Position numbers and translations under genes: made by a program
Part shown: piece by piece, positions 1 to 64,000 of the stretch
How positions within the stretch are numbered: the first letter of the stretch is position 1
Layout: each line of letters starts with the position of its first letter
Origin: Candidatus Vecturithrix granuli
Lineage (GTDB): Bacteria; Moduliflexota; Moduliflexia; Moduliflexales; Moduliflexaceae
Direction of reading: 5' to 3'
Assembly: GCA_000739535.1 (NCBI GenBank)
Contig: DF820468.1
Coordinates: forward strand, 140,312 to 204,311
Length of the DNA stretch: 64,000 nt
The notes under the pieces: model-generated
Database searches by the model: none
Told to the model about the DNA's origin: nothing
Seen by the model: the letters and a program-made list of their open reading frames with translations, nothing else

Positions 1-195
1 CCGGTTCGGAGGGGGAGAGTTGGAAAAGTGCCAGAAATGATAACTCGCTGGCTCTCTACCCTACCCACACAGGGCGGACGGGAAAATTGGGTTGCTGTTC
101 TTTGGGGTTTTGTTGCGCCCGCCCTATGTGGCGCGTTATGCGCGGTTTTCGGCCTCATCAGAAACAAATACGGTGAATACAATAAAAAAGGTTGA
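1..195 (+). CDS. C-terminal end of an unidentified membrane protein (5' end outside window)
   Basis: The frame is open from base 1 to a TGA at 193-195, about 64 codons. The last 50 residues look protein-like: a hydrophobic segment running from a WVAVLWGF stretch to LCAVFGL would form one membrane helix, and a short basic tail (RNKYGEYNKKG) follows. No family is recognised. An internal ATG at 37 could also start a 52-residue peptide, so this may be a tail of a larger gene or a small membrane protein. Low confidence because only the end is visible. Confidence 0.35.
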   Translation, partial: PVRRGRVGKVPEMITRWLSTLPTQGGRENWVAVLWGFVAPALCGALCAVFGLIRNKYGEYNKKG

Positions 196-222
196 CAGAA
201 ATTTCTCTGATGAGCATATGCT
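192..222 (+). promoter_or_regulatory. candidate promoter and operator for the toxin-antitoxin pair
   Basis: A consensus -35 TTGACA lies at 192-197. A weak -10 (TATGCT) follows at 217-222 after a 19-base spacer. It overlaps the perfect 10-base palindrome AGCATATGCT (212-221). Antitoxins of this type repress their own operon by binding palindromes, so this is a reasonable but unproven operator. Confidence 0.25.
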
Positions 223-276
223 GTTATACGCTAAAATTAAGTAAATATCTCATACATCTAAAATAGGGAAACACAT

Positions 277-531
277 ATGCAAGTGACAACAATTCAAAGT
301 GCGAAAAAGAATTTAGAACAACTCGTCTATCAAGTGGAGAGTGATGCTGAACCCATTATGATCTTTCTGGATGATAGCCATAAAGCTATCTTGCTCTCTG
401 AACGAGAGTTTGCGGCATGGCAAGAGACGGAGTATCTCTTATCGAATCCTGCGAATGCAGCTCATCTCCGAAAATCCTTAGAACAAGCCAGAATGGGGCA
501 AGTCAAAGAACGGGAGTTATTGGAGATATGA
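277..531 (+). CDS. yefM: Phd/YefM-family antitoxin
   Basis: An 84-residue protein of usual antitoxin length. The N-terminal half carries the Phd/YefM fold signature: a short beta start, then a helix beginning SAKKNLEQLV, then a strand ending in AILLSEREF. The C-terminal part, with LLSNPANAAHLRKSLEQAR, is the toxin-binding tail seen in YefM proteins. It would neutralise the YoeB-type mRNA interferase encoded next and repress the operon. Its stop overlaps the toxin start (ATGA at 528-531), which implies translational coupling. The antitoxin itself looks intact although its toxin partner is frameshifted. Confidence 0.85.
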   Translation: MQVTTIQSAKKNLEQLVYQVESDAEPIMIFLDDSHKAILLSEREFAAWQETEYLLSNPANAAHLRKSLEQARMGQVKERELLEI

Positions 532-787
532 ACATTGCATTTACTGATGCAGGATGGGAAGATTATCTCTGGTTTCAGCACGATCAACCCCAATTATTGA
601 AACGGATTAACGAATTGATCAAAGATGCCCCAAGCGAACGCCATTTAAAGGCATTGGGAAACCCGCACCATTAAAGCGAGACCTTCGAGGATGCTGGTCA
701 CGAAGAATTACAGACGAACATCGTCTCGTCTATAAAATTGAGCACGAGGAAATATTGATTATTTCTTGTCGCTATCATTACGAATAA
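528..787 (+). pseudogene. yoeB: YoeB-family toxin with a -1 frameshift
   Basis: The first part reads MNIAFTDAGWEDYLWFQ and ends at a stop at 672-674. From about base 641, one frame earlier, translation continues PFKGIGKPAPLK, WSRRITDEHRLVYKI and ISCRYHY to a TAA at 785-787. Together these make a full-length YoeB (about 85 residues), including the conserved C-terminal RYHY. The break lies at about 636-645 and equals loss of one base. YoeB is a ribosome-dependent mRNA endonuclease; as it stands the toxin would be truncated before its catalytic half. A sequencing error cannot be excluded. Confidence 0.8.
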
Positions 788-792
788 CCATA

Positions 793-2326
793 ACTCGATG
801 TTCAAAGTTTTTACATGAAATTTTCCTTGCATAATTGATCTGATATGAGCGCCTTCCTGTCAAGCAATATTTGAGAGGAGGAAAAACAATGCTGATTGGT
901 GAGACCTTCCCGTTTGTGAAAGCCTATATTGAGAGGGAGATCGTGCCTTGCGCAGGTTGAGTTCGAGTGCCGGATTGCGTTCATACCGGAAGATGTGGCT
1001 AGGTTGTTGTCTGTTCGCCATTGTGGTGACCAATTCCGTGTGTTGGAAACGCTTTGAACGGGCAAGCTTGGGGAGGTGGTCACATGCTCGATTATCCTGG
1101 ATCTTTCGTCACCCAAATCGATATTGACATGACCTGCTCCAGGCGAGTGGGCTGGCGCTCGTTGAACGGTATGGGATCACCACAGGCATCGCCGTGGTCG
1201 ATGATACCGACAATCCCCGCTCGAAGACTACAACGCGGTTGTATAAGACGTATCGGCTTCACCATAAGCCGAGTGGCGGGACGGTGAATGGGCAAAGTTT
1301 TGTCTTCCTCGTGTTGGTTACTCCTCTCGTGACCTTTCCCGTCGGGGTTGAGTTTTATATGCCAGATCCCGCGATCACCGAATGGAATCGACGCGATCGG
1401 ATGTTAAAACAGCGAGGCGTGCCTGTCAAAGACCGCCCGGCTCAGCCGTTGCCCGATCCTCGATATCCCACGAAACAAGAGCTTGCCCTTGATCTCCTCG
1501 CCACATTTCGGGGCCATTTTCCCCAGGTTTCCCTCCAATGCACCCTGGCCGATACGCTCTATGGTACGGCCGAGTTTCTGGATATGACCGCGCTAAGTAC
1601 TGGCGGGAAGCAAGTGGTGAGCCAAATTCGGAAAGATCAACATGTCCGGTTCAGAGGGAAAGAGATGACGGTCGAGACCTATTTTCATCAGCATCCCGGC
1701 TCGCCGTTCACCATCATCATTCGCGGTGGTCTCCCCCAGACCGTCATCGTCAGCAGTGCCCGGCTGGTTGTCTGCGCTCAGAAGACGAAACGGTTTGTGA
1801 TTGCCCTGAAATATGAGGGGGAAGAGGAGTATCGGGATCTCGTGGCGATCGACCTGAGTTGGCGAACCCTGGATATTGTCCAGGCTCATCCCTGTCGATG
1901 GCTCGTCGAGGTGTTCTTGCAGGACTGGAGTACGTATGAAGGCTGGAGACAGTTGGCCAAACAGCCTGATGAAAACGGATCTCGCTGCAGCTTGATCCTG
2001 AGTCTCCTGTGCGACCACTGTCTCCTCTTGCATCCGGAACAATCGGTCTGGCTTGATCACCATCTGCCCGCTTGCACAGTGGGAAGCCTGTGCGAGGTCA
2101 TCAAAATGGAAAGCCTGATGCAGTGTGTGGGGGAGATTGTGTCGTCAGAAGACCCAGTCAACGAGTTTGAGAAATTGGCAACCCGAGCGAAGGAGGTGTT
2201 TTCCGTAAGGGATTCATCGAAACATATGATCGGACGAGCCCTGGGACGGTTAGAACCGACGCCATCACTCAAATATCATGCACGGGTCATGATGAACGCC
2301 GCATAAAAAAACTTTGAACATCGAGT
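793..2326 (+). mobile_element. decayed IS4-like insertion sequence with perfect 20-bp terminal repeats
   Basis: The left end 793-812 (ACTCGATGTTCAAAGTTTTT) is the exact reverse complement of 2307-2326. The element is 1534 bp and carries one transposase gene with two inactivating changes. No clear target duplication is visible in the bases just outside the ends. It sits only 5 bases after the stop of the broken yoeB frame, so it inserted immediately behind the toxin-antitoxin operon. It is unlikely to move on its own but could be mobilised in trans because both ends are intact. Confidence 0.85.
889..2306 (+). pseudogene. IS4-type DDE transposase, frameshifted and with an in-frame stop
   Basis: A GGAGG site precedes the ATG at 889. 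The reading frame starts MLIGETFPFVKAY, shifts by one base near 931-938, continues through WKRFERASLGRWS, hits a TGA at 1125-1127, then runs open to the TAA at 2304-2306. The main open part (from the GTG at 1194) shows VVDDTDNPRS with the first catalytic Asp, ADTLYGTAEF with the second, and CRWLVEVFLQDWS, a degenerate IS4 Y-R-E-K region with the catalytic Glu. The intact protein would be about 472 residues. Two independent lesions make it a pseudogene. Confidence 0.85.
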
Positions 2327-2430
2327 AGAAGAAATCAATGGCAAACAGATTTATACTTTCATTATCTGCACCCGATTTGACCGTCCGACCGATATCGCAT
2401 GAGATAATTGAGCCATCTGTTGAAAATATC

Positions 2431-2462
2431 CGTCCCGGCGGACAACCCTGTCCGCCGGGACG
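2431..2462 (-). terminator. hairpin terminator of the dehydrogenase operon
   Basis: A perfect 14-bp stem (CGTCCCGGCGGACA / TGTCCGCCGGGACG) with a 4-base loop lies 10 bases past the stop of the minus-strand gene ending at 2472. On the minus strand it is followed by GATATTTTCA, a short U-rich tract. Confidence 0.6.
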
Positions 2463-2471
2463 GTGTGGTTC

Positions 2472-3491
2472 TCAATCCAGATAGACAACGCGGCGATTTT
2501 TGACGGCATCGGTGGCGGCATACGCCCATCTTACGGCTTCATAACCGTCTTTTAAGCTCACGAGCGGCTGCCGGTTTTCGATGATGCAATTGACAAAATC
2601 CTGCATTTCAGCTAAAAACGTGGGTTCCCAGTATTCAAAAAACCATTCGGCGCATTTGACGGTGACGCCGTTGGCGTTCATCAGGGTCACGCGGTCTTTA
2701 TACGGAGTCGTGCCAATACGGATGCAGCCCTCGCTGCCGTAAATTTCGGTTTCAACATGGTAGCCGTAGGTGCAATTGCGACTGGTCTCGATCTGCCCCA
2801 TCACGCCGTTTTTAAATTCCACTAAAAGGGCGCAATTGTCAATGTCGCCCAGTTCTTTTAAGCCTTCATAGACGTAAGCATCCCCCAATCCATACACGCT
2901 TTTGGCGTCGGAATTCACAAACCAGCGCGCGCAATCGTAATCATGCGTCAGCATATCCAGCACCAGTCCGCCGCTTTTGGGGCTGAATTTGATGATAAAT
3001 TCCGCCATCGCGGCCGGATCGCGGTTAATCATTCTGATCTGAATCGGTTTGCCGATAAAGCCCTCGTCTATTTTCTTCCTGGCGGCCTGCACCGATTGGT
3101 CGAAGCGGCGATTATACCCCACCTGAAACCTCATGCCGGCGTTGGCCTCCACTGCGGCTTTAATCTGGTCTATTTCCGCCAGGGTCATGCCGATTGGCTT
3201 TTCGGTATAGACATTCTTCCTTCCGATTTTGGCGGCGTCACAGATCATGACCGCATGTTCCTGCGAGGACGAGGCGATGACAATCCCATCCAGATCAGGA
3301 TTCTCAAGAATTTCTTTGTAATCTTTCGTGACGTATTTGGGGGTCATCTCTTTGGAGACTGCATCCAACTCATCCTGCACAATGCTGCATATTGCGGTTA
3401 ATTCGGCGTTTTGAATGTGATAGTGAATATTCTCCGCATGTTTGCGCCCTAATCTTCCCAACCCGATAATGCCTAATTTGACTTTCCCCAT
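2472..3491 (-). CDS. iolG: Gfo/Idh/MocA oxidoreductase, inositol 2-dehydrogenase type
   Basis: A 339-residue protein of normal family length. The N-terminal Rossmann fold has the dinucleotide motif GIIGLGRLGRKH, and EKPIG follows near residue 97, carrying the conserved catalytic Lys. GYNRRFD and DMLTHDYD match the inositol dehydrogenase subgroup, where the HD-D pair holds the active-site Asp and His. The expected reaction is NAD-dependent oxidation of myo-inositol or a similar polyol to the 2-keto form. It is the last gene of a minus-strand group with a zinc dehydrogenase (17 bases upstream) and an SDR. The exact sugar is not settled by sequence. Confidence 0.8.
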   Translation of the reverse strand: MGKVKLGIIGLGRLGRKHAENIHYHIQNAELTAICSIVQDELDAVSKEMTPKYVTKDYKEILENPDLDGIVIASSSQEHAVMICDAAKIGRKNVYTEKPIGMTLAEIDQIKAAVEANAGMRFQVGYNRRFDQSVQAARKKIDEGFIGKPIQIRMINRDPAAMAEFIIKFSPKSGGLVLDMLTHDYDCARWFVNSDAKSVYGLGDAYVYEGLKELGDIDNCALLVEFKNGVMGQIETSRNCTYGYHVETEIYGSEGCIRIGTTPYKDRVTLMNANGVTVKCAEWFFEYWEPTFLAEMQDFVNCIIENRQPLVSLKDGYEAVRWAYAATDAVKNRRVVYLD

Positions 3492-3508
3492 TGTTATTTC
3501 CCTCCTGA

Positions 3509-4561
3509 TTAGAACGTCAACATGACTTTGAAGGCATGCTCTTTATCATGAATTGCCACGTCAAAAGCTTCATGGATCCGGTCAAATGGAAAATGATGAG
3601 TGTTCAGGGCGGCGAAATCATAGTGCGTGCGAATCCGGTGCATAAATTTGATGGTGCGCTGCGCAAAGTTTTTGGTGCCTCCTGCACCGGTGATATCCAG
3701 GGTTCTCCAGATGGTTTTGCCAATTTCAATGGGGATTTTCCGTCCGATCGAGTGTCCGATCAGCCGCACTCTGCCACTGTGCCCGGCAATATCAAACAGC
3801 GACGCGATGGCGGCGTTGTTGCCGGAACATTCGACGACGACGCTACCCATTTCTCCATCGGTCAGTTTTGCAATTTGCTCGACGACGCTGCCCTCAGCGG
3901 GATCAATGACGACATCTGCGCCATATTGCAAAGCTCTTTCTCGTCTGGTTTTGACCGGATCAACGGCGGTTGTCCTGGCATTCGCGGTTTTAGCAACCAT
4001 CAGAGCGGAGATTCCAACCGGCCCGATCCCCATAATTATTGCGGTATCACTCGCATCAATATAGCCGCCGTTGCCCCAAATGCCAAAATACCCGATGGAA
4101 AAGGTTTCAACCCAGCCGGCATCTTGATAGGCCCATTCATCAGGAACACAGTGGATATACTGCTCTTCAACCACCATGTATTCGCCCATGCCTCCGGGTG
4201 AATCCGGACGAAAACCGGCTTCCCGCATGTTCAGACAGGCCGAAGGCATGAGTCCGTTCTGACAATTGCGGCACACGCCGCAGTGCATCACGCAGTCGCC
4301 CGTGACCTTATATCCGGGTTTCAGCGTGGTCACATCGCTGCCGATGTCAGCGATTTGCCCGCCCCATTCGTGGCCCGGAGTATAGGGGCCTAAATCGTAG
4401 CGTCCTTCTTTGGAATGTCCTTCAAAACATTCGGCGTCAGAGCCACAAATCCCGCAGGCGCCGACTTTGATCAACACCTGATTCGGTTTGAGTTTCGGCA
4501 CTTCAACTTCTTCAACGCGTAAATCCCGCGGTCCATGTAAAAACGCCACTTTTGCTTTCAT
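3509..4561 (-). CDS. zinc-dependent MDR dehydrogenase (sorbitol / scyllo-inosose dehydrogenase-like)
   Basis: A 350-residue medium-chain dehydrogenase. Catalytic zinc ligands are seen in GACGICGSDAE and PGHEWGG, structural zinc ligands in CGVCRNCQNG followed by a fourth Cys, and the NAD site in GIGPVG. An in-frame ATG lies 7 codons further upstream (4582), but a perfect AAAGGAGG sits just before the ATG at 4559-4561, so the shorter start is chosen. It probably oxidises a polyol or keto-inositol in the same pathway as the neighbouring inositol dehydrogenase. The pairing resembles the IolG/IolM pair described for Thermotoga, but substrate assignment here is inference. Confidence 0.8.
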   Translation of the reverse strand: MKAKVAFLHGPRDLRVEEVEVPKLKPNQVLIKVGACGICGSDAECFEGHSKEGRYDLGPYTPGHEWGGQIADIGSDVTTLKPGYKVTGDCVMHCGVCRNCQNGLMPSACLNMREAGFRPDSPGGMGEYMVVEEQYIHCVPDEWAYQDAGWVETFSIGYFGIWGNGGYIDASDTAIIMGIGPVGISALMVAKTANARTTAVDPVKTRRERALQYGADVVIDPAEGSVVEQIAKLTDGEMGSVVVECSGNNAAIASLFDIAGHSGRVRLIGHSIGRKIPIEIGKTIWRTLDITGAGGTKNFAQRTIKFMHRIRTHYDFAALNTHHFPFDRIHEAFDVAIHDKEHAFKVMLTF

Positions 4562-4675
4562 TGGTTTGACCTCCTTTTTCATTTAGGATTCCATTGAGAG
4601 TTTTTAATAATACCACATCAAGTAAACCAAACTCACTGTTTCAAAGCTACATCGCTTTTTCATCATTCATTGGTG

Positions 4676-5458
4676 TTAATCCCAGGCACCCATCACTTTT
4701 TGATCGAAATCCACTAAGGCGCCGGTCATCATTTCTGAGCGATCGCTCAGCAGATAGGCGATCAGATACGCAATGTCACGCGGCCGGAGCAGGCGGCCGA
4801 AGGGTTGGGCAGCATCAGCCTTTTCGAGCCAATTATCCGGCTGCCCCATATATTTCTGATTCTTATGTTCCTGGGGTGTCGCGGTCCAGCCCATATTAAT
4901 GCCATTGACCCGAATTCTGTTCAACAGCAGGGAATGGGCAACATTTTTGGTCAGGGTGGCAAGCGCGCCCTTTGACGCGGAATAGGGAGTAATATACGGT
5001 TTCCCGCCGTAACACGTATCGCTGATAATATTGACAATGCTTCCGCCTTTCTGCTCTCGCTTCATGACTCTGGCGGTTTCCTGCATCAGAATAAAAGGCG
5101 CACGTACATTGATAGCGAAGATTTCATCCCACAATGCTACGGTGGTATCGTCAAGCGTGCCGCGTTTTGTATTTCCGGCAGCATTCACCAGGCCATTGAT
5201 CCGCCCGAATTTCTGGTCGCAGGTATGCACCACATTGCGGCAATCAGCTTCTATGGTTAAATCTGCCTGAACATATTCACACGCACAGCCACTATCTCTG
5301 ATTTCTTTCGCAGCGTTTTCTCCGTTTTGGGCGTTGCGACCGCAAATCACGATCCCTTCAGCGCCTTCCTCGGCAAGGTGAAGCGCGATTCCTTTGCCTA
5401 ATCCTTGCGTTCCGCCAGTCACAATACATATTTTCCCTTGTAATAATTCCCCCCTCAT
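4676..5458 (-). CDS. short-chain dehydrogenase/reductase (SDR)
   Basis: A 260-residue classical SDR. The cofactor motif TGGTQGLGKG is near residue 15, NAAG near residue 92, and the catalytic Ser-Tyr-Lys set lies in the region IISDTCYGG to YSASKG. A GGAGGAG site lies just before the ATG at 5458. It is the first gene of the minus-strand group with the zinc dehydrogenase and the inositol dehydrogenase. An oxidoreductase role in polyol or sugar-acid catabolism is likely; the substrate is unknown. Confidence 0.85.
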   Translation of the reverse strand: MRGELLQGKICIVTGGTQGLGKGIALHLAEEGAEGIVICGRNAQNGENAAKEIRDSGCACEYVQADLTIEADCRNVVHTCDQKFGRINGLVNAAGNTKRGTLDDTTVALWDEIFAINVRAPFILMQETARVMKREQKGGSIVNIISDTCYGGKPYITPYSASKGALATLTKNVAHSLLLNRIRVNGINMGWTATPQEHKNQKYMGQPDNWLEKADAAQPFGRLLRPRDIAYLIAYLLSDRSEMMTGALVDFDQKVMGAWD

Positions 5459-5844
5459 GAGTTCTCCTCCTGGTCTATATAGATGATTTTACACACTCTC
5501 ATCTCATTTATTGACAACAGATAATTTAAAAATAACGTTAATAATCTTCAATTAATATTTTTTAATAAAATTCATGTTGAAAGCATGAGAAAAAATTAAA
5601 AATAGAAATTGTCAAGTATTAATTAATTGTGAGCTTAAATTAACACAACTTTCCGAAACAACAAATCCCAAAGCCAATTCGACCTTGATCAGAACCTACC
5701 TCACAACCCTGACACGGCATGATATTAAAGAACTCTCCCGCGATCGAAATGTCAGCGCGTATGCCCGTGAAAGGTTTCGACGAGCGCAAGTCCAATTTCA
5801 CACGACATTTTTCCAGAAGGACCCATCATGATCAATGAATATGA
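5459..5844. other. A+T-rich intergenic region with candidate minus-strand promoter
   Basis: No gene is supported here. The 5500-5640 part is very A+T-rich. On the minus strand it contains two -35-like boxes (TTGACA near 5612 and TTGTCA near 5513) that could drive the dehydrogenase group, but neither has a convincing -10. From about 5640 to 5833 an open plus-strand frame without a start reads LTRHDIKELSRDRN and ends in QKDPS. It looks like the tail of a decayed gene that I cannot identify. Confidence 0.35.
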
Positions 5845-6009
5845 AGTTTTTATAAACGCAAAACTTCCGGTCAGCAGATTCATGATAAAAGTTATGCCGA
5901 CAAATATCTCAGCAGCGGGAAAAAGATGACCCTGATCGACATCAATTTCAGTACCGAACATAAAAATATAGCAGAGTGGAAGGTCGAAGAGGTATATAAA
6001 GAACGATGA
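5845..6009 (+). pseudogene. C-terminal remnant of a DUF1703-type PD-(D/E)XK nuclease protein
   Basis: A start-less plus-strand frame reads GQQIHDKSYADKYLSSGKK, then IDINFSTEHKNIAEWKVE, and ends at a TGA at 6007-6009. The pattern QI-x4-YADKY-x4-K followed by INFS-x-E-x4-WKVE is what I recall as the C-terminal end of the AAA-ATPase/PD-(D/E)XK (DUF1703) family, which is often present in many copies. Only about 54 codons remain and the frame is closed upstream at 5842, so this is a fragment left by deletion. Confidence 0.5.
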
Positions 6010-6153
6010 AAAAGATTGTCTGTCTGTTGATAGTATATCCGTGTTGAGAATAGCACAAGAGATTTGTACATAAATGCTCTGGGTATATGATATGCGTTCG
6101 AGCATCATCGGTATCCAGGTCGAGCACCCTACCGATAAAGCATGATGTTCATG

Positions 6154-6978
6154 TTAATCAATGGCGCCCTGGGTGAGGCCGCGAATGAAATCGCGCTGGA
6201 AAATCAGGTACAGCACGATCATGGGGAAGGTGATGATCGTCACGCCGGTCATGATTTTGGGGATGTCAGAGAGGTATTTCCCCTGAAATTGAGCCAGTCC
6301 CAGGGGCAAAGGCATGAGCCTTGTACTTGAAATCAACACCAGGGGAAGCAAAAATTCATTCCAGGTCCAGATTGAGATAAAAATTCCGGCCGCGATAATC
6401 GCCGGTTTAGCAATTGGAACCAGGATTTTCCAGAGCACATCGCGGTCTGACGCTCCATCCACGACCGCAGCTTCCGCTAACGTTTTCGGAATTCCCTGGA
6501 AAAACGCCCGCAGCAGTAGCGCGCCAAAGGACGCGCTCATCCCGATTTGCGGCAGAATCAATGCCCAATAGGTATTGAGCAGGTTGAGGCGATTCATCAA
6601 ATCGTAGAGAGGAATCATGAAAAGTTCGGCCGGCAGAATGAAACCACCCAATAGCAGGTAAAAAAGCAGCGAACTCCCTCTAAATTGCATATTCGCAAAC
6701 GCATATCCGGCTAAAATCGAAAAGAGCAGCGAAATCACGACGACCGGTACCAAAACGATGACGCTATTCAGAAAATAGCGGCCAAATCCACTGTTAAGCC
6801 AGACATCCGAAAATTTTCCCCAATGCCATTGTTGCGGCAATTGCAGGGGGCCACCCAGAATCAAATCGCGTTGCGTCTTAAAGGCCGTCAACCAGGTCAG
6901 CGCAAAAGGGCCGACGGAAATAATCAGAAACACGATTAAAATTAGATACACGATCACGGATTTCAATGGTTTTTTCAT
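6154..6978 (-). CDS. sugar ABC transporter permease, MalG type
   Basis: A 274-residue inner-membrane protein with six predicted membrane helices, the first at residues 9-31. The EAA loop, EAAVVDGASDRDVLWKILVP, contacts the ATPase subunit. The family (CUT1) carries oligosaccharides, glycerol-phosphate or polyols into the cell together with a MalF-type permease, a binding protein and an MsmX/MalK ATPase. It overlaps the upstream permease gene by 4 bases (6975-6978). No ATPase gene lies nearby, so a shared ATPase is likely. The binding-protein gene of this system is damaged. Confidence 0.9.
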   Translation of the reverse strand: MKKPLKSVIVYLILIVFLIISVGPFALTWLTAFKTQRDLILGGPLQLPQQWHWGKFSDVWLNSGFGRYFLNSVIVLVPVVVISLLFSILAGYAFANMQFRGSSLLFYLLLGGFILPAELFMIPLYDLMNRLNLLNTYWALILPQIGMSASFGALLLRAFFQGIPKTLAEAAVVDGASDRDVLWKILVPIAKPAIIAAGIFISIWTWNEFLLPLVLISSTRLMPLPLGLAQFQGKYLSDIPKIMTGVTIITFPMIVLYLIFQRDFIRGLTQGAID

Positions 6979-7856
6979 AATCGTTCTTCGCGTACATGAA
7001 TCGTGATGATCACGACCAGGAAAATGAGCAAGGTTAACAAAACTGCAATCGAAGTCGCATAGCCCATACGATTATACTCAAAGGCGTTCTTGAACACATA
7101 GAGGGAAATCGGGAGGGTTGAGGTTCCCGGCCCGCCGTTGGTAGTGACATACACCACTGCAAACACCCGCAAAGCTCCGGTCAGGGTCATGACCAGACAG
7201 ACTGTAATTTCACGTTGCAGTTCCGGCAAGGTGATGTGCCAGAATTGCCGGATGGCATGAGCGCCGTCGAGTTTGGCGGCGTCGTACAAGGCTTCATCAA
7301 TTTTCTGCATGCCGGCCAGAAAGATGACCATACAAAAGCCATACCAGAGCCAGGCTCCGATTCCGCCGACCGCCATAATCGCGACGTCAAAATCTCCCAG
7401 CCAGGCGCGTCCCCATTGCCGAACGCCAATAATGGTCAGGAGGTTGTTCAATACCCCAAAGGCCGGATTATAAATCCAACTCCAGATGACACCGACCGCC
7501 ACTAAGGGCACAACCTGCGGCATAAACAACCCGACCCGGAACATATTGATCCCTTTTAGTCGTGAACGCCCGATTAAGGAAGCGAGCAGCAACCCTAAGG
7601 CCAAAGGAATCGCTGCGAAGAATAGCATAAAGATCAGGTTATTTTTCAGCGCAATCCACACCAGAGGATCATCAAACAGGGCTTTAGTGTAATTGGCAAA
7701 GCCGATAAAACGCGGGCGGCTTAATCCATCCCATTCGGTAAAGCTATACCAAAAACTCGCCAGAGACGGATAGAGCACAAATATCCCATAAGACAGCATT
7801 GCCGGAGCAATGTAGAAATAGGGTTTATACTTCAGACTTGCAGCCTGGGGTCTCAT
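6975..7856 (-). CDS. sugar ABC transporter permease, MalF/UgpA type
   Basis: A 293-residue membrane protein of CUT1 type with about six helices. The EAA-like loop reads DAAKLDGAHAIRQFWHITLP, and a typical VVYVTTNGGPG segment precedes the last helices. AAGGAAAG lies before the ATG at 7856. It pairs with the MalG-type permease that overlaps its 3' end. A terminator-like hairpin at 7977-8012 lies between it and the truncated binding-protein gene, which would have been transcribed first. Confidence 0.9.
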   Translation of the reverse strand: MRPQAASLKYKPYFYIAPAMLSYGIFVLYPSLASFWYSFTEWDGLSRPRFIGFANYTKALFDDPLVWIALKNNLIFMLFFAAIPLALGLLLASLIGRSRLKGINMFRVGLFMPQVVPLVAVGVIWSWIYNPAFGVLNNLLTIIGVRQWGRAWLGDFDVAIMAVGGIGAWLWYGFCMVIFLAGMQKIDEALYDAAKLDGAHAIRQFWHITLPELQREITVCLVMTLTGALRVFAVVYVTTNGGPGTSTLPISLYVFKNAFEYNRMGYATSIAVLLTLLIFLVVIITIHVREERL

Positions 7857-7976
7857 ACTTTCCTTTTAGTAGTCATGAATAAATTCTTTTAACTTTTCAT
7901 ATCATAAAAACACTTGTTTTCAGGCAATATTCAGAAATCCTTTTCCTATTCCTATGAGAAATCCTTGTAGTTACTT

Positions 7977-8012
7977 AAAAAAACCGGGTTTCTCGAAGAA
8001 ACCCGGTTTTTC
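7977..8012 (-). terminator. hairpin, family A repeat (AAACCGGGTTTC)
   Basis: A perfect 12-bp stem, 7981-7992 with 7998-8009, loop TCGAA. A-rich on the left and T-rich on the right, so it can end transcription on either strand; on the minus strand it follows the truncated binding-protein gene. The same hairpin sequence recurs at many gene ends in this window. Confidence 0.6.
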
Positions 8013-8022
8013 TGCCTGGATA

Positions 8023-9200
8023 TTACGGTTTTTCCTTCAGCCATTTCTCATAATCGGCCTGTAATTTCGCTGCAAATTCTTCAGGAGTCAGCTTAAACGC
8101 TAACATTTCCTGACTGGCGACGGCGAGGGTATCAAAAAACGTGGGAGTGGCCCAGTCGAGATAATGACCGACGGTGTTAGTTTCATTCACGTCATTCCAG
8201 GCTTTCATAATGTCATAATACAACGTACCTTCTTGAAGCATGGAGAGATCTACCGGTACGGCTCCGGGTAGAATTTCCGCCTCGACAAACATCTTCTGGG
8301 TTTTTTCTGAGAGCATGACATCATTCAAGAATTTGGCAGCCAAATCCGCATTTGCCGACGCCGCATTAATCCCATAAGGCGTTCGCACGCCGCCAACCTG
8401 CAAAGCCATGCCTTTAGCCGGATCAACGGGCGGGAACGGAAAGAAGCCGAATTCAAGCGGCGATTCGTTTAATACACCCATAATCCAGCTCCCGGCGATC
8501 ATCATCGCGCCTTTGCCAGCGGCAAACAACTGCACCGAGTCATCGTAGCCGATGCCTGCGAATCCCGGCGTAAAATACTCTTTTTTGACCCAGTCCTGTA
8601 TGATTTTCGCACCTTCGATAGTGGATTGGCTTTCCCAGCTGACGTCATCAGCCCAGTTCATAATCATTTTGTCGAGATATTCTCGTCCTTCATATTCGGA
8701 GATCAGGGCATGTTCGATTTCGCCATACACATGAAATACCGGCCAGCGATCCAGGTTGCCGAAGGTCAGGGGCGTCTCGCCAGCAGCTTTAATCTTTTCC
8801 AATGCAGCTTCAAATTCCGCTAAACTTTTGGGGACACTGACGCCGATCTTCTCGAAAATTTGTTTGTTATAAAACACTCCGACTATTTCCCCGGAGGAAG
8901 AAATAGCGTACAAATTACCCTTTCCGAATACCTTGCCATCGGCGGTATAGCGGTTGCGGGTCAATAAGTCCGGAGAGAACAAACGTTCTGTCCACCCATA
9001 TTGCTCAGCATAGGCATCGAGCGGCAGAAGATAGCCGCCGCGTACTAAAGGCCCCATCATGGTTTCGCCGTTGTTAGACAGAATCACATCAGCCCCTTTC
9101 CCGGAACGCACTGCGGTCATGACCGCTGCCTTCGTATCTTCCAACGGGCGGGTTGTGCGTTCGACCTGACAATTATTTTGCGCTTCGAAATATACACGCA
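8023..9200 (-). pseudogene. extracellular solute-binding protein, 5'-truncated
   Basis: The frame from about residue FEAQNNCQVER onward is a normal family-1 sugar-binding protein: EDTKAAVMTAVRSGKGADV, GGYLLPLDAYAEQYGW, then FYNKQIFEKIGV, to a Lys-rich end. Such proteins begin with a signal peptide and about 40 mature residues before this point; none is present. The frame can be extended to an ATG at 9249, but that part overlaps the response-regulator gene in another frame and is not binding-protein sequence. The protein could not be exported. The damage probably disables the transporter whose two permeases follow. Confidence 0.75.
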
Positions 9201-9559
9201 TCCGAAATAATCGTCTTGAGTTCCTGAATGTTGACCGGTTTAATAACATACGCCAGCGGATGCAATTGCTCGGCTTGTTTCTGAAGTTCCGGATCAGTAT
9301 ACCCGGTCATAAAAATAATCGGCAGATCCTTATGAGTGGTCTGAATTTGCCGGGCAGTTTCAATGCCGTTGAGCATTCCAGCCAAACGAATATCCATCAG
9401 GATAAGATCAGGATTTTCCTGTTCGATGCTTGCGATAGCCTCTTCACCCGTCGGAACAATATTACTCACGTTATAACCAAACCGGGCAAGTTGGAGTTTC
9501 AAGTTCATAGCCGTGAGTGCTTCATCTTCAACTACTATAATTTTTCGAATCGATTTCAT
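9173..9559 (-). CDS. single-domain response regulator (CheY-like)
   Basis: A 128-residue receiver domain with the acidic pocket (VVEDE), the phosphorylatable Asp in LILMDIRLAG, the Thr in FMTGYTD and the Lys in YVIKPV. It starts one base after the stop of the histidine kinase (TAA C ATG), so the two are co-translated partners. The last residues (ACIFRSAK) are out-of-frame sequence of the adjoining binding-protein gene: the natural C-terminus was lost at the deletion junction near 9195-9200. The core fold should still be complete. With no output domain it may act by protein contact. Confidence 0.85.
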   Translation of the reverse strand: MKSIRKIIVVEDEALTAMNLKLQLARFGYNVSNIVPTGEEAIASIEQENPDLILMDIRLAGMLNGIETARQIQTTHKDLPIIFMTGYTDPELQKQAEQLHPLAYVIKPVNIQELKTIISDACIFRSAK

Positions 9560-9560
9560 G

Positions 9561-11168
9561 TTACACTCTCTCAGTATATAAATTATCTTTCAGACAAATC
9601 TGACATGTCACCCCCTGCCGAGTATCCCAGGTAATGCGTCCTTGCAGTTGGTGTTGGACAAGATTGATGATGGTTTGAATCCCTAAACTCTTTGCAGCGA
9701 CCAGATCAAAGTCAGCAGGAACGCCGACACCGTTATCAGAGATGATCAACGTAAGTTCTCCCTGATTGCTCCGGAAAAGCCGAAGGTGAATCGTTCCGGT
9801 TCTATCGCCGGGAAAGGCATATTTCAGGGCATTTGAAAGCAATTCAGTCGTCACCAAACCACAGGGAATCGCTGTATCAATCAGGATTTCCAATGGTTCA
9901 ATATCCAACCTGTAAGTGACCTTTTTTGAAATGACCCCATAACTACTCATGAGAAAGATGACAAGGTCATGCAGATACTCTCGCATATTGATGCGAGAGA
10001 GGTGCTGTGCCTGATACAACTTTTGGTGCACTAGCGACATGGCGTGAATTTTGGCTTCGATTTCCTGTGACAGGGCGATGATACGTTCATCACCCGTATA
10101 AGTCGCTCGCAGCATCAGCATTGAAACAATCACCTGCATGGTGTTTTTGGTACGATGATACAATTCCCGCAGCAAAACGGTTTTTTCTTCGAGCGATGTT
10201 TGTATTTGTTCTTCCATCTGCTTGCGTTCAGTGATATCCTGAAGAATACCAAACACAATCTGGTGCTGCGCATCATATTCAGCTATCGAATGAATAGCAA
10301 GGATCTGTCCGTCAATGGGGCGTTGAATCTTAAATTCGACGTCATACGGGTTGCCTTCTTCAATCAAGCTTTTCAGGGCCTTGTCAAGCAGAGGACGATA
10401 CTCTGCGAGAGGAATTTTTTGAACTTCAAGTATTGACCATTCAGTCTTGCCAAGGCCATAAACACGACGTGCGCCTTCAGAGGCGTACACCCTGTTTGTC
10501 GCTATATGAAATTCCCAATTACCGATTTTCGCCACGATTTCCGCTCTTTTTAAGCGCGATTCACTTGCCTGTAACGCCTCTTCTGCCCGTTTACGCACAA
10601 GTTGGTCAACCATCAATTTTCCCAACAGAACTGTCCCGACCGGATAGATCGTTATGACCGGCAGGCTGATTTTTGAAAGCACTCTCATTGCTAAGGGCCA
10701 GGGCAGCGACAACATCCAGAGCAGCATAGCAATATGGACGACGATTCCTAATGAGTATAATTCGCGCAGAGAAATATTTTCTAGCCCATGCTGCCGCTTA
10801 TGTCGCCATGCCAGGCCGATCGCACCCGATGTGAGAATTACCGCCGCACCAGTCCATGCTCCTGGGCCGCCCTGATATAACCGGAACAGCCCCGTGATAC
10901 CTACGGCGATCATTGTTGGAATTTCTCCGAAAAACAGTCCACCCACACCGAGCAACACTGAGCGGGTATCAAAAATCAGGCCGGGCATAAACTCCCAGGC
11001 GTTCAACATGACCGCTATTCCCATAATACCCAAAATAACGCCGGTAATAGTTTGCAGGATTATAGAGCGTTTAAAATGCCGGCTCAGAACAAAGGTATCG
11101 TAGAGCAGCCCTAAAACGACCAGGAGTGCAGCATTATTAACAAGTCCAATGAATGTTGTTGTATTCAT
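9561..11168 (-). CDS. membrane histidine kinase (LytS-like 5TM, PAS, HisKA_2/HATPase)
   Basis: A 535-residue protein. Residues 1-190 hold five or six membrane helices of the LytS/YhcK type, including GGLFFGEIPTMIAVGITGLFR. A PAS domain spans about 210-320, ending in ILQDITERKQ. The HisKA_2 dimerisation domain carries the phospho-His in LLRELYHRTKNTMQVI near residue 345. The ATPase domain shows TTELLSNALKYAFP (N box) and ISDNGVGVP (G1). It phosphorylates the response regulator encoded one base downstream. The signal is unknown. Confidence 0.9.
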   Translation of the reverse strand: MNTTTFIGLVNNAALLVVLGLLYDTFVLSRHFKRSIILQTITGVILGIMGIAVMLNAWEFMPGLIFDTRSVLLGVGGLFFGEIPTMIAVGITGLFRLYQGGPGAWTGAAVILTSGAIGLAWRHKRQHGLENISLRELYSLGIVVHIAMLLWMLSLPWPLAMRVLSKISLPVITIYPVGTVLLGKLMVDQLVRKRAEEALQASESRLKRAEIVAKIGNWEFHIATNRVYASEGARRVYGLGKTEWSILEVQKIPLAEYRPLLDKALKSLIEEGNPYDVEFKIQRPIDGQILAIHSIAEYDAQHQIVFGILQDITERKQMEEQIQTSLEEKTVLLRELYHRTKNTMQVIVSMLMLRATYTGDERIIALSQEIEAKIHAMSLVHQKLYQAQHLSRINMREYLHDLVIFLMSSYGVISKKVTYRLDIEPLEILIDTAIPCGLVTTELLSNALKYAFPGDRTGTIHLRLFRSNQGELTLIISDNGVGVPADFDLVAAKSLGIQTIINLVQHQLQGRITWDTRQGVTCQICLKDNLYTERV

Positions 11169-11468
11169 GTTGAATTGTTCTTATATTATATGTTGAATGA
11201 TGAGCAGTAACGCTTTTTAGAAGTATCCGATTTTTTCGCAACATACCAGACTGTCATTTTTTTATATAATACGCATCTGAATTTGACAAGGAGAAAAATG
11301 TCACCCTTACATATTTTCCATTGACAGCAGAAGTACTTCACAGGACAAGGGATAAAAAAGAGAGTCAACAAACTACAGGAATAAAGAATAAGCAGGAATT
11401 TTCTGAGTTTTGCCAGCAAGAGTAGTTCTTAACAATCAAACATGAAAGAAAATTAGTGATTATGACTT
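11169..11468. other. intergenic region, no gene supported
   Basis: This 300-base divergent region lies between the kinase (minus) and the NimA-like gene (plus). It is A+T-rich and holds -10-like sequence (TATATAATAC, about 11261-11270) and two TTGACA boxes (11284 and 11321). A 77-codon minus-strand frame inside it has no protein-like character. No clear complete promoter can be assigned. Confidence 0.3.
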
Positions 11469-11948
11469 ATGCGCAGAAAAGATAAAGAAATCAAAAATAT
11501 GACAGCTATTGAAGCGATTATCAAGCGTGCTCAGGTGTGTCGGCTTGCGTGCGTGGATGATGGAAAACCCTATATTGTTCCGTTGTGTTTCGGATACGAA
11601 GCCGGCACGTTATATTTTCACGCGGCGCAAGCAGGGCGCAAACTCGACATCTTACGGAAGAATCCCCAGGTCTGTTTTGAATTTGATATTGATCAGGAAC
11701 TTGTACGCGGACAAAACGCCTGTGATTGGGGCATGAACTATCGTAGCATCATTGGTTTTGGTACAGCGAGCCTTCTTGAGACCCCTGAAGCCAAAAAAGC
11801 CGCGTTGGATTGCATCATGCAGCACTACGATGCTCCAGGACCTTATGAATATTCGGACGCAAGCCTTGCGCGTACGCTTGTGATCAAAGTGGACATTGAA
11901 CAGATGACCGGAAAAGCGGCAGGTTATGCCGTTGAAACCGAACAATAA
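11469..11948 (+). CDS. NimA-like pyridoxamine 5'-phosphate oxidase-fold flavoprotein
   Basis: A 159-residue protein with the start typical of the family (MRRKDKEI) and a split-barrel FMN-binding fold: PYIVPLCFGYEAGTLYFHAA, GRKLDILRKNPQVCFE, then YRSIIGFGTA. Members of this group bind flavin; some, like NimA, reduce nitroimidazoles, while most are of unknown substrate. The gene probably forms a unit with the rhomboid-like gene 25 bases downstream. Confidence 0.85.
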   Translation: MRRKDKEIKNMTAIEAIIKRAQVCRLACVDDGKPYIVPLCFGYEAGTLYFHAAQAGRKLDILRKNPQVCFEFDIDQELVRGQNACDWGMNYRSIIGFGTASLLETPEAKKAALDCIMQHYDAPGPYEYSDASLARTLVIKVDIEQMTGKAAGYAVETEQ

Positions 11949-11973
11949 ACGCGAGAACAATTCGGAGGTTTTC

Positions 11974-12777
11974 ATGTCGCTACTGGATAAATTGGAAAAA
12001 AAATATCGCCGCTTTGGCATCCCGAATCTCACACTGAATCTGGTGATAGGCCAATCCCTGGTCTATATTCTGACGCTGACAGAACGAGTGAACGTGAGTT
12101 TCTTGCTCCTTATTCCGAATAAAGTTTTGCAGGGCGAAATCTGGCGACTCTTCACGTTTGTGATCATGCCCCCCTTTACGCATCCGATTTTTATTTTTTT
12201 TGCGCTCTATTTATTTTATCTGATGGGCACATCGCTGGAAAATTATTGGGGCATCTTCCGCTACACGATTTTCTTCCTCATCGGATACGTCGCTACAGTG
12301 ATCGTCTCTTTTTTCACGCCGTATTATCCGGCAACAAACCTCTTTCTCGGAGGATCGATTTTTCTGGCGTTTGCCACGCTCAATCCCGATTTTGAATTAG
12401 CTCTGTTTTTTATTCTTCCGGTGAAAATTAAATGGCTGGCGTTGTTGACCTGGCTTGGGTATTTTTATCAGATCGGATTTGGCTCCTGGTCCACGCGCTT
12501 TATGGTATTGGCCTCAATTTGCAATTATCTGATATTTTTCAGCCAGGATATTGTGTTACGTATCCGTTCCCACCGCTGGCACATGGAACGGGAAGCACGA
12601 GCATTCTCACGCAAAAACGACCCTATTCATCGCTGTGTCATCTGCGGCATCACGGATAAAGATGACCCTGAAATGACGTTCCGCTATTGTACGAAATGCG
12701 AAGGTACGCCCTGTTATTGCAATCAGCACATTCACAATCACGAACATATTACGCGGAAAACCTTAGAGGAAAAATAA
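11974..12777 (+). CDS. rhomboid-like membrane protein with C-terminal cysteine cluster
   Basis: A 267-residue protein. A strong GGAGG before the ATG at 11974 fixes this start; an upstream ATG at 11926 lies inside the preceding gene. Residues 20-200 form six hydrophobic helices with the derlin/rhomboid arrangement (GEIWRLFTFVIMPP, then a short loop and YLFYLMGTSLE). The active-site GxSG of rhomboid proteases is replaced by LGGSIFLA, so it is probably not a protease. The C-terminal 50 residues carry two CxxC-like pairs and several His (CVICGITD to HIHNHEHI), which suggests metal binding on the cytoplasmic side. Confidence 0.7.
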   Translation: MSLLDKLEKKYRRFGIPNLTLNLVIGQSLVYILTLTERVNVSFLLLIPNKVLQGEIWRLFTFVIMPPFTHPIFIFFALYLFYLMGTSLENYWGIFRYTIFFLIGYVATVIVSFFTPYYPATNLFLGGSIFLAFATLNPDFELALFFILPVKIKWLALLTWLGYFYQIGFGSWSTRFMVLASICNYLIFFSQDIVLRIRSHRWHMEREARAFSRKNDPIHRCVICGITDKDDPEMTFRYCTKCEGTPCYCNQHIHNHEHITRKTLEEK

Positions 12778-12837
12778 CTTGAGGATCAGGCTTTGAAAGC
12801 CCAGATACGCTTTTAAATTCAAAATTTTAAAACATTC

Positions 12838-12870
12838 AAAACCCGGGTTTCTTGAAGAAACCCGGGTTTT
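12838..12870. terminator. bidirectional hairpin terminator, family A repeat
   Basis: A perfect 15-bp stem (12838-12852 with 12856-12870) built on AAACCCGGGTTTCTT, with a 3-base loop and T-runs on both outgoing strands. It lies between two convergent genes (stops at 12777 and 12879) and can serve both. Confidence 0.75.
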
Positions 12871-12878
12871 TCTGCTGG

Positions 12879-14519
12879 TTAGTGAAAGGATTTCTCCAGC
12901 AGATCGAGTAACGAAATCTCCGGTTCGGTTCGTCGCTCTTTTCTTGGCACAACCATAATCCTGCCACTTGTCTGTTCTTCAAAAATCACGACATCTTGCT
13001 CGTCCACACGCGAAATCGCACTCATGCCCTTGTTTTGCGCTTGCTTGAGCAGCGTCTCAAGCTCATCCAATCGCTCTTTCTGCACCATCAAGGCATTGGC
13101 CTGATGTTTAATGACCGTTTCCATCACGTGTTGCTTTTCAAGCAAGGCGATGAGCTCATCACTTTTCAGATCAGAAGGCAGCTCCGCCATGGCTTTAACA
13201 GGGACATCAGGATTCAGAGTGGTTTTTAATCGAGTAAGTTCCTGGTCAAGACGGGCAATCTGCGTTTTTTGCGCATCAAGTTGTTCTGACTGGTACGCGA
13301 CGACATTTTTTAAGATGCTGCCGTTATCAAGCAATTTCTCAACAATTTCATGCGACCGTTGAGGCGCCGGGATCATCTCCCGCAATGTTGCGATATTGGT
13401 TTCCAGAGAGGCGAGTTTTCCTTGAAATTCCTGATCCGGATGGTGTTGGATTTCTTCAACAGACTCCAGGGTTGTTTCAAGAGACGCCAACCTGGTTTGG
13501 ACATCCTGAACCGCCATATTTTGCGATTCCAGCGTGTGAAGTTTCCCGGAAATCGTGCTAAGTTGGTCTTCCAAATCCAGGCTGTCAAGTTTCGATTCCA
13601 GTCTGGCAAATTTTTGAGAAAGCACATCGAATTGTTGAGGCTGCGGAAGTTGCCCTTTCAATTCTTCCAGTTTTTGAGAAAGCGTGGAAACAGAGACCTG
13701 TTCAGTGACCGGCGGATTACGCAAGGCTTGTATGTCCGTTTCAACGTTTTCAAGGCGGGCATATAAGGCATTCACCTGCGTGTGAACCTGTTCGGCGGCC
13801 TGTTTCGAATGCTGGCTCATATCGGTCACAGAGGTTTGCAGTTGCGCCATTTTCGTTTCAATTACTACAAATTCTTGATCTGGACGCTGTAACGCAGCAA
13901 CATAGGCTTTGGACGCATCAACGGTTTGCTGAAGCTGTTCAAATTTTGTTTGCATCTGTGCCACCGCCAGTTTCAACCTTTCATTCTGCTGCTCTAACTC
14001 TTTGGTATAGGATTGGGTTTGGCGATATTCCTGTTCCCATTGCTGCCGGTTGTTCATTTCCTGTTTGAGTGAGCGTTCAAGTTCCGCAAGACGAATGGTC
14101 AGGGCGGTCAGATCAGGTGAAGGTTCTTTTGCAATTGGAGGTATTGTCTGCGAGGCTTCGTGTACCAACCGGTCGAGCACTTCCGGCGGCAAGGCAAGTT
14201 GACCTGGTACTTGCTGAGATGACGGGTTCTGGGTAGAACTTCCTTCAGGGACATGCAAATAATAAATCATGCCATTTTCATCTTCGAGCAGGGGAATCCG
14301 TTCGGTTGGAATCGCTTCAATCACCAGGGATTGATCTTCCGGCGGCGTATTGGAATAACGAATGACGCCTTCGCGGTCTTGCCAGCGGTAGATTTCCGCC
14401 GAGGGGGTCAGCACCCATCCCAGCAAGATCACGCAGAACAAGAGGGATAGAATAATCTTCCGCAAAGACATCGTTCCTAAAATATATGAAAGTATGCGAA
14501 CAGATATTGATGGTCTCAT
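12879..14519 (-). CDS. DUF4124 protein with long coiled coil
   Basis: A 546-residue exported or membrane-anchored protein. GGAGGG lies 8 bases before the ATG at 14519; a second ATG 16 codons in (14471) is also possible. A hydrophobic segment (KIILSLLFCVILLGWVL) is followed by AEIYRWQDREGVIRYSNTPP, the DUF4124 signature found near the N-terminus of many envelope proteins. Residues 130-500 are almost entirely heptad-like coiled coil rich in Gln, Glu, Leu and Lys. A structural or scaffolding role in the periplasm is plausible; the specific function is unknown. Confidence 0.75.
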   Translation of the reverse strand: MRPSISVRILSYILGTMSLRKIILSLLFCVILLGWVLTPSAEIYRWQDREGVIRYSNTPPEDQSLVIEAIPTERIPLLEDENGMIYYLHVPEGSSTQNPSSQQVPGQLALPPEVLDRLVHEASQTIPPIAKEPSPDLTALTIRLAELERSLKQEMNNRQQWEQEYRQTQSYTKELEQQNERLKLAVAQMQTKFEQLQQTVDASKAYVAALQRPDQEFVVIETKMAQLQTSVTDMSQHSKQAAEQVHTQVNALYARLENVETDIQALRNPPVTEQVSVSTLSQKLEELKGQLPQPQQFDVLSQKFARLESKLDSLDLEDQLSTISGKLHTLESQNMAVQDVQTRLASLETTLESVEEIQHHPDQEFQGKLASLETNIATLREMIPAPQRSHEIVEKLLDNGSILKNVVAYQSEQLDAQKTQIARLDQELTRLKTTLNPDVPVKAMAELPSDLKSDELIALLEKQHVMETVIKHQANALMVQKERLDELETLLKQAQNKGMSAISRVDEQDVVIFEEQTSGRIMVVPRKERRTEPEISLLDLLEKSFH

Positions 14520-14670
14520 CGGATATTCCCTCCTTCAAAATGGGTTCGTAGGCCCAACTTCGGTCGGAAAACCTCGCTCAAGCGAGCACCACACACCTCT
14601 GGTCAGGCACTACCAACAACACGGGGTACTTCAAAAGAAAATTCTTACTCATTCTTCATTCTTGCAGCTA

Positions 14671-14699
14671 TTTAAATACTCTTATCAGACAGATGTCAA
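14671..14699 (-). promoter_or_regulatory. candidate promoter for the DUF4124 coiled-coil gene
   Basis: On the minus strand TTGACA (14699-14694) is followed after 17 bases by TTTAAA (14676-14671). It lies about 150 bases upstream of the coiled-coil gene. The remaining 14520-14670 stretch has only a short GCTCAAGCGAGC-type inverted repeat. Confidence 0.4.
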
Positions 14700-14756
14700 G
14701 AAAAACTTCTGGAAGCATCTTCTTTCGTGTACCTTTTCGCCCGGTACAAAAGCTGA

Positions 14757-15062
14757 TCAGGCGTTTGGTTTGACAGGCAAGGCTGCGCCTTCGCCAACAA
14801 CTGTCGTCCACGGACGCACACGCCAGCGTGTCACAAGGCCGTTTTTGACGTAGGGATCAGCAGCCGCGAACTGTTCCGCGACTTTCGCGGATTCTCCGCG
14901 AAAGAGCAATACGGCGCCATCCACCGGGTCAGCTAAAGCACCGCCGAGGATCAGTTCGCCTCGGGCGAGGAACTGCCAGCAGAGTCTCAGATGCTCAGTT
15001 CGGAACTGGGCTCTTCGTTTAACATAGTCGGGAACAACGTCATAGAATAATAGATAGTGCAT
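14757..15062 (-). CDS. YciI-family protein
   Basis: A 101-residue protein of the YciI-like dimeric alpha/beta-barrel fold: MHYLLFYDVVPDYV start, FRTEHLR with a conserved His, and GELILGGALADP. GGAGACCTT before the ATG at 15062 selects this start over an upstream one at 15101. The family includes small enzymes and domains of uncertain activity. It is the last of a group of small minus-strand genes. Confidence 0.8.
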   Translation of the reverse strand: MHYLLFYDVVPDYVKRRAQFRTEHLRLCWQFLARGELILGGALADPVDGAVLLFRGESAKVAEQFAAADPYVKNGLVTRWRVRPWTTVVGEGAALPVKPNA

Positions 15063-15205
15063 AAGGTCTCCTTGCATGGGAAAACGTATAATCGGCGTCA
15101 ATGTCCACCAACGCTAAGAGAAATATTGTCCATATTCATCACGGCAGTTTCGAGACACCCATACCGACCACACCTTTTCTCTTGGGTTTATCCATGCTTC
15201 CATCA

Positions 15206-15514
15206 TTATTGAGGCGCCTTCTTGACATCGTAATGCCTCGCAATTGGCTCAACTTTGGAGAGAAAGCGTCTCGCTTCCGGCTCGAACACAGGCACATCAT
15301 ACTCAGGACCAGCAAAGGCTTTCACGGCATCCAGCGACTCAAACAAGTTCACGGCGACAAATTCGGTTTCGTCCTGACTGTCGTGGCGAAGAATGTAGCC
15401 GCCGCGATACCCGTCTATTTTCTGAAGCCCGGGGTAAACAACTTCCCGCAGCAATTTTTCATAGGCGTCGGCATTCTCAACATTAGTCCATCCTCTCCAA
15501 ACTCGCGCAATCAT
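15206..15514 (-). CDS. antibiotic-biosynthesis-monooxygenase (ABM) fold protein
   Basis: A 102-residue protein beginning MIARVWRGWTNVENADAYE, with KLLREVVYPGLQKIDGYRGG and RHDSQDETEFVAVNLFESLDAV. This is the ferredoxin-like alpha/beta fold of the ABM and related stress-responsive monooxygenase or haem-degrading families. GGAGGAAAA precedes the ATG. A longer frame extends upstream but overlaps the cupin gene and has no support. The substrate is unknown. Confidence 0.8.
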   Translation of the reverse strand: MIARVWRGWTNVENADAYEKLLREVVYPGLQKIDGYRGGYILRHDSQDETEFVAVNLFESLDAVKAFAGPEYDVPVFEPEARRFLSKVEPIARHYDVKKAPQ

Positions 15515-15554
15515 TATATTTTCCTCCTTTCGAGAATCTTGGGTGTACGACCGG

Positions 15555-15938
15555 CTATTCAGCGTCACCCGTTGGAATAATCCCAACACGCTCCACCATA
15601 AGAATGATCGTTTTTTCTGGCGCTCTCGTTCTGTGGACGACGCCCTTTGGGACAACGTAGCCTTGTTGCGGGTGGAGTTCGATTGACTTGCCATCATCCG
15701 TATCAACAATAAGTTTCCCTTCAAGCGTAAAAAAGAGTTCATCGTCATTGTCATGCTTATGCCAGTGATATTCACCCTGGACGATCCCCAGTCGAACGAC
15801 AGACTCATTGACCTGGCATAAGGTTTGGTTGTACCAGGTATCTGTGCAAGCCTTAACCAATGATGGCACATCAATAAGCTCTAAGGGTGCATGTAAAATA
15901 TTCATGTGATTGACATAATGAAATTTTGAATCGCTCAT
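15555..15938 (-). CDS. small cupin protein
   Basis: A 127-residue single-domain cupin. The metal-binding motif 1 is in GEYHWHKHDNDDELFFTLEG (two His, one Glu) and motif 2 in GYVVPKGVVHRTRAP. GGAGGGTACACC stands before the ATG at 15938. It ends 40 bases before the ABM-fold gene, so the two are probably co-transcribed. Such small cupins often act as isomerases, dioxygenases or sugar-binding proteins; none can be chosen here. Confidence 0.85.
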   Translation of the reverse strand: MSDSKFHYVNHMNILHAPLELIDVPSLVKACTDTWYNQTLCQVNESVVRLGIVQGEYHWHKHDNDDELFFTLEGKLIVDTDDGKSIELHPQQGYVVPKGVVHRTRAPEKTIILMVERVGIIPTGDAE

Positions 15939-15989
15939 GGTGTACCCTCCTAAAGATGTTTGATTATCTGGATTTGATATAGCCGAACG

Positions 15990-16090
15990 ACCACGCATAA
16001 CGAGCCACAAAGGGCAGGCATCACCACACGTTGAGCATTTTTCTCGCCCATCTTTTCCGCTCCGGGGCAAGTAGATTGTTAGAATTCTTC
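15990..16090 (-). repeat. possible integron-cassette (attC-like) site after the PIN toxin gene
   Basis: Read on the minus strand, this stretch begins GAATTCTAACAATC and ends near CTCGTTATGCG. The 11 bases GTTAGAATTCT at 16078-16088 have their exact reverse complement at 16994-17004, on the far side of the toxin-antitoxin pair. This is the relation expected between the two ends of one gene cassette. The inner arms of the site are poorly complementary and the 7-base boxes depart from the GTTRRRY consensus, so the call is weak. Confidence 0.25.
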
Positions 16091-16096
16091 CCTCCC

Positions 16097-16582
16097 TTAC
16101 GATGTTATTTCTTTCGGGAGTTTTTCCTGTGTTACTATTTCCTGGACAATCTCTTCAGGCGTTTTGATGTCGAGTACGTCGCCAATTGCGAGAAAGTGTT
16201 CATCATACGCGATCAGTCCATCACAACCCCATATTTTGGCTGAAATGGCATGGGGTAAATCAGAGGCATCCGACAATTTCCGAAAGAGACGAGCATTAAT
16301 GGTGCGTTCAATCCGACTTAACAATGGGGTTACAGTGATATTCGTTTCCAAAATCATCCGTAACGCTTCTTTTCCATACAGATTTCCAACATCAAAATCA
16401 GGAGCATGTTCTAAGGCAAACAGATACGCCTCATGTAACGCATAAAATGAGGTCATGCTTTTCAGTTGTCCCCCGCGGATGTTCTCGAACAATCGTTGGA
16501 CATGAACAGAGCATTCCGGTTCTTTACTTCTCGCCAATGTATAAACCAAGAGTACCGAGGTGTCAATATAATACTGTTTCAT
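16097..16582 (-). CDS. PIN-domain toxin (VapC-like ribonuclease)
   Basis: A 161-residue protein starting MKQYYIDTSVLLVY, where the first catalytic Asp lies in YIDTS. DASDLPHAISA near residue 105 supplies further acidic residues and LIAYDEHFLAI the last Asp. VapC-like PIN toxins cut tRNA or rRNA. It starts 3 bases after the upstream antitoxin-like gene, as in toxin-antitoxin operons, and the pair is flanked by an 11-base inverted repeat. Confidence 0.85.
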   Translation of the reverse strand: MKQYYIDTSVLLVYTLARSKEPECSVHVQRLFENIRGGQLKSMTSFYALHEAYLFALEHAPDFDVGNLYGKEALRMILETNITVTPLLSRIERTINARLFRKLSDASDLPHAISAKIWGCDGLIAYDEHFLAIGDVLDIKTPEEIVQEIVTQEKLPKEITS

Positions 16583-16585
16583 ATC

Positions 16586-16798
16586 TTATGCGATCTTCGC
16601 TACTTCCTCTGTTGTTGACTGGAAATGATATTCTGGGATCGGTTCATTGGCAATAATTCGTTCCAGGCTCAATTGTTTGATCTGATGGACAACCTCTTGA
16701 AATGAGGTATAGTTCAGATATTTCCCAAAATCATCGATATTCACCAGAGGGAATGCGTTATTCGTATGCTCTTGTAAGTGTTCTGTCTGTATATTCAT
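16586..16798 (-). CDS. small antitoxin-like partner of the PIN toxin
   Basis: A 70-residue acidic-to-neutral protein (MNIQTEHLQEHTNN start, then TSFQEVVHQIKQLSLE) with no clear DNA-binding motif. Its position directly before a PIN toxin with a 3-base gap makes antitoxin the best assignment. The C-terminal part (EYHFQSTTEEVAKIA) would be the flexible toxin-binding tail. No named antitoxin family is recognised. Confidence 0.65.
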   Translation of the reverse strand: MNIQTEHLQEHTNNAFPLVNIDDFGKYLNYTSFQEVVHQIKQLSLERIIANEPIPEYHFQSTTEEVAKIA

Positions 16799-16839
16799 GA
16801 TAATGTTCCATGAATGCTTGATATTTATGTATTATCATG
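16796..16839. promoter_or_regulatory. candidate operator of the PIN toxin-antitoxin operon
   Basis: The nonamer CATGATAAT (16796-16804), which includes the antitoxin start codon, has its exact reverse complement ATTATCATG at 16831-16839. An inverted pair spanning the start region suits autoregulation by the antitoxin. Confidence 0.35.
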
Positions 16840-17319
16840 ATATTCAAGGAATCCTTTGGAACTGTAGATATTGCGTTTCTTCTTGACGCTCTTGTTTATG
16901 TATTGCGATATTTCGATCATTATCTCCTATCGCGAGTCTGTCTATATTTTCATTCACCTTCTGTCAATATCATTCTTTATTCGTTTGGTAAGGAGAATTC
17001 TAACGGTTGTGAATTGAACGTCACCCCTACCATCAGGCGAGACAGCACAAAGCGACGGCGGATTGTTGCTTAACACTCCGCTTCAGTTACCCCGAGGGGC
17101 GCGGCTACTGAACCTGGCGTACTACATCACGATTTTTCCCCGCGCCTCTCTCCGGGTGTCAACTGCAAACGGATGGTCAGGCATAGCCTATTTTATTTTA
17201 TAAAATCAATAGCGTTTCCTCAACATGCTCGCGTATAATCACCTTGCTGCCTTGCTGCTTATGTCAAGGATATTGTGAGCCTCGTGATGATACCACATGT
17301 CAGGTAACTATACTATACC
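16840..17319. other. gene-poor region with attC-like sequences
   Basis: No gene is supported; a 78-codon plus-strand frame at 16837-17073 is not protein-like. On the minus strand 17130-16993 shows AGGTTCAGTAG, a GCGCCCCTCGGGG hairpin and ACTGAA followed by GTTAAGC, then CAACAATCCGCC and, 80 bases on, ACCGTTAGAATTC. TTCAGT/ACTGAA are complementary and GTTAAGC fits the GTTRRRY integron box. This looks like one or two worn cassette recombination sites. The 17130-17319 part has nothing recognisable. Confidence 0.3.
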
Positions 17320-17844
17320 TTAATCTAAAGCAGACTCAGTTGCTCCCACGAGTTCTTTGAAGAATCTTAAACATTTGTCAAGCTCTTCCCTCTTCACAAT
17401 GTGAGGTCCGCTTTGTTCAACCCTTGAACGATGAACTGCTTCTCCTCGCTTTTTTATCCAACTATCCAAAGTAGCTCTCACCGTCTTAGAATCAAAATTG
17501 GGCCATGACCATTTTTCTGTAATGTCGACCCCCGCGAATTCCATAAATATTTTTTTCGTCTTCTGTGAATCAGGATTATTGAATCTCCTCAGTTCTTCCG
17601 AGATTTTACATTCCACAAAATCACCCAAGCGGCTACCTTTCAACATACCATAGCTTTTATCGAATATTTCTGTCACTCTGTCTTCAACGTATGTCTCCCA
17701 CGCCGTCAGTATCAATATGAGTGATGCCCTTTTAAGAACCTCTGGAGCATTGTTTGGATTTTCTTTGTTTATGGAATCATAACATTCAAGCAGGTCTTCT
17801 GAATCTTTGATTGCTATTTCAAAATTCTTTGCAGCAATGGACAT
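17320..17844 (-). CDS. HEPN-domain protein (MAE_28990/RiboL-PSP-HEPN type)
   Basis: About 174 residues from the ATG at 17844 (MSIAAKNFEIAIKD); a GTG at 17922 would add 26 residues. It is all-helical with SLILILTAWETYVEDRVTEIF in the first half, as in HEPN proteins related to the MAE_28990 group. KKRGEAVHRSR near the C-terminus gives the R-x4-H ribonuclease motif. HEPN proteins are often RNA-cutting effectors of toxin-antitoxin or defence systems. No partner gene is adjacent, and it sits among cassette-like genes. Confidence 0.65.
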   Translation of the reverse strand: MSIAAKNFEIAIKDSEDLLECYDSINKENPNNAPEVLKRASLILILTAWETYVEDRVTEIFDKSYGMLKGSRLGDFVECKISEELRRFNNPDSQKTKKIFMEFAGVDITEKWSWPNFDSKTVRATLDSWIKKRGEAVHRSRVEQSGPHIVKREELDKCLRFFKELVGATESALD

Positions 17845-17966
17845 GAGATAATTGTTCCCTATTTCATACTTATTGTTTTTTCTGTACCAGACTAACAGGC
17901 GCGGGATAAGCTGTTCCCCCACCGCGGGCGATGCTGTGCCAGAGCCTCGTGTTGCCGCTTAAAGAT

Positions 17967-18002
17967 TTACCCACCCGGCATGTGGGAATGCCAGGTGGGT
18001 AA
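17967..18002 (-). terminator. hairpin terminator of glnS
   Basis: The stem TTACCCACC/GGTGGGTAA continues after a C-A mismatch with GGCAT/ATGCC and a 6-base loop, 12 bases beyond the glnS stop on the minus strand. The following minus-strand bases ATCTTT are only mildly U-rich. Confidence 0.6.
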
Positions 18003-18014
18003 GTTCGGAAAAAA

Positions 18015-19727
18015 TTACTCGCTCTGTTGTTTGGCTTCGATTTTAGCCCAGGTGTCTTTCAATGAGACAATCCGATTAAACACCAGTTTTTCATTGGTAG
18101 AGTCGGGATCAATACAAAAATAGCCCTGACGCTCGAACTGGTAGCGGCTGCCTGACGCGGCATTTTTGACAGAAGGCTCGACTTTACAACCCTGCAAAAC
18201 CTTTAAGGAATCGGGGTTGAGACACGTGGTGAAATCTTCGCACTCATTCGGATTTGACTGTAAAAAGAGTCGGTCGTACAGGCGTACTTCTGCATCCAGT
18301 GCGTGCTGCGCCGAAACCCAGTGCAAGGTGGCTTTGACTTTGCGTCCATCTGGAGCCCATCCGCCGCGGGTTGCCGGATCGTAGGTGCAGCGCAGTTCCA
18401 CCACGTTGCCCTGTGCATCTTTGACCACATCCACACATTTGATATAATAACCATAACGCAGCCGCACTTCCTGCCCCGGGGCTAAACGATAGAACTTTTT
18501 GGGCGGATTTTCGCGGAAATCCTCCTGTTCGATATACAACACCTTTGAGAAGGGCACTTTGCGCACGCCCATGCTCTCATCTTCCGGATTATTCACTGCA
18601 TCTAACTCCTCAACCAGATCATCCGGGTAATTCTCAATCACCACTTTCAGTGGATTCAGCACCGCCATCACGCGCTGCGCCCGTTTATTCAGATCTTCAC
18701 GGATGCAGTATTCGAGCATCTCGACATCCACCACGCTGTTGCGTTTGGCCAGACCAATGCGGTCGCAAAAATTTTTAATCGCTTCCGGCGTATAGCCGCG
18801 ACGACGTAACCCGCAGATAGTCGGCATACGCGGATCATCCCAGCCGCTCACATAGCCTTCCTGCACCAGACGCAGCAGTTTGCGCTTACTCATCACTGTG
18901 TAGGTCAGATTGAGTCGTGCAAACTCATATTGCCGCGAATGGAACACGCCAAGCTGGTCCAGCACCCAGTCATAAAGCTCGCGATTATTTTCAAATTCCA
19001 GTGAACAGAGCGAATGCGTGACCCCTTCGATGGAATCCGAGAGACAATGGGTAAAATCGTAGAGTGGATAAATACACCACTTATCGCCCGTGCGATGGTG
19101 CGGCACTTTACGGATGCGGTACAGCGTGGGATCGCGCATCACAATATTCGGCGACGCCATATCAATTTTGGCGCGTAATACGCGGCTGCCGTCTTCAAAC
19201 TCGCCGTTTTTCATACGTTCGAACAGATCCAGATTCTCTTCAATCGAACGATTCCGGTACGGGCTTTCTTTGCCGGGTTCCGTCAGAGTGCCGCGATATT
19301 CGCGGATTTCCTCCGCGCTCAAATCATCCACATAGGCTTTGCCCATTTTGATGAGCTGCACCGCATAGTCATACAATTGATCAAAATAATCTGAGGCGTA
19401 ATACAGATGTTCGCCCCAATCGAATCCCATCCAGTGAATATCTTCCTGAATGGAGTCAACATATTCGACATCCTCTTTCGTCGGATTCGTATCGTCAAAG
19501 CGTAAGTGACAGCGTCCGCCATACTCCTGCGCCACGCCGAAATCCAATGAAAAGGCTTTGGCATGGCCGATATGCAGATATCCGTTCGGTTCCGGAGGAA
19601 AACGGGTCACAATGCTCTGATGTTTGCCGGTTCGCAAATCTTCTTCAATGATTGTTCGAACAAAATCTAATGATGATTTCGCTTCACTGAGTTCTTCATT
19701 TGGCTTCTTGGCGATTGTTTCACTCAT
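18015..19727 (-). CDS. glnS: glutaminyl-tRNA synthetase
   Basis: A 570-residue class Ib enzyme that charges tRNA-Gln. [15 protein letters not shown] carries the HIGH motif and [10 protein letters not shown] the KMSKS-type loop. The catalytic domain continues through [20 protein letters not shown], followed by the two beta-barrel anticodon domains ([32 protein letters not shown]). Length matches E. coli GlnS (about 554). The start is set at the ATG 19725-19727 (MSETIAKK), where the homologous region begins; the ribosome site there is weak (AGG), and an upstream in-frame ATG at 19814 is less likely. Confidence 0.95.
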
Positions 19728-19864
19728 GAATGTTTTTGACCTGAACGATTGGGAATGTTCCCCCATTCCCCATTCCAACCGCCCAGGAATTGTCTCATTA
19801 AAAAATAATAACACAGACGTTCCCTTAGAACTTTTCTCAGGATAGCATAATCACGTCAAGAATT

Positions 19865-20617
19865 TTAGTCTGATAAGGTGAAATTGTCGCTCCGTCGAAT
19901 ATTTTTTTGACGCACAATGTCGTAAAATCTTTTGAGTAAGGCTGAACTCTGCGGCGTTGCACGACATTGTTGCCGCAGTTGCTCTGGCTCAGTTCCCTGG
20001 GCGCGTAAAACCTGCGCACAGGCATGGATGTAGGCTTGCGTGGCTTCAACATCGAACTCCGGGTGAAACTGCACCCCCCAGGCGCATTCCCCGATCACAA
20101 TAGCTTGATGCGCGTCCATTGCGCTCGACGCCAGCAAACGGGCTTCTGGCGGCAGTCGCAGCACCGATTGCGTATGGCATACATGCGCCGGAAACGGATT
20201 CGACAAATTCCCGAATAAGAGATCGTCTTTTGCCTCAGTAGTAAGCTGAATGTCAACCGTGCCAAATTCCCGGCCGTGTGGATTGTCAGCAACCTCACCA
20301 CCGCAGGCATAAGCCAGGAGTTGATGTCCATAACAAATTCCCAGAATCGGAATCCGACCTTCAATCGCTCTCCGCAGCCATCGGGCAGTGCGTTCGTTCC
20401 AGGCATGGCCGTCGGTCACCATGTCGTGCGAGCCAGTAATCACAATGCCGGAAAGCGTGTCATACGCGGGAAACGGCTCTTGCTGCGTGACATCAACAAT
20501 GGACACATCTCGGCGCGTCAACCCCATGCCCTGTAAAATCCAATCTTCAAAATCTCCCTTTTGTGAGACAAGTTCCGGAAATGTGCTCCCGGTCTTAAGA
20601 AGCAGTAATGTTGGCAT
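19865..20617 (-). CDS. class I glutamine amidotransferase (GuaA-N-like, stand-alone)
   Basis: A 250-residue protein. The nucleophile Cys lies in LGICYGHQLLAYACGG near residue 95, and the His-Glu pair in GVQFHPEFD near residue 184. The N-terminal SGIVITGSHDMVTDG and central CHTQSV are typical of the stand-alone GMP-synthase-like subgroup, which hydrolyses glutamine or gamma-glutamyl compounds. It lies at the tail of the selenium operon, after a block of palindromes, with no visible ribosome site. The substrate is unknown. Confidence 0.8.
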   Translation of the reverse strand: MPTLLLLKTGSTFPELVSQKGDFEDWILQGMGLTRRDVSIVDVTQQEPFPAYDTLSGIVITGSHDMVTDGHAWNERTARWLRRAIEGRIPILGICYGHQLLAYACGGEVADNPHGREFGTVDIQLTTEAKDDLLFGNLSNPFPAHVCHTQSVLRLPPEARLLASSAMDAHQAIVIGECAWGVQFHPEFDVEATQAYIHACAQVLRAQGTEPEQLRQQCRATPQSSALLKRFYDIVRQKNIRRSDNFTLSD

Positions 20618-20635
20618 ATTCTACAATCGCATTCT

Positions 20636-20814
20636 GGTTCGTAGTTCTCGCTTTCGCGAGTTCTTCCGCATGAAGGCGGAACTACGAACCGAACAGCAGC
20701 GAGGATGGATTATAGCAACCCTCAATCATTTGTCATGGGTCACTTCGACTCCGCTCAGTGACCGGGCGGTTGTCGAGCGGAGTCGAGACACGAATTATGC
20801 AGGATTGCTATATA
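20636..20814. repeat. two palindromes overlapping the 3' end of selD
   Basis: GGTTCGTAGTTC...GAACTACGAACC form one inverted repeat (20636-20690), with an inner CTCGCTTTCGCGAG hairpin. A second (about 20711-20814) has outer arms TATAGCAA/TTGCTATA and inner arms around CTTCGACTCCGCTC/GAGCGGAGTCGAG. Its right arm covers the last codons and stop of selD (YSNPA). Confidence 0.6.
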
Positions 20815-21856
20815 TAACCTGAATACCTTCACCTTCCTGCACATCGCCAATGATAGCGCAGAAATGTCCGGACTCAGCAAAACGAGTGGTCAGGAGATTG
20901 GCATGTTCAGGAGGCACGGCGACAAGCAAGCCGCCGGAGGTTTCCGGGGTAAACAATAACAATTGCATTTCATCCGAGATTCCCGGCGCAAAATGAACGC
21001 TATCCTGGTAGCAGCGTTGATTTCTGCAAGAACCGCCCGGAAACAGCCACTCTTCCGCATATTGTCTGGCTCCGTCCAAAAATGGAATCTGTTCCAGGGA
21101 AAAACAAAGCTGCACGCCGCTTTTTTCCGCCATTTCAGAGCCATGCCCTAGCAGCGAAAAACCGGTAATATCGGTACAGGCATGAACCCCGACCTCTTGA
21201 ATCAGGCGCGTGGCCTCCCGATTCAACAGTTTCATGCTCGCTATCGCGGGCGCAATGTGCTGCGGCTCGGCCACATCCGCCTTTAGGGCGGTCGTAATGA
21301 TGCCCACGCCTAGCGGTTTGGTGAGCACTAATACATCCCCGGCTTTCGCGCCGGCTTTGGTCAGTAATTTATCAGGGTGAATCACCCCCATCACCGACAG
21401 GCCGTATTTGGGTTCTTTATCATCCACCGTATGCCCGCCGACCAGCACGCCTCCGGCTTCAGCGACTTTTTCGGCCCCGCCGCGTAAAATTTCAGAAATC
21501 ATCTCGATTGGCAAATCTTTTGGGAATCCGCAAATGTTCATCGCCAAAGCGACTTCACCGCCCATAGCATAAATGTCGCTCATGGCATTCGTCGCGGCAA
21601 TCGCGCCGTAATCGTACGGATCATCTACAACCGGAGTAAAAAAATCCAGGGTTTGAATCACGGCGACGTTGTCAGTGATTTTATACACTGCGGCGTCGTC
21701 GCTAACATGCAGCCCGACCAGCACATTCGGATGTTGCGCGGCCGGAAATAGACCTTGCAGCGGACGCAGCACCTGCGCCAGGACCATGGGGTCCATTTTC
21801 GCCGCTCAGCCGGCCGCCGTTGTTAACGCTGTCAAACGAATTTTTTGGTTTTCCAT
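20795..21856 (-). CDS. selD: selenide, water dikinase (selenophosphate synthetase), selenoprotein form
   Basis: A 353-residue enzyme making selenophosphate from selenide and ATP. From the ATG at 21856 the frame reads MENQKIRLTALTTAAG, then an in-frame TGA (21806-21808, codon 17), then AAKMDPMVLAQVLRPL. This is the position of Cys17 in the E. coli enzyme and is selenocysteine in many homologues. Downstream are SDDAAVYKI, VDDPYDYGAIAATNAMSDIY and GFSLLGHGSEMAEKSG, all normal SelD. A short hairpin follows the TGA. Annotating only from the first ATG after the TGA (21796) would lose the active site. The cell must therefore decode UGA as selenocysteine (or another residue). Confidence 0.93.
21781..21794 (-). 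promoter_or_regulatory. candidate bacterial SECIS hairpin in selD
   Basis: Eleven bases after the UGA, GGACC and GGTCC pair around a CCAT loop. Bacterial SECIS elements are short hairpins within about 40 bases after the UGA that bind SelB. The stem is short and the apical loop lacks an obvious GU, so a larger fold with downstream bases is possible. Confidence 0.45.
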
Positions 21857-21875
21857 TGTTTTATAGCGAATTAGC

Positions 21876-22014
21876 CCACGAAACACACGAAATACACGAA
21901 AAGAAGCACACACACTTATTCTCATTCTGCTTACGAGAGATTCTCTATCATGACAGCAAGTAACATGGGAACACAGCATATACAATGTTTTCGTGTGTTT
22001 TGTGTGTTTCGTAG
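21876..22014. repeat. palindrome between yedF and selD
   Basis: CCCACGAAACACACGAAATAC on the left is matched on the right by the imperfect complement GTGTTTTGTGTGTTTCGTAGG; the two are separated by about 90 bases. The sequence resembles the CACGGAACACACGGAAAG palindromes near 60.3-60.5 kb. Confidence 0.5.
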
Positions 22015-22025
22015 GCAATAATAGC

Positions 22026-22622
22026 TTATAAACTCACCACTTTGCCTGCGCCAAGTATGGTTTCGGCAATGGTGTACATGTTCGAAATCTCGCCGATTTT
22101 CACCTGGTCTTTCAGACCGTAATGCCCCAGACAGGTGCCGCAGGCCAGCATAGTGATGCCCTGATCTTTAAGAAGGTACAAATCGTCCAGCACTTTTGAG
22201 CCTTCGACGACGAGCTTGACACCGCTATTGAAAAAAATGATCATATCAGGCAAAGGCTGGATTTCTCCGAGGGTATGGAAAAAGGCGCGAATGAGAATTC
22301 CCCCCAGTTCAGGGTCGCCACGCCCCATAAATTCATCAGGAATCACCAACACCAGCGGCCCTGCTGCCTGAATACTTCCGGTAGGATACGGATGGACTAC
22401 TGGCTGCGCATCTTCGCCTTTGCTGATTTGCAAATAAATGCCATCGGCTTTGGCTTCAGCAATCACCGAACATCCCATCTTTTCCGCCATCTTCGTGACG
22501 TTCTGCTGTGACGTTTCGTTATCCACAATCGTAACGACGTTCGCGTCTTCCTGCAACGCATTGCGCGTTTGAATGACCGGTTGTGGACAGGCCAGTCCCC
22601 GCGCATCAACGATTTTTGCCAT
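22026..22622 (-). CDS. yedF: selenium metabolism protein YedF (TusA-like plus DsrE-like)
   Basis: A 198-residue two-domain protein. Residues 1-70 are a SirA/TusA fold with VDARGLACPQPVIQTRNAL, whose CPxP Cys can carry sulfur or selenium. Residues 85-198 are a DsrE/F-like domain with a conserved LACGTCLGHYGL near residue 160. This fusion occurs almost only beside selD, yedE and related genes and is thought to pass selenium to SelD. It lies between the tRNA gene and selD on the same strand, consistent with a polycistronic selenium operon. Confidence 0.92.
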   Translation of the reverse strand: MAKIVDARGLACPQPVIQTRNALQEDANVVTIVDNETSQQNVTKMAEKMGCSVIAEAKADGIYLQISKGEDAQPVVHPYPTGSIQAAGPLVLVIPDEFMGRGDPELGGILIRAFFHTLGEIQPLPDMIIFFNSGVKLVVEGSKVLDDLYLLKDQGITMLACGTCLGHYGLKDQVKIGEISNMYTIAETILGAGKVVSL

Positions 22623-22641
22623 GATGCCGTCCTTTCCCTAA

Positions 22642-22690
22642 AGGAGTGCGAAAGCTCTGCTTTAGCTGTCAAAGCGAGCTTTGACACTCC
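22642..22690. repeat. family B palindrome downstream of the tRNA gene
   Basis: GGAGTGCGAAAGCTCTGCTTT and the later GCTTTGACACTCC pair at their ends, and each half also folds on itself (AAAGCTCTGCTTT, TCAAAGCGAGCTTTGA). The same unit recurs at 24602-24652 and 34544-34640. It lies 7 bases 3' of the tRNA and could be a processing or termination structure. Confidence 0.6.
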
Positions 22691-22696
22691 GGATTC

Positions 22697-22793
22697 TGGA
22701 GGCTGGGTTCGGAGTTGAACCGAACAGACCGCCTGTTCAGCGATCTCAAACGGGTTTGCAGCCCGCGGGGAGCACCGGCTCCCTAAACCAGCC
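22697..22793 (-). tRNA. tRNA-Sec-like tRNA with GCA (cysteine) anticodon, encoded CCA
   Basis: Minus-strand cloverleaf. Acceptor: GGCTGG (22793-22788) pairs with CCAGCC (22706-22701), then a U (22700) as discriminator and CCA (22699-22697); the pairing can extend outward by A-U and G-C to 8 bp from 22795. D arm: 6-bp stem GGGAGC/GCTCCC (22783-22778, 22773-22768) with a 4-base loop. Anticodon arm: GCGGG/CCCGT with loop CTGCAAA, anticodon GCA at 22759-22757. Long variable arm: GATCGC/GCGGTC (22745-22740, 22732-22727). T arm: TTCGG/CCGAA with loop TTCAACT. C22707 is a bulge or pairs with G22725. The 6-bp D stem and long variable arm are tRNA-Sec hallmarks; GCA and U73 are cysteine identity elements. 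Confidence 0.85.
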
Positions 22794-22803
22794 TCGCGCG
22801 TTT

Positions 22804-23031
22804 TCATACATCATGAATTCCGGCCATTTCAACTTTTGCGTGTGACAGAACCGGCAGTGCGCGGTCTTTATCAATCTGAAAGATGCGGATACAAGAACCG
22901 CAGTCCGAACTTAAATGCCGCGGCACCGGAATAAGCTTACAGGGAATACCCGCTTCTTCCAATACTTTCTCTGCCCGCAGGGCATAACTGGTCGAATAGA
23001 CCAGAATCACCGCATATTCTGTTGTGTTCAT
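22804..23031 (-). CDS. DUF3343 protein (putative Se/S carrier)
   Basis: A 75-residue protein (MNTTEYAVILVYSTSYALRAEK start) with PRHLSSDCGSCIRI, the conserved Cys motif of DUF3343. The family is nearly always found with yedE, yedF, selD or cysteine desulfurase genes and is regarded as a small selenium or sulfur carrier. GGAG lies shortly before the ATG at 23031. The tRNA gene begins 10 bases after its stop. Confidence 0.85.
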   Translation of the reverse strand: MNTTEYAVILVYSTSYALRAEKVLEEAGIPCKLIPVPRHLSSDCGSCIRIFQIDKDRALPVLSHAKVEMAGIHDV

Positions 23032-23049
23032 GCTGCTTCTCCGGCAAGA

Positions 23050-23080
23050 GAAACCGGGTTTTTCCAAAAAACCCGGTTTC
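23050..23080. terminator. family A hairpin inside the selenium operon
   Basis: A near-perfect stem (GAAACCGGGTTTTT with AAAAAACCCGGTTTC, 2-base loop) between the desulfurase stop and the DUF3343 start. Its position within a same-strand gene run suggests partial termination or mRNA stabilisation rather than a full stop. Confidence 0.45.
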
Positions 23081-23090
23081 TTCGCTATGT

Positions 23091-24257
23091 TCAGGCTGTT
23101 TCTCTGGCAAGCGTTTCTATGGCGGTCAAAGCCCGCGCCACTTCTTCAGGCGTATTGAACGCGCCTAAGCCAAAACGCACGGTTCCCACCGGAAAGGTAT
23201 TCATCGTCTTATGCGCGGCCGGCGCGCAGTGCAACCCCACCCGACATAGGACGCCAAACTCATCATCCAGGCGTAAACCGACCTCTGACGGTTCTAATCC
23301 GGCGATATTGAATGACACGGTTGCCGTTCGACGTCTGGTCTCCTGCAAACCGTAAACGACAACGCCTGCAATACTCTGTAATCCATCGAGCAGTTGTTGT
23401 GTGAGCAACATTTCATGCTGGCGAATCTGCGCGACTCCTCGAGCCTTAATCCACTTCAAACTGGCGAGTAATCCGGCTAATCCGACCGCATTGCACGTGC
23501 CGCTTTCAGCCATATCCGGCAGAAAACAGGGTTGTTCCTCTTCTTCGGAACGGCTACCGGTACCGCCCCGTTTCAATGGTCGCAGTTGCCCGACCTGGAC
23601 TCGTTCGCCCAGAATTAATCCGCCGGTGCCTGTGGGACCATAGAGTGACTTATGTCCGGTAAATCCGAACAAATCAATATTTTCAGCCTGCATGTTGATC
23701 GGGTATGCTCCGGCCGTTTGTGCCGCGTCAAGCAGGAAGAGCAGATCATGTTGTCGGGCAATTACGCCGATTTCTGCCGTCGGCTGAATCGTGCCGATCA
23801 CGTTTGAGGCGTGGTTCAGGGCGATCATTCTGGTAGTCGGGCGAATCGCGGCCTTAACATCATCAGGAGCCAACAATCCAGATCCAGAACAGTGTACAAC
23901 GGAAAGTTCAACCCCGTGACGCTCTAATTCCCGCAGGGGCCGCATCATGGAATTATGCTCCATGCTGCTGGTAATCACATGATCGCCCGGACGCAACAGC
24001 CCGGTTAAAGCCAGATTGAGCGCTTCCGTGACATTGTGCGCAAAGACCACACGTAACGGGTCGGGCGCATGGAATAGGTCGGCGAGCGCCTCGCGCGTTT
24101 GATACACTATGCGTCCCGCCTCTAACGCCAGACGATGCCCTGAACGCCCGGGACTGGCCCCAACATGGGTCAGAAAATACGTCATAGCCTCGACAACTTC
24201 CGGCGGTTTAGGCCAGGATGTCGCTGCATTGTCAAAATAGATTAAGGTCTCCATCAT
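23091..24257 (-). CDS. cysteine desulfurase / selenocysteine lyase-like aminotransferase (class V)
   Basis: A 388-residue PLP enzyme of the group often found with selenium genes (EF2568-type). It shows IYFDNAATSWPKPPEV at the start, SSMEHNSMMRPL, the PLP-binding Lys in FGFTGHKSLYGPTG, and the catalytic Cys in VGLHCAPAAHKTM near residue 350. It removes S or Se from cysteine or selenocysteine and would feed the adjacent TusA-like and YedF carriers. It starts 3 bases after the TusA-like stop. Two tandem ATG codons make the exact start uncertain by one residue. Confidence 0.88.
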   Translation of the reverse strand: MMETLIYFDNAATSWPKPPEVVEAMTYFLTHVGASPGRSGHRLALEAGRIVYQTREALADLFHAPDPLRVVFAHNVTEALNLALTGLLRPGDHVITSSMEHNSMMRPLRELERHGVELSVVHCSGSGLLAPDDVKAAIRPTTRMIALNHASNVIGTIQPTAEIGVIARQHDLLFLLDAAQTAGAYPINMQAENIDLFGFTGHKSLYGPTGTGGLILGERVQVGQLRPLKRGGTGSRSEEEEQPCFLPDMAESGTCNAVGLAGLLASLKWIKARGVAQIRQHEMLLTQQLLDGLQSIAGVVVYGLQETRRRTATVSFNIAGLEPSEVGLRLDDEFGVLCRVGLHCAPAAHKTMNTFPVGTVRFGLGAFNTPEEVARALTAIETLARETA

Positions 24258-24260
24258 CTT

Positions 24261-24470
24261 TTATTTCGTGAGGATCAATTTAAATTCATCACCCATATCT
24301 TGCACTTCCACGCGACATCCGGCTTTTTCGGACATTCTGCGCACATTTTCGCGCGAGGTGACAGTTTCAACCAACACTTCAATCGGGAAATTCCCTTTCT
24401 GAATCGCATTCCGGGTTAAAATCACCGGTTGGGGGCAAGATAATCCGCGTGCATCAACTTGTGTCGCCAT
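24261..24470 (-). CDS. TusA/SirA-family sulfur (selenium) carrier
   Basis: A 69-residue protein with VDARGLSCPQPVILTRNA, the CPxP carrier motif, followed by the alpha/beta fold typical of TusA. A strong AGGAGG precedes the ATG at 24470. It is closely similar to the N-terminal domain of the YedF protein 2 kb away. In this operon it probably carries selenium or sulfur between YedE, the desulfurase and SelD. Confidence 0.9.
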   Translation of the reverse strand: MATQVDARGLSCPQPVILTRNAIQKGNFPIEVLVETVTSRENVRRMSEKAGCRVEVQDMGDEFKLILTK

Positions 24471-24584
24471 ATTTTTTTCCTCCTGTCTTTCTGTAATCAG
24501 TGATCAGTATTCAGTATTCAATATTCAGTGAGTCAGTAATCAGTGATGAGTAAACTGAATACTGATTACGTGTATTGACATACA

Positions 24585-24671
24585 AGGTTATGGACATTTT
24601 TCGGAGTGCCAAAGCTCTGCTTTGGCCGCGCAAGCAGAGCTTGCGCACTCCGGAGAGCGTGTCCATAACCT
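24585..24671. repeat. nested palindrome, family B
   Basis: The outer arms AGGTTATGGACA and TGTCCATAACCT are perfect (24585-24596, 24660-24671). They enclose CGGAGTGC...GCACTCCG with inner AAAGCTCTGCTT/AAGCAGAGCTT (24602-24652). It lies in the yedE to tusA gap. The adjoining 24490-24575 stretch has several degenerate copies of CAGTATTCAGT/ACTGAATACTG, another inverted set. Confidence 0.65.
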
Positions 24672-24693
24672 TCTGTGTCATTACAATTACGGA

Positions 24694-25821
24694 CTATGAG
24701 AGTTTTTCGCGCATGGTAAACCCGATAACCAGACATACGGCAAAGCCGAAGATCACGGCCAGCATACCGGCCGAGCTGATGCCTCCGACCTGAAGCACAC
24801 CTTCTACTAGTGCATCAGGTCTCCCGGCCAGCATAAAATTATGCGAAATCCCGGCCCCGACAATCATGCCAAGCACAAACACGCCGGAGTCTCCATCGCC
24901 TTCACCTGCTAAAAACAATTGCCGTCCGGGACAGCCACCGGCTAACGCAAAGGCCAGACCTGACAACGCCATGCCTAAAAAATTCCAGAGATGACTGCTG
25001 TGAGCGACCGGCTGCGGCGCAAAGCCGAATTTCACCTGTCCTAAGATGAGATTGACGACAAAGGCTGTGACAAGGAGTGTACCGACGCCGCTAATCAAAT
25101 GGGTGTCGCCCATCAAAATGATGTCTCGAATCGAACCCATTGTGCAAAAACGAGTACGTTGCGCTAAAAAGCCGATCAGGAGTCCGACTGCAAGCGAGAT
25201 GAGCAGTGGAGCATGTAAAGATCCCGGTCCGCTCTCGCTAAAGAAAATCGCTGCACCTTCGCCAAACTTCGGCCGGACGAGACGGAAAAGAAGCAGGAGA
25301 ATCATCAAGCCTGGCATCAGCCAGCCAACAACAGGATAGGTTTTCTGAGCGCGTCCTAAATTGTAACCGGACTTGAGAAATTGCACGCCGATGAGAATGC
25401 CGACCGTTAAGCCGGCCAGTCCGGCAATCGCATTCAGGTCGCCTCCGGCCAGACGCAGCAACGCGCGCCAGGGACATCCGAGAAAAACCAGGGCGCCGAT
25501 CATCGCGAAAATGCCCAAAAAAAAGCGGACAATTGGCGCAGAGCCGGCGCGAGCTTTAAATTCGCCAAATAATAAGGCTGCAATTGCGGCCCCCAGCACA
25601 AACCCCATGATTTCAGGACGTAAATATTGTACAACAGCGGCCCGATGCAAACCAAGTGCTCCGGCAATGTCGCGCTCAAAACAAGCGACACAAATCCCCA
25701 TATTGGGGGGATTGCCAAATTTTTGTAAGAGCGAAGCGAATAGACCGATCACTGCGCCGGCGAAAATGATTCCTTTGCGGGATGCAAAAAAACGGGTGAG
25801 TCCTTCGTATTGATGAGACAT
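24694..25821 (-). CDS. yedE: YedE-family selenium transporter
   Basis: A 375-residue polytopic membrane protein of the YeeE/YedE family with about ten helices. The two half-repeats carry the conserved Cys motifs FLGCPWRALLRLAGGD and ALAGGCPGRQLFLAGEGD; GICVACFERDIAG and RTRFCTMG add further Cys. The subgroup linked to selD and yedF is thought to import a selenium compound. AAAGGAGG before the ATG at 25821 decides the start over an upstream one. It is the first gene of the operon and has a structured leader. Confidence 0.9.
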   Translation of the reverse strand: MSHQYEGLTRFFASRKGIIFAGAVIGLFASLLQKFGNPPNMGICVACFERDIAGALGLHRAAVVQYLRPEIMGFVLGAAIAALLFGEFKARAGSAPIVRFFLGIFAMIGALVFLGCPWRALLRLAGGDLNAIAGLAGLTVGILIGVQFLKSGYNLGRAQKTYPVVGWLMPGLMILLLLFRLVRPKFGEGAAIFFSESGPGSLHAPLLISLAVGLLIGFLAQRTRFCTMGSIRDIILMGDTHLISGVGTLLVTAFVVNLILGQVKFGFAPQPVAHSSHLWNFLGMALSGLAFALAGGCPGRQLFLAGEGDGDSGVFVLGMIVGAGISHNFMLAGRPDALVEGVLQVGGISSAGMLAVIFGFAVCLVIGFTMREKLS

Positions 25822-25878
25822 GCGCAAACCTCCTTTGTTCTGTGTGAGTTTCATCTCAAACGAAACCACACGCCACTT

Positions 25879-26007
25879 ACTGCCTGCGCAGACCGGCAGT
25901 AACAGCGGAGGACGCACATTATGATGGAAAGGAAAACAATGCTGCGCTCCGATTACGCCCGGATATGCACAGACTGACCATGAAGCGCCGCCCGGCGCTC
26001 AAGGTCA
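25879..26007 (-). promoter_or_regulatory. structured 5' leader of the selenium operon
   Basis: Two hairpins precede yedE on the minus strand. The first is TGACC-TT-GAGCGCC-GGGC-GGCGCTTC-AT-GGTCA (26007-25975). The second is ACTGCC/GGCAGT with a 10-base loop (25900-25879). The start codon is about 58 bases further on. No known riboswitch class is recognised. A selenium-responsive or attenuating leader is possible. Confidence 0.35.
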
Positions 26008-26312
26008 ATGTTCAAATTCGAAAATAATATGTAGCAAACATCGCAGCGTCTGAAATATTTGTATCGAAAATCCGCCTAACCTTCTTTCCGATACACGTTA
26101 ATTGTCACCCGTCCATACCGAAATCCAGCATAAACGAGAAGTTACAACTTCTGAGAAACCATTACTGAACTTCTTCGATTCCTGACAAGTAATTTTTCGG
26201 AAAATTTTGAAAATCCCGTATTCCCGTCGGTTAAGGCTGTTCGTCAGGATACCTGAATAATTACGATTAAAATTACATTGACACGGCAAACGTAATACGG
26301 TACTCCACTAAC
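26008..26312. other. intergenic region with plus-strand promoter box
   Basis: A divergent region between the selenium operon and a radical SAM gene. TTGACA at 26278-26283 with a 17-base spacer leads to TACTCC at 26301-26306, only six bases before the plus-strand ATG at 26313. If used, the radical SAM mRNA would be nearly leaderless; no ribosome site is visible before that ATG. Nothing else is recognised. Confidence 0.3.
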
Positions 26313-27977
26313 ATGGCTGTTTACAAACTTCTTTTGCTGCAACCCCCTGTGCAGGACTTTTATAATACAGCAATTCGGTTACAACCGATTGGCTTATGTT
26401 ATCTCAAGGCGACCGTGCAAAAATTCCTGCCTGAATTTCAGGTGGTCGTGAAAGATTATCATCAGGGATGGGGCCGGCATACACTTCCGCTGCCAAAGGA
26501 ACTCGCATATCTCAAAGATTATTACGCCTATCCTGATAAAAGCCCGTTTTCGTCATTTTACCAGTACTATCATTTTGGGGCCTCCTTTGAAGCCATTGCC
26601 GAAGATGTGGCGGCTGAACAGCCTGATCTTATTGGTATTTCATCCTTATTTTCGCCCTACTTCCGCGAAGTAATGCGTTGCGCTGAGGCAATCAAACAAC
26701 GTTGGAACGCGCCGATTATTCTCGGTGGGGCGCATGTATCTGTCGAACCTGAACGTATGTTGCGACATGAGTGCATTGACTTTGTGATTCGCGGTGAAGG
26801 CGAGCGTCCATTAGTAGAATTTCTGAGAGCCTGGATGCAACAATCTGACTATGACAAAGTGCCGAATTTAGGCTTCAAACGCCATGCCAAACTGATATTG
26901 AATCCGCTGGCCCCAAATTACGCGATTGATGACCTTCCTGTCCCTGATTTTTCCGATTTTCCCGCTAATCGCTATCTGTTTGAACAACGTCCCCTGAGTT
27001 TCGTCATTACGTCGCGCGGCTGTCCGCACCGCTGCGCGTTCTGTTCCGTACATCTCACCTTTGGGTATCGTTACCGCCGCCGCTCAAACGAGGCGATTCT
27101 CCACGAGCTCCAACAACGCTATCATGCTGGTTATCGCGTCTTTGATTTTGAAGATGATAACCTGACCTTTGATCGTCAAGCCATGTTAGAACTTTGTGAG
27201 AAAATTATTGCAAATTTTCCTCCAGGCGATCTTCAGTTCCTTGCCATGAACGGCCTGTCGTACCATAGCCTGGATGTCGAATTATTGCATAAAATGAAGC
27301 TTGCCGGATTCACGCACCTGAATCTCTCGCTGGTCAGCGCCAATCAATCGATTCGCAATCAAACCCGTCGTCCGCACTCTCTGGAGCACTATTTCACCGT
27401 CGTTCATGAAGCCGCTCAACTTGGATTTCAGATTGTTTCCTACCAAATTCTCGGCTTACCAGATGAATCGCTCGATTCAATGATTGCAACTCTGGTGCTC
27501 AATGCTCAATTACCGGTGCTTCTGGGAGCTTCCATATTTTACCTGACACCCGGTTCGCCGCTCGCACAAGAATTTCCTCCATTAACTGAAACTGACGTAT
27601 TTAAAGCGCGTTTGACCGCCATGTCAATCGAAACGCCGCATATTAAACGCGATGATTTATTCACCTTGTTTGTGACGACTCGTATTCTCAATTTTTTTAA
27701 AGGATTAGAGTTGCCTGAAAAGTCAATGCCGTTGGCAGAAGTTTTACATGATGCCGAGCAGCAGGGAGGACGGACGACGTTAGGAGTCACGATTTTACAC
27801 AAACTTTTCGAACAGCATAGCCTCTATGCAACAGTAGGAAATAACCTGAAACCCGTACGCCGGTTTCAGGTCGAACTATTTTTCCGCGTCTGGAACCAGC
27901 TTGAACGAATATGCACACAGCAAGGCAGACAGATCACCCACCTTGCAAGTTTTTCAGGGGATTTTCCCAACGGATAA
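26313..27977 (+). CDS. B12-binding-domain radical SAM protein
   Basis: A 554-residue protein. Residues 1-190 are a cobalamin-binding-like domain (LLLQPPVQDFYNTAIRLQPIG; LIGISSLFSPYF; APIILGGAHVSVEP). The radical SAM core begins with TSRGCPHRCAFCSVH, the 4Fe-4S ligands being CxxxCxxC near residue 239, followed by FDFEDDNLTFD. This architecture includes methylases and cyclases of varied substrates. Homologues with the LYFEQRPLSF-like insert are not assigned. The last codons and the stop lie inside a 29-bp perfect palindrome, so the C-terminus (FPNG) may have been replaced by repeat sequence. Confidence 0.85.
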   Translation: MAVYKLLLLQPPVQDFYNTAIRLQPIGLCYLKATVQKFLPEFQVVVKDYHQGWGRHTLPLPKELAYLKDYYAYPDKSPFSSFYQYYHFGASFEAIAEDVAAEQPDLIGISSLFSPYFREVMRCAEAIKQRWNAPIILGGAHVSVEPERMLRHECIDFVIRGEGERPLVEFLRAWMQQSDYDKVPNLGFKRHAKLILNPLAPNYAIDDLPVPDFSDFPANRYLFEQRPLSFVITSRGCPHRCAFCSVHLTFGYRYRRRSNEAILHELQQRYHAGYRVFDFEDDNLTFDRQAMLELCEKIIANFPPGDLQFLAMNGLSYHSLDVELLHKMKLAGFTHLNLSLVSANQSIRNQTRRPHSLEHYFTVVHEAAQLGFQIVSYQILGLPDESLDSMIATLVLNAQLPVLLGASIFYLTPGSPLAQEFPPLTETDVFKARLTAMSIETPHIKRDDLFTLFVTTRILNFFKGLELPEKSMPLAEVLHDAEQQGGRTTLGVTILHKLFEQHSLYATVGNNLKPVRRFQVELFFRVWNQLERICTQQGRQITHLASFSGDFPNG

Positions 27978-28170
27978 AAGAACACAACGGATATTTTTTT
28001 CGTTGTGTTCTTTTATCCGTTGGGAAAATACAAAAAGCAGAATTTACTGCTTTGGGACAGAAGTTTTTAGTGCTTCGGAAATCCCTGGATGGGGTAGCCT
28101 TGTCGGACAACGCAGACGTGTCTGCCAAGGTCCGACAAGTCCTGTTAGTAAAAACTTCTGTCCCAAAGCA
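27961..28170. repeat. two adjacent long palindromes between convergent genes
   Basis: The first has a perfect 29-bp stem (27961-27989 with 28001-28029, loop GATATTTTTTT). The second has perfect 22-bp outer arms (28048-28069 with 28149-28170) built on TGCTTTGGGACAGAAG, inner arms CTTGTCGGAC/GTCCGACAAG and a central GCAGAC-GT-GTCTGC hairpin. The block overlaps the stop of the radical SAM gene and abuts the stop of the regulator gene exactly. Confidence 0.85.
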
Positions 28171-29118
28171 CTACTCTTCAGCGGCTTTTCCTTTTTTCAA
28201 CGTGGCCTGGTGCTGGAAGACCATTTTCCCACACACTGTTAAATCATACCCATTGAGTTCTTGAGCGAGCTTCTTCACGGCATTTTCGTGCAGCAGATTT
28301 AAAAAGAGTTGGACGCCTTCTTCAAAAAAACGATTTTTCGAGATCAACAAATCATAGCGTTCCCAGCGCAGCGGTAGAAAATCCAATTCAAATAAATCAG
28401 CAACCGCTCTGATCGCAGGGGCCGCATCCGCCCGACCAGTGTGAACTTCCAGCGCGACATCCCAATGGCTGCGCAATTCGTTCTGGTAGCCGCGAATATC
28501 AAGGCCGTTTAATCCCTCTTTTTGCAGTTCCCGATCGAACAATAAGCGCGTTCCGGTGCCGACAGGACGATTCGCGATCGTCACGTTCGGTTTACTCAAA
28601 TCAGTAATGCGATAAATTTCTTTTGGATTGCCCTTCGCGATTAACAATCCCTGTTCCCGTCGGCAAAAATTGACAACCGCCGCGAGTTCCCCGCCGAGTT
28701 CGTGGTTGGCAAAATCAAAATTATACTCTTTTTCATCTTCCTGTAATAAATGGCTGGCCGCAATATGGCACAGTCCGCGACTGAGGGCTTTTAAGCCACC
28801 CAGGCTGCCGACATTGCCAAAAACCGCCAGGTGTTCAGGATACATCTGGTTAAACAAACCAATCGTACGCTCCATCAGCACATCATGACTGCCCACAACA
28901 ATCAGCATCCCTTGCGACGAAGGGATATAGGCCGATTTCGGATAATTGATAATATGATTTTCCAGCCATTGTTCAACCAGACGCCGAGGAAACAGCCATT
29001 TTCCCGTAATCTTTGTTGCCGGTAAGCCTTTATCAGACACCAGGGAATAGACCATTTTTTCATTGACATCTAAAAATTGAGCGACTTCTTTTGTACTCAT
29101 AAATGGTTTCTCAAACAT
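28171..29118 (-). CDS. helix-turn-helix plus periplasmic-binding-fold (PBP_like) regulator
   Basis: A 315-residue protein. Residues 5-55 are an excisionase/MerR-type HTH (STKEVAQFLDVNEKMVYSLV, then WLFPRRLVEQWLENH). Residues 75-300 match the PBP_like (PF12727) binding fold: VVGSHDVLMERTIGLFNQ, GSLGGLKALSRGLCHIAASHLL, RPVGTGTRLLFDREL, and GRADAAPAIRAVADLF. Such proteins are taken to sense a small oxyanion or metabolite, often near molybdenum or tungsten genes. GAGGAG before the ATG at 29118 sets the start. The target is not visible; nearby selenium genes make an oxyanion ligand attractive. Confidence 0.75.
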   Translation of the reverse strand: MFEKPFMSTKEVAQFLDVNEKMVYSLVSDKGLPATKITGKWLFPRRLVEQWLENHIINYPKSAYIPSSQGMLIVVGSHDVLMERTIGLFNQMYPEHLAVFGNVGSLGGLKALSRGLCHIAASHLLQEDEKEYNFDFANHELGGELAAVVNFCRREQGLLIAKGNPKEIYRITDLSKPNVTIANRPVGTGTRLLFDRELQKEGLNGLDIRGYQNELRSHWDVALEVHTGRADAAPAIRAVADLFELDFLPLRWERYDLLISKNRFFEEGVQLFLNLLHENAVKKLAQELNGYDLTVCGKMVFQHQATLKKGKAAEE

Positions 29119-29176
29119 TATGTTCTCCTCATTTTCCCAGATAATGATTTTTAAGATTGCCTTCAGAATTATGTGT

Positions 29177-29205
29177 ATTGTTATGGCTTGAATCATCTTT
29201 GTCAA
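29177..29205 (-). promoter_or_regulatory. candidate promoter for the HTH-PBP regulator
   Basis: Minus-strand TTGACA (29205-29200), a 17-base spacer, then AACAAT (29182-29177), 59 bases upstream of the chosen ATG. Confidence 0.45.
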
Positions 29206-29357
29206 GAAATCCAGGAACAAATACCTGAAAAGAATTCGACACTTTTTTGTTGATAAATATCACCAGAGAAAAATTAATGCCATATTCATGTTGAAATAAT
29301 CAAGAATTTACATCAGGAGTAAGGCAATTTTGCGATAAAGTCATGAGGAGTGATGCT

Positions 29358-30002
29358 ATGATTTCAATTCTTTTCGAAAACGAGGAGTTGCTTGTTGTTG
29401 ATAAACCAGAAGGGATTGCCACAATTCCTGAACGTCAGAAAGAGAAAGACTGTCTGCTTGGTCTGGTATCGGCGTCCGTCAATCATAAACTCTATGTCGT
29501 CCATCGGCTTGATAAAGAGGTGAGCGGCGTGTTGGTATTTGCGAAACACGCCGCCGCGCATAAAGCTCTTAACGAACAATTTAATCAGCGTACAATTCAC
29601 AAAACGTATATGGCTGTGGCGCACGGCGTGATCGAACGATCGTCCCATAAAATTGACGTACCGATCCGGCAATTTGGCTCAGGACGCATGGGGATCGATC
29701 ACAAGCAAGGGAAACCCTGTATCACAGAATTTTCCGTCACCCGGCGTTTTGAAGCCTACACGCTGGTCAAGGTTCATCCGCTCAGCGGGCGACGCCACCA
29801 AATTCGCGTCCACTTTTACAGCATCGGGCATCCGCTTGTCGGCGATCTCCGGTATGGCGAGAAAGCGATCCAATCTCAATTCCCGCGTCTGCTGCTGCAT
29901 GCCCATCAACTGACCTGCCGGCTTCTATCAGGGGAAGAAATGACATTTACATCGCCTTTACCGGTTTCCTTCAGGCAGGTGATGGAGACAATGATTCAAT
30001 AA
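29358..30002 (+). CDS. RluA-family RNA pseudouridine synthase
   Basis: A 214-residue protein with the catalytic Asp in VVHRLDKEVSGVLVFAK near residue 47, the DKPEGIATIP start and SGRRHQIRVHF with PLVGDLRYG. It isomerises specific uridines in rRNA or tRNA. It has no N-terminal S4 domain, like RluA and TruC. GAGGAG 7 bases before the ATG at 29358 is preferred over the ATG at 29343. Which RNA is modified cannot be told. Confidence 0.88.
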   Translation: MISILFENEELLVVDKPEGIATIPERQKEKDCLLGLVSASVNHKLYVVHRLDKEVSGVLVFAKHAAAHKALNEQFNQRTIHKTYMAVAHGVIERSSHKIDVPIRQFGSGRMGIDHKQGKPCITEFSVTRRFEAYTLVKVHPLSGRRHQIRVHFYSIGHPLVGDLRYGEKAIQSQFPRLLLHAHQLTCRLLSGEEMTFTSPLPVSFRQVMETMIQ

Positions 30003-30015
30003 AAAAACTTCCGGA

Positions 30016-30050
30016 AAAAACCGAGTTTTTTCAAAAAACTCGGTTTTTTT
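30016..30050 (+). terminator. intrinsic terminator, family A-like
   Basis: AAACCGAGTTTTTT and AAAAAACTCGGTTT pair around a single C, followed by a run of T (to 30050), 16 bases after the RluA-family stop. It is a variant (CCGAG) of the family A hairpin. Confidence 0.8.
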
Positions 30051-30061
30051 ACTGAACATGT

Positions 30062-31462
30062 ATGAGACAAACTACTCAGGAACAGATGATCACTGCCAAT
30101 ATCCAGGAATATGGCGTCCAATGCCAGCAATTAACCTGGCTTTCGCCAGATCAGGCGAAGCAAGCTTCCGAACAACGGGCAGCGCTGTTACGCGCCCTGG
30201 AAGAGACGGTTCAATTTGGTTATAAGCATACCAAGCTGGACTGTCGAACCCTCTCGCCAGGGTGTAAACTTTGCGGCGAAGGCACATGGTCGTGTCTGTT
30301 CATCAACGGCAAATGCCCATGCGGTTGTTTTTATTGTCCGACTGAACAGACCAAGATTGATGTGCCAATGACGAATTCAGTGCCATTTCATAAACCAGCT
30401 GAATACGTGAGTTTTCTTGAAAAATTTCAATTCAAAGGTGCGAGCATCAGCGGGGGAGAACCGTTTCTTACTTTCGACAAAACCTTAAGTTTTGTCAGCG
30501 CCATCAAGAAAAAATTTGACGATGCCTTGTATTTATGGCTCTATACGAGTGGACGCTTCGTCAATACAGATAATCTGCAAAAATTACGCGACGCCGGACT
30601 CGATGAAATTCGCTTCAATATCGGTGCGACGAAATATCAGTTGGAGAATGCCAAAAAAGCGGTGGGGATCATCAAACACGTGACCGTGGAAATTCCGGCG
30701 ATTCCCGAAGAACTCGAGGCAATGAAATCGAAACTGCACGAAATGCAGGATAGCGGCGTCAATTACCTGAATTTACACCAACTGCGCTTGACTCCCTATA
30801 ATTATCAGCAGTTGAGTCAGAAGAATTACACCTTTTTGCACGGTGAAAAAGTGACGGTGTTGGAATCGGAACTCGCTGCGTTGCAATTGATCAAATACGC
30901 GCTTGACAATGCTCTTCACCTTCCAATCAATTACTGTTCCTTTGTGTATAAGCACAGGTTTCAACTTGCAGCCTTTCGCAAACGCAATGCGAATCAGGTG
31001 AAAAAACCGTATGAAGATACGACGGAAAGCGGCTATATCCGTACGCTTTGGATTACAGGAACGCCAGAAATATTGGGGCGACAGGTTGAGCAATTTGAAA
31101 AACAAGGAAAAGAATCTGGCGCATGGCAGCTTGTCCCTGAAAAGAATATATTGTACCTCAGCCAATCGTTATGGGATTCTCTGTCGTTTGAGCAATTTCA
31201 GGTTTTTGTCAATTATAGCGAGGCCAAAATTCTGCCTGCCATTTCTTATCGTCGTCCCTTTGTTGAAGTGCCTTTAACGCGCAATAAACAGGTGTTTATC
31301 GAACGGATGCGGGTGCAGGAGAACTTCGAAATTACGCCTCAAGTGATAAAACTTATGAAAACAATGGACAACCCTGATATTTCAGACGATCAGACGCAGA
31401 CGCTCTGGGAGATGATTCAACCCTATGAAATCATCCAGTCAGGCTTGCAGGAGTATTTTTAA
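30062..31462 (+). CDS. radical SAM protein with extra N-terminal cysteines
   Basis: A 466-residue protein. CRTLSPGCKLCGEGTWSCLF (residues about 61-80) is an additional Cys cluster directly before the radical SAM motif CPCGCFYCP, whose CxxxCxxC binds the 4Fe-4S cluster. SISGGEPFLTFDK supplies the GGEP SAM-binding motif. The C-terminal half (residues 230-466) has no recognised domain. Families with the CGEGTWSC segment look like activating or modifying enzymes of unknown target. It stands alone between terminator-like hairpins. Confidence 0.8.
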   Translation: MRQTTQEQMITANIQEYGVQCQQLTWLSPDQAKQASEQRAALLRALEETVQFGYKHTKLDCRTLSPGCKLCGEGTWSCLFINGKCPCGCFYCPTEQTKIDVPMTNSVPFHKPAEYVSFLEKFQFKGASISGGEPFLTFDKTLSFVSAIKKKFDDALYLWLYTSGRFVNTDNLQKLRDAGLDEIRFNIGATKYQLENAKKAVGIIKHVTVEIPAIPEELEAMKSKLHEMQDSGVNYLNLHQLRLTPYNYQQLSQKNYTFLHGEKVTVLESELAALQLIKYALDNALHLPINYCSFVYKHRFQLAAFRKRNANQVKKPYEDTTESGYIRTLWITGTPEILGRQVEQFEKQGKESGAWQLVPEKNILYLSQSLWDSLSFEQFQVFVNYSEAKILPAISYRRPFVEVPLTRNKQVFIERMRVQENFEITPQVIKLMKTMDNPDISDDQTQTLWEMIQPYEIIQSGLQEYF

Positions 31463-31470
31463 ACCGACAT

Positions 31471-31503
31471 AGAAACCGGGTTTTTGACAAAAACCCGATT
31501 TCT
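31471..31503 (+). terminator. family A hairpin after the radical SAM gene
   Basis: AGAAACCGGGTTTTT and CAAAAACCCGATTTCT form a stem with one weak position, 9 bases after the radical SAM stop. Confidence 0.6.
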
Positions 31504-31569
31504 TACACGCACGGCTGGAAATTTTATTTACATGGCAGGTTCCATGAGCTTGTACTCAGGCGGCACAAC

Positions 31570-31656
31570 GAAACTATAGGAATCGCATATAGGAAAGAAT
31601 GTGATGTCAGGTGTGGCACAAATCTATTTTTTCCTATATGCGATTCTTGTAGTTTC
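31570..31656. repeat. family D palindrome upstream of the AlaX gene
   Basis: The arm GAAACTATAGGAATCGCATA onward (31570-31596) is nearly the exact reverse complement of the arm ending at 31656 (CTATATGCGATTCTTGTAG...). The loop is about 30 bases. A ribosome site (AAAGGAG) and a short ORF follow immediately. Confidence 0.7.
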
Positions 31657-31668
31657 AAAGGAGTTGCC

Positions 31669-31776
31669 ATGAGCGTATGCTCACCCGGCGCAATGAACAT
31701 CAGATGTACCGCGAAACTCCAGTTTCGCGGCCGTCAACGATGCGCGAAACTGGAGTTTCGCGGTACATTTTCATAG
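31669..31776 (+). other. short ORF (35 codons) spanning a family C palindrome
   Basis: AAAGGAG lies just before the ATG at 31669. The ORF reads MSVCSPGAMN, then CTAKLQFRG and QRCAKLEFRGTFS, and stops at 31774-31776, twelve bases before the AlaX start. Bases 31705-31767 are a 25-bp palindrome (TGTACCGCGAAACTCCAG... with its complement), so the two halves encode similar peptides. Related sequence occurs at 45.2 and 48.0 kb. It may be a leader peptide or simply a translated repeat. Confidence 0.4.
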
Positions 31777-31788
31777 GAGCTATAGAGC

Positions 31789-33000
31789 ATGACTCGCAAA
31801 TTATACCACCAAAACCAGTATCAACGCGCTTTTTCGTCAGTCGTTGTTGAGGCCACAGAAATTGACGGGAAACCGGCTGTCATCCTTGAACAGACTGCGT
31901 TTTATCCGACTTCTGGCGGGCAGCCCCATGATACCGGCACGCTGAATGGCGTGCCCGTGATTGATGTGATTGAAGATGATCAGCAGCAGATTCTCCATCT
32001 TCTGGCGCAGCCCCTTCGAACCGGCAGCGTGGAAGGCCACATCAATTGGGAACAACGCTTTGAGTATATGCAGCAGCACACCGGACAGCACCTGCTATCG
32101 CAAGCCTTCATTCAAATTTGCAATGCTGAAACCCTGTCTTTTCATTTAGGAGAAGAAAGTTCAACCATTGACCTCAATACGCCCGGAATCAAACCGGAAA
32201 CGCTGATCGCAGTCGAAAGTCTTGCCAATCGGATTATTTATGAAAATCGTGATGTACTGGCCCATATCGTGACAAAAGAAGAACTGGATCGTTTCCCGGT
32301 TCGCAAACTGCCGACCGTTGATGAGAATATTCGCATCCTGGAAATCAAAGATTTCGATTATTCGCCCTGCGGCGGAACGCACTGTTCCAAAACCGGTGAA
32401 ATCGGGGTCATTAAAATCACAAAAGCGGAAAACTATAAAGGCGGCACGCGCATTCACTTTCTTTGCGGGGCAAGGGCAGTGCGCGATTACCAACAAAAAA
32501 CCACTGTTATGCGGCAGCTTTCCGAAATCATGAGCTCCGGCGAATCTGATCTGCCTGCCAATGTGCAGAAACTTCAGGACGATGCCAAAAACTTGCGCCG
32601 TGAGTATCATTATCTGACTCAGCAGTTACTCGAATATGAAGCCAAAATTCTGGCGGCTGAACGCGAACGCTGCGGCGAGATTTCTGTGTTGATCCGGATT
32701 TTTGAGAACCGCAACCCGAAAGATCTAAAAATTTTGGCCGCCAAAGTCCTTGAACAGTCGCCTGATACGGTCGTGCTCTTTGGCGCAAAATTCGAGGGCA
32801 AGGCTTCGCTGCTCTTTCAACGCTCGGAAACGCTCTCTTTTCATATAGGTCAATTGATGAAAACGGCCTGCGCGATCATCAACGGACGCGGCGGTGGACA
32901 GCCGCAGCAAGCCCAGGGCGGAGGAACTGACACCGGTAAATTGGAAGAAGCCCTGCATCAAGCAAGGAAGGCATTGATCGCCTCAACCTCACGGCATTAA
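31789..33000 (+). CDS. alanyl-tRNA editing protein, AlaX-L type with DHHA1 domain
   Basis: A 403-residue protein lacking the aminoacylation domain. Residues 1-90 match the AlaRS glycine-rich linker fold (QTAFYPTSGGQPHDTG). The editing site has QHTGQHLLSQAF near residue 95 and SPCGGTHCSKTGEIG near residue 197, with zinc-binding His and Cys. After a coiled segment (DDAKNLRREYHYLTQQLLEY) a DHHA1 domain ends in NGRGGGQPQQAQGGG. It removes mischarged Ser or Gly from tRNA-Ala. GGAG lies before the ATG. Confidence 0.9.
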   Translation: MTRKLYHQNQYQRAFSSVVVEATEIDGKPAVILEQTAFYPTSGGQPHDTGTLNGVPVIDVIEDDQQQILHLLAQPLRTGSVEGHINWEQRFEYMQQHTGQHLLSQAFIQICNAETLSFHLGEESSTIDLNTPGIKPETLIAVESLANRIIYENRDVLAHIVTKEELDRFPVRKLPTVDENIRILEIKDFDYSPCGGTHCSKTGEIGVIKITKAENYKGGTRIHFLCGARAVRDYQQKTTVMRQLSEIMSSGESDLPANVQKLQDDAKNLRREYHYLTQQLLEYEAKILAAERERCGEISVLIRIFENRNPKDLKILAAKVLEQSPDTVVLFGAKFEGKASLLFQRSETLSFHIGQLMKTACAIINGRGGGQPQQAQGGGTDTGKLEEALHQARKALIASTSRH

Positions 33001-33171
33001 AAAATCTGTTGGTTCTATTTGGAAACAACTTGACAAAAAGAAAAATGTCTATTGAAATTGAAACTTCGATAATTATCTTGGATGAAAATATGGACTGTTT
33101 ATGAGCAAAATGACAATTTCGCTTTACATGTTCACAGGAATTAACATGAACGGGCACTCACCCGACGCAAT

Positions 33172-33244
33172 GAAACTACAGGAATTGATATAAGCAAGAA
33201 TGCTCTTCGGAATGATTCTTGCTTATATCAATTCCTGTAGTTTC
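33172..33244. repeat. perfect 30-bp-arm palindrome (family D) before a lipoprotein gene
   Basis: The arms 33172-33201 (GAAACTACAGGAATTGATAT...) and 33215-33244 are perfect reverse complements with a 13-base loop. A short ORF with ribosome site (MNGHSPDAMKLQELI, 33146-33193) runs into the left arm. The ribosome site of the lipoprotein gene follows 4 bases after the right arm. Confidence 0.85.
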
Positions 33245-33260
33245 ACAGGAGAAGAACTAT

Positions 33261-33683
33261 ATGAGAACAAAGCGTTATATCTGGTTATGTTTGATGTTGC
33301 TTGGAATCGGACTGTTGCTGGTATCATGTGGGGATGACGACGATAAGGATTTGGCGCCCGGGTCTGTTCAGGGGAAAACCTATCAGATGATTGTGACGTC
33401 AGGAACGCTGCCGTTGGCCCGTAGCGGCACAGCTAACGTTACTTTTGCAGCAGATGGAACCTATACAGTGACAGGCATAGTCACCATTGGCAATGATCAG
33501 GGCACCTACACGTATAACAAGACGACTGATGACAGCGGCGAACTGACCCTGACCAGTACGCAGATTGCAGGGCTGCAAATCACATACGCCTTTGTCTTCA
33601 CGCAGGAAAAGGCTGGGAATTTTACAGGAACCCTGGTCAGCGATCCGGCGATCACCCAACAAGGAACCTTCACCGAATTATAA
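33261..33683 (+). CDS. small lipoprotein, unknown function
   Basis: A 140-residue protein with signal sequence (RYIWLCLMLLGIGLLL) and lipobox LLVSCGDDDDKD; Asp-rich residues after the Cys are frequent in such proteins. The mature part is predicted beta-rich with Thr/Gly repeats (TANVTFAADGTYTVTG, GTYTYNKTTDDSGELTL), like the lipocalin-like or DUF5004-type domains, but no family is certain. AGGAGAAG precedes the ATG at 33261. Confidence 0.7.
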   Translation: MRTKRYIWLCLMLLGIGLLLVSCGDDDDKDLAPGSVQGKTYQMIVTSGTLPLARSGTANVTFAADGTYTVTGIVTIGNDQGTYTYNKTTDDSGELTLTSTQIAGLQITYAFVFTQEKAGNFTGTLVSDPAITQQGTFTEL

Positions 33684-33772
33684 GGTTTCACATTGGAAAA
33701 AATGGCAACTATTCAGTCCTGAAAAAATCCACGACTCAGCCTGAATTTTGCTCGTAAAACACACGAATATTG

Positions 33773-33822
33773 TGGTTCTTCCGTATAATTTCCTACAAAC
33801 CTCGCGGAAGAACCATATTTTT
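33773..33822 (+). terminator. intrinsic terminator downstream of the lipoprotein gene
   Basis: TGGTTCTTCCG (33773-33783) pairs with CGGAAGAACCA (33805-33815), followed by TATTTTTTT. Flanking TAAAACACACGA/TGTGTGTT may lengthen the structure. Confidence 0.65.
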
Positions 33823-34089
33823 TTGTGTGTTGCCTGTTTCGTGGGCAGATTCTGGAATTGAACCTTATCAAGTGAGCATTGTTAAAGTAAATTCCTGATT
33901 GTTAAACAATTGGTTTACAAAAACATCTAAGAATCATAGAGAAAATGTGGTTCCCACGCGTTGTTTCGGGAATGAGTCTTCGAAATTCCCGACACAACAA
34001 TGTTCATTTTGGAGTACACAAACGTGTCTGCGCCTTCATCGAAGACGGCAGTAAACTGTCGCACTCCTGTATTTTAGAGGAATTAAGAG
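33823..34089. other. intergenic region with a repeated hairpin (family H)
   Basis: No gene is visible from the lipoprotein stop (33683) to 34089. At 33960-33989 lies GTTGTTTCGGGAATGAGTCT followed by TCGAAATTCC. The same 30 bases occur on the other strand at 43890-43919. TTTCGGGAA and TTCCCGA can pair. A second short inverted repeat (GTGTCTGCGCC... TCGAAGACGG) is not convincing. Confidence 0.45.
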
Positions 34090-34503
34090 TTGGAAACAGG
34101 CGATTTCAAAAGTATCATACAGCAAAATCCGTTGTTTAAAAAATTAGATGATAACAGTTTGAATATCCTGATCCATCAGGGGAAAATAAAGCTTTTTGCC
34201 CAGGGAGAAATCATCTATCAGAAAGGTGAGCCATCTCAAGGCAATTTCGGAATCGTGATATCTGGCCGGGTCGGCGTGATTAGTAACAGCGGACAGATTA
34301 TCGCCGGATTAGGCCCGGGTGAAATTATCGGCGAAGTCGGCGCCACAAGTCCACAAGGGAAACGGACCGTCACTGTCAGGGCTATTCAGAACACGGAACT
34401 GCTTGAATGGAATATTAAGACAATCCAACAAACTTTCCCGGAACTTGTCAAACAACTCAAAAATCTCACCTGGAAGCGGGTGTCGAATTATATGGAACGA
34501 TAA
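34090..34503 (+). CDS. stand-alone cyclic-nucleotide-binding (CNMP-like) domain protein
   Basis: A 137-residue protein beginning at a TTG preceded by AGAGGAATTAAGAG. It holds one cNMP-binding beta-barrel: NPLFKKLDDNSLNILI, IIYQKGEPSQGNFGIVISGRV, and GPGEIIGEVGATSPQGKRTVTV, where the GE and R of the phosphate-binding cassette are present. No HTH follows, so it is not a Crp-type activator; stand-alone members regulate partners by contact. No partner gene adjoins it. Confidence 0.75.
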   Translation: METGDFKSIIQQNPLFKKLDDNSLNILIHQGKIKLFAQGEIIYQKGEPSQGNFGIVISGRVGVISNSGQIIAGLGPGEIIGEVGATSPQGKRTVTVRAIQNTELLEWNIKTIQQTFPELVKQLKNLTWKRVSNYMER

Positions 34504-34543
34504 GAACAGGATATCTTCTCCTTTTCTTATGAGAAATCCTTGT

Positions 34544-34640
34544 GGAGTGCCAAAGCTCTGCTTTGGCAGCGAAAGCAGAGCTTTCGCACTCCTGAAAGCA
34601 GAGCTTTCGCACTCCTGAAAGCAGAGCTTTCGCACTTCTG
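34544..34640. repeat. family B palindrome with three tandem 23-bp units
   Basis: GTGGAGTGCCAAAGCTCTGC and its complement form the palindrome, and its right half (GAAAGCAGAGCTTTCGCACTCCT) is repeated three times in tandem at 34571-34593, 34594-34616 and 34617-34639. The last copy has one change. Each unit is itself a small hairpin (AAAGCAGAGCTTT). Beyond it, 34730-34775 holds another inverted pair, TAAACGCT/AGCGTTTA. Confidence 0.8.
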
Positions 34641-34789
34641 ATTTTGGCGGCTTGAGATGCTCATTATTTGGACTTTTAAAACAGTCTCTTAGATCAGGGG
34701 GATATTTCTTTCCGGTGTTTGAGTTTTACGCAAGTAAACGCTTCAGCGCGGATAAACGCTAAAGCGTTTACTACGAACAGCACCGTGCC

Positions 34790-35197
34790 TTACGACACTG
34801 TGATCTCAGCATAGTCAAAATTGCTCGAATTTCCGGCCAGATCCACGACAAATATCGTAAATTGAAGCGACGTTCCCGACCTGAGGAGAGGACTCAATGT
34901 GATTGATGTAACCAGAGTCCCTCCGGTACCATTTGCATTGGATACCAGTCCCTGATAATTATTGCCCTGATTATCTGTGATAACTGCGGTCCCTCCGTTC
35001 AGATCACCAGGAACATCCACAAAGTCTATTTCAAAAACCAGGGTAGCACCAGGGAAGGCCGGATTCGGGCGAACTCGCGAATTTTGGATAACCGGAGCAT
35101 TTACCGGGCCGGTTGGTCCGCCGCCGCCGCTATCGCAGCCGGTGATTGCTGCCAGAATGACAATAAGACCAATAAAGAAGATGTTCTTTTTCATCAT
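34790..35197 (-). CDS. small lipoprotein with Ig-like domain
   Basis: A 135-residue protein. A signal sequence (KNIFFIGLIVILAA) leads to lipobox AITGCDSGGGGP, then a Gly/Pro linker and one beta-sandwich-like domain (VIQNSRVRPNPAFPGATLVF, then VVDLAGNSSNFDYAEITVS). The segment pattern resembles bacterial Ig-like repeats used for surface contacts. It is probably an outer-membrane or periplasmic lipoprotein of unknown role. It lies just beyond the HEAT/FGE gene on the same strand, but palindromes separate them. Confidence 0.7.
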   Translation of the reverse strand: MMKKNIFFIGLIVILAAITGCDSGGGGPTGPVNAPVIQNSRVRPNPAFPGATLVFEIDFVDVPGDLNGGTAVITDNQGNNYQGLVSNANGTGGTLVTSITLSPLLRSGTSLQFTIFVVDLAGNSSNFDYAEITVS

Positions 35198-35253
35198 ATT
35201 TCATAAAGATCTCCGGGCGAGGTGATAAAAGGAAGCGCCTCTTATTCCTCGCG

Positions 35254-35385
35254 CCTTAATCTCTTCTTGGTGTTTCTTTGAGATCTCTGACGTCATGTAT
35301 AAGAAACCGGGTTTTTCGAAAAAACCCGGTTTCTATCGCCGACGCTCCTTAATCTCTTCTTGGTGTTTCTTTGAGATCTCTGACG
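35254..35385. repeat. 39-bp direct repeat flanking a family A hairpin
   Basis: Bases 35254-35292 (CCTTAATCTCTTCTTGGTG...) are repeated exactly at 35347-35385, 93 bases apart. The second copy encodes the C-terminus and stop of the HEAT/FGE protein (DLKETPRRD); the first is a non-coding echo beyond it. Between them lies the hairpin AGAAACCGGGTTTTT/AAAAACCCGGTTTCT (35302-35333). Confidence 0.85.
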
Positions 35386-37289
35386 CAACGAAAACCGATA
35401 AAGTTGCTCCTGTTCTCCGGCGGAGCATATAGCCGGGTTGCGCAAGAATATTGCAGCCCGGCATGAATCCAGGAGGCTCCGCGCAGGATGATGAACTGTT
35501 CCTGATAATCCGGGCTGTCATGGGGACTCTCCGGATAAGGCTGGTATTGATCTGAAGTCCATTCCAGAACATTTCCGAACAAGTCATACGCGCCAAACGA
35601 ACTTCTGCCTCCCGGATACTGGTTCACGGCGGTTAAGCTGTGCATCCCGGATTCCTGGGTGTTGCAGGCAGCGACATCAAAATCCGGCCCCCAGGGATAC
35701 TTGTTCCCTTCCAGTCCACGTGCAGTTTTTTCCCATTCAGCTTCGGTTGGCAGGCGTTTCCCGATCCATTCGGCATACGCACTTGCCTGTTCCCACGTGA
35801 CATTGACCACCGGATAACATTCCATCCCCGGCGGGTAGTGGTGGGCTGAATCAAATTGTGTATATTGATAATTCGTGACTTCATAGACATCAATCAAAAA
35901 TCCTTCGAGAAAGACGTCATGGGCTGGTCTGGCATTTTCGGGGCCAGCATCGTCGCCCATCACAAATTTCCCGGCCGGAATATAAATCATATTGGCATAC
36001 GGATCCTCAGAACGATACTCCAGGCGCGGCAGTGATCGAGGCCGGGGTTCTACAACAATCTCCAGAGAGCGCAAGATATTCCTGGCAGCATCCCTGAGCA
36101 GCGCATTCCGATCCCTTTCCATCCAGGTTAAAAGCGAGAAGAGGTTCCCTGTCCCGATTTTCCCGAGGGTATAGGCCGCTTTCCAATGCACTATCCACTC
36201 CTCATCTTTTAAGGCGTCAATCAGCGCATGGAGCGCCCGCTCGGTCCCGACCTGCCAGAGGGCAGAGAGCACCATGCTGCGCACGCGCCAGTTGGGATCT
36301 TGAAGTGAATTGATTAACGCTTTGACGGATTTTTCTGAACGAAGTTTAGCCAGAGCTTTAGCCGCGCTTTCTCGGACATGCCAGACATCATCCCGCAGGC
36401 AGGCGACAATTCCTCCTAAGGCGCGGTTTGAACGTAAATCCCCCAGGGCCTGAATCGCCCGCTGACGGACCTGCCAATTTTCATCATCCAATGCGAGCAT
36501 CAGAGGACGAATCACCTTATCCGACTGAAGACGGCTCAGCGATTCAATCGCCTGATAGCGGACATGCCAGACATCATCTCGCAAACATTTGGACATTTCA
36601 CGCATGGCGATCTCACTGCCATTCTTACTTAACACCTCCAGAGTTGTACAACGGACACGCCACACATCGTCTTTTAAGGCTTTGATTAGATGGCGCAGCA
36701 CACTGTCTGATGGCACTGCGCTTAATTCAATAATCGCATGTTCCCGAACCGTCCAATCCTTATCTTCTAAGGCGCGCGTCAGTTCTCCCACGGAGCGCTT
36801 CAACGTGATTGAAGTGGTCGCAAGCGTTTGCCTTGAGGAGGCCATGTCGAAAACGGTTTGCGTCTGCTTCTGGCTGGCCTGAGGTGCAGAGGATGATCTG
36901 CGAACTGATGGTAGCGCTTCAGAGCTAATCGGAACAGCCTGCTTAGGTGGGATCGCAGTATGTGAGTGCCTTTGAACAGAGGGGTGCGAGGCGACATGCC
37001 GAGGCACAGCATCAGTTGGAGAAGAGCCTTCAGGCAGAGAATGCGAGGAATTCGTATGGTTGCGGATAGCAACTCGCGCCCCGATCTGACCAAGATATTG
37101 TTGAAGTTTTTTGGAAGCACTGCCGGAAATATTGGCGGCAATGATACAGGGATATGACTTGACAATGACTTCCGGAGAGGCCGATAATCCTTTAATACGG
37201 TGCAATAATTTTTCCAGCAAACCCTGATCATATCCCGGGCTGAGAAGCTCTACATCAAAGCGTAAACCTTTATCTGTTTTCACGACCAC
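35349..37289 (-). CDS. HEAT-repeat protein fused to a formylglycine-generating-enzyme (SUMF1) fold
   Basis: A 646-residue protein. Residues 1-75 form a small N-terminal domain. Residues 80-160 are a Ser/Pro/Gln-rich linker. Residues 160-400 hold about eight HEAT units of about 31 residues with a recurring DDVWHVR or DENWQVR core. Residues 425-646 are an FGE-sulfatase domain (YIPAGKFVMGDDAGPENARP, EVTNYQYTQFD, RLPTEAEWEKTARG, NVLEWTSDQ, RGASW, GFRCVRD). In this fold many proteins lack formylglycine activity and act in ligand binding. No signal peptide is seen, so it is probably cytoplasmic. Its role is unknown. Confidence 0.85.
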   Translation of the reverse strand: MVVKTDKGLRFDVELLSPGYDQGLLEKLLHRIKGLSASPEVIVKSYPCIIAANISGSASKKLQQYLGQIGARVAIRNHTNSSHSLPEGSSPTDAVPRHVASHPSVQRHSHTAIPPKQAVPISSEALPSVRRSSSAPQASQKQTQTVFDMASSRQTLATTSITLKRSVGELTRALEDKDWTVREHAIIELSAVPSDSVLRHLIKALKDDVWRVRCTTLEVLSKNGSEIAMREMSKCLRDDVWHVRYQAIESLSRLQSDKVIRPLMLALDDENWQVRQRAIQALGDLRSNRALGGIVACLRDDVWHVRESAAKALAKLRSEKSVKALINSLQDPNWRVRSMVLSALWQVGTERALHALIDALKDEEWIVHWKAAYTLGKIGTGNLFSLLTWMERDRNALLRDAARNILRSLEIVVEPRPRSLPRLEYRSEDPYANMIYIPAGKFVMGDDAGPENARPAHDVFLEGFLIDVYEVTNYQYTQFDSAHHYPPGMECYPVVNVTWEQASAYAEWIGKRLPTEAEWEKTARGLEGNKYPWGPDFDVAACNTQESGMHSLTAVNQYPGGRSSFGAYDLFGNVLEWTSDQYQPYPESPHDSPDYQEQFIILRGASWIHAGLQYSCATRLYAPPENRSNFIGFRCVRDLKETPRRD

Positions 37290-37415
37290 CTCTCTACTAT
37301 ATACCTGTTCTTGTGGAGCTCGGAGAATACGTCACAAACCATAAAAATTGGAACAATAATGTCAAGAAAAAAGCATGGATCACGCATTCCCCGGATCGCT
37401 TGCCACCGTTAATTC

Positions 37416-38012
37416 TCAAAGGGTTTCGACCTGAAACGCATCAATATCAATATACCCTTCCTGTAACGCCTCGTGTAACTTAACTTCCGTATCCAGAAAA
37501 AAATCCAAACGATCACGCTCCAACATTTTTAACCCGCTTTTGCGCGTATCAACCTCGTAAAATTTCACCTCAGTCTGTAAATATTCATTAAACGCATACC
37601 CCCGCATCCACTCGATCTTCCCGCTAAGACTTTTTTCGCCCTCCCTGGTCGTCACCTTGCCCTTTTTAAAAATCGCCAGTACAAGGTCTTGTAAATAATG
37701 CCATTCTGAAAAGAGTGCGTTGTCATATTCATCTAAGTACACGCTAACAGACGCATCAGCCTGTTTTTGCTGTACCATGTTTGTTGCCCGTGCATAGGGC
37801 ACAATCTCAAACATGACCTGAATCCCTCGTGGTTCATATACCATTCGAAATAATTCCCAGCATAAACCCGTGCCATCGGCGTGAGTCACATTCTCCCAGG
37901 CCTCGCTGACAAAATGGATTTCAAAGATTTCCTCAGTCGCTAAGGGTGATCCAGGAATACCCATATTCACTATCAAACAGAGTATCACAATCCACCCCAC
38001 TTTTTTCATCAA
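37416..38012 (-). CDS. short periplasmic solute-binding protein (family 3-like)
   Basis: A 198-residue protein with a signal peptide (MMKKVGWIVILCLIVNMGIPGSPLA) and the N-terminal pattern of SBP_bac_3 proteins: IHFVSEAWENVTHADGTGLCWELFRMVYEPRG, VMFEIVPYARATNMVQQKQADASV, LVLAIFKKG, then LKMLERDRLDFFLDTE. At about 175 mature residues it is shorter than the usual 220-250. The missing part would be the end of lobe one. It may still bind a ligand, or be a sensor-like member. There are no adjacent permeases. Confidence 0.65.
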   Translation of the reverse strand: MMKKVGWIVILCLIVNMGIPGSPLATEEIFEIHFVSEAWENVTHADGTGLCWELFRMVYEPRGIQVMFEIVPYARATNMVQQKQADASVSVYLDEYDNALFSEWHYLQDLVLAIFKKGKVTTREGEKSLSGKIEWMRGYAFNEYLQTEVKFYEVDTRKSGLKMLERDRLDFFLDTEVKLHEALQEGYIDIDAFQVETL

Positions 38013-38151
38013 AGTATCCTCTTTTCCATTAACAAAGAAAACCTTCTCTCTTACCTCCTCCTACTACGCTAGACACAATATAAAGCTTAAAAAGTTATTT
38101 TGAAATTGTCAAGAACACTTTATGACAGATGATAATAGCCACGACTTTTTT

Positions 38152-38910
38152 TCAGCCGCTTTGAATTTGTCGCAGGGGGAAGCGCGCCAGACGGCGCCAA
38201 TATTTTTCGACCACCTGCTGGTTATGGGCGTCGCCCTCCGGCACATTCGCGCTGATAAACACTGGCGGCGTTATGCCCAATTTCTCCAGATTCTGCGCGG
38301 TTTGCGCGACAATCGCATTCAGCATGGCCACGCTGATAATGGTTGAAATGGGGGAGGTACGCCAGCCAGATTCCGGCAGTTCAACCACGGCGTCTCCTTT
38401 GGGAACCATGGTATCGAGCACGATATCTGCGACTTCATACAATTTCCGGCCGTAAGAATGCCGCGCAGGGGTAGATTGCGAATGCGTCAGGCTGGTGACT
38501 GCAATCACGGTTGCGCCCATCTGCTTGCCCTCGAGCGCGACTTCAATCGGTACCGGGTTAATTCCCGACTGCGACACAATCACTAAGGCGTCTCCCGGCT
38601 GAATATCATATTTTCCCATGAAATTCGCAGCATACCCTTCAACGCGCTCGGCAAGTCCTGCGGTAGGGTCGTCAATCAGCATGATCGCGCCCAGCCCGCC
38701 GGCTCGGAAAAATAATTCTCCGGCAATATAACGGGAATGACCGCTGCCAAAGACATAAATGAGATGATCCTGTTGAATGGCCTCAGTCCACACATCGGCG
38801 ACACGCGCCATCATTTCTCGCTGCGAGATAAACACTTTTTCCAGATGTTGAGTAACTATTGTAAAATACTGATCAATCCCGGATAAAACACCATTGCTAT
38901 GATGATCCAT
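38152..38910 (-). CDS. SIS-domain sugar-phosphate protein (UPF0309-like)
   Basis: A 252-residue protein. The SIS fold shows LIYVFGSGHSRYIAGELFFRAGG (phosphosugar-binding loop), GDALVIVSQSGINPVPIEVALEGKQMG, and SLTHSQSTPARHSYGRKL. GGAGAC lies before the ATG at 38910, which is preferred over a longer start. It is the last gene of the GntR-controlled sugar operon. The sugar may be an amino sugar or a ketose phosphate, with isomerase or sugar-phosphate-binding activity. Confidence 0.85.
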   Translation of the reverse strand: MDHHSNGVLSGIDQYFTIVTQHLEKVFISQREMMARVADVWTEAIQQDHLIYVFGSGHSRYIAGELFFRAGGLGAIMLIDDPTAGLAERVEGYAANFMGKYDIQPGDALVIVSQSGINPVPIEVALEGKQMGATVIAVTSLTHSQSTPARHSYGRKLYEVADIVLDTMVPKGDAVVELPESGWRTSPISTIISVAMLNAIVAQTAQNLEKLGITPPVFISANVPEGDAHNQQVVEKYWRRLARFPLRQIQSG

Positions 38911-38997
38911 GAGGTTGTCTCCAATGTAAATAAAATTGTAAGTATTTAGCCCGTAGGACTTCAAGTATTGTAGGAAAAATGCTCACCACGCTCCTTT

Positions 38998-39092
38998 ATC
39001 CTACCGCGTAGCGGTTGTGGATCGCCTACGGCGAAGAAGAAATTGGAAAGAGGAATCTTTTGGTGCTACAATACTGTATCGCCTACGGCGAA
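38998..39092. repeat. repeat with CGCCTACGGCG arms (family F)
   Basis: ATCCTACCGCGTAGCGGTTGT, then GATCGCCTACGGCGAAGAAG and, 80 bases on, ATCGCCTACGGCGAA. On the minus strand this reads CGCCGTAGGCGATACAGTATTG. A related version is at 49426-49495 on the plus strand. It overlaps the 3' end of the FGGY kinase gene. Confidence 0.5.
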
Positions 39093-40636
39093 AAATCTGA
39101 TTTAGCGGTAAACGCGTGCTGCAATTGCCAGGACCTGCGCAAATCGGTTCGCAATTGGCAATATGTTGCATACACGGCATCATAGACCGCTTTCACATCA
39201 GGGTACGGCTGATAAGTACGCCCGATAGATATGGTCGCCCGGGCGGCCTCCGCAATGTTGTCAAACCAATGCAGACCTACTGCTGCCAGCAATGCCGCGC
39301 CTTTGGCGCCAAATTCACTGCCGTTCGGAATCACAATCCGGCTGCCGGTGCAGTCGGCAATGATCTGACACCAGAATTCGCTTTGCGCGCCTCCTCCGAC
39401 CAGATGAATTTCCTCTGGCATCCCAATTGCGTCATAACAATCACGAATCGCCAACGCCACGCCTTCATAGACCGCCCGCAACAAGTCATGGCGTTTATGA
39501 GAGTTTTTGATTCCGAAGAATTGCGCTCTGGCGGTGGGTTCGACAAAGGGCGCGATCACTCCTACAGGATTCAAATAAGGATGATAAATCACGCCATTGG
39601 CTCCCGGCGGACTCTGCTGTGCCAGCCTTTGCACGCTGTCAAACAACTCGCGGCGCGATACGGCGTGAGAGGCTTCCAGTCCGCAAAATTGCTCAATCGC
39701 CCAATCGAGATTCGGTGTGCCAGTTAAATTCACCATAGTCCGCAGCCAGGACGATTCCGGCAGCGCAAATAACAAACCGACATCCGGCGGCTCAAAGCTA
39801 GGCTGTGGAATCACGAAACTGTTATGACAGGTCGTGCCCAGCACCGTACAGGCCAGACCTGGTTCAACAGCCCCGGCACCGATTGTTGACGAGGGAACGT
39901 CGCCAGCGCCTGCGACAACAGGTGTTCCGGCTTGTAATCCGGTAAATACGGCGGCATGCGGCGTGACCGTACCAACAACCTGCTCTGACGCGACCACGCG
40001 CGGCAAGAGACGCCGCCACTGCGAAATTCCCAACAGATCGAACAGAGGTTCGCTGTATGTGCGTTGGCGATTATCCCCCGGCAGCACAGAGGCTTCCGTA
40101 TAATCCAGATGGATAGAGCTGGTCAATTGGTAACACAACCAATCTTTACAGCAGAACACGGCGTGAGCTTTGCGTAAAGAATCCGGTTCATGGTCGGCCA
40201 GCCAGCGTATGAGCGGCAAAGTGCAGCCAAATTCCATCACACAGCCGGAAAAACAATAAATCTGGTGTAAAATATCCGACTGTTGGCGAATGAGCTGCTC
40301 GAAAAGGGGACGAGTGCGGTTGTCGCATACCAGAATCGCTTTGCGGACAGGCCGTCCCTGCGCATCGATCAACCAGACGCCGACCATGTTGCCAGTCACG
40401 CCAACTCCGGCAATTTGGGAACTCTTGATCCGGGTCAATTCTAACAATTCACGCATGGCGGCGACCGTCATCTCCCACATTTCCGTCATGCTGACCTCAG
40501 CCCAGCCAGGTTGGGGACTGATCAGCGTGGTTTTACGGCTTACTGTCTGGATTTCAGTTCCGCTGCTGTCAAAAAGAGCGGCTTTGGTCACGCTTATGCC
40601 GACATCCACTCCGAGTAAGTATTCTTGTGATTTCAT
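39083..40636 (-). CDS. FGGY-family carbohydrate kinase
   Basis: A 517-residue sugar kinase. The start LLGVDVGISVTKAALFD is the ATP-phosphate-1 motif; GVGVTGNMVGVWLID and FCCKDWLCYQLTSSIHLDYTEAS mark domain I; GAGDVPSSTIGAG and the adenosine motif EEIHLVGGGAQSEFWCQIIADC mark domain II. The family phosphorylates xylulose, ribulose, glycerol and similar polyols. It overlaps the upstream permease gene by 4 bases, so it is part of the sugar operon and probably phosphorylates the imported substrate. The substrate is not set by sequence. The last residues lie in repeat sequence. Confidence 0.9.
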   Translation of the reverse strand: MKSQEYLLGVDVGISVTKAALFDSSGTEIQTVSRKTTLISPQPGWAEVSMTEMWEMTVAAMRELLELTRIKSSQIAGVGVTGNMVGVWLIDAQGRPVRKAILVCDNRTRPLFEQLIRQQSDILHQIYCFSGCVMEFGCTLPLIRWLADHEPDSLRKAHAVFCCKDWLCYQLTSSIHLDYTEASVLPGDNRQRTYSEPLFDLLGISQWRRLLPRVVASEQVVGTVTPHAAVFTGLQAGTPVVAGAGDVPSSTIGAGAVEPGLACTVLGTTCHNSFVIPQPSFEPPDVGLLFALPESSWLRTMVNLTGTPNLDWAIEQFCGLEASHAVSRRELFDSVQRLAQQSPPGANGVIYHPYLNPVGVIAPFVEPTARAQFFGIKNSHKRHDLLRAVYEGVALAIRDCYDAIGMPEEIHLVGGGAQSEFWCQIIADCTGSRIVIPNGSEFGAKGAALLAAVGLHWFDNIAEAARATISIGRTYQPYPDVKAVYDAVYATYCQLRTDLRRSWQLQHAFTAKSDFSP

Positions 40637-41463
40637 GATTTCACCGCCCCGGTGGTCAGCCCTTCGACAAAATGGCGTCCGACAAAGCTGAACAGGAGAA
40701 TAACCGGCAGCGTGGTGAGCGTGGCACCGGCTAATAATAGTCCCCAGTCAATTTGATATTGCCCGATAATTCCAGCTAACCCTACCGGCAGCGTGCGCGA
40801 GGCTTCGCTATTCACCAGAATGGAGGCGAACATATATTCGGTCCACGACATAATAAACGCAAAAATGGCAATACTGGCAATTCCCGGCGCAGACAGGGGC
40901 AGAATAATTTTGAGCAGGGTTTGCAGCAGCGTCGCGCCATCGAGCCGGGCGGCTTCTTCCAGGTCAGAGGGGATCGTCCGAAAAAAGGCTTGCAGCATCC
41001 AGACCGCAAACGGAGCAGCGAAAGTGACATTGACAATCACGAGCGCGGCTAGCTTGTCAATCAGACCAATTGCACTCATGAAACTATACAAGGGAATCAG
41101 CAGCAACACCCCGGGAAAAGCGTAAGTCGCCAGAATGATGCGGAAAATGGCCTGACGTCCCGGAAATTTGATGCGATACAGGCCATAAGCTGCTAATGTT
41201 GATAACACCACCGTAATGCTCATCGTCCATAAAGCCACTATGACGCTGTTCCGCAAATAGGTTGGATAATCTGACGAACTCAACAGTTTATCGTAATGCT
41301 GGAGAGTGAAGGTCTGCGGAAACAACGTTGGTGTCCGACTGATGATTTCCTGGGGCGATTTCACGGATGCTGAAAAAATCCAATAAAATGGCGCAAATAC
41401 GAGCAAACCGAGAAAAAGCAGCGAAAAGATGACGATTATTTGTTGTTTCAGGCGAACGTGCAT
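40633..41463 (-). CDS. sugar ABC transporter permease, MalG type
   Basis: A 276-residue CUT1 permease with six helices; the EAA loop is EEAARLDGATLLQTLLKIILP. The C-terminal end (RHFVEGLTTGAVKS) is typical. GAGGGGG stands before the ATG at 41463, one base after the stop of the MalF-type gene. Together with the MalF-type permease and the binding protein it imports a sugar or polyol. No ATPase gene is in the operon. Confidence 0.92.
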   Translation of the reverse strand: MHVRLKQQIIVIFSLLFLGLLVFAPFYWIFSASVKSPQEIISRTPTLFPQTFTLQHYDKLLSSSDYPTYLRNSVIVALWTMSITVVLSTLAAYGLYRIKFPGRQAIFRIILATYAFPGVLLLIPLYSFMSAIGLIDKLAALVIVNVTFAAPFAVWMLQAFFRTIPSDLEEAARLDGATLLQTLLKIILPLSAPGIASIAIFAFIMSWTEYMFASILVNSEASRTLPVGLAGIIGQYQIDWGLLLAGATLTTLPVILLFSFVGRHFVEGLTTGAVKS

Positions 41464-41464
41464 G

Positions 41465-42397
41465 TTAAGCCCCCTCCTCGTCTAACGCTGGCGCCATATA
41501 GTGGATAAACAGTACGGCAAAAATTAGCAAAAAAACGCCGACAATCACGGACATAGCAGCCGCTTGGCTTAACCGATATTTCTTAAAGGCCGTATCGTAA
41601 ATCAAAACCGGCAGTGTCGTGGTACCAGAAGCAGGGCCACCGCTGGTAAGCAGCCAGATAATATCAAAGACATTAAAGGAAAGTAAGGTGCCCACCAATC
41701 CCATCACAAAGAGTACGGACTGTAATCCTGGCAAGGTGATATGGAGAAATTGCTGCCAGCGCGAAGCGCCGTCCACGCCGGCCGCCTCATATAATTCATT
41801 GGGAATGCGCACCAGGGCCGCCAGTAAAATCACAGTCACAAAGGGAAACCAACGCCACGAATTAATGATAATCACAGACAGAAAGGCCTGTCTGCCAGTG
41901 CTGAAAAATCCGATTGGCTGGTTGACCAGTTTGAACGAGAGCAGCAGATAATTGATAATTCCGCCAGAAGCGGTCAGCAGCCATCGCCAGATGACTACAA
42001 CGACGACAGTCGGCACAATCCACGGCAGAATCACCCAGATACGCACAAAATTACGCCCCCTGAATTGCTGTTGCAAAATGAGCGCAATCGCAAAAGCTAA
42101 AAAGGTTTGCAAGATCGCATTTCCCACGACCCACAGCAGGCTCCGCCATGAGGCGTTCCAGAACTGGGATGAGTTGAAGATGCGTAGATAATTTTCAAAC
42201 CCAACAAAATTTCCGCGGCTGCCGATAATCTTGATGTTTAGCATGCTGAGATACATGGTCGAGAGCAAGGGATACAAAATAGTTCCTGCTAACCAGAGCA
42301 GGAGCGGCAGGACAAAAAGATACCCGACCACCGTTTGCCGCGCCAGGAATGGATCAGAGAGCTTCTGTTGTTTTCTGCGATGCTTCACGTGTGTCAT
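41465..42397 (-). CDS. sugar ABC transporter permease, MalF type
   Basis: A 310-residue membrane protein with the first helix at residues about 25-47 (VVGYLFVLPLLLWLAGTILYP), an EAA loop (EAAGVDGASRWQQFLHITLP) and LTSGGPASGTTTLPVLIYD before the last helices, all standard for CUT1 MalF proteins. It lies between the binding-protein gene and the MalG-type gene. A long inverted repeat lies between it and the binding protein. Confidence 0.92.
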   Translation of the reverse strand: MTHVKHRRKQQKLSDPFLARQTVVGYLFVLPLLLWLAGTILYPLLSTMYLSMLNIKIIGSRGNFVGFENYLRIFNSSQFWNASWRSLLWVVGNAILQTFLAFAIALILQQQFRGRNFVRIWVILPWIVPTVVVVVIWRWLLTASGGIINYLLLSFKLVNQPIGFFSTGRQAFLSVIIINSWRWFPFVTVILLAALVRIPNELYEAAGVDGASRWQQFLHITLPGLQSVLFVMGLVGTLLSFNVFDIIWLLTSGGPASGTTTLPVLIYDTAFKKYRLSQAAAMSVIVGVFLLIFAVLFIHYMAPALDEEGA

Positions 42398-42416
42398 GAT
42401 CTCTCAGGTAAGTTGG

Positions 42417-42525
42417 ACGTACCCCGGATATCCCTGTCCGGCCTATTTGCAGACCGGGCAAGGCTGTCCGGGGTACAGAATGCCGGCCTATTTGCCGACC
42501 GGACAGGGTTGTCCGGGGTACAGAA
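42417..42525. repeat. tandem inverted repeat between binding-protein and permease genes (family G)
   Basis: GTACCCCGGATATCCCTGTC on the left matches GGCAAGGCTGTCCGGGGTAC and again GACAGGGTTGTCCGGGGTAC on the right. The middle unit GCCGGCCTATTTGC is also doubled (CGGCCTATTTGCAGACCGG and CGGCCTATTTGCCGACCGG). This is one left arm and two right arms, so alternative hairpins can form. A hairpin at this point is often used to give the binding protein more mRNA than the permeases. Confidence 0.7.
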
Positions 42526-42533
42526 GATCTTGA

Positions 42534-43820
42534 TTACTCAATCGCTTCTTCCATCAATTTTTGACCGGTAGCGATAGCTTCTTCAGCGGGCTGCCCTTCA
42601 ATAACGACTAGCTGCAAGGTTTGCGCCAGCAAGTTTTGCCCTGAAATTGCGGCGATGCTCGGGAAGGTGTTGCCGCCTGTAAATCCGAATAAACGGCCTT
42701 TGGTCGAATTCTCGATCATGGTCTCGACCTGGGCTTTGTACTTCACCACCAGCGGATCTTCCCAGAAACTCCTGGCCTGACTGCCATCTTCCGTAACCGG
42801 CAAAAAGAGTCCCGGTTCCATGTTGAGGAAGCGTCCATAATTCTCCGGTTCCAGAATGAAGGCCAGGAATTTTTTTGCCGCATCTTGTTTGGCCGGATCT
42901 TCGGTGAGAACCATGACTCCATTCACATAAGAAATCGTGCCGGGATTTTCAACCCCTTCTTTATAAGGAATCGCTATCACTCCCAGATCCGCGGCATCAC
43001 CTTCGGCCTGGGTATCGTAGGTAGTGATCACCGTAAATTGCAAAATCATGGCGCAACTGTGATTGCCGAAACAAGCCTCGGCTTCACCCCATGTCCAGTT
43101 CGGGCTGTCGGGCGGCGAGTATTGATACAACTGTTTATAAAAATCGTACGCTGCAACGGTTTGCGGATTGTCAAAACGCAAGGTGCCGTCCGGATTGTAA
43201 ATTTCATCGGCTCCAGCGTTAATCATGAAATCATAGACCGTTTGATCCGTATAAAGCTGCCGATTGGCAGGCAAACCGATACCGTATTGATTATCAGCCG
43301 TTAATTTTTTGACCGCATCCAGCCATTCATCCCAGGTGGTTGGCGGCATCACCTCGGCTTTTTCAAATACACTCTTGCGATACCACAAAGACTGAGCCAT
43401 ATTGTAGAGCGGCACGGCCCACACCGCCCCATCATAATTATACGGAGCAATCGCCGCATCGTAATAATTATGTAACTTATCCATCTCAGCTACAAAATCG
43501 TCCATCGGTTGGATTTTACCGAGGTCTTTTAAGATCGGCGTAAAATCAGGAATGGCAAACAAGAGTTCCGGCGCGTTCCCTGCGGCGATGGCAGCCGGAG
43601 CTTTAGCATAGACCTCGCCCCAACTTTGCGGTTCTTGTTTCACGATAATACCAGGATTGGCCGCGTTAAATTCGTCAATCAACTCCTGGATACGCGCCAC
43701 GCGATGAGGCGGCTGCTCCATGTGCCAGAGAGTGATCGTCACAGGTTCGCTTCCGGCAATACCAGTCGAAGCTAAAATCAAGCAAAACGTAAACACACAC
43801 AGTATGTTAAAAACTTTCAT
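42534..43820 (-). CDS. sugar-binding protein of the ABC transporter
   Basis: A 428-residue extracellular solute-binding protein of family 1. GGAGG before the ATG at 43820 gives a signal peptide (FNILCVFTFCLILASTGIAGS) in the right place; a longer frame to 43877 would bury it. The mature protein has ITLWHMEQPPHRVARIQELIDEFN, PELLFAIPDFTPI, LWYRKSVFEKAEVMPPTTWDEW and YGIGLPANRQ. It binds a sugar in the periplasm and hands it to the two permeases encoded downstream. This operon is intact, unlike the one at 6-9 kb. Confidence 0.92.
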   Translation of the reverse strand: MKVFNILCVFTFCLILASTGIAGSEPVTITLWHMEQPPHRVARIQELIDEFNAANPGIIVKQEPQSWGEVYAKAPAAIAAGNAPELLFAIPDFTPILKDLGKIQPMDDFVAEMDKLHNYYDAAIAPYNYDGAVWAVPLYNMAQSLWYRKSVFEKAEVMPPTTWDEWLDAVKKLTADNQYGIGLPANRQLYTDQTVYDFMINAGADEIYNPDGTLRFDNPQTVAAYDFYKQLYQYSPPDSPNWTWGEAEACFGNHSCAMILQFTVITTYDTQAEGDAADLGVIAIPYKEGVENPGTISYVNGVMVLTEDPAKQDAAKKFLAFILEPENYGRFLNMEPGLFLPVTEDGSQARSFWEDPLVVKYKAQVETMIENSTKGRLFGFTGGNTFPSIAAISGQNLLAQTLQLVVIEGQPAEEAIATGQKLMEEAIE

Positions 43821-43889
43821 AATTGAACCTCCTGAGCAAATTATGAATTGATCTTTTTGACTCCCGAAATATACCATGAAAGAGTTTCA

Positions 43890-43919
43890 GGAATTTCGAA
43901 GACTCATTCCCGAAACAAC
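43890..43919 (-). repeat. family H repeat, second copy
   Basis: This 30-base segment, read on the minus strand, equals 33960-33989 (GTTGTTTCGGGAATGAGTCT then TCGAAATTCC). Here it lies about 70 bases upstream of the sugar-binding protein gene, in its 5' region, downstream of the gntR stop. Confidence 0.6.
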
Positions 43920-43970
43920 AGAAGACTTTTACACACCATTGCGTTGGCATCACCTCCCTGTATTCATGAA

Positions 43971-44708
43971 CTACCGCTTCAGGCGGATAGTGTATTGATA
44001 CAGATCAGCCCGATATTGGGCTTTGCCATATTCAATAAATTCTCCGGACGTATCCCAGGAGAAGCGGGTCGTTTGGAGAAGCGGGTCGCCGACCTGTACC
44101 CCTGGAATGAGCTCCGCAAAGTATTTGGTTGCGGCGACAGCTTCGATAGTTTCTTCACCTTCTTTGATCTGAATGCCTCGAGCTTCAAGTAGTTTATATA
44201 ACGATTGATAATGCTCCAATTCTTTTTGGTCAATCACAATATCGCGTAGATAGACCGAGTGGATCCCTACCGGCTTCTCACTAAAGAGGCGGATGCGCTG
44301 AATGTGTGTCATCATAACCCCTTCTGGTAACTCAACACGCGCCAGAATTTCCGGCGGAGGCGGAACGGTTTCTATCAGCAAAATCCGCGAACCTGGTATC
44401 ATCTTGCGCTCTTCAATATCTTCTGAAAAACTCGTCAAGCGTTCAAGCCTGTGTTTTACAGGCCGTTCAGCAACATAGGTGCCTCGCCCTTTTTCGCGGT
44501 AGATATAGCCGGCGTTGACCAGATCCGCCATGGCTTGGCGGACAGTCATCGGGCTGATCTTATACTCCCGCGCCAATTCATTCTCCGAGGGCAGGCAAGT
44601 CCCCCGTTCAAGCTCGCCCGCCTTTATGAGATCGATGATCCCCTGTTTTAGCTGATGATAAATCGGCAACGGGCTGTTTTTATCAATCGTGATCGGTAAT
44701 AAGCTCAT
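43971..44708 (-). CDS. GntR-family (HutC/UTRA) transcription regulator
   Basis: A 245-residue regulator. The winged HTH occupies residues 10-75 (PLPIYHQLKQGIIDLIKAGEL, then LPSENELAREYKISPMTVRQAM, then REKGRGTYVAE). The UTRA ligand domain follows (residues 95-240: PGSRILLIETVPPPPEI, IHSVYLRDIVIDQ, IEYGKAQYRADLYQYTIRL). It starts the sugar operon on the same strand. Such proteins repress transporter and kinase genes and release DNA on binding a sugar phosphate. The ATG at 44708 places the domain correctly; the ribosome site there is weak. Confidence 0.9.
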   Translation of the reverse strand: MSLLPITIDKNSPLPIYHQLKQGIIDLIKAGELERGTCLPSENELAREYKISPMTVRQAMADLVNAGYIYREKGRGTYVAERPVKHRLERLTSFSEDIEERKMIPGSRILLIETVPPPPEILARVELPEGVMMTHIQRIRLFSEKPVGIHSVYLRDIVIDQKELEHYQSLYKLLEARGIQIKEGEETIEAVAATKYFAELIPGVQVGDPLLQTTRFSWDTSGEFIEYGKAQYRADLYQYTIRLKR

Positions 44709-44744
44709 AAGGTTTTCCCAACATGTCGCTGACGAGTTAATAAG

Positions 44745-44758
44745 TGTACTGCGGTACA
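44745..44758. promoter_or_regulatory. candidate GntR operator
   Basis: TGTACTGCGGTACA has perfect 5-base arms (TGTAC/GTACA) about 37 bases upstream of the gntR start. GntR/UTRA sites are palindromes of this size, so autoregulation is likely. A TTGACA box on the minus strand is at about 44821-44826. Confidence 0.4.
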
Positions 44759-44783
44759 GATCAGTAATAATTCGATAAAACAA

Positions 44784-45150
44784 TCAGTTCTATAGAGAAC
44801 CAGACATATAAAAAGATATATTGTCAAGTTTTTTTGTAAAATTTTCTTAAGAACGACAAGAATCACATATAAGAAAGAATATTCGGACTTTTACCGAACA
44901 CCTGAGCTTTTCGTACATCAAAAGTAGGGAAAATCTGTTTGTAATCATTTCAGTAACTACAAGAATGAAGAATAGACAAGAAGTTTTGGACTTTTGCTGA
45001 ATATCAGCAATTTTCGTCACACAAAAGTCAAAAAAATTATTCGTAATCACTTAGAGTGCAAAAACTCATACTTTTCTCGGCCTACGATCATGTAAGCAGA
45101 ATTCACCTGATCTTTTCTGGTAAACAAAATAGCAATTTCGCTCTACACTT
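44784..45150. other. A+T-rich intergenic region, imperfect direct repeat
   Basis: No gene. Two similar stretches of about 60 bases start near 44898 (CACCTGAGCTTTTCGTACATC) and 45002 (ATATCAGCAATTTTCGTCACA), each ending in a GTAATCA-TT/CTTAG motif. This suggests an old duplication. A family D half-site (ACAAGAATCACATATAAGAAAG) is at 44859-44880, and ACTACAAGAATGAAGAATAG lies at 44956. The region separates the divergent gntR and membrane-protein genes. Confidence 0.35.
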
Positions 45151-45213
45151 AGTAGCGCGAAACTCCAGTTTCGCCCATCGTTGACAGCCGCGAAACTGGA
45201 GTTTCGCGGTACA
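45151..45213. repeat. family C palindrome before the membrane-protein gene
   Basis: AGTAGCGCGAAACTCCAGTT and the complementary AACTGGAGTTTCGCG arms enclose a 15-base loop. It is the same sequence as at 31705-31767 and 47973-48035. The ribosome site AAAGGAGG of the next gene follows within 12 bases of its right arm. Confidence 0.75.
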
Positions 45214-45232
45214 TTTTCAAAGGAGGAAAAAC

Positions 45233-47077
45233 ATGCTGAAGGGTTTTTTGTTAAAGTATTTCGAGTCAATTCAGGGTTGGTTTACCAGCCGATACTGGCC
45301 TGTCATCCTGGCATGTGTCGGGATCATCCTGACCCTGCCGGCCCTGGGTTCTGGACTGGTGTTTGATGATTACTGGCACAGCACCATGTTTGCGGGACGA
45401 TGGCCATGGTCGGCTGAGGATGGCTCGCTGATAGGAATGTTTTCCTTTATGGATGGCACGCTTGAAGGGAGTCAGGCATTGAAGGAAGCCGGTATTGTGC
45501 CCTGGTGGATGTTTGACGGGATCAAAGCGGCGTTCTGGCGGCCCTTGACCGAACTTACGCATTGGATTGATTATCAACTCTGGCCTGACGCGCCCTGGCT
45601 GATGCACGTTCACAGTCTGCTCTGGTTTGGCGCCGCGATTTGGCTGGCTGCGAAATTGTACCGCAGAATCATCGGTACCGTCTGGGTCGCCGGACTCGCC
45701 GGGCTGCTTTTCGCCGTTGACAACACCCATGCGCTTCCGGCAGGATTTATCGCCAATCGGAACGATTTAATTGCGGCCTGTTTTGGAATCCTGGCCTTGC
45801 TTGCACATATACGCTGGCGTCAGGACGGATGGCGTCCGGGAGCGGTGTGGGGACCGCTCTGCTATACGCTCGGCCTGTTTTCGAAAGAATCGGCGCTGGC
45901 CGTCGGCGCGTATCTCTTTGCATATACCCTGTTTCTGGATCACAGCCGCATCCGTCGAAGAGTCGCCGGATTTCTGCCTTATGTGGTTATCACCCTCGTC
46001 TGGTTCTGCGCCTATCGCTATCTTGGTTTTGGAACGCAAGGATTCGGGATCGATTTCTATATTGATCCGGGCCGCGCTCCGCTGCTGTTCCTCAAAGAAG
46101 TCTTTGTGCGCCTGCCGATGCTGCTCTTAGCCCAATTCAGCGGACCTCCGGCCGAAGTGTGGGCCGGGACCTATTTCTTTTTGCCTTATGGGAAAGTCAT
46201 TATAGGCTTTCTTGCGCCTGGCCTCCTCGGCCTCCTCGGTTTCTCTGTTATTCCCTTGTTCAGATACGATGCGGTCATCCGTTTCTGGTTTGTGGGGGCG
46301 ATCCTGGGGTTAACGCCGATCTGCGCCGCCTTTCCCAGTAGTCGCCTTTTGTTTTTTGCCGGAATCGGTCTGATGGGGATCATTGCCCGCGTGCTCGCTC
46401 TCTGGCTTGAACAACCAGCCTGCTCACCAAAGCGTCATTTTCTAAAACGTCATTTTCGGCAGCAGTGTACCCATATAGTGTGTCTGTCGCTTGTGGTCAT
46501 TCATCTGATCCTGTCGCCTCTCACGCTTTTTGTATATACAACCGGTCTCAACGTTGCGCATTATCTCATCCGTTATCACACCTCTGCGCTGCCTTATGAT
46601 GAAGATATTTCCCGAAAGACTGTCGTGCTGCTGAATCCGCCGACCGAACTTGTCGGAGGGTATGCTTCGCAGGTAAAAGCGGCGCATGGCGAACCGACGC
46701 CTGCGCATGTCTGGGCCTTAGCCTCCTGTATGTACGCGTTCACGCTGACCCGCATTGATGATCGAAGCATTGAGATTGAGTCCGGGCAAGGATTGTTAGA
46801 CACCTTTACCGGTCGTCTGCTGCGCGGCCCGTCTCATCCGATGTATGTCGGCCAACGCGTTGTTTTGTCCGGCATGATGGTCGAAGTGCTGGCTCTGGCT
46901 GACGACTGGCAGCCCGCTCGCATTCGTGTGACGTTTTCCGTCTCTCTGGATGATCCTTCGCTGCTCCTGCTGTACGTAAAAAACGGGCGTCTTGTTCCTT
47001 ATACGCCGCCGGCGATCGGCGAAACCGTCAGCTTGCCGTCAAACAGGTCTCTTTTTGAACAAATTGTGAGGTTATGA
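45233..47077 (+). CDS. polytopic membrane protein, GT-C glycosyltransferase-like
   Basis: A 614-residue protein with about 11 membrane helices in residues 20-440, then a 170-residue soluble C-terminal domain. The GT-C pattern is in the first loop: GSGLVFDDYWHSTMF (Asp-Asp) and AAFWRPLTELTHWIDY with HVHSLLWFG, as in TMTC/dolichyl-phosphate mannosyltransferase-like proteins. IANRNDLIAACFG and LFSKESALAVGAY match the same superfamily. It may transfer sugars from a lipid carrier on the outer face of the inner membrane. AAGGAGG lies before the ATG. Confidence 0.7.
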   Translation: MLKGFLLKYFESIQGWFTSRYWPVILACVGIILTLPALGSGLVFDDYWHSTMFAGRWPWSAEDGSLIGMFSFMDGTLEGSQALKEAGIVPWWMFDGIKAAFWRPLTELTHWIDYQLWPDAPWLMHVHSLLWFGAAIWLAAKLYRRIIGTVWVAGLAGLLFAVDNTHALPAGFIANRNDLIAACFGILALLAHIRWRQDGWRPGAVWGPLCYTLGLFSKESALAVGAYLFAYTLFLDHSRIRRRVAGFLPYVVITLVWFCAYRYLGFGTQGFGIDFYIDPGRAPLLFLKEVFVRLPMLLLAQFSGPPAEVWAGTYFFLPYGKVIIGFLAPGLLGLLGFSVIPLFRYDAVIRFWFVGAILGLTPICAAFPSSRLLFFAGIGLMGIIARVLALWLEQPACSPKRHFLKRHFRQQCTHIVCLSLVVIHLILSPLTLFVYTTGLNVAHYLIRYHTSALPYDEDISRKTVVLLNPPTELVGGYASQVKAAHGEPTPAHVWALASCMYAFTLTRIDDRSIEIESGQGLLDTFTGRLLRGPSHPMYVGQRVVLSGMMVEVLALADDWQPARIRVTFSVSLDDPSLLLLYVKNGRLVPYTPPAIGETVSLPSNRSLFEQIVRL

Positions 47078-47090
47078 AGAGGACAGGCAG

Positions 47091-47122
47091 AGAAATTGGT
47101 TTTTTCAAAAACCCGGTTTCTT
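47091..47122 (+). terminator. family A hairpin (imperfect) after the membrane-protein gene
   Basis: AGAAATTGGTTTTTTC and AAAACCCGGTTTCTT pair with two mismatches, 13 bases after the stop. A GCCCCCACTCC...GGGTGGGG inverted repeat (47130-47180) follows, before the next ribosome site. Confidence 0.45.
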
Positions 47123-47192
47123 ATGACTTATGCCCCCACTCCGGCCTCTCCTTCGGGGGAGTGTCCAGGGGTGGGGTCATAGGAGGAAAATC

Positions 47193-47855
47193 ATGCATGA
47201 TCTTATTGGTGACAAAGGATTGAACCTGATGACATTCTCCCTTACCGGATATCCTGTGCTTTCAGGGTTTTATGTTCTGCCTGAAGCATATCGTGCATTT
47301 TTGCAGCAGAGCGATTTGGAACAGAGCATCGCCGCAATCCTTGCAGAGAAAGACCTCTCCGATCCTGAACAGTTACGAACATGCGGGGTAAGAATCCGGC
47401 ACGTGATTATGGAGCGCGATATTCCCAACAACATAAAAGCGGCGATATTGCCAGCCTATTGGCGGTTGTTCAGGCTCCCGGCCAACGGGAAGCTGTATGT
47501 TGAAGTCACATCCTCAGTCAGGATCGAGGATCAGCCCCAGAGTTCCTTTACCGGGCAGCCTGAAGGTTTTGGCAGTATCTTCGGGGAAACCGATCTCTTG
47601 TGTGCGATCAAAAAGTGCTGGGCGTCGTTATGGTCAGACCAGGCAATCGCATATCGTCACATACATCATATTGACCATACAAAGGTCTCGGTGACGGTGC
47701 TGGTCCAGCATAAGGCTCTCTTAGAAATTTTCGAGAGATTGCTTAGCACACGATCATCATCCCCATACAATGATGTTGAGTTCAAGTTTACCAGGGTTCC
47801 GAACCCGGGCAAGATTCGAGAGAAACATAGCAGGATTCATAACATTCAGTGCTAG
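47193..47855 (+). CDS. PEP/pyruvate-binding (PPDK_N) domain fragment
   Basis: A 220-residue protein starting at an ATG after AGGAGGAAAA. DLIGDKGLNLMTFSLTGYPV, LSGFYVLPEAYRAFLQ and VRIRHVIMERDIP match the N-terminal ATP-grasp part of PEP synthase and PPDK (usual GGKGANL, PPGFV...AY..FL). In EVTSSVRIEDQPQSSFTGQP the SS-x-ED-x-SFAGQ site of PPDK_N is still legible, although changed (usual R-S-S-A-x-x-E-D). Full-length enzymes are over 800 residues; this has neither the phosphoryl-His nor the PEP domain. Probably a truncated or repurposed stand-alone domain. Confidence 0.6.
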   Translation: MHDLIGDKGLNLMTFSLTGYPVLSGFYVLPEAYRAFLQQSDLEQSIAAILAEKDLSDPEQLRTCGVRIRHVIMERDIPNNIKAAILPAYWRLFRLPANGKLYVEVTSSVRIEDQPQSSFTGQPEGFGSIFGETDLLCAIKKCWASLWSDQAIAYRHIHHIDHTKVSVTVLVQHKALLEIFERLLSTRSSSPYNDVEFKFTRVPNPGKIREKHSRIHNIQC

Positions 47856-47972
47856 CCATTCAGTGCTAGCGAGCGAAATTAGAATTTCACTCTACATTAG
47901 CACAGGAGTTATTCATGTGTTTTGGCAAACGCACCACAACGCATGAAAATTCTCTGTTCAGGAGAGATGGGA

Positions 47973-48035
47973 TGTACCGCGAAACTCCAGTTTCGCGGGT
48001 ATCAACGATGCGCGAAACTGGAGTTTCGCGCTACA
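47973..48035. repeat. family C palindrome before the M16 peptidase gene
   Basis: TGTACCGCGAAACTCCAGTT (from 47973) and the complementary arm (to 48035) give about a 24-bp stem with a 13-base loop. The frame runs through it (CTAKLQFRG, QRCAKLEFR) in phase with the peptidase from a TTG at 47922, so a longer protein is possible. A doubled CATTCAGTGCTAGC (47841-47870) lies upstream. Confidence 0.7.
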
Positions 48036-48056
48036 TTTTCAGGGGAGGAAAACATC

Positions 48057-48752
48057 ATGAAAAAGTATATTTTCATCATCACAGTTGTACTCACAGCAAG
48101 TTTTGTGATTGCGCCTGTTGCTGGATCACAGGAAATTACGTCTTATACAAAACAGGAACACCCCTTTGAATTACATCGCTTTACCCTGGATAACGGCTTC
48201 CGGGTCTGGTGTCAGCCGCGACCGGATAGTAAATCAGTTGTAGCTTTTCTGGTGGTTCGGGCAGGGGTGCGCAATGAGAACAAAAGCAATAACGGCATAT
48301 CTCATTATCTGGAGCATATACTTTTTACGGGCACGGATCGCTGGAATGAGGATGAAATCAAGGACATGATTGATAAACGCGGCGGCAACTGGAATGGCTG
48401 GACAGGTACGGAAAGTACGATGTACTTTGCCGAGTTGTCGGCTCAGGATTTTGAGTTTGCGATGGATTGGCTCGCTGAGATCGTCTTTCATTCCACTTTT
48501 CCTGAAGATAAAGTGGACAAGGAACGGAATGTCGTATTTCAGGAAAAATGGGGGAAATATGGATGGTTGATCAATACAGGCAGAAGGATTTTCGTGTCGC
48601 TCGGCCTGGGATATGACTTGTGGAACACGGTCGAACGCCTTGTATTTCCGAACTCCAGCCTCACGTTAAACTATGAATGGGAAGACGAGGCCCTGGATCG
48701 CATTGATCGTGCGACGCTGCTTGAGTATTACAGCGTTATTCATTCCCATTGA
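48057..48752 (+). pseudogene. M16 zinc peptidase, cut off by an IS element
   Basis: The frame from the ATG at 48057 (after GGGGAGGAAAAC) has a signal peptide (KYIFIITVVLTASFVIAPVAGS) and a pitrilysin/insulinase N-terminal domain: LDNGFRVWCQPRPDSKSV, and the zinc site ISHYLEHILFTGT (HxxEH, residues 83-87). It stops at residue 231 (EYYSVIHSH) exactly where IS630-type sequence begins. A full M16 gene would run to 400-900 residues. The rest is not found on the other side of the IS remnant, so it was lost. The fragment lacks the second half of the catalytic chamber. Confidence 0.75.
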
Positions 48753-49258
48753 ACAGGTATCCTGCCTGTCGAAACCATCCTTTCGCCTCACTCGATGTCA
48801 CGTGCTGAATCGCTTCCGTGATGGCATCTTGACGCGTTGAACCTGTTCGAACGGCGCACTTTCTGAGCCAGGCGTTGAGTTTGGACCGACATGCTTCAAT
48901 CGGAGTGAATGCTGGGGAATACGGGGGTAAAAATTTGACCGTCGCCCCCTGTGCCTCGATCAGATCCTGGATACTCTCCCGATGATGAAACGGCACATTG
49001 TCCAGCACAACAATCTTGCCTGGACACAGATGAGGCACGACGATCTGTTCCACAAACGCGTCAAACACCTCCCCATTGACGCTGCCGGTTACCTCCAGCC
49101 CCCCGAGAAAGCCGTCCACAGATAACGCCCCCACCAGTGTGAAGCGAGTGCCTTTGCCGGCCGGTTCATACGAGACTGCCCGCTCTCCACACGGCGCATA
49201 CCCATACGCGCGACTCCTCCCGGTCAGATAGCCCATCTCATCCACCGCAATGATGTCT
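48736..49258 (-). mobile_element. IS630-family element remnant (transposase C-terminal half)
   Basis: The minus-strand frame from about 49258 reads DIIAVDEMGYLTGRSRAYGYAP (first catalytic Asp), IVVLDNVPFHH (second) and LPPYSPAFTPIEACRSKLN (Glu), the DDE triad of IS630. The N-terminal HTH half is missing; a TAA ends the frame at 49259. An ATG at 49245 falls inside the homologous region. It overlaps the end of the M16 frame and marks the insertion point. No terminal inverted repeats could be identified. Confidence 0.75.
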
Positions 49259-49611
49259 TATGCCCGAAATCCCTTCAGACTCCTGTTGACAATGTTATGA
49301 GGAAACCACACTCTGTTTTCCCCCTGTTCAATGCAAGTGAATAATGCTGTATCTGACATCGAGAAGATACCTGAGCAGTAGAAAAATGGTTCTTTTCCTC
49401 TGTTTGGAAGGGAAACGTCAGGCATTTACGCCGTAGGCGTTTCAGTATTGTAGAAATGCCACCATCCACAACGCCTTTTCGCTGTAGGCGATATACAACG
49501 GATGTTCTACAGAGAATGTTCTAAAAGAGGGAACGTAAATTCTTTATCTTCAGGCAACTCTATAAAAGTTGCCTGAAGGTAAAAAAACGAAAAGAAGTTT
49601 GAAGCAGAGAT
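49259..49611. other. gene-free region with family F repeat
   Basis: No gene. From 49426 on lies CATTTACGCCGTAGGCGTTT followed by CAGTATTGTAG, and further on TTTTCGCTGTAGGCGATATAC. This matches 38998-39092 in reverse. At 49549-49578 CTTCAGGCAACT and AGTTGCCTGAAG form a perfect 12-bp stem, probably the terminator of the minus-strand gene ending at 49612. The 49260-49420 part shows nothing convincing. Confidence 0.4.
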
Positions 49612-49932
49612 TTATTCTTTAATATGGTATTCGTTCGCAATATCAACTCCTTCTGCGCTTACATCAACGTAAATTTTTTGGGGCGTTTTAGAAAACCAGA
49701 ACGAATACTTTTTAGTGGCATTACTTCTCCAAACTTTAAAGCTCTCCTTCTTTTTCGACTTTCCATCAAAGCCAACGTCGAGTTTGCCATCATGAAATGG
49801 TTTCCCGGAGATATTTTTTAATGCCAAGGTGTCTCCGAAAATCCCCTTTTTGAAACGAAAACGAATGTCATTCTCACCAACCTCTCCACTTCCACCGTCA
49901 ATATTGATGTTTATATTGATTCGTTGTGCCAT
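49612..49932 (-). CDS. small hypothetical protein
   Basis: A 106-residue protein from the ATG at 49932 (AAGGAGGGATAT before it). It starts MAQRINININIDGGSGEVGE and ends YVDVSAEGVDIANEYHIKE. It is beta-rich with alternating Ile-Asn at the start and a Lys-rich centre (GFDGKSKKKESFKVW). No signal peptide, membrane helix or known family is seen. It is divergent from the ABC-3C effector gene, so it may share that regulation or be its own unit. Confidence 0.55.
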   Translation of the reverse strand: MAQRINININIDGGSGEVGENDIRFRFKKGIFGDTLALKNISGKPFHDGKLDVGFDGKSKKKESFKVWRSNATKKYSFWFSKTPQKIYVDVSAEGVDIANEYHIKE

Positions 49933-50100
49933 ATATCCCTCCTTTTTGTAGTCCCGAAGAACTAATATACAACGCAAGCAATACAGCGACAATAAAGATA
50001 AATTATTATCGAATAATTCTTGTCAAGATGTGCTTTTAGATTTTTACTGAACAGTCGATAATTCCTGGTAAAATTGGTATTATTTTCCCCTAATTTTCTG

Positions 50101-50134
50101 TTGACAAAAGTTACACCCTGTTTTTTACTATAAT
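50101..50134 (+). promoter_or_regulatory. candidate promoter for the ABC-3C operon
   Basis: TATAAT at 50129-50134 and TTGACA at 50101-50106 are both perfect, but the spacer is 22 bases, longer than normal. Regulation by a spacer-changing activator (MerR-like) or by a protein-bent promoter could explain it. The first gene starts 46 bases after the -10. Confidence 0.35.
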
Positions 50135-50180
50135 TCTCAATCAGGAACAAGTTATTGACACTGGAATTTATCAGAATATT

Positions 50181-51575
50181 ATGAGCGATTATTCAGCCGC
50201 AGCATCAGGAATCGGGTATCTTCACCAGCAAATCATTTACAGCCTGTTCCTCATCTTGGATCGGCACGAACCGCATGTATCTATTCGAATAGAAGGGCTG
50301 GATGATATTGAAGTGTTGGAAAAAAGTACTCTGCGGGAATTATTACAAGTCAAACACCATCTAAACCTGAATTCATCATTATCAAATCGAAGTCTTGATC
50401 TCTGGAAAACAATAGGAATTTGGAGCGATTATGCAAAAAAGAATTGGATTGCTCTTCCTGACACCCGCCTAACTTTGCTGACCACGTCACACGTACCTGA
50501 AAATTCAATAGCCGCATTATTGCGTCCCGATTCCGGAAGAAACCCACAACGTGCTTGTCAACTGCTTCGAGAAGAAGCATCATCTTGTAAATTGACCAAG
50601 TCTGCCTTAGAAAAACTCATCCAAAAGGATATTCCTGCCCCTCTGATACAAATGTTAAAACGTGTTGAACATGTGAAATATCCTTCTGGAAAAGATTTAT
50701 GGGAAACCCTCAAACAGCAGAGCACCGGGATAGGCAATATTGAAAAATATCAGGAGTTGATTTTATCTCATGTCAAATCAAGTCGGGAATTGCAAAAAGC
50801 CTTTGATATGTTCATGAACCTTTCACTGGAACAGCAAGAGTGTCTGGTTGATTCTATCCACATTCTTGACTCTTCACCAAATATTACTGAGGTTATTCAA
50901 AAGATCGAAAATGCAATTCATGGGGTCAGTCTGGAATATCGCCAGGAAGTTCGACAGGAACTGCAAGGTTGGTGGCTCGATAGCGTTATTGAACATCTTT
51001 GCAATGGCTCAGAAGAAACGATACCGAAGATAATAGTTGAAAACCAGGCAGCATCCATCTGTCAAAAATATGCTGTGGAACTTCCTGAAGATTTTGAACC
51101 ATCTGAGACATTTGATCCCGGTTCAAAAGAATGGGAAAAGGAACGCTTCGTCCGGCAACTGCGGGCGATTGACACAAAAGAACCGTTGCGAAGGATGGCG
51201 ATTGCGTACCATCATCGCGCATTTGAGCAACGAACAAAATGGTGGAACAATGGTCGTATTACTTTTGAGCGAATAACCAAGTATGAACAGGAATTAACGG
51301 ATTTCTGGAAAGAACGTTATTACGATCTTGTTGATGAAACTGAAAATGAATATCAATCGCAATTGGAGGACTTAGATGAAGACGTTCTCAAAAAGTTCGG
51401 CAAAGCACTCTACAAACAAATACGGCGATGTGATAAAAAGATAAGCCCAAATATCACCGCAAATTATATGACACAGGGAAGTTACCAGATGTTGGCTAAT
51501 GAGCTAGGTGAAAAAAGGAAACCTCGTGTTTATTGGCATCCTAAATTTCCTGAACAAGATAACGAAACATGTTAA
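50181..51575 (+). CDS. ABC-3C system effector, PD-(D/E)XK nuclease-like N-terminus
   Basis: A 464-residue protein. Residues 1-90 read ASGIGYLHQQIIYSLFLILD, IRIEGLDDIEVL and LRELLQVKHHLN: Asp-42/Glu-44 and Gln56-Val-Lys58 match a restriction-endonuclease-fold core (D...(E/Q)xK). LWKTIGIWSDYAKKNW follows. The C-terminal part (residues 280-464) is predicted helical with the region FVRQLRAIDTKEPLRRMAI typical of ABC-three-component effectors. It is the first of three overlapping or touching genes with a middle component and an SMC-like ATPase. A DNA-cutting defence effector is inferred. Confidence 0.7.
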   Translation: MSDYSAAASGIGYLHQQIIYSLFLILDRHEPHVSIRIEGLDDIEVLEKSTLRELLQVKHHLNLNSSLSNRSLDLWKTIGIWSDYAKKNWIALPDTRLTLLTTSHVPENSIAALLRPDSGRNPQRACQLLREEASSCKLTKSALEKLIQKDIPAPLIQMLKRVEHVKYPSGKDLWETLKQQSTGIGNIEKYQELILSHVKSSRELQKAFDMFMNLSLEQQECLVDSIHILDSSPNITEVIQKIENAIHGVSLEYRQEVRQELQGWWLDSVIEHLCNGSEETIPKIIVENQAASICQKYAVELPEDFEPSETFDPGSKEWEKERFVRQLRAIDTKEPLRRMAIAYHHRAFEQRTKWWNNGRITFERITKYEQELTDFWKERYYDLVDETENEYQSQLEDLDEDVLKKFGKALYKQIRRCDKKISPNITANYMTQGSYQMLANELGEKRKPRVYWHPKFPEQDNETC

Positions 51576-52060
51576 ATTGGGAAGAACGTCCGTTTGAGAT
51601 TGCTAATCTTGTGAATCCGGCCTTTTGTTCTCTCTTGCTCCATATCTCGGTCGGAGATTTTTTCAAAGAGAAGAGGAATGGAATGCCCTATGCCTTGCTC
51701 TTTCTTATTTTCCCGCTGACGCTTCACGAGCCAACCCGCGAAGTACTTCCTTCTGATACCAGAACCCTTTTGACGGAATGGTTCAAGGAACAACCGGAAG
51801 AATTTGGGAAAATTTTTGCAGATCAGGTGCGTCAATTCGTGCCATACACTCGCGAAGCTGTGATATTTGGAATGCAGCGAAGTCTCTTTGATATTGACGA
51901 AAATGGCAATATCACTCATAATACCGGTCATTTAAACTCTGCCTATCAGATGAAATCGCCTGTTGTGGCAATCATGAATAGTGCAAGATTTGTTGGCCGG
52001 TGGTTTGCGAAATTAGAACATGAAAGCCTTATTTTTAAGGTATTTGGAATCTGCCCGTAA
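51569..52060 (+). CDS. ABC-3C system middle component
   Basis: A 163-residue protein starting MLNWEERPFEIANLVNPAFCS, then ALLFLIFPLTLHEPTREVLPSDTRTLLTEWF and FVPYTREAVIFGMQRSLFDI. RPxExANLxNPAF(C/G) at the start and the central LPLTLH-like segment are features of the ABC-3C middle component family. It overlaps the effector gene by 7 bases and is followed 2 bases later by the ATPase gene. It is thought to bridge effector and ATPase; no enzymatic motif is visible. Confidence 0.7.
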   Translation: MLNWEERPFEIANLVNPAFCSLLLHISVGDFFKEKRNGMPYALLFLIFPLTLHEPTREVLPSDTRTLLTEWFKEQPEEFGKIFADQVRQFVPYTREAVIFGMQRSLFDIDENGNITHNTGHLNSAYQMKSPVVAIMNSARFVGRWFAKLEHESLIFKVFGICP

Positions 52061-52062
52061 CT

Positions 52063-54096
52063 ATGCAAATAAAAGCAATCATTCTCTATAATGCTGTAGG
52101 AAAGAAACAGACGATCACCTTCAAAACCGGGGCGGTCAATATCATTACCGGAAAGGAAGATACCGGAAAATCCGCGATCATCCCGATTATTGAATATTGC
52201 CTCGGAAATTCAGAGTTTGAAGTTCCGGGAGAAATTATCCGGGCGACGGTGGCCTGGTATGCTGTTCTTTATCAAATTGATGATCTACAGGTGTTTATTG
52301 CGAAACGGGCGCCGGTAAATAGTACCTATCAAAACCAAATTTTTTACCAACAGGGAGTTGACCTTGTTATTCCTGAGCTTACACAACTGCACCCCAACTC
52401 AGATGACTTCACCGCAAAGCAGAAATTGTTGGAATTGTTGCATACATCCTCAAACACGGGAGCATTAGAAACGTCTGCATTACGCAGTTATATCGAGACC
52501 ACCATAGATCGGGCGATTTACTATCTTTTTCAAGATGAAGATACCATCACCAATAAGAAGATTTTGTTTCATAAACAAGACCCGATTATCAGCAGAACGC
52601 TGCCATATTTTCTTGGAGCGGTTGAGGAAGATTTCGCAAAACTGAATCAGGATTTAACCACTGCTCAACGTGAATTGGAAAGATATAAACGACAATATAA
52701 AGAGCGGCAGCAGATTATCAGCAAGACGATGAATGATGGGAAAAATCTTCTCGAAGAGGCAAAACACGTTGGGTTAATAAGTGCAGAACGTGCCCCGCAG
52801 GATATCAGCGAAATTATTTCAACCTTAAAAATCGCCATCCAGGAACCGTCTGAACCAGAAAATTTACCATTCCCCCGCTTGCTTGATGATGATCGTCTCC
52901 CCCAATTACAGCGAGAAATTGAAGAATTGATCCAGAAAGATCAAGAGTATGACGATGAGATCAACACCATCAACATGTATGCGCAAGACGAAGAAAATTA
53001 CACAGAAGCGGTCAATGAACATGTGGCGCGACTCGAGTCGATTAATTTGTTTGAACACCAGCAAACGGACTGGTTAGAATCCAATATCTGTCCGCTATGC
53101 TTATCCACATTGCAGCAAGAAATTCCTAAAGCCGCGTCAATCAATCATGCCTTGAAACAACTCCAGGAAAATTTGAATATTGTTGAGCGAAACAAACCGC
53201 GCTTGAATGTGTCCATTGAGCGTTTAAAAAGAGCACAAGAAGCTATCCGGCGACAGCTTCGCCAAAAAAGAAAGATACTCAACACAATCATTGATGAGCG
53301 CAATAAAAGGCAGGAATTGATGGAACAGATTGTTCATGCGGATAAACGAGTTTCCCGCGTGAGATCCAGAATAGAATACTATCTTGAAACCCTTGATCTT
53401 TCAGATCAGTTGACAATGCTGCAAAAACGAATTGCGGAAGCAGAACAACGGGTTGAAGAATACAAAAGACAACAAGAGGGGTATTCTTTACAAGTCAGTT
53501 TAAATTCTATTTTAGCAAGCATTAACCTCCAGATGACGAGCTGGGCGGAAACATTGGATTTGCAGCATAGCGGCAGTTTCTATCAGTTTGATTTGCATAA
53601 ATTGACCGTCTTCGTGGGTGAAGGACGCGATGTGACGCCGATGCAGAGGATGGGAGGGCATAAAAATGTCTTAGGCTGTCATATCATACTCTATCTTGCG
53701 TTACATCAGTATTTTATACGAAAACAACGTCCGATCCCTCATTTCCTCATTTTAGATCAGCCTGCCCAGGGATATTTCCCCTCACTTGAAACGTATAAAG
53801 AGGTTATGGAAGGCCGACAATCAGAGAGAGCAGATCCTGATTTTGCGGCTGTTCGGCGCATGTTTGATTTTCTATTTGATGTGTGTGAAGAGTTGAGTCC
53901 ACATTTTCAACTGATTATCCTGGAGCATGCGAATTTGAGCGATGCCCGCTTTCAAAATGTCATGGTTCAGGGTTGCCCGTGGACAGGGGAAGAAAAAAAT
54001 GCCCTGATACCCCAAAGTTGGATACCTCAACACTTGAGAAAGCGAGAACGGGAGGTAACAAGTGAACAGCAGATAACATTAGATGATTTGGAATGA
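52063..54096 (+). CDS. DUF3732 ABC/SMC-like ATPase of the ABC-3C system
   Basis: A 677-residue ATPase. Walker A is IITGKEDTGKSAIIPI (residues 30-37), followed by EYCLGNSEFEVPGEI, a DUF3732 hallmark. Residues 200-470 are coiled coil split by ICPLCLSTLQQ (Cys343, Cys346), a zinc-hook-like CxxC. The C-terminal ATPase half has TPMQRMGGHKNVLG (signature) and HFLILDQPAQGYFP (Walker B near 565). It resembles RecN/Rad50-type DNA-sensing ATPases. It would use ATP to detect foreign DNA and release the effector. Confidence 0.8.
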   Translation: MQIKAIILYNAVGKKQTITFKTGAVNIITGKEDTGKSAIIPIIEYCLGNSEFEVPGEIIRATVAWYAVLYQIDDLQVFIAKRAPVNSTYQNQIFYQQGVDLVIPELTQLHPNSDDFTAKQKLLELLHTSSNTGALETSALRSYIETTIDRAIYYLFQDEDTITNKKILFHKQDPIISRTLPYFLGAVEEDFAKLNQDLTTAQRELERYKRQYKERQQIISKTMNDGKNLLEEAKHVGLISAERAPQDISEIISTLKIAIQEPSEPENLPFPRLLDDDRLPQLQREIEELIQKDQEYDDEINTINMYAQDEENYTEAVNEHVARLESINLFEHQQTDWLESNICPLCLSTLQQEIPKAASINHALKQLQENLNIVERNKPRLNVSIERLKRAQEAIRRQLRQKRKILNTIIDERNKRQELMEQIVHADKRVSRVRSRIEYYLETLDLSDQLTMLQKRIAEAEQRVEEYKRQQEGYSLQVSLNSILASINLQMTSWAETLDLQHSGSFYQFDLHKLTVFVGEGRDVTPMQRMGGHKNVLGCHIILYLALHQYFIRKQRPIPHFLILDQPAQGYFPSLETYKEVMEGRQSERADPDFAAVRRMFDFLFDVCEELSPHFQLIILEHANLSDARFQNVMVQGCPWTGEEKNALIPQSWIPQHLRKREREVTSEQQITLDDLE

Positions 54097-54161
54097 ATGT
54101 CCAGCAAATGTCGTTGTTCATATTTAAACCACACAAAAATTTTTAACACGAGGTGTACATC

Positions 54162-54710
54162 ATGAAACTAACAAATGAAAACAGTATCGGCTTGTCAGAC
54201 TTTATCGAACAAATGAAAAGTGAGCTTCTAATTTTCTCATGTAAATTGGGAGACTCTTCTTTAGAAAGATTAGAGAAGGAAGGAGGACTTCCTGAAAACA
54301 TTTTGAAAAAATTACGCTCATTAAAAAATCAGAAGCTGAAAGTCTCGGAGCTTTTAGAGAAAGTAGGAGAAGATCTCTCTGATAAAGATAAGAAATTTAT
54401 TCTGAAAAACGTCCGAGATATACCATTGTTGGCAGTTGAGGAAATTGATCTTGAAATAAAAGCTGTCGTAAGCAAGGCTGAGGGTGGTGGGGCCGAATTG
54501 CGACTTCCTTTTCTTGAAGCCGGATTAAATAGCACTACAAACAAAGAGAGTATCCAAACAGCCCACGTGAAACTTAGACCGATTTTTACTGTAGAAGAAC
54601 TTCTAGAAGGAACTGATTCTGAGATTGTACAGCAAATGAAAGAAGAAGGAAAAGGATCGATACTTCGTAGCGGTAACTTATCGACATCACATAGTGGTGA
54701 GCTTGATTGA
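54162..54710 (+). CDS. trypco2 (trypsin-co-occurring) domain protein
   Basis: A 182-residue protein; ACGAGG before the ATG at 54162 favours that start over a GTG at 54153. The N-terminus (GLSDFIEQMKSELL) and, after a Lys-rich helical insert (residues 35-85), PLLAVEEIDLEIKAVVSKAEGGG and TAHVKLRPIF make up the trypco2 domain. This domain occurs with trypsin-like, CHAT, TIR and STAND genes in bacterial conflict systems, where it is thought to link sensor and effector. It lies 27 bases before the CHAT-STAND gene. Confidence 0.6.
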   Translation: MKLTNENSIGLSDFIEQMKSELLIFSCKLGDSSLERLEKEGGLPENILKKLRSLKNQKLKVSELLEKVGEDLSDKDKKFILKNVRDIPLLAVEEIDLEIKAVVSKAEGGGAELRLPFLEAGLNSTTNKESIQTAHVKLRPIFTVEELLEGTDSEIVQQMKEEGKGSILRSGNLSTSHSGELD

Positions 54711-54737
54711 TTTTAAGAGAAGAAAGGGAGTTGTTAT

Positions 54738-57700
54738 ATGAAAGAAATTTGGATAAGTATTGAACCTGTTCAGAATGAAAATAAATTGCAAATAAGGGTT
54801 GATGGAAGACAGGTTGATTCAGACTATCCAGAAGGACTTCCACTAGTAGAAACTCCCTTTAATCAAAAAGAATTAACAACTCTCTTTAAGGCGCTTCATC
54901 TTTTAGGAAAAGAAGAATTGCCATTTGAGCCGAAGGAATTAGAATTATTAAAGTCTTGGGAAGTTATGACTTTCCAAGAGAAGCAAAGTAATGAAATAAA
55001 GAAAAAATTAACAGAAAATGACATCAATATCGAAAAATTAGAACAATTTATCGGCGAGAGGGTAGAAACACTTTTTTTAGATGAAAATCACAAGCGTAAG
55101 TTACAGGAGGCATTACAACCATGTAATGAGATAATGCATATTAAATTAAAATTTCCTGTCAAAGGGGAATATATAGAGTCTTTATCTCAAATACCATGGG
55201 AAATTTTGAGCAAATCTGAATTATTCAAGAACTTTAATACGTGCATCTCTCGGTACCTTCAGTATAAACAAAATAGTATAGAACCAATAGAAGGAGAGAG
55301 CATAAATCTTTTAGTGATAACTTCTCGTCCTGCCAGTTTGAAAAATGATAACACTAGAGATTATAAAGAGATAGAAAAAATTGGAAAAGGAAAGAACAAA
55401 TTAATTAAGTGTTCAGAATTACCCAGCCCTGTCACCCGTACAAAGTTATTTAGCTATTTATGCCAGGTCAAAGGTTCAGCGGAATCTCCCCATATAATCC
55501 ATTTTGATGGTCACGGAAAGTTTGGGCGCCGTTGCCCTCAAAAAGCCTATATTACTGACGATCATAAGATTAACTCGTGTGAGAAGTTCTCAGAATGCAA
55601 GCTACAAGAGTGTAAGAAAAGAGGACAAACGTGGGAAGAGAAGCCTGTGGGCTGTTTAGCTTTTGAAACTGAAGGTGACAAAGGAACTGCTGACTGGGTT
55701 AGTGTTGATAAATTATCTTCTATCTTTAAAGAGAATAGCAGCATCCGTTTAGTTGTTCTCAACGCTTGTAGCACGGGTTTGTCTCGTCGTAACGATGATA
55801 TATTTAACGGAATTGCGCCTGGACTTAGGCAAATAATGATCCCCGCTGTTATTGGAACTCTTTTTCCTGTTTCTTCAGAAAAAGCTCAGAAATTTGCAAA
55901 AAATTTTTACTCTATATTAAATGAAGGAAAAACTCTTATTGAAGCAATGCATTTTGCTGTATCATCTTTGCAGATAGAAGAATTTTCAAGGGAATGGTAT
56001 CGATATATCCTTTATTTGCATACAAAAGAGAATGAAAGTGAAAATCTACTGAAATTACAAGGTTCTCTTACACCTCAGGATGCGGAAGAGGAGAAAGTTC
56101 CTGATAGAAAGCAAAAACTTGATGGTTTTGCAGAGATCTTTCAAAATAGAAGTGAGGAACGTAATGAACTAACTGAATTTTTTTATCCCAAACAAGATGA
56201 GGATCCACAACGTGCTAAAACGATGATAATTTCTGGTTTTCCTGGAATAGGAAAGAGTGCTTTAGCAGCCGATATTATAAGTAAAAATGATCCAAACAAG
56301 GAAAAGACGGTATACTTTCATAAAAATATTAATTTTGACATCGTATTTGACTGCTGCCTGAAAAGATTGGATCAAAAGGAAAGGGATGAACTTAGAGGAG
56401 CTTATGATGAACTAAAGAAAGAAAGAAGTATTGGGAAAAATACAACTGACCGAATCCATGGACTGGTGAAAAATTTTCTTTCTCAATTCAAGCAAAAGGG
56501 GGTTGTTGTAGTTTTGAATAATATGGAGGAATTGATTGAAAATGAAAAAATTAGAGATGAACACGAAGATCTAAAGATACTCATAGATGAAAGCCGTGAT
56601 CCAAACTATAATGTTAAGTTTCTGATAACTTCTTACAATAGAATTCTATCATATCAACCAGAGAAATATTTAAAGCCCCTTAATGACGAAGATTGTGTAA
56701 AAATTCTAAAAAAGAAACTCGAAGAAAAACAAGTGGTGCTAAACTTTCCAGATATCCCGAGTGATCAAGAACTCAAAGAGGTTGTGATACCAGTTTGTGG
56801 CATTCCACTTGCAATAGACCTTATTCTGTGGGGATTGGAATTGCACTGGACGTGGGAGAGGTTACGAGAGGTTCTAAAGAGTGAACCTCTGATTAAAGAG
56901 AATAGCTTTTATAAGAAATTGGAGGGGTATCATGACCTTGACAAGGATAAAGTGCAGGAAATAGAAAAAATCTTTACAAGACTTTTTGAAGGCTTACATA
57001 AAGATTTAAGTGAAGAACAGAAAAGGATATTGGAAATTCTAGCGGTGTTTGGGAACGCTTCTCCTGAAGCAATACATGATGTGTTACGGAATCTTAAATT
57101 GAAATTACCCGAGGAGAAGAGAAAAAATTACGCTGACGACTCGTTAACAGTAGAAAAGATTGAAAGCTATTTAAATAAACCCAATTGTAGGCCTTTTATC
57201 CAAAAAATTCAAAAAACTTTAAACCAGAGAGAATTTCGAAATGAACTCGCCCGGCAACATGTGTTGCATTTGCTCACTGAAGAGAAGGAGTATACCCGTA
57301 AGGATATGGAAGTTTGGTGCGGGAAATATTATCATTATGGGTTCGGGGAATATCATCATGATGAATGTATTAATGAGGAGCGTGTTACCTGGAAAAAGAA
57401 GTCTGATATCGAGCCATATTTAAAAGCTTCCGACCACTATATCAACGCAGAACATTATGAACAATTAGCAAACTGTTTATTTGCTAGCCATGGACCATTG
57501 AGATTTTTGATCGAACGAGGAGAGTATCGAGACATCATCAGGCTCTTTGGCAAAATCCCCAAAGAGAAAATGCCTGACAGGTGGGGAGGATCATTTTTGA
57601 TCTATTTAGGGATCGCTTATCTTTATAGCGGTAAATTAAGAGACGCAAAGGAAAAATTGGAAGAAACCCAAAAATATCCAGAATCAAAGGATAATATATT

Positions 57701-58574
57701 TCAAATCGAATATTATCAGAATTTAGGAAATTGTCTTGGTCAGTTAGGAGACATAGAAAAAGCAATAACAAATGTGAGCAAATCCTTAGGTATTATTGAA
57801 ACACTAGATGAACGCGAAAAAAAAGATTTCTCCAGGGAAAATCGAGGATTAGTCTATCACAGTTTAGGATATTGGTATGCTTTTAAAGATCTTAAAGAAG
57901 CTAGAGAATGGCTCAACAAAGCTAGGAAAGAATTTGATAATTCAACTAATTCAGATAAAGAGTATTACCATGCCTGTAGTCTTACCGTTCTTGGCGACAC
58001 TTTTCTTTATCAAGGGGAATTTGATACAGCGCTGAATAAATATAATGACGCTTGGAGTAGGCTGAAAGGAAAAAATTATAACCGGGCTCTCTATGATGTT
58101 AGGTGCGGTATGGCCTCTACTTATCTTATGTCTCAATCAATGGGCAAGAGGGTTGATATAGACGAAAAGGAGGCATTGGAGTTATTTAAAAAATATAAGA
58201 ACCCAAAACTCAGCCTAGATTTTGGAACGTACAAAGCTCATCTCCTTTTAGGAATGTTATATTTGAGACAAGATAATAGTATAAAAGCGAAAAAATCTTT
58301 CAAGATTGCTCTGAATTCTATCAAAGATTTGATAAAGGAAAATGAATGTTCCAACTCACAAACTGGATATGTAAATTTTGATGCCTATTTCTGCAAAATT
58401 TTGGCTGAATACGGCTTATTTTTATGCGGGGAAGAGAGCAAGTTTGATGCCAAAAGAAGTGCCAAAAGCGCCATGGAACTTTGGGGGAAAACCGGGATTA
58501 TCGAAAGAATGGAACAATTATTTAGAGTGTTTAACACCAAAGATTCCCTGAAAAGTCTTTCTCAAGAAGAGTAA
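54738..58574 (+). CDS. CHAT protease - STAND NTPase - TPR protein
   Basis: A 1278-residue protein. The CHAT caspase-like domain (residues about 130-430) has the catalytic His in PHIIHFDGHGKFG (H259 likely) and the Cys in VVLNACSTG (C344). The STAND/NACHT-like domain (about 470-760) has Walker A ISGFPGIGKSALA (near 500-510) and a Walker B-like GVVVVLNNMEEL (near 590). Residues 960-1260 are TPR-like helical repeats (LIYLGIAYLYSGKLRDA; YQNLGNCLGQLGDIEKA; SLTVLGDTFLYQGEFDTAL). GGGAG precedes the ATG. It fits a nucleotide-gated defence protease with TPR sensing. Strongly A+T-rich, unlike the host genes, suggesting transfer. Confidence 0.88.
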   Translation: MKEIWISIEPVQNENKLQIRVDGRQVDSDYPEGLPLVETPFNQKELTTLFKALHLLGKEELPFEPKELELLKSWEVMTFQEKQSNEIKKKLTENDINIEKLEQFIGERVETLFLDENHKRKLQEALQPCNEIMHIKLKFPVKGEYIESLSQIPWEILSKSELFKNFNTCISRYLQYKQNSIEPIEGESINLLVITSRPASLKNDNTRDYKEIEKIGKGKNKLIKCSELPSPVTRTKLFSYLCQVKGSAESPHIIHFDGHGKFGRRCPQKAYITDDHKINSCEKFSECKLQECKKRGQTWEEKPVGCLAFETEGDKGTADWVSVDKLSSIFKENSSIRLVVLNACSTGLSRRNDDIFNGIAPGLRQIMIPAVIGTLFPVSSEKAQKFAKNFYSILNEGKTLIEAMHFAVSSLQIEEFSREWYRYILYLHTKENESENLLKLQGSLTPQDAEEEKVPDRKQKLDGFAEIFQNRSEERNELTEFFYPKQDEDPQRAKTMIISGFPGIGKSALAADIISKNDPNKEKTVYFHKNINFDIVFDCCLKRLDQKERDELRGAYDELKKERSIGKNTTDRIHGLVKNFLSQFKQKGVVVVLNNMEELIENEKIRDEHEDLKILIDESRDPNYNVKFLITSYNRILSYQPEKYLKPLNDEDCVKILKKKLEEKQVVLNFPDIPSDQELKEVVIPVCGIPLAIDLILWGLELHWTWERLREVLKSEPLIKENSFYKKLEGYHDLDKDKVQEIEKIFTRLFEGLHKDLSEEQKRILEILAVFGNASPEAIHDVLRNLKLKLPEEKRKNYADDSLTVEKIESYLNKPNCRPFIQKIQKTLNQREFRNELARQHVLHLLTEEKEYTRKDMEVWCGKYYHYGFGEYHHDECINEERVTWKKKSDIEPYLKASDHYINAEHYEQLANCLFASHGPLRFLIERGEYRDIIRLFGKIPKEKMPDRWGGSFLIYLGIAYLYSGKLRDAKEKLEETQKYPESKDNIFQIEYYQNLGNCLGQLGDIEKAITNVSKSLGIIETLDEREKKDFSRENRGLVYHSLGYWYAFKDLKEAREWLNKARKEFDNSTNSDKEYYHACSLTVLGDTFLYQGEFDTALNKYNDAWSRLKGKNYNRALYDVRCGMASTYLMSQSMGKRVDIDEKEALELFKKYKNPKLSLDFGTYKAHLLLGMLYLRQDNSIKAKKSFKIALNSIKDLIKENECSNSQTGYVNFDAYFCKILAEYGLFLCGEESKFDAKRSAKSAMELWGKTGIIERMEQLFRVFNTKDSLKSLSQEE

Positions 58575-58581
58575 CAATCGC

Positions 58582-60273
58582 TTATCTCATTATCGTTTTG
58601 AGTATTTTGGCATGATTTGCAAGTTGATAGTGAATACAAGATTCATGTATATTATTGCAAACATGCTGATCATAATGCGGACAAAACATCTTCATGCTTG
58701 CAGGACAGGTTGATGATTCATGTTTAGTATTCATATCACATTCGATGGTGTTAAGTACTTTTTTGCTTTTCTGTCCGGTCTTCTTAGAACTCTTGACAGG
58801 TTTACGGGTAATACAAGCCCTGATAGCCTCATAGTGTTCATTACACTTATCTACTCCTATGGCTTTTTTGACAGCCTGTCTTAATTGTATATCTGTAAAT
58901 GTTTTGTCGTGCAACAATTCAATTTCGAGTTTTTTTACATCATCTTCAGAAAGAGTAGTTTTATTCCGAATTTTGACAAAATCTTCAGGTATAGGGGTAT
59001 AAATCGTGTCACTCTGTCCAGGTCGAGTACCTTCCCACCATCTCCGTTTTTTGACTTTCTGAAGCGAAACAAGGTGGTTTTTGAAATTGACGAGTCCGCT
59101 GCCCTGGGCGGTTTTGTGTTCTCCGAGATTGATGCTGCTGCGTTGGAGGGTTTGTTTGATCGCGGCAGGAGAATTTTGCGCTTTCCCTTTCGCATATTTG
59201 GACAACTGATGGAGTAAGGCAGCCATACCGCTGACGTGCGGGGCGGCCATGCTGGTGCCGGTCATGGTTGTATAACTTTTTCCGGGCTGGGGCGCGGTGA
59301 TCTTTTCTCCGGGCGCGACCAGATCGGGTTTATCAAACTGCCGCGTTGATCCGCGGCTGCTGTAGCTGGTGACAACCACCGGTTCTGTTTTGGTGGTGGC
59401 CCCGACGGTAATCACATCTTTGGCGTTGCCCGGACAACTAATCGTGCCTTCAGCCGGGCCGACATTGCCGGCCGCCACGACAACTGTTATTCCTTTGCTG
59501 ACTGCATAATCAGCGGTTTTACAAAGTGGGCAGGTTCCGTCGGTACAACTGTGATTATCGCCAAAACTCATGTTGATCACATCTACATTTTTCTTCACAG
59601 CCCAAAGGATGGCATCAATGATCGTATCTCTGGTGGTTGGGGTTTCGGAATTCATGAACACTTTGGCGTCGTACAGAGTGGTTTTGGGGGCGACGCCGAC
59701 ATAGCGGTAGCCGGAGGCTTTGCCTGATCCGGCAATGATGCCGGCCACATGGGTGCCGTGTTCGCGCCCTTTGGAGGCGCGGCCACCGCTGAAATTTTTA
59801 CTGGCTTGTACGCGCCAGCCAAATACACCGAAGTCCGGGTGACTTTTATCTATGCCGCTGTCAATCACAGCGACTTTCACGCCTTTGCCTTCCAATTTGT
59901 GACCTTTGACCCGATAGGGCAATTGCCATTTTTCGACGCCCATCACGAGCGGCACGCTTTCGTAGAGCGAGAGCTTGACATCTCCTTCGGCATCATAGAC
60001 TTTCTGGGCGCAGGAGACGGAGGCCAGGTCTTGCACTTTATCAACCGGCATTTCAGCGTAGATCGTGCTGATCTCTTTATAGACTTTGAGCTTTTTACCC
60101 CCTTTTTTCTTGATCTCCCGCTTCAATTCTTTCAGCGATTGGCTGCTGGCGGCTTCGATTAATGTACCGACCCGTTTCTTGCGGCCTCGCAGAAAACCGA
60201 TCAAGACCGGACGATCATAGCTGCTTTCCGCGCTCTGCACTTTTGCTAATAAGGATGCCTCAATTTCCGCCAT
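58582..60273 (-). CDS. subtilisin-like serine protease with Cys-rich C-terminal tail
   Basis: A 563-residue S8 peptidase. Catalytic Asp138 lies in VAVIDSGIDKSHPDFG, His172 in GREHGTHVAGIIAGSG and Ser341 in TGTSMAAPHVSGMAALL. Residues 1-110 resemble an inhibitor_I9-type prodomain. No signal peptide is seen, so it is probably intracellular. After residue 400 come helical segments, and the end carries STCPASMKMFCPHYDQHVC, NNIHESCIHYQLA, a Cys/His cluster also found in the small membrane protein at 61.3 kb. A palindrome lies just before the ATG at 60273; no ribosome site is visible. Confidence 0.88.
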   Translation of the reverse strand: MAEIEASLLAKVQSAESSYDRPVLIGFLRGRKKRVGTLIEAASSQSLKELKREIKKKGGKKLKVYKEISTIYAEMPVDKVQDLASVSCAQKVYDAEGDVKLSLYESVPLVMGVEKWQLPYRVKGHKLEGKGVKVAVIDSGIDKSHPDFGVFGWRVQASKNFSGGRASKGREHGTHVAGIIAGSGKASGYRYVGVAPKTTLYDAKVFMNSETPTTRDTIIDAILWAVKKNVDVINMSFGDNHSCTDGTCPLCKTADYAVSKGITVVVAAGNVGPAEGTISCPGNAKDVITVGATTKTEPVVVTSYSSRGSTRQFDKPDLVAPGEKITAPQPGKSYTTMTGTSMAAPHVSGMAALLHQLSKYAKGKAQNSPAAIKQTLQRSSINLGEHKTAQGSGLVNFKNHLVSLQKVKKRRWWEGTRPGQSDTIYTPIPEDFVKIRNKTTLSEDDVKKLEIELLHDKTFTDIQLRQAVKKAIGVDKCNEHYEAIRACITRKPVKSSKKTGQKSKKVLNTIECDMNTKHESSTCPASMKMFCPHYDQHVCNNIHESCIHYQLANHAKILKTIMR

Positions 60274-60284
60274 GTTTTTATCTT

Positions 60285-60510
60285 GCCCACGGAACACACG
60301 GAAAGACACGAAAAATGTCTTATTCTTCCGTGTCTTTCCGTGTGTTCTGTGGGCGTCTTCAATCTTCCTACCCGAACACGTTCAGGATGCCACACTCGGC
60401 ACTTTCGCTAACAACAATCTCCGCCATGTTTTCATTTTGCCCACGGAACACACGGAAAGACACGGAAAAAATCCTCTGTTCTTTCGTGTCTTTCCGTGTG
60501 TTCCGTGGGC
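60285..60510. repeat. duplicated palindrome block between protease genes (family E)
   Basis: Two copies of a palindrome, GCCCACGGAACACACGGAAAG paired with its complement (60285-60354 and 60439-60510), lie about 155 bases apart. Flanking gene-end sequence is duplicated too: GAACACGTTCA(G/A)(G/A)ATGCC from the membrane-protease 3' end and ATTTCCGCCATG/ATCTCCGCCATG from the subtilisin 5' end. The junction encodes a 19-codon chimeric ORF on the minus strand (about 60372-60428): MAEIVVSESAECGILNVFG. Confidence 0.8.
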
Positions 60511-60523
60511 ATCTTAGATCTTC

Positions 60524-61177
60524 CTATCCGAACACGTTCAAAATGCCGTTGAGTAAGAAGCCGGGTACGGTGTCGAAGCCATACAGCACCACGACCAGGG
60601 CAATGCCGAAAAAGACGATATTGCCGAGCAACACAAAAGCGGTGGAAAAATATTCCCCATGCCGTTGAATATCTGCCTGATGAAAGCCGAATTCCAGAAA
60701 GGTGGTAAACAGATGGTACATTGCCGTAAATCCGACGATAAAGAAAAATAAGGGCTGCATACGTTCGCCCAGTAAGGGATAGACCAGAAACGCCAGTAAA
60801 GTAAGCGTGGGGATATAATAGGGCGCCAGACTGAAAAACACGCTGATGATGCGCGTCACAAATCCACGCCCTTCCACGCCGACCACGACCTGCCCTTCGA
60901 CATGCTTGCGCGGCGAGACCTGAAAGTGCAGGGTTTTCAGGCAAAAGAGTTTGGCTATCATCACGTGCGTCAATTCATGTTCAAACACGGAGAAGGCGTA
61001 CATAAAGCGTTTCTTAAACAACCGCCAGAACACCAGAAAACTCAGGCCGCCGTACAGAAAAAGTTTTATAGATGTCGGAAATTTCATAATTTCAAGCGAC
61101 AGACCGAAAATTTCCACCATATACCCGATCGAGAGCAAGAGCAGAAAACCAACCAAAAAAAGCCGTAAGAGTTTCAT
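60524..61177 (-). CDS. M50-like membrane metalloprotease
   Basis: A 217-residue membrane protein with five or six helices. FSVFEHELTHVMIAKLFCL holds the HExxH zinc site (H67, E68, H71) next to a helix; SLAPYYIPTL and FHQADIQRHGEYFS occur later, the latter with an Asp as a possible third ligand. The small size and layout fit M50B-like intramembrane proteases. Weak ribosome site; a 30-bp palindrome precedes it. It lies between the subtilisin and the FCPHY membrane protein on one strand, so a proteolytic cascade is possible. Confidence 0.7.
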   Translation of the reverse strand: MKLLRLFLVGFLLLLSIGYMVEIFGLSLEIMKFPTSIKLFLYGGLSFLVFWRLFKKRFMYAFSVFEHELTHVMIAKLFCLKTLHFQVSPRKHVEGQVVVGVEGRGFVTRIISVFFSLAPYYIPTLTLLAFLVYPLLGERMQPLFFFIVGFTAMYHLFTTFLEFGFHQADIQRHGEYFSTAFVLLGNIVFFGIALVVVLYGFDTVPGFLLNGILNVFG

Positions 61178-61196
61178 TGTAGTACTAAAAGATACT

Positions 61197-61273
61197 TTTT
61201 GCCACAGAGCCACAGAGAACACAGAGATTCACTTGTATTTCTTCTCTGTGTTCTCTGTGGCTCTGTGGCAAAA
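61197..61273. repeat. perfect 30-bp-arm palindrome before the M50-like gene
   Basis: TTTTGCCACAGAGCCACAGA and on (61197-61226) is the exact reverse complement of 61244-61273, with a 17-base loop. It lies 20 bases upstream of the M50-like start codon (61177) and 35 bases after the stop of the next gene upstream (61308). Confidence 0.85.
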
Positions 61274-61307
61274 TCATAAAAAGTCTGTAGTTTCACAATC
61301 CTTTTCG

Positions 61308-61709
61308 TTACCCCATATAAATCAACGCGGCGGCGGCGGAAATCAACAGAAAAAACAGGAACGCCGCCAGCCTGCCTTTGCGCTTGTTTCGAATAATCGT
61401 CGCTGGATCAATCTGCATATCCGGGTTTTTATCGCGTAACACGTCGTTAATCTGAGCGATAAATGCCAGGTTCTGTGGCGTGGGATCTTTCAGCAATTTC
61501 TCGCGTTCGGCCCGCAAAATTGTTTCGGACGTTTTGAGAGAATTTAATAATACACACTCGCTATACTTGACATCACAGACCTGACTTGTATAATGCGGAC
61601 AAAAACGTTGCAGCCCGGGACAAATTTTTTCGTCTGTCCGCAACAGAGCTTCTTCTCCTGTGAATACAGGAATATCCAGGGGATTGAGTTCGTACAATAT
61701 TTCATCCAT
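61308..61709 (-). CDS. small membrane-anchored protein with FCPHY cysteine motif
   Basis: A 133-residue protein. The N-terminal part (MDEILYELNPLDIPVF) leads to EKICPGLQRFCPHYTSQVC then DVKYSECVLLNSLKTSE, a Cys/His cluster with spacing close to the tail of the subtilisin gene two places on. A basic stretch (RNKRKGRLA) and one C-terminal helix (AFLFFLLISAAAALIYMG) anchor it in the membrane with the cluster in the cytoplasm. The likely role is metal binding or docking with the protease. No named family. The ATG at 61709 has a weak GGAAG. Confidence 0.6.
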   Translation of the reverse strand: MDEILYELNPLDIPVFTGEEALLRTDEKICPGLQRFCPHYTSQVCDVKYSECVLLNSLKTSETILRAEREKLLKDPTPQNLAFIAQINDVLRDKNPDMQIDPATIIRNKRKGRLAAFLFFLLISAAAALIYMG

Positions 61710-61837
61710 AGGCGTTACGTCTTCCTGGAAATAACAGAGTTTTTTGTATTGGAAATAATGCCTTTTTGTATAGTAAAAATCAGAACTTGTCAAGAATAAA
61801 ATCAATCTCACATTCGTCAACGGAGGTGAAATGTATC

Positions 61838-62245
61838 ATGAAAATAGGAATTATTTATGTAGCGCAGCCACGCCAATTAGAACAGACCGCCAAAACCTTA
61901 GGACGAACTCTTGAAAAAAAAGGCCATCAGGTTGAATATCTGACGGTGGGAACCCGGGATCGCGCTACGAATTTGCGCAAATACGATTATATCTATCTTG
62001 GGAGTGTGGCCGAAGGTTTCTTTGGCGGCAAAATCCCTGAACCAGTCAAAGATTATGTCAAACAGTGCCGCGGGCTGGAAAACTCGAAGTCAGCGGCCTT
62101 TCTCCTGAAACGTTTCTTTGGCAACACCAAAGGCATGAAGCGTTTGATGGCGGTACTGGAGAGTATGGGATCGCAGGTGCTCGATTTTCAGGTGATCGGT
62201 GGCAATTCCGATATCGAGGCATTAGTAAACAGGCTGCGAGGGTAA
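61838..62245 (+). CDS. flavodoxin-like protein
   Basis: A 135-residue protein. MKIGIIYVAQPRQLEQTAKT gives the first strand and a phosphate loop-like region, though without a clear T-G-x-T; YDYIYLGSVAEGFFGGKIPEP and KSAAFLLKRFFG follow the flavodoxin/FldA fold. FMN binding is plausible but the loop sequence departs from the consensus, so it may be a non-flavin member. CGGAGGTGAA lies before the ATG; another ATG at 61831 is out of frame. Confidence 0.6.
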   Translation: MKIGIIYVAQPRQLEQTAKTLGRTLEKKGHQVEYLTVGTRDRATNLRKYDYIYLGSVAEGFFGGKIPEPVKDYVKQCRGLENSKSAAFLLKRFFGNTKGMKRLMAVLESMGSQVLDFQVIGGNSDIEALVNRLRG

Positions 62246-62278
62246 GAGGAAGTCAGACAGAGAACCGGGTTTTTGTGA

Positions 62279-62362
62279 AGCTACAAGGATTGAATATACA
62301 AAGGATGAAAATCTTATGTTGTCAGGCCTCTCAAATCCTTTGTACACTCAATCCTTGTAGTT
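62279..62362. repeat. family D palindrome with adjoining family A half-site
   Basis: AGCTACAAGGATTGAATATA and on (62279-62306) pairs imperfectly with 62333-62362 (ending CACTCAATCCTTGTAGTT). Immediately left, AGAGAACCGGGTTTTTG is half of a family A hairpin with no partner arm, as though one repeat inserted into or replaced the other. The next gene starts 32 bases on. Confidence 0.65.
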
Positions 62363-62393
62363 CTCCAACCATGCCGGAGGAATTCTAAAATTC

Positions 62394-63122
62394 ATGGCAA
62401 CTCACGATCTTTCTGAGGCGTTTGAACGTTTTACAGCGTACATCTTGAAGAGTCCGGTTAAAGAGCATATCGTGAAGATTATTCTTTTTGGCAGTCAAGC
62501 GAAAGCAACGGCTACCAAAGATTCTGATATTGATGTGTTGATTTTCACATCGAATGGGAAAACGACAAACCAGCGTGTCATGGATGATGTCTATGATTTT
62601 ATGCTAAAAGAGCCTCTCCCATTTGAAGTGGTTACCGCCCATATTGACGAATTGATTGCAGTTCAGGATTATTTTCTCTATACAGCTCTTCACTCCGGAA
62701 TCGAAGTGTATTCTATGGAAAAAAGCGATGTCAAAAAAATTATGATCAGGGATCTGTTACACCTGTGTGAAGAATATCTGGATTCATCCAAAGATGCGCT
62801 GGCGATTCAGCGGGTGAGAATGGCGATTGACGCCGCATACAATGCCGCCGAGTTAGCCACAAAAGCCCTGATCTTGCTTGAGCAAGATGACCTGCCAGGA
62901 AGTCATGGCGGAGTAGTGAATATCTTCAGCCAACTCTACATCAAAACCGGGAAGATTGAGAAAGAAATCGGCAGTACATTGCATAAAGCGCTGAAACTCA
63001 GAAATGAAGCCAGATATAGACCTGACACGATGCCGATCTCAGAAAATGCCCGTTTTGTGATAGACCTGGCGGAACAATTGATGAAGATTGCGTCAGATGC
63101 CACCCTCCCCTTGTCAGGGTAA
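62394..63122 (+). CDS. MNT-type nucleotidyltransferase fused to HEPN domain
   Basis: A 242-residue protein. KIILFGSQAKATATKDSDIDVLIF is the minimal nucleotidyltransferase motif GS-x(n)-D-x-D (residues 34-49). The second half is a HEPN fold: RVRMAIDAAYNAAELATKALIL and KALKLRNEARYRPDTM, where the usual R-x4-6-H is RNEARY. Split MNT and HEPN genes make toxin-antitoxin pairs in which the transferase AMPylates the HEPN Tyr; here both are in one chain. HEPN lacks a clear catalytic His, so it may be non-toxic or use Tyr. Confidence 0.8.
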   Translation: MATHDLSEAFERFTAYILKSPVKEHIVKIILFGSQAKATATKDSDIDVLIFTSNGKTTNQRVMDDVYDFMLKEPLPFEVVTAHIDELIAVQDYFLYTALHSGIEVYSMEKSDVKKIMIRDLLHLCEEYLDSSKDALAIQRVRMAIDAAYNAAELATKALILLEQDDLPGSHGGVVNIFSQLYIKTGKIEKEIGSTLHKALKLRNEARYRPDTMPISENARFVIDLAEQLMKIASDATLPLSG

Positions 63123-63136
63123 AAGTGGGCGGGCAT

Positions 63137-63169
63137 AGAAACCAGGTTTTTGTTAAAAACCTGGTTTCT
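63137..63169. terminator. bidirectional hairpin terminator, family A variant
   Basis: AGAAACCAGGTTTTT (63137-63151) and AAAAACCTGGTTTCT (63155-63169) pair perfectly around GTT between two convergent genes. Confidence 0.7.
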
Positions 63170-63188
63170 TACTTGAAAGTTGCCGTTT

Positions 63189-64000
63189 TTAACTAAACCG
63201 CACGGCTTTGAAGTCTTTCATCTGTTTGACGATGGCGGTTTCAACGGGCAGACGTTCCATGCTGGACGCACCGTAGAAGCCATGTACTCCTTTGGTGCGT
63301 TGCAGCACGTAGGCCGCATCATCGGGCATGGAAATCGGGCCGCCATGGCAGAGGACGATCACATCCGGATTCACGGCTTTGGCGGCGTCGCAAATTTCCT
63401 GCACTCTCGCTGGAGCATCTTTCAATTGCACCGCTGTGGTTGCGCCAATTGCGCCTTTGGTGGTTAAGCCCAGATGGGCGACCACGATATCGGCACCGGC
63501 TTCGGCCATTTGACGGGATTCTTCAGGCGTAAAAGCATAGGGCGTCGTCAACAAATCCATCGCGTGCGCTTTGCGGATCATCTCGACTTCCAGACCGTAG
63601 CCCATGCCGGTTTCTTCCAGATTTTGACGGAACATGCCGTCGCACAGACCAACGGTCGGAAAATTCTGCACGCCGCAGAAGCCGATTTCTTTGACCTGTT
63701 TGAGAAATACTTCCATCTGACGGAACGGATCAGTGCCGCAGACTCCGGCCAATACCGGCGTTTTTTCGACAATCGTCAACACCTCGCCCGCCATCTCCAT
63801 CACGATTGCATTGGCGTCGCCGTAGGGCATGAGTCCGGCCAGTGAGCCGCGCCCGGCCATGCGGTAGCGTCCGGAGTTGTAAATGACGATCAGATCCACA
63901 CCCCCGGCTTCTTCAAACTTCGCGCTGATGCCGGTGCCGGCTCCTCCGCCGATAATCGGAATTCCGGCCTCAATATTCTTGCGTAATTTCGCTAACACTT
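63189..64000 (-). CDS. TIM-barrel PEP-hydrolase-family protein (5' end beyond window)
   Basis: At least 269 residues. [46 protein letters not shown] and later [24 protein letters not shown] and [15 protein letters not shown] fit the PF09370 TIM-barrel (phosphoenolpyruvate hydrolase-like) family. Only a GTG at 63996-63998 is available as start and the frame remains open to the window edge; related proteins begin a few residues earlier, so the true start is probably outside. The function of many members is unproven. Confidence 0.85.

Follow-up and report, generated by a model that had tools for sequence, protein, structure and literature searches.

Why should an operon for selenium use contain a tRNA gene that has the shape of tRNA-Sec and a cysteine anticodon? 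Such a gene lies in the stretch of 64,000 nucleotides of Candidatus Vecturithrix granuli DNA analysed here (the window). Its fold, its genomic neighbourhood, its relatives in other bacteria and its possible amino acid and role were analysed.

Sequence and predicted fold of the tRNA gene

The gene is located on the minus strand at 22697-22793. ARAGORN called it tRNA-Cys with anticodon GCA (22757-22759), and the Rfam tRNA-Sec model (RF01852) gave the same segment 58.1 bits (E 3.4e-10; cut-off 47). The mature tRNA is 97 nt long, from G1 at 22793 to the encoded CCA (22697-22699), and has U73 at 22700 as discriminator. The acceptor 5' strand reads GGCUGG(U)(U), with the pair G1-C72. The D arm has a 6-bp stem (GGGAGC/GCUCCC) and a 4-nt loop (CGGU), while the anticodon arm is GCGGG-CUGCAAA-CCCGU and the T arm UUCGG-UUCAACU-CCGAA. 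Minimum free energy (MFE) folding gave -47.8 kcal/mol (z -3.8), which none of the 200 shuffles equalled. Together with the ARAGORN and Rfam calls, this upholds the complete cloverleaf proposed in an initial annotation, and the D arm, T loop UUCAACU, U73 and encoded CCA were all as described there. The V stem, given there as 6 bp, was counted as 7 bp (AGAUCGC/GCGGUCU). The C at 22707, previously drawn as a bulge, can indeed be shown so, or as a U7-C66 mismatch, or, as in the MFE structure, as pairing within a T stem extended to 6 bp. On its 3' side the acceptor-T branch has 12 nt, compared with 13 in aligned tRNA-Sec genes. The anticodon loop was found to depart from the usual selC loop by the single change U34 to G34, as had been noticed before. 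Divergence along most of the tRNA length rules out an origin by point mutation from the selC gene of the same genome.

The selenium operon and the host genome

The order of genes on the minus strand is yedE, tusA-like, csd, DUF3343, tRNA, yedF and selD. yedE encodes a putative selenium transporter (24694-25917; TIGR04112, 481 bits). It is followed by genes for a TusA/YedF-N-like small sulfurtransferase (24261-24470) and a Sec-lyase-like member of the cysteine desulfurase family (23091-24257; TIGR01977). The DUF3343 / Se_S_carrier gene (22804-23067; PF11823) stops 10 nt short of the tRNA, beyond which lie yedF (22026-22622; TIGR03527, 202 bits) and selD (20795-21856, start codon inferred). The in-frame UGA (Sec) of selD was located at 21806-21808; it is residue 17, the number given in the initial annotation, and occupies the active-site position (TTAAG-U-AAKMDP). 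Comparative work ties YedE, YedF and DUF3343 to selenium use (PMC5322559). The tRNA thus sits between DUF3343 and yedF within a selenium operon, the placement which had been singled out as the unusual part, and from gene order and strand it is putatively co-transcribed with its neighbours. A GC-rich hairpin element (GGAGTGC-AAAGCTCTGCTTT...) resembling a repeated palindromic element occurs in two copies, one just 3' of the tRNA (22643-22693) and the other between tusA and yedE (24603-24654). At 27961-28029, after a radical SAM gene, the two 29-nt arms of a perfect inverted repeat are separated by 11 nt.

The host assembly has 8.38 Mb in 21 contigs, with 93.8% completeness and 10.75% contamination. 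It contains a regular selC(UCA) with G73, a regular tRNA-Cys and selA, all three of which the initial annotation had named alongside selB as informative partners. For selB itself, a TIGR00475 search of the 93.8% complete assembly gave nothing above the cut-off. One full copy of CysRS is present, and a second was not found in the assembly. As normal tRNA-Cys, normal selC and one CysRS are all there, the window tRNA is an extra tRNA, and a housekeeping tRNA-Cys with merely a long arm was rejected on the coexistence of the canonical tRNA-Cys. The window SelD needs Sec decoding, yet SelB was not found in the assembly; its absence may be an assembly gap, since selA, selC and the UGA-containing selD are present. 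Tetranucleotide usage of the window at 16-32 kb agrees with that of four other host contigs (r 0.86-0.95), and a binning contaminant was rejected on this agreement. Four genomes of the host phylum were examined, and the three others carry regular selC only, with neither a Sec-shaped tRNA-Cys nor yedF. One match of the pattern scan in the host contigs was a chance match inside a coding gene. The plasmid and phage collections searched held nothing matching the window tRNA.

Distribution of related tRNA genes

YedF loci from 42 other genomes of a 385-genome bacterial sample were screened with a covariance model made for this analysis. In two further genomes the operon proved to include a Sec-shaped tRNA with U73. 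In one (G286), a tRNA with anticodon UCA lies directly after yedE-DUF3343-LysR-yedF; in the other (G263), a GCA tRNA with a very long variable arm lies between a LysR gene and yedE. The G286 tRNA (L126:3019-3119; U73) was missed by ARAGORN and scored above the Rfam cut-off, and the same genome also carries a regular selC with adjoining selB (L218). A location-blind pattern for a Sec-shaped (U/G)CA tRNA with U73-CCA was also run over all 385 genomes. It gave three true matches, namely the window, G286 and G263, and 3/3 are situated in yedE/yedF operons; a match in G010 was an artefact spanning an ordinary tRNA gene. With a looser GCA pattern, the matches in the same sample were mostly chance, the real ones being the window tRNA and a tRNA in G153 with U73 and no encoded CCA. 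The latter comes after genes for LysR and a transglutaminase-like protein, an order which recurs in the large set described below; it is a weaker case because LysR genes are common.

In the phylum of G263, 52 of 395 genomes matched the pattern. One match (G450) was an artefact running across an ordinary tRNA gene, and the remaining 51 genomes hold 53 tRNAs, two of them carrying two copies. With the DNA examined varying from ~1.5 to 6 kb per side, 32 of the 53 loci adjoin LysR, YedE, YedF, SelB, SelD, DUF3343 or Csd, and ~40% of the loci are without a recognised selenium neighbour. One of these genes was found within 1.5 kb in 17/29 distinct loci, compared with 0/14 tRNA-Cys and 0/8 selC loci. 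The duplicates were removed by hand from a raw count of 18/32, which includes three duplicate loci; Fisher tests on data still containing these duplicates returned 2e-4 and 5e-3 and take no account of shared ancestry. In six loci, all of one family, selB follows immediately downstream. Among the matches listed, the carriers possess canonical tRNA-Cys in 31/31 and UCA selC in 27/31 cases, counted by eye. G683 has two different U73 Sec-shaped tRNAs (L197, L198), each followed directly by selB. In one genus (L120:4862-4988; relatives L153-L155) the variable region of the Sec-shaped tRNA-Cys reaches ~52 nt and folds into a branched arm with a closing stem and two hairpins. The occurrence of similar tRNAs beside selenium genes in several unrelated phyla suggests that they have a real job in selenium biology.

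Relation to known tRNA classes

The tRNA most closely resembles the selC* tRNA-Cys of Mukai et al. 2017, as the class is described in a review (PMC7609411); the match to the published deltaproteobacterial selC* genes is thus one by description. According to this review, the class combines a tRNA-Sec-like body with U73, a GCA or UCA anticodon and a shortened acceptor-T branch, and its members come from anaerobes, among them Nitrospirae and Proteobacteria. The window tRNA has the cloverleaf with a long V arm and a Sec-type D arm, U73 together with GCA, and a normal tRNA-Cys and selC beside it in the genome. The Sec body with GCA and U73 supports the initial suggestion that this tRNA resembles tRNA-Sec while bearing cysteine identity features, like those the Soll laboratory has described. 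The class has an 8/4 branch with a bulged A at 51a, whereas the window tRNA has the 12-nt 3' strand as in 8/4 with a mismatch or bulge at C66 instead, and for lack of the A51a bulge it is filed as a selC* variant. The relatives in the large set differ from the class in having a full 8/5 branch. Unlike the published genes, the window tRNA has no neighbouring selB* or cysS*; it sits inside a yedE/yedF/selD operon, and yedF and selD come next. Since a downstream selB* (in Desulfobacterales also cysS*) is reported for two deltaproteobacterial groups only (PMC7609411), it is not to be expected of all members.

With bacterial tRNA-Sec (RF01852) the tRNA has in common the score above the family cut-off, the 6-bp/4-nt D arm and the long V arm. 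It differs in having GCA in place of UCA, U73 in place of G73, 12 nt on the 3' side in place of a 13-bp (8/5) branch, and a regular selC in the same genome. The tRNA-Sec anticodon variants reading UGC/UGU, as cited in PMC8124441, likewise join a Sec-type body to a Cys anticodon, but the window tRNA has the Cys discriminator U73 and nothing indicating Sec charging. Allo-tRNAs share the 12-bp acceptor branch, the 6-bp D stem with 4-nt loop and the long V arm; they are of serine identity (PMC7609411, PMC11431864), while the window tRNA has cysteine features. In terms of serine identity it has the long V arm, and U73 and GCA point to CysRS. As regards identity alone, the gene at 22697-22793 is very probably a selC*-like tRNA-Cys.

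Conservation of the arms in selC* and selC

The 52 distinct tRNAs of the large set keep an 8-bp acceptor stem with compensatory changes on both sides of the pairs, and a T stem of 5 bp. Their V stem is at least 5 bp in 87% compared with 17% of shuffles, and the V sequences are unrelated. Twenty genomes with both genes allowed comparison of selC* with selC. The T arms of the two genes of one genome are 0.97 identical, an agreement that, like that in U73, is partly forced because U73, the T loop and a portion of the T stem were already written into the search pattern. Conservation of the D arm is 0.92 in selC and 0.62 in selC*, and that of the V arm 0.76 and 0.29. Each set has a conserved anticodon arm (0.92 among the selC* relatives). 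All selC genes of these carriers have G73 (20/20), and patterns without the U73 condition turned up no genuine long-arm tRNA with GCA whose discriminator was other than U. CysRS recognises U73 and GCA, and SelB the acceptor-T side. SerRS faces the V arm and SelA the D arm (PMC11431864). From the conservation of the arms and these established roles, selC* looks like a tRNA-Sec that has kept the SelB side, dropped recognition by SerRS and SelA and gained recognition by CysRS.

Possible role and alternative explanations

The explanation we favour is that of a selC*-like tRNA-Cys which would be charged by CysRS and deliver cysteine through SelB in place of Sec; judged from sequence comparison, we give it as a whole a probability of about 0.5. 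Ordinary CysRS most likely charges the tRNA with cysteine. Its Sec-type shape is most likely accepted by SelB, judging from the neighbouring genes, the selB of relatives and work on the UCA form. Cysteine may then be steered to selenoprotein sites, replacing Sec under selenium shortage and in concert with the uptake operon around the tRNA. The SelB-linked role by itself is held tentatively, at somewhat less than an even chance. GCA reads UGC/UGU, and UGA is only a near-cognate without normal wobble pairing. GCA would be retained as CysRS needs it, the price being near-cognate reading of UGA or reading of UGC/UGU only, which is the weakest step. A 2018 title by Vargas-Rodriguez on the UCA form, cited in PMC8124441, reportedly points toward SelB delivery of Cys. 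Against the favoured explanation stand the mispairing of GCA with UGA, the failure to find SelB or a second CysRS in the assembly, the lack of an adjoining selB at the window copy, the ~40% of large-set loci without a recognised selenium neighbour, and the search pattern, which itself prescribed U73 and some of the T arm. Moreover, 12-bp allo-tRNAs are EF-Tu substrates (PMC11431864), and the 12-nt branch of the window copy could suit EF-Tu instead.

That possibility, along with GCA and U73, speaks for an ordinary extra Cys isoacceptor used via EF-Tu at Cys codons and co-expressed for Cys-rich selenium/sulfur proteins (PMC11431864). We consider this quite unlikely, as a normal tRNA-Cys is already there and it would leave unexplained why the Sec-type body is kept across phyla, why the T arm matches that of selC and why there is a link to selB. 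The initial annotation had offered two options, Cys from CysRS at Sec sites or Sec from SerRS and SelA at Cys codons, and the former fits the comparative data better, because the D and V arms of relatives drift in 20 genomes and U73 accompanies GCA. The latter, a tRNA-Sec anticodon variant charged by SerRS via the long V arm, converted from Ser to Sec by SelA and inserting Sec at chosen UGC/UGU codons, draws on the SelA-type 6-bp/4-nt D arm kept in the window copy and on the presence of selA and selD; with that drift, and with U73 against the G73 of 20/20 carrier selC genes, it is decidedly improbable.

The tRNA may otherwise not decode at all and serve, with Cys or Sec, as an aminoacyl carrier or charging sensor regulating the selenium operon. 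The anticodon may not matter, because operons of one kind hold either GCA (window, G263) or UCA (G286). Loading of Sec onto tRNA-Cys by CysRS is possible (PMC11431864), and a Sec-lyase-like gene is inside the operon. However, relatives have a conserved anticodon arm, CCA is encoded and no carrier or sensor system of such sort is known, which makes this role unlikely. A decayed or inert copy would agree with one acceptor-branch mismatch and with the absence from the three other genomes of the host phylum, themselves without yedF; with every tRNA feature intact, CCA encoded and the same kind of gene kept in like context in other phyla, it is hardly credible.

Returning to the favoured selC*-like tRNA-Cys, a broader proposal, to which we give rather less than evens, is that tRNAs with a Sec body and Cys identity are a recurrent, selected part of LysR/YedE/YedF operons in at least three phyla, acting as a selenium-dependent Cys-for-Sec switch via SelB or as a non-decoding carrier or sensor. 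The class itself is already known, and to our knowledge it has so far been a curiosity whose role was never settled. The apparently new part is the linkage to selenium operons; no paper in the open-access literature searched, of which Mukai et al. 2017 was not part, treats YedF and tRNACys together. With selC* linked to operons for selenium uptake in several phyla, and in both anticodon forms, its role can now be tested, and carrier lineages for testing are named, including single-contig genomes. The presence of selC and selC* in one genome reveals which parts of the tRNA are still constrained once SerRS and SelA are irrelevant.

Follow-up and report, generated by a model that had tools for sequence, protein, structure and literature searches.

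The window analyzed here is the whole 64,000-nucleotide stretch of contig DF820468.1 from Candidatus Vecturithrix granuli (positions 140,312 to 204,311). It carries three minus-strand open reading frames, which encode, in order, the small protein, the M50-like protein, and the subtilase, and the S8 protease gene and the gene for a small membrane protein thus lie on one strand around an HExxH membrane protease, just as the original prediction had described. The features of the locus, in window coordinates unless the contig is named, are as follows.

58582..60273, minus strand: subtilase (S8) of 563 amino acids without a signal peptide, with an N-terminal region, a catalytic domain (D138/H172/S341), a variable linker, and a C-terminal four-cysteine module
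58636..58707 (contig 198947-199018), minus strand: four-cysteine module of the subtilase tail, CPASMKMFCPHYDQHVCNNIHESC
60524..61177, minus strand: M50-like metalloprotease of 217 amino acids with multiple transmembrane segments, HELTH at residues 67-71, and conserved H155 and D169 (QxD)
61308..61709, minus strand: small protein of 133 amino acids, with a four-cysteine module at residues 30-52, a helical middle, and a single C-terminal transmembrane segment (114-132) with basic residues ahead of it
61554..61622 (contig 201865-201933), minus strand: four-cysteine module of the small protein, CPGLQRFCPHYTSQVCDVKYSEC
61838..62245, plus strand: divergently transcribed gene for a weakly flavodoxin-like protein of 135 amino acids, with a 57% orthologue at the equivalent place in KSB3 bacterium DOLJORAL78_50_49

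Translation of the subtilase most likely starts at the ATG at 60273 (563 amino acids), because the GTG of the alternative 575-residue frame sits inside a palindromic repeat. The likely starts of the M50-like protein and the small protein are the ATG codons at 61177 (217 amino acids) and 61709 (133 amino acids), respectively. Perfect or near-perfect palindromes with arms of 29-33 bp occupy the intergenic gaps (60261-60547 and 61197-61273), and the gap between the M50-like and subtilase genes contains a tandem duplication of ~156 bp that includes two of them. The 25-bp core of the palindrome occurs eight times in the V. granuli genome, with four copies at the trio locus, and has no copy in the other KSB3 genomes.

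A conserved block in two genera

Four KSB3 genomes were compared, two of one family and two of another. The three genes are present, with their order kept, in KSB3 bacterium DOLJORAL78_50_49 (PDSJ01000013.1), a member of a second genus of the same family as V. granuli, and the search for the trio in other genomes that had been proposed as a check was therefore successful. Its orthologues are 62-63% identical for the small protein, 66-67% identical for the M50-like protein, and 68% identical for the subtilase over amino acids 10-422 of the 575-residue frame, which span the N-terminal and catalytic parts. The intergenic gaps in this second genome measure only 53 and 79 bp, and they therefore suggest that the trio forms one operon there. 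Neither of the two genomes of the other family yielded the module, the M50-like gene, or the flavodoxin-like gene, and their subtilases are distant ones only. The trio was seen in two genera of one family only.

The outer neighbors in the window encode a CHAT protein and a HEPN/nucleotidyltransferase, whereas those in DOLJORAL78_50_49, named by reading their sequences, are phosphoglucomutase-like and FecR/OmpA-like genes. Because these outer neighbors differ between the two genomes, the trio and the weakly flavodoxin-like gene, whose product matches Pfam Flavodoxin_1 only at E 0.13, constitute a conserved block of four genes.

Several defense-like genes lie near the block in the window. Three genes at 50181-54096 match LmuA, LmuC, and LmuB of the Lamassu or three-component ABC type of defense (LmuB, E 1e-124). 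They are followed at 54153-58574 by genes for a Trypco2-domain protein (PF19631, E 2e-14) and then a CHAT-NTPase-TPR protein, which are convergent with the subtilase gene and likely form a conflict-system pair. A defense function was set aside as the main reading because neither the Lamassu-like genes nor the CHAT/Trypco2 pair is kept around the block in DOLJORAL78_50_49.

Numerous proteases are reported in the KSB3 genome paper (PMC4312070), in whose main text the words "subtilisin" and "metalloprotease" do not appear. Our literature search found no paper on a trio of this kind.

The two proteases

The larger protease is an S8 subtilase by both its profile score (PF00082, E 2.7e-57, 194.7 bits vs a cut-off of 21.8) and its catalytic residues, with D138, H172, and S341 conserved in the subtilases of both genomes. 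Its best match in the Protein Data Bank (PDB) is 3afg, and further matches are to subtilisins and to the intracellular serine proteases 7xr8 and 7y6m. The N-terminal region may be a prodomain. Pro-subtilisin E (3whi) aligns from residue 50 onward; this region has no match to the Pfam inhibitor I9 family, and its structure model is of low confidence. Neither of the two subtilases has a signal peptide, a transmembrane segment, or a hydrophobic stretch. The DOLJORAL78_50_49 enzyme (locus 6611-9151) is longer, at 846 amino acids, and its catalytic domain is followed by HCPVSVSMFCPNDRGDACRSSYTNC and then by CarboxypepD_reg-like and matrixin-like domains, such that a single chain lacking a signal peptide combines two protease types.

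The M50-like protein of the window scores below the curated cut-off of the Pfam M50B family (PF13398, E 0.0009, 19.5 bits vs 26). It has several hydrophobic segments and the sequence HELTH, and the HExxH motif is invariant across 20 family members, as are, in full, H67, E68, H71, P119, Y120 (the PY of LAPY), H155, and D169. The aligned relatives are 22-31% identical, and 15 of the 20 match PF13398 at E <= 0.01. A hidden Markov model (HMM) built from the two copies found relatives in 30 further genomes of the 289 sampled (E <= 0.01), the weakest of which may be noise. The protein is therefore a member of a widespread family of its own near Pfam M50B. This unnamed family (~220 amino acids with HExxH, LAPY, and QxD) occurs in some 10% of the sampled genomes, near or below the M50B cut-off. 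The canonical distal (N/L)-(P)-DG motif of M50/site-2 proteases is absent, and D169 within QxD is the likely third ligand on the basis of its invariance. A sequence search turned up no relative of known structure. Among the matches listed, the ~1.5 kb on either side of the relatives' genes revealed no conspicuous subtilase or small cysteine protein, and hence the role of the M50-like protein need not be tied to such partners.

The four-cysteine module

The sharing of a cysteine motif by the subtilase tail and the small protein, which was the central observation of the original prediction, was confirmed in several ways. When the subtilase tail was used in a tblastn search of the 8.4-Mb genome, the only matches were itself and the small protein, encoded two genes away (E 0.002), and DNA encoding FCPHY was found at only two sites in this genome, again in these two genes, which are identical over a 15-base stretch of the module. 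None of 5000 shuffles of the window tail reached the real score, and the same result (0/5000) was obtained when the cysteines were held fixed. For the more diverged tail of the DOLJORAL78_50_49 subtilase, 1-4 of 5000 shuffles did so, or 32-56 of 5000 with fixed cysteines. The similarity of the two window modules is thus beyond chance, and the pair is unique to these genes within the 8.4-Mb genome.

The motif had been proposed in a stricter form, C-P-x(4-5)-F-C-P-H-Y-x3-V-C-x6-C, of which the H, Y, and V are not conserved in the subtilase tail of the second genome (CPVSVSMFCPNDRGDACRSSYTNC). The core common to both modules and both genomes is CP-x(4,5)-FCP-x6-C-x6-C, with the cysteines spaced as C-x6/7-C-x7-C-x6-C. 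Because this spacing includes no CxxC or CxxxC pair, a zinc knuckle or zinc ribbon of the CxxC type was rejected, and the common unrelated zinc knuckle that had been named as grounds for abandoning the proposal did not materialize. Profile and sequence searches returned no Pfam, NCBIfam, or PDB family match for the module; its best PDB match is insignificant (E 0.18).

Our pattern scan covered 385 genomes, 383 besides the two that carry the trio. In these 383, the DNA pattern for the core had six matches vs four for a reversed control, and none of the six is in a convincing gene, as several are out of frame and the rest fall in frames that are short or implausible. When 289 genomes were searched with an HMM built from the four module copies, only noise was obtained outside KSB3. 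Nothing was found in 10 genomes from the small phyla to which the best M50-like relatives belong, and there was likewise no match in viral contigs or in collections of phages and plasmids. The scan of GTDB r220 employed two peptide patterns only, and it detects close relatives only. AlphaFold models from two-sequence alignments (mean pLDDT 54 and 34), whose low confidence stems from the few relatives available for alignment, have similar predicted helices in both modules and no usable fold.

Within the small protein, the module evolves most slowly: between genera, segment 29-80 has 90% identity and a dN of 0.087, vs 26% and 51% identity and dN values of 0.73 and 0.40 on either side. The subtilase is only 31-38% identical after residue 400, yet it retains all four cysteines along with the FC and both prolines. 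Because synonymous differences are near saturation, this constraint pattern reflects selection on the protein, and the cysteines are selectively conserved.

Both small proteins have one transmembrane segment at the C terminus; that of the window protein is preceded by basic residues, and this protein is therefore predicted to be tail-anchored with the N terminus inside. Because the subtilase lacks a hydrophobic stretch and the transmembrane segment of the small protein lies at its very end, both modules are predicted to face the cytosol, and the idea of a cytosolic subtilisin alongside a small membrane protein agrees with these features. The CarboxypepD_reg and matrixin-like domains of the second subtilase are of kinds that are often extracellular; they make the compartment less certain and count against the explanation given below.

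A possible membrane-linked proteolysis unit

The four-gene block suggests a membrane-linked proteolysis unit of an undescribed type as its predicted function. In the explanation that we favor, to which as a whole we would tentatively give somewhat less than an even chance, a shared module unites an anchor, a cytosolic subtilase, and an M50-like enzyme that cuts the anchor. The small tail-anchored protein would display its four-cysteine module at the cytosolic side of the membrane, the subtilase carries a like module at its C terminus, and both modules would most likely bind one common ligand, be it a metal ion, an Fe-S cluster, or a redox partner. By pairing or competing, the modules would hold the subtilase at the membrane or release it, and the M50-like enzyme would probably cut the transmembrane segment of the anchor and thereby switch this holding or release off. 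That the subtilase is specifically recruited to the tail-anchored protein through a metal- or redox-sensing module, with release of the anchor by the M50-type protease, we consider unlikely when taken together.

Docking through the shared module would fit the above-chance homology of a module unique to these genes, the four-gene synteny in two genera with different outer neighbors, and the persistence of CP..FCP..C..C in a diverged subtilase tail, together with the slow change of the module relative to the rest of the small protein. The original interpretation of the module as one for oligomerization or docking is supported in part, with either role being putative. The same explanation draws on the topology of both protein pairs and on the HExxH and invariant D169 of the M50-like family. 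Against it stand the carriers, which are two genomes of one family, and the low-confidence structure models, which do not reveal clustering of the cysteines.

A doubtful but possible alternative is that a metal- or redox-binding module is used separately by two proteins that do not touch, both for one signal, with the cysteines switching the subtilase while the small protein reports to the membrane. Retention of the four cysteines while intervening residues change is consistent with this arrangement, as is the presence of the weakly flavodoxin-like gene in the block, but by itself it does not explain the conserved order around a membrane protease. That order of anchor, M50-like protein, and subtilase in both genomes also speaks for the small protein being a ready-made substrate of the M50-like enzyme, which would require no first cut because it has one transmembrane segment, its N terminus inside, and almost nothing outside, and whose freed cysteine domain would activate or inhibit the subtilase by competing with its tail. 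The small protein is comparable in topology and size to trimmed site-2 protease substrates. However, its cleavage is conjectural and the M50-like family was seen elsewhere without such a protein alongside, and we regard this possibility as quite unlikely.

The subtilase could instead have copied the module from a neighboring gene, with no present functional link and a tail that now serves, for example, stability only. The genes are near neighbors and share the identical 15-base stretch, but the cysteines persist in both genera although the tail diverges fast, and the block has been kept together, which renders this origin very unlikely as the full explanation. That the similarity is due to chance, or that the module is a common zinc knuckle, is extremely improbable despite the shortness of the pattern, as this reading is contradicted by the shuffles of the window pair, by the occurrence of the pattern twice in both genomes with control-level counts elsewhere, by the cysteine spacing, and by the database searches.

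If the favored explanation is true, then the block would exemplify a simple means by which bacteria attach a soluble subtilase to the membrane: one module is common to the enzyme and its anchor, and the anchor can be cut by a membrane protease. If duplication is the only link, then the block is an oddity within one family of an uncultured phylum. The locus also brings to light a small cysteine module that matches no Pfam family, along with a widespread M50-like family that has no name.

Among known systems, the IetAS anti-phage system resembles the locus through its subtilase, IetS (PADLOC, E 9e-17). Membership was rejected because the NCBIfam score is 51.9 bits vs a cut-off of 900 and the conserved block lacks an IetA-like gene. 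The subtilase of the block comes closest to the Tk-SP-like and intracellular subtilases (S8, PF00082) in its intact Asp/His/Ser catalytic domain and lack of a signal peptide, but differs from known subtilases in its four-cysteine C-terminal module and, in DOLJORAL78_50_49, in the CarboxypepD_reg and matrixin-like domains. Likewise, the M50-like protein shares with site-2 proteases and PF13398 its multiple transmembrane segments, HExxH, and a more C-terminal invariant Asp; however, the window protein falls below the cut-off, this Asp lies in QxD instead of a distal DG, and the family is one of its own across many lineages.

Site-1/site-2 proteolysis relies on a subtilase together with an M50 enzyme and a single-transmembrane substrate; S1P is itself a subtilase, RseP and RasP are bacterial examples, and the first enzyme acts on the luminal or outer side. 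S1P is a zymogen serine protease (PMC11231238). The KSB3 locus resembles such regulated intramembrane proteolysis in combining a subtilase, an M50-type protease, and a single-transmembrane protein with its N terminus inside, with cleavage here being putative. It differs in that the KSB3 subtilase appears to be cytosolic, the anchor has almost no outside part, and the enzyme and anchor share a domain.
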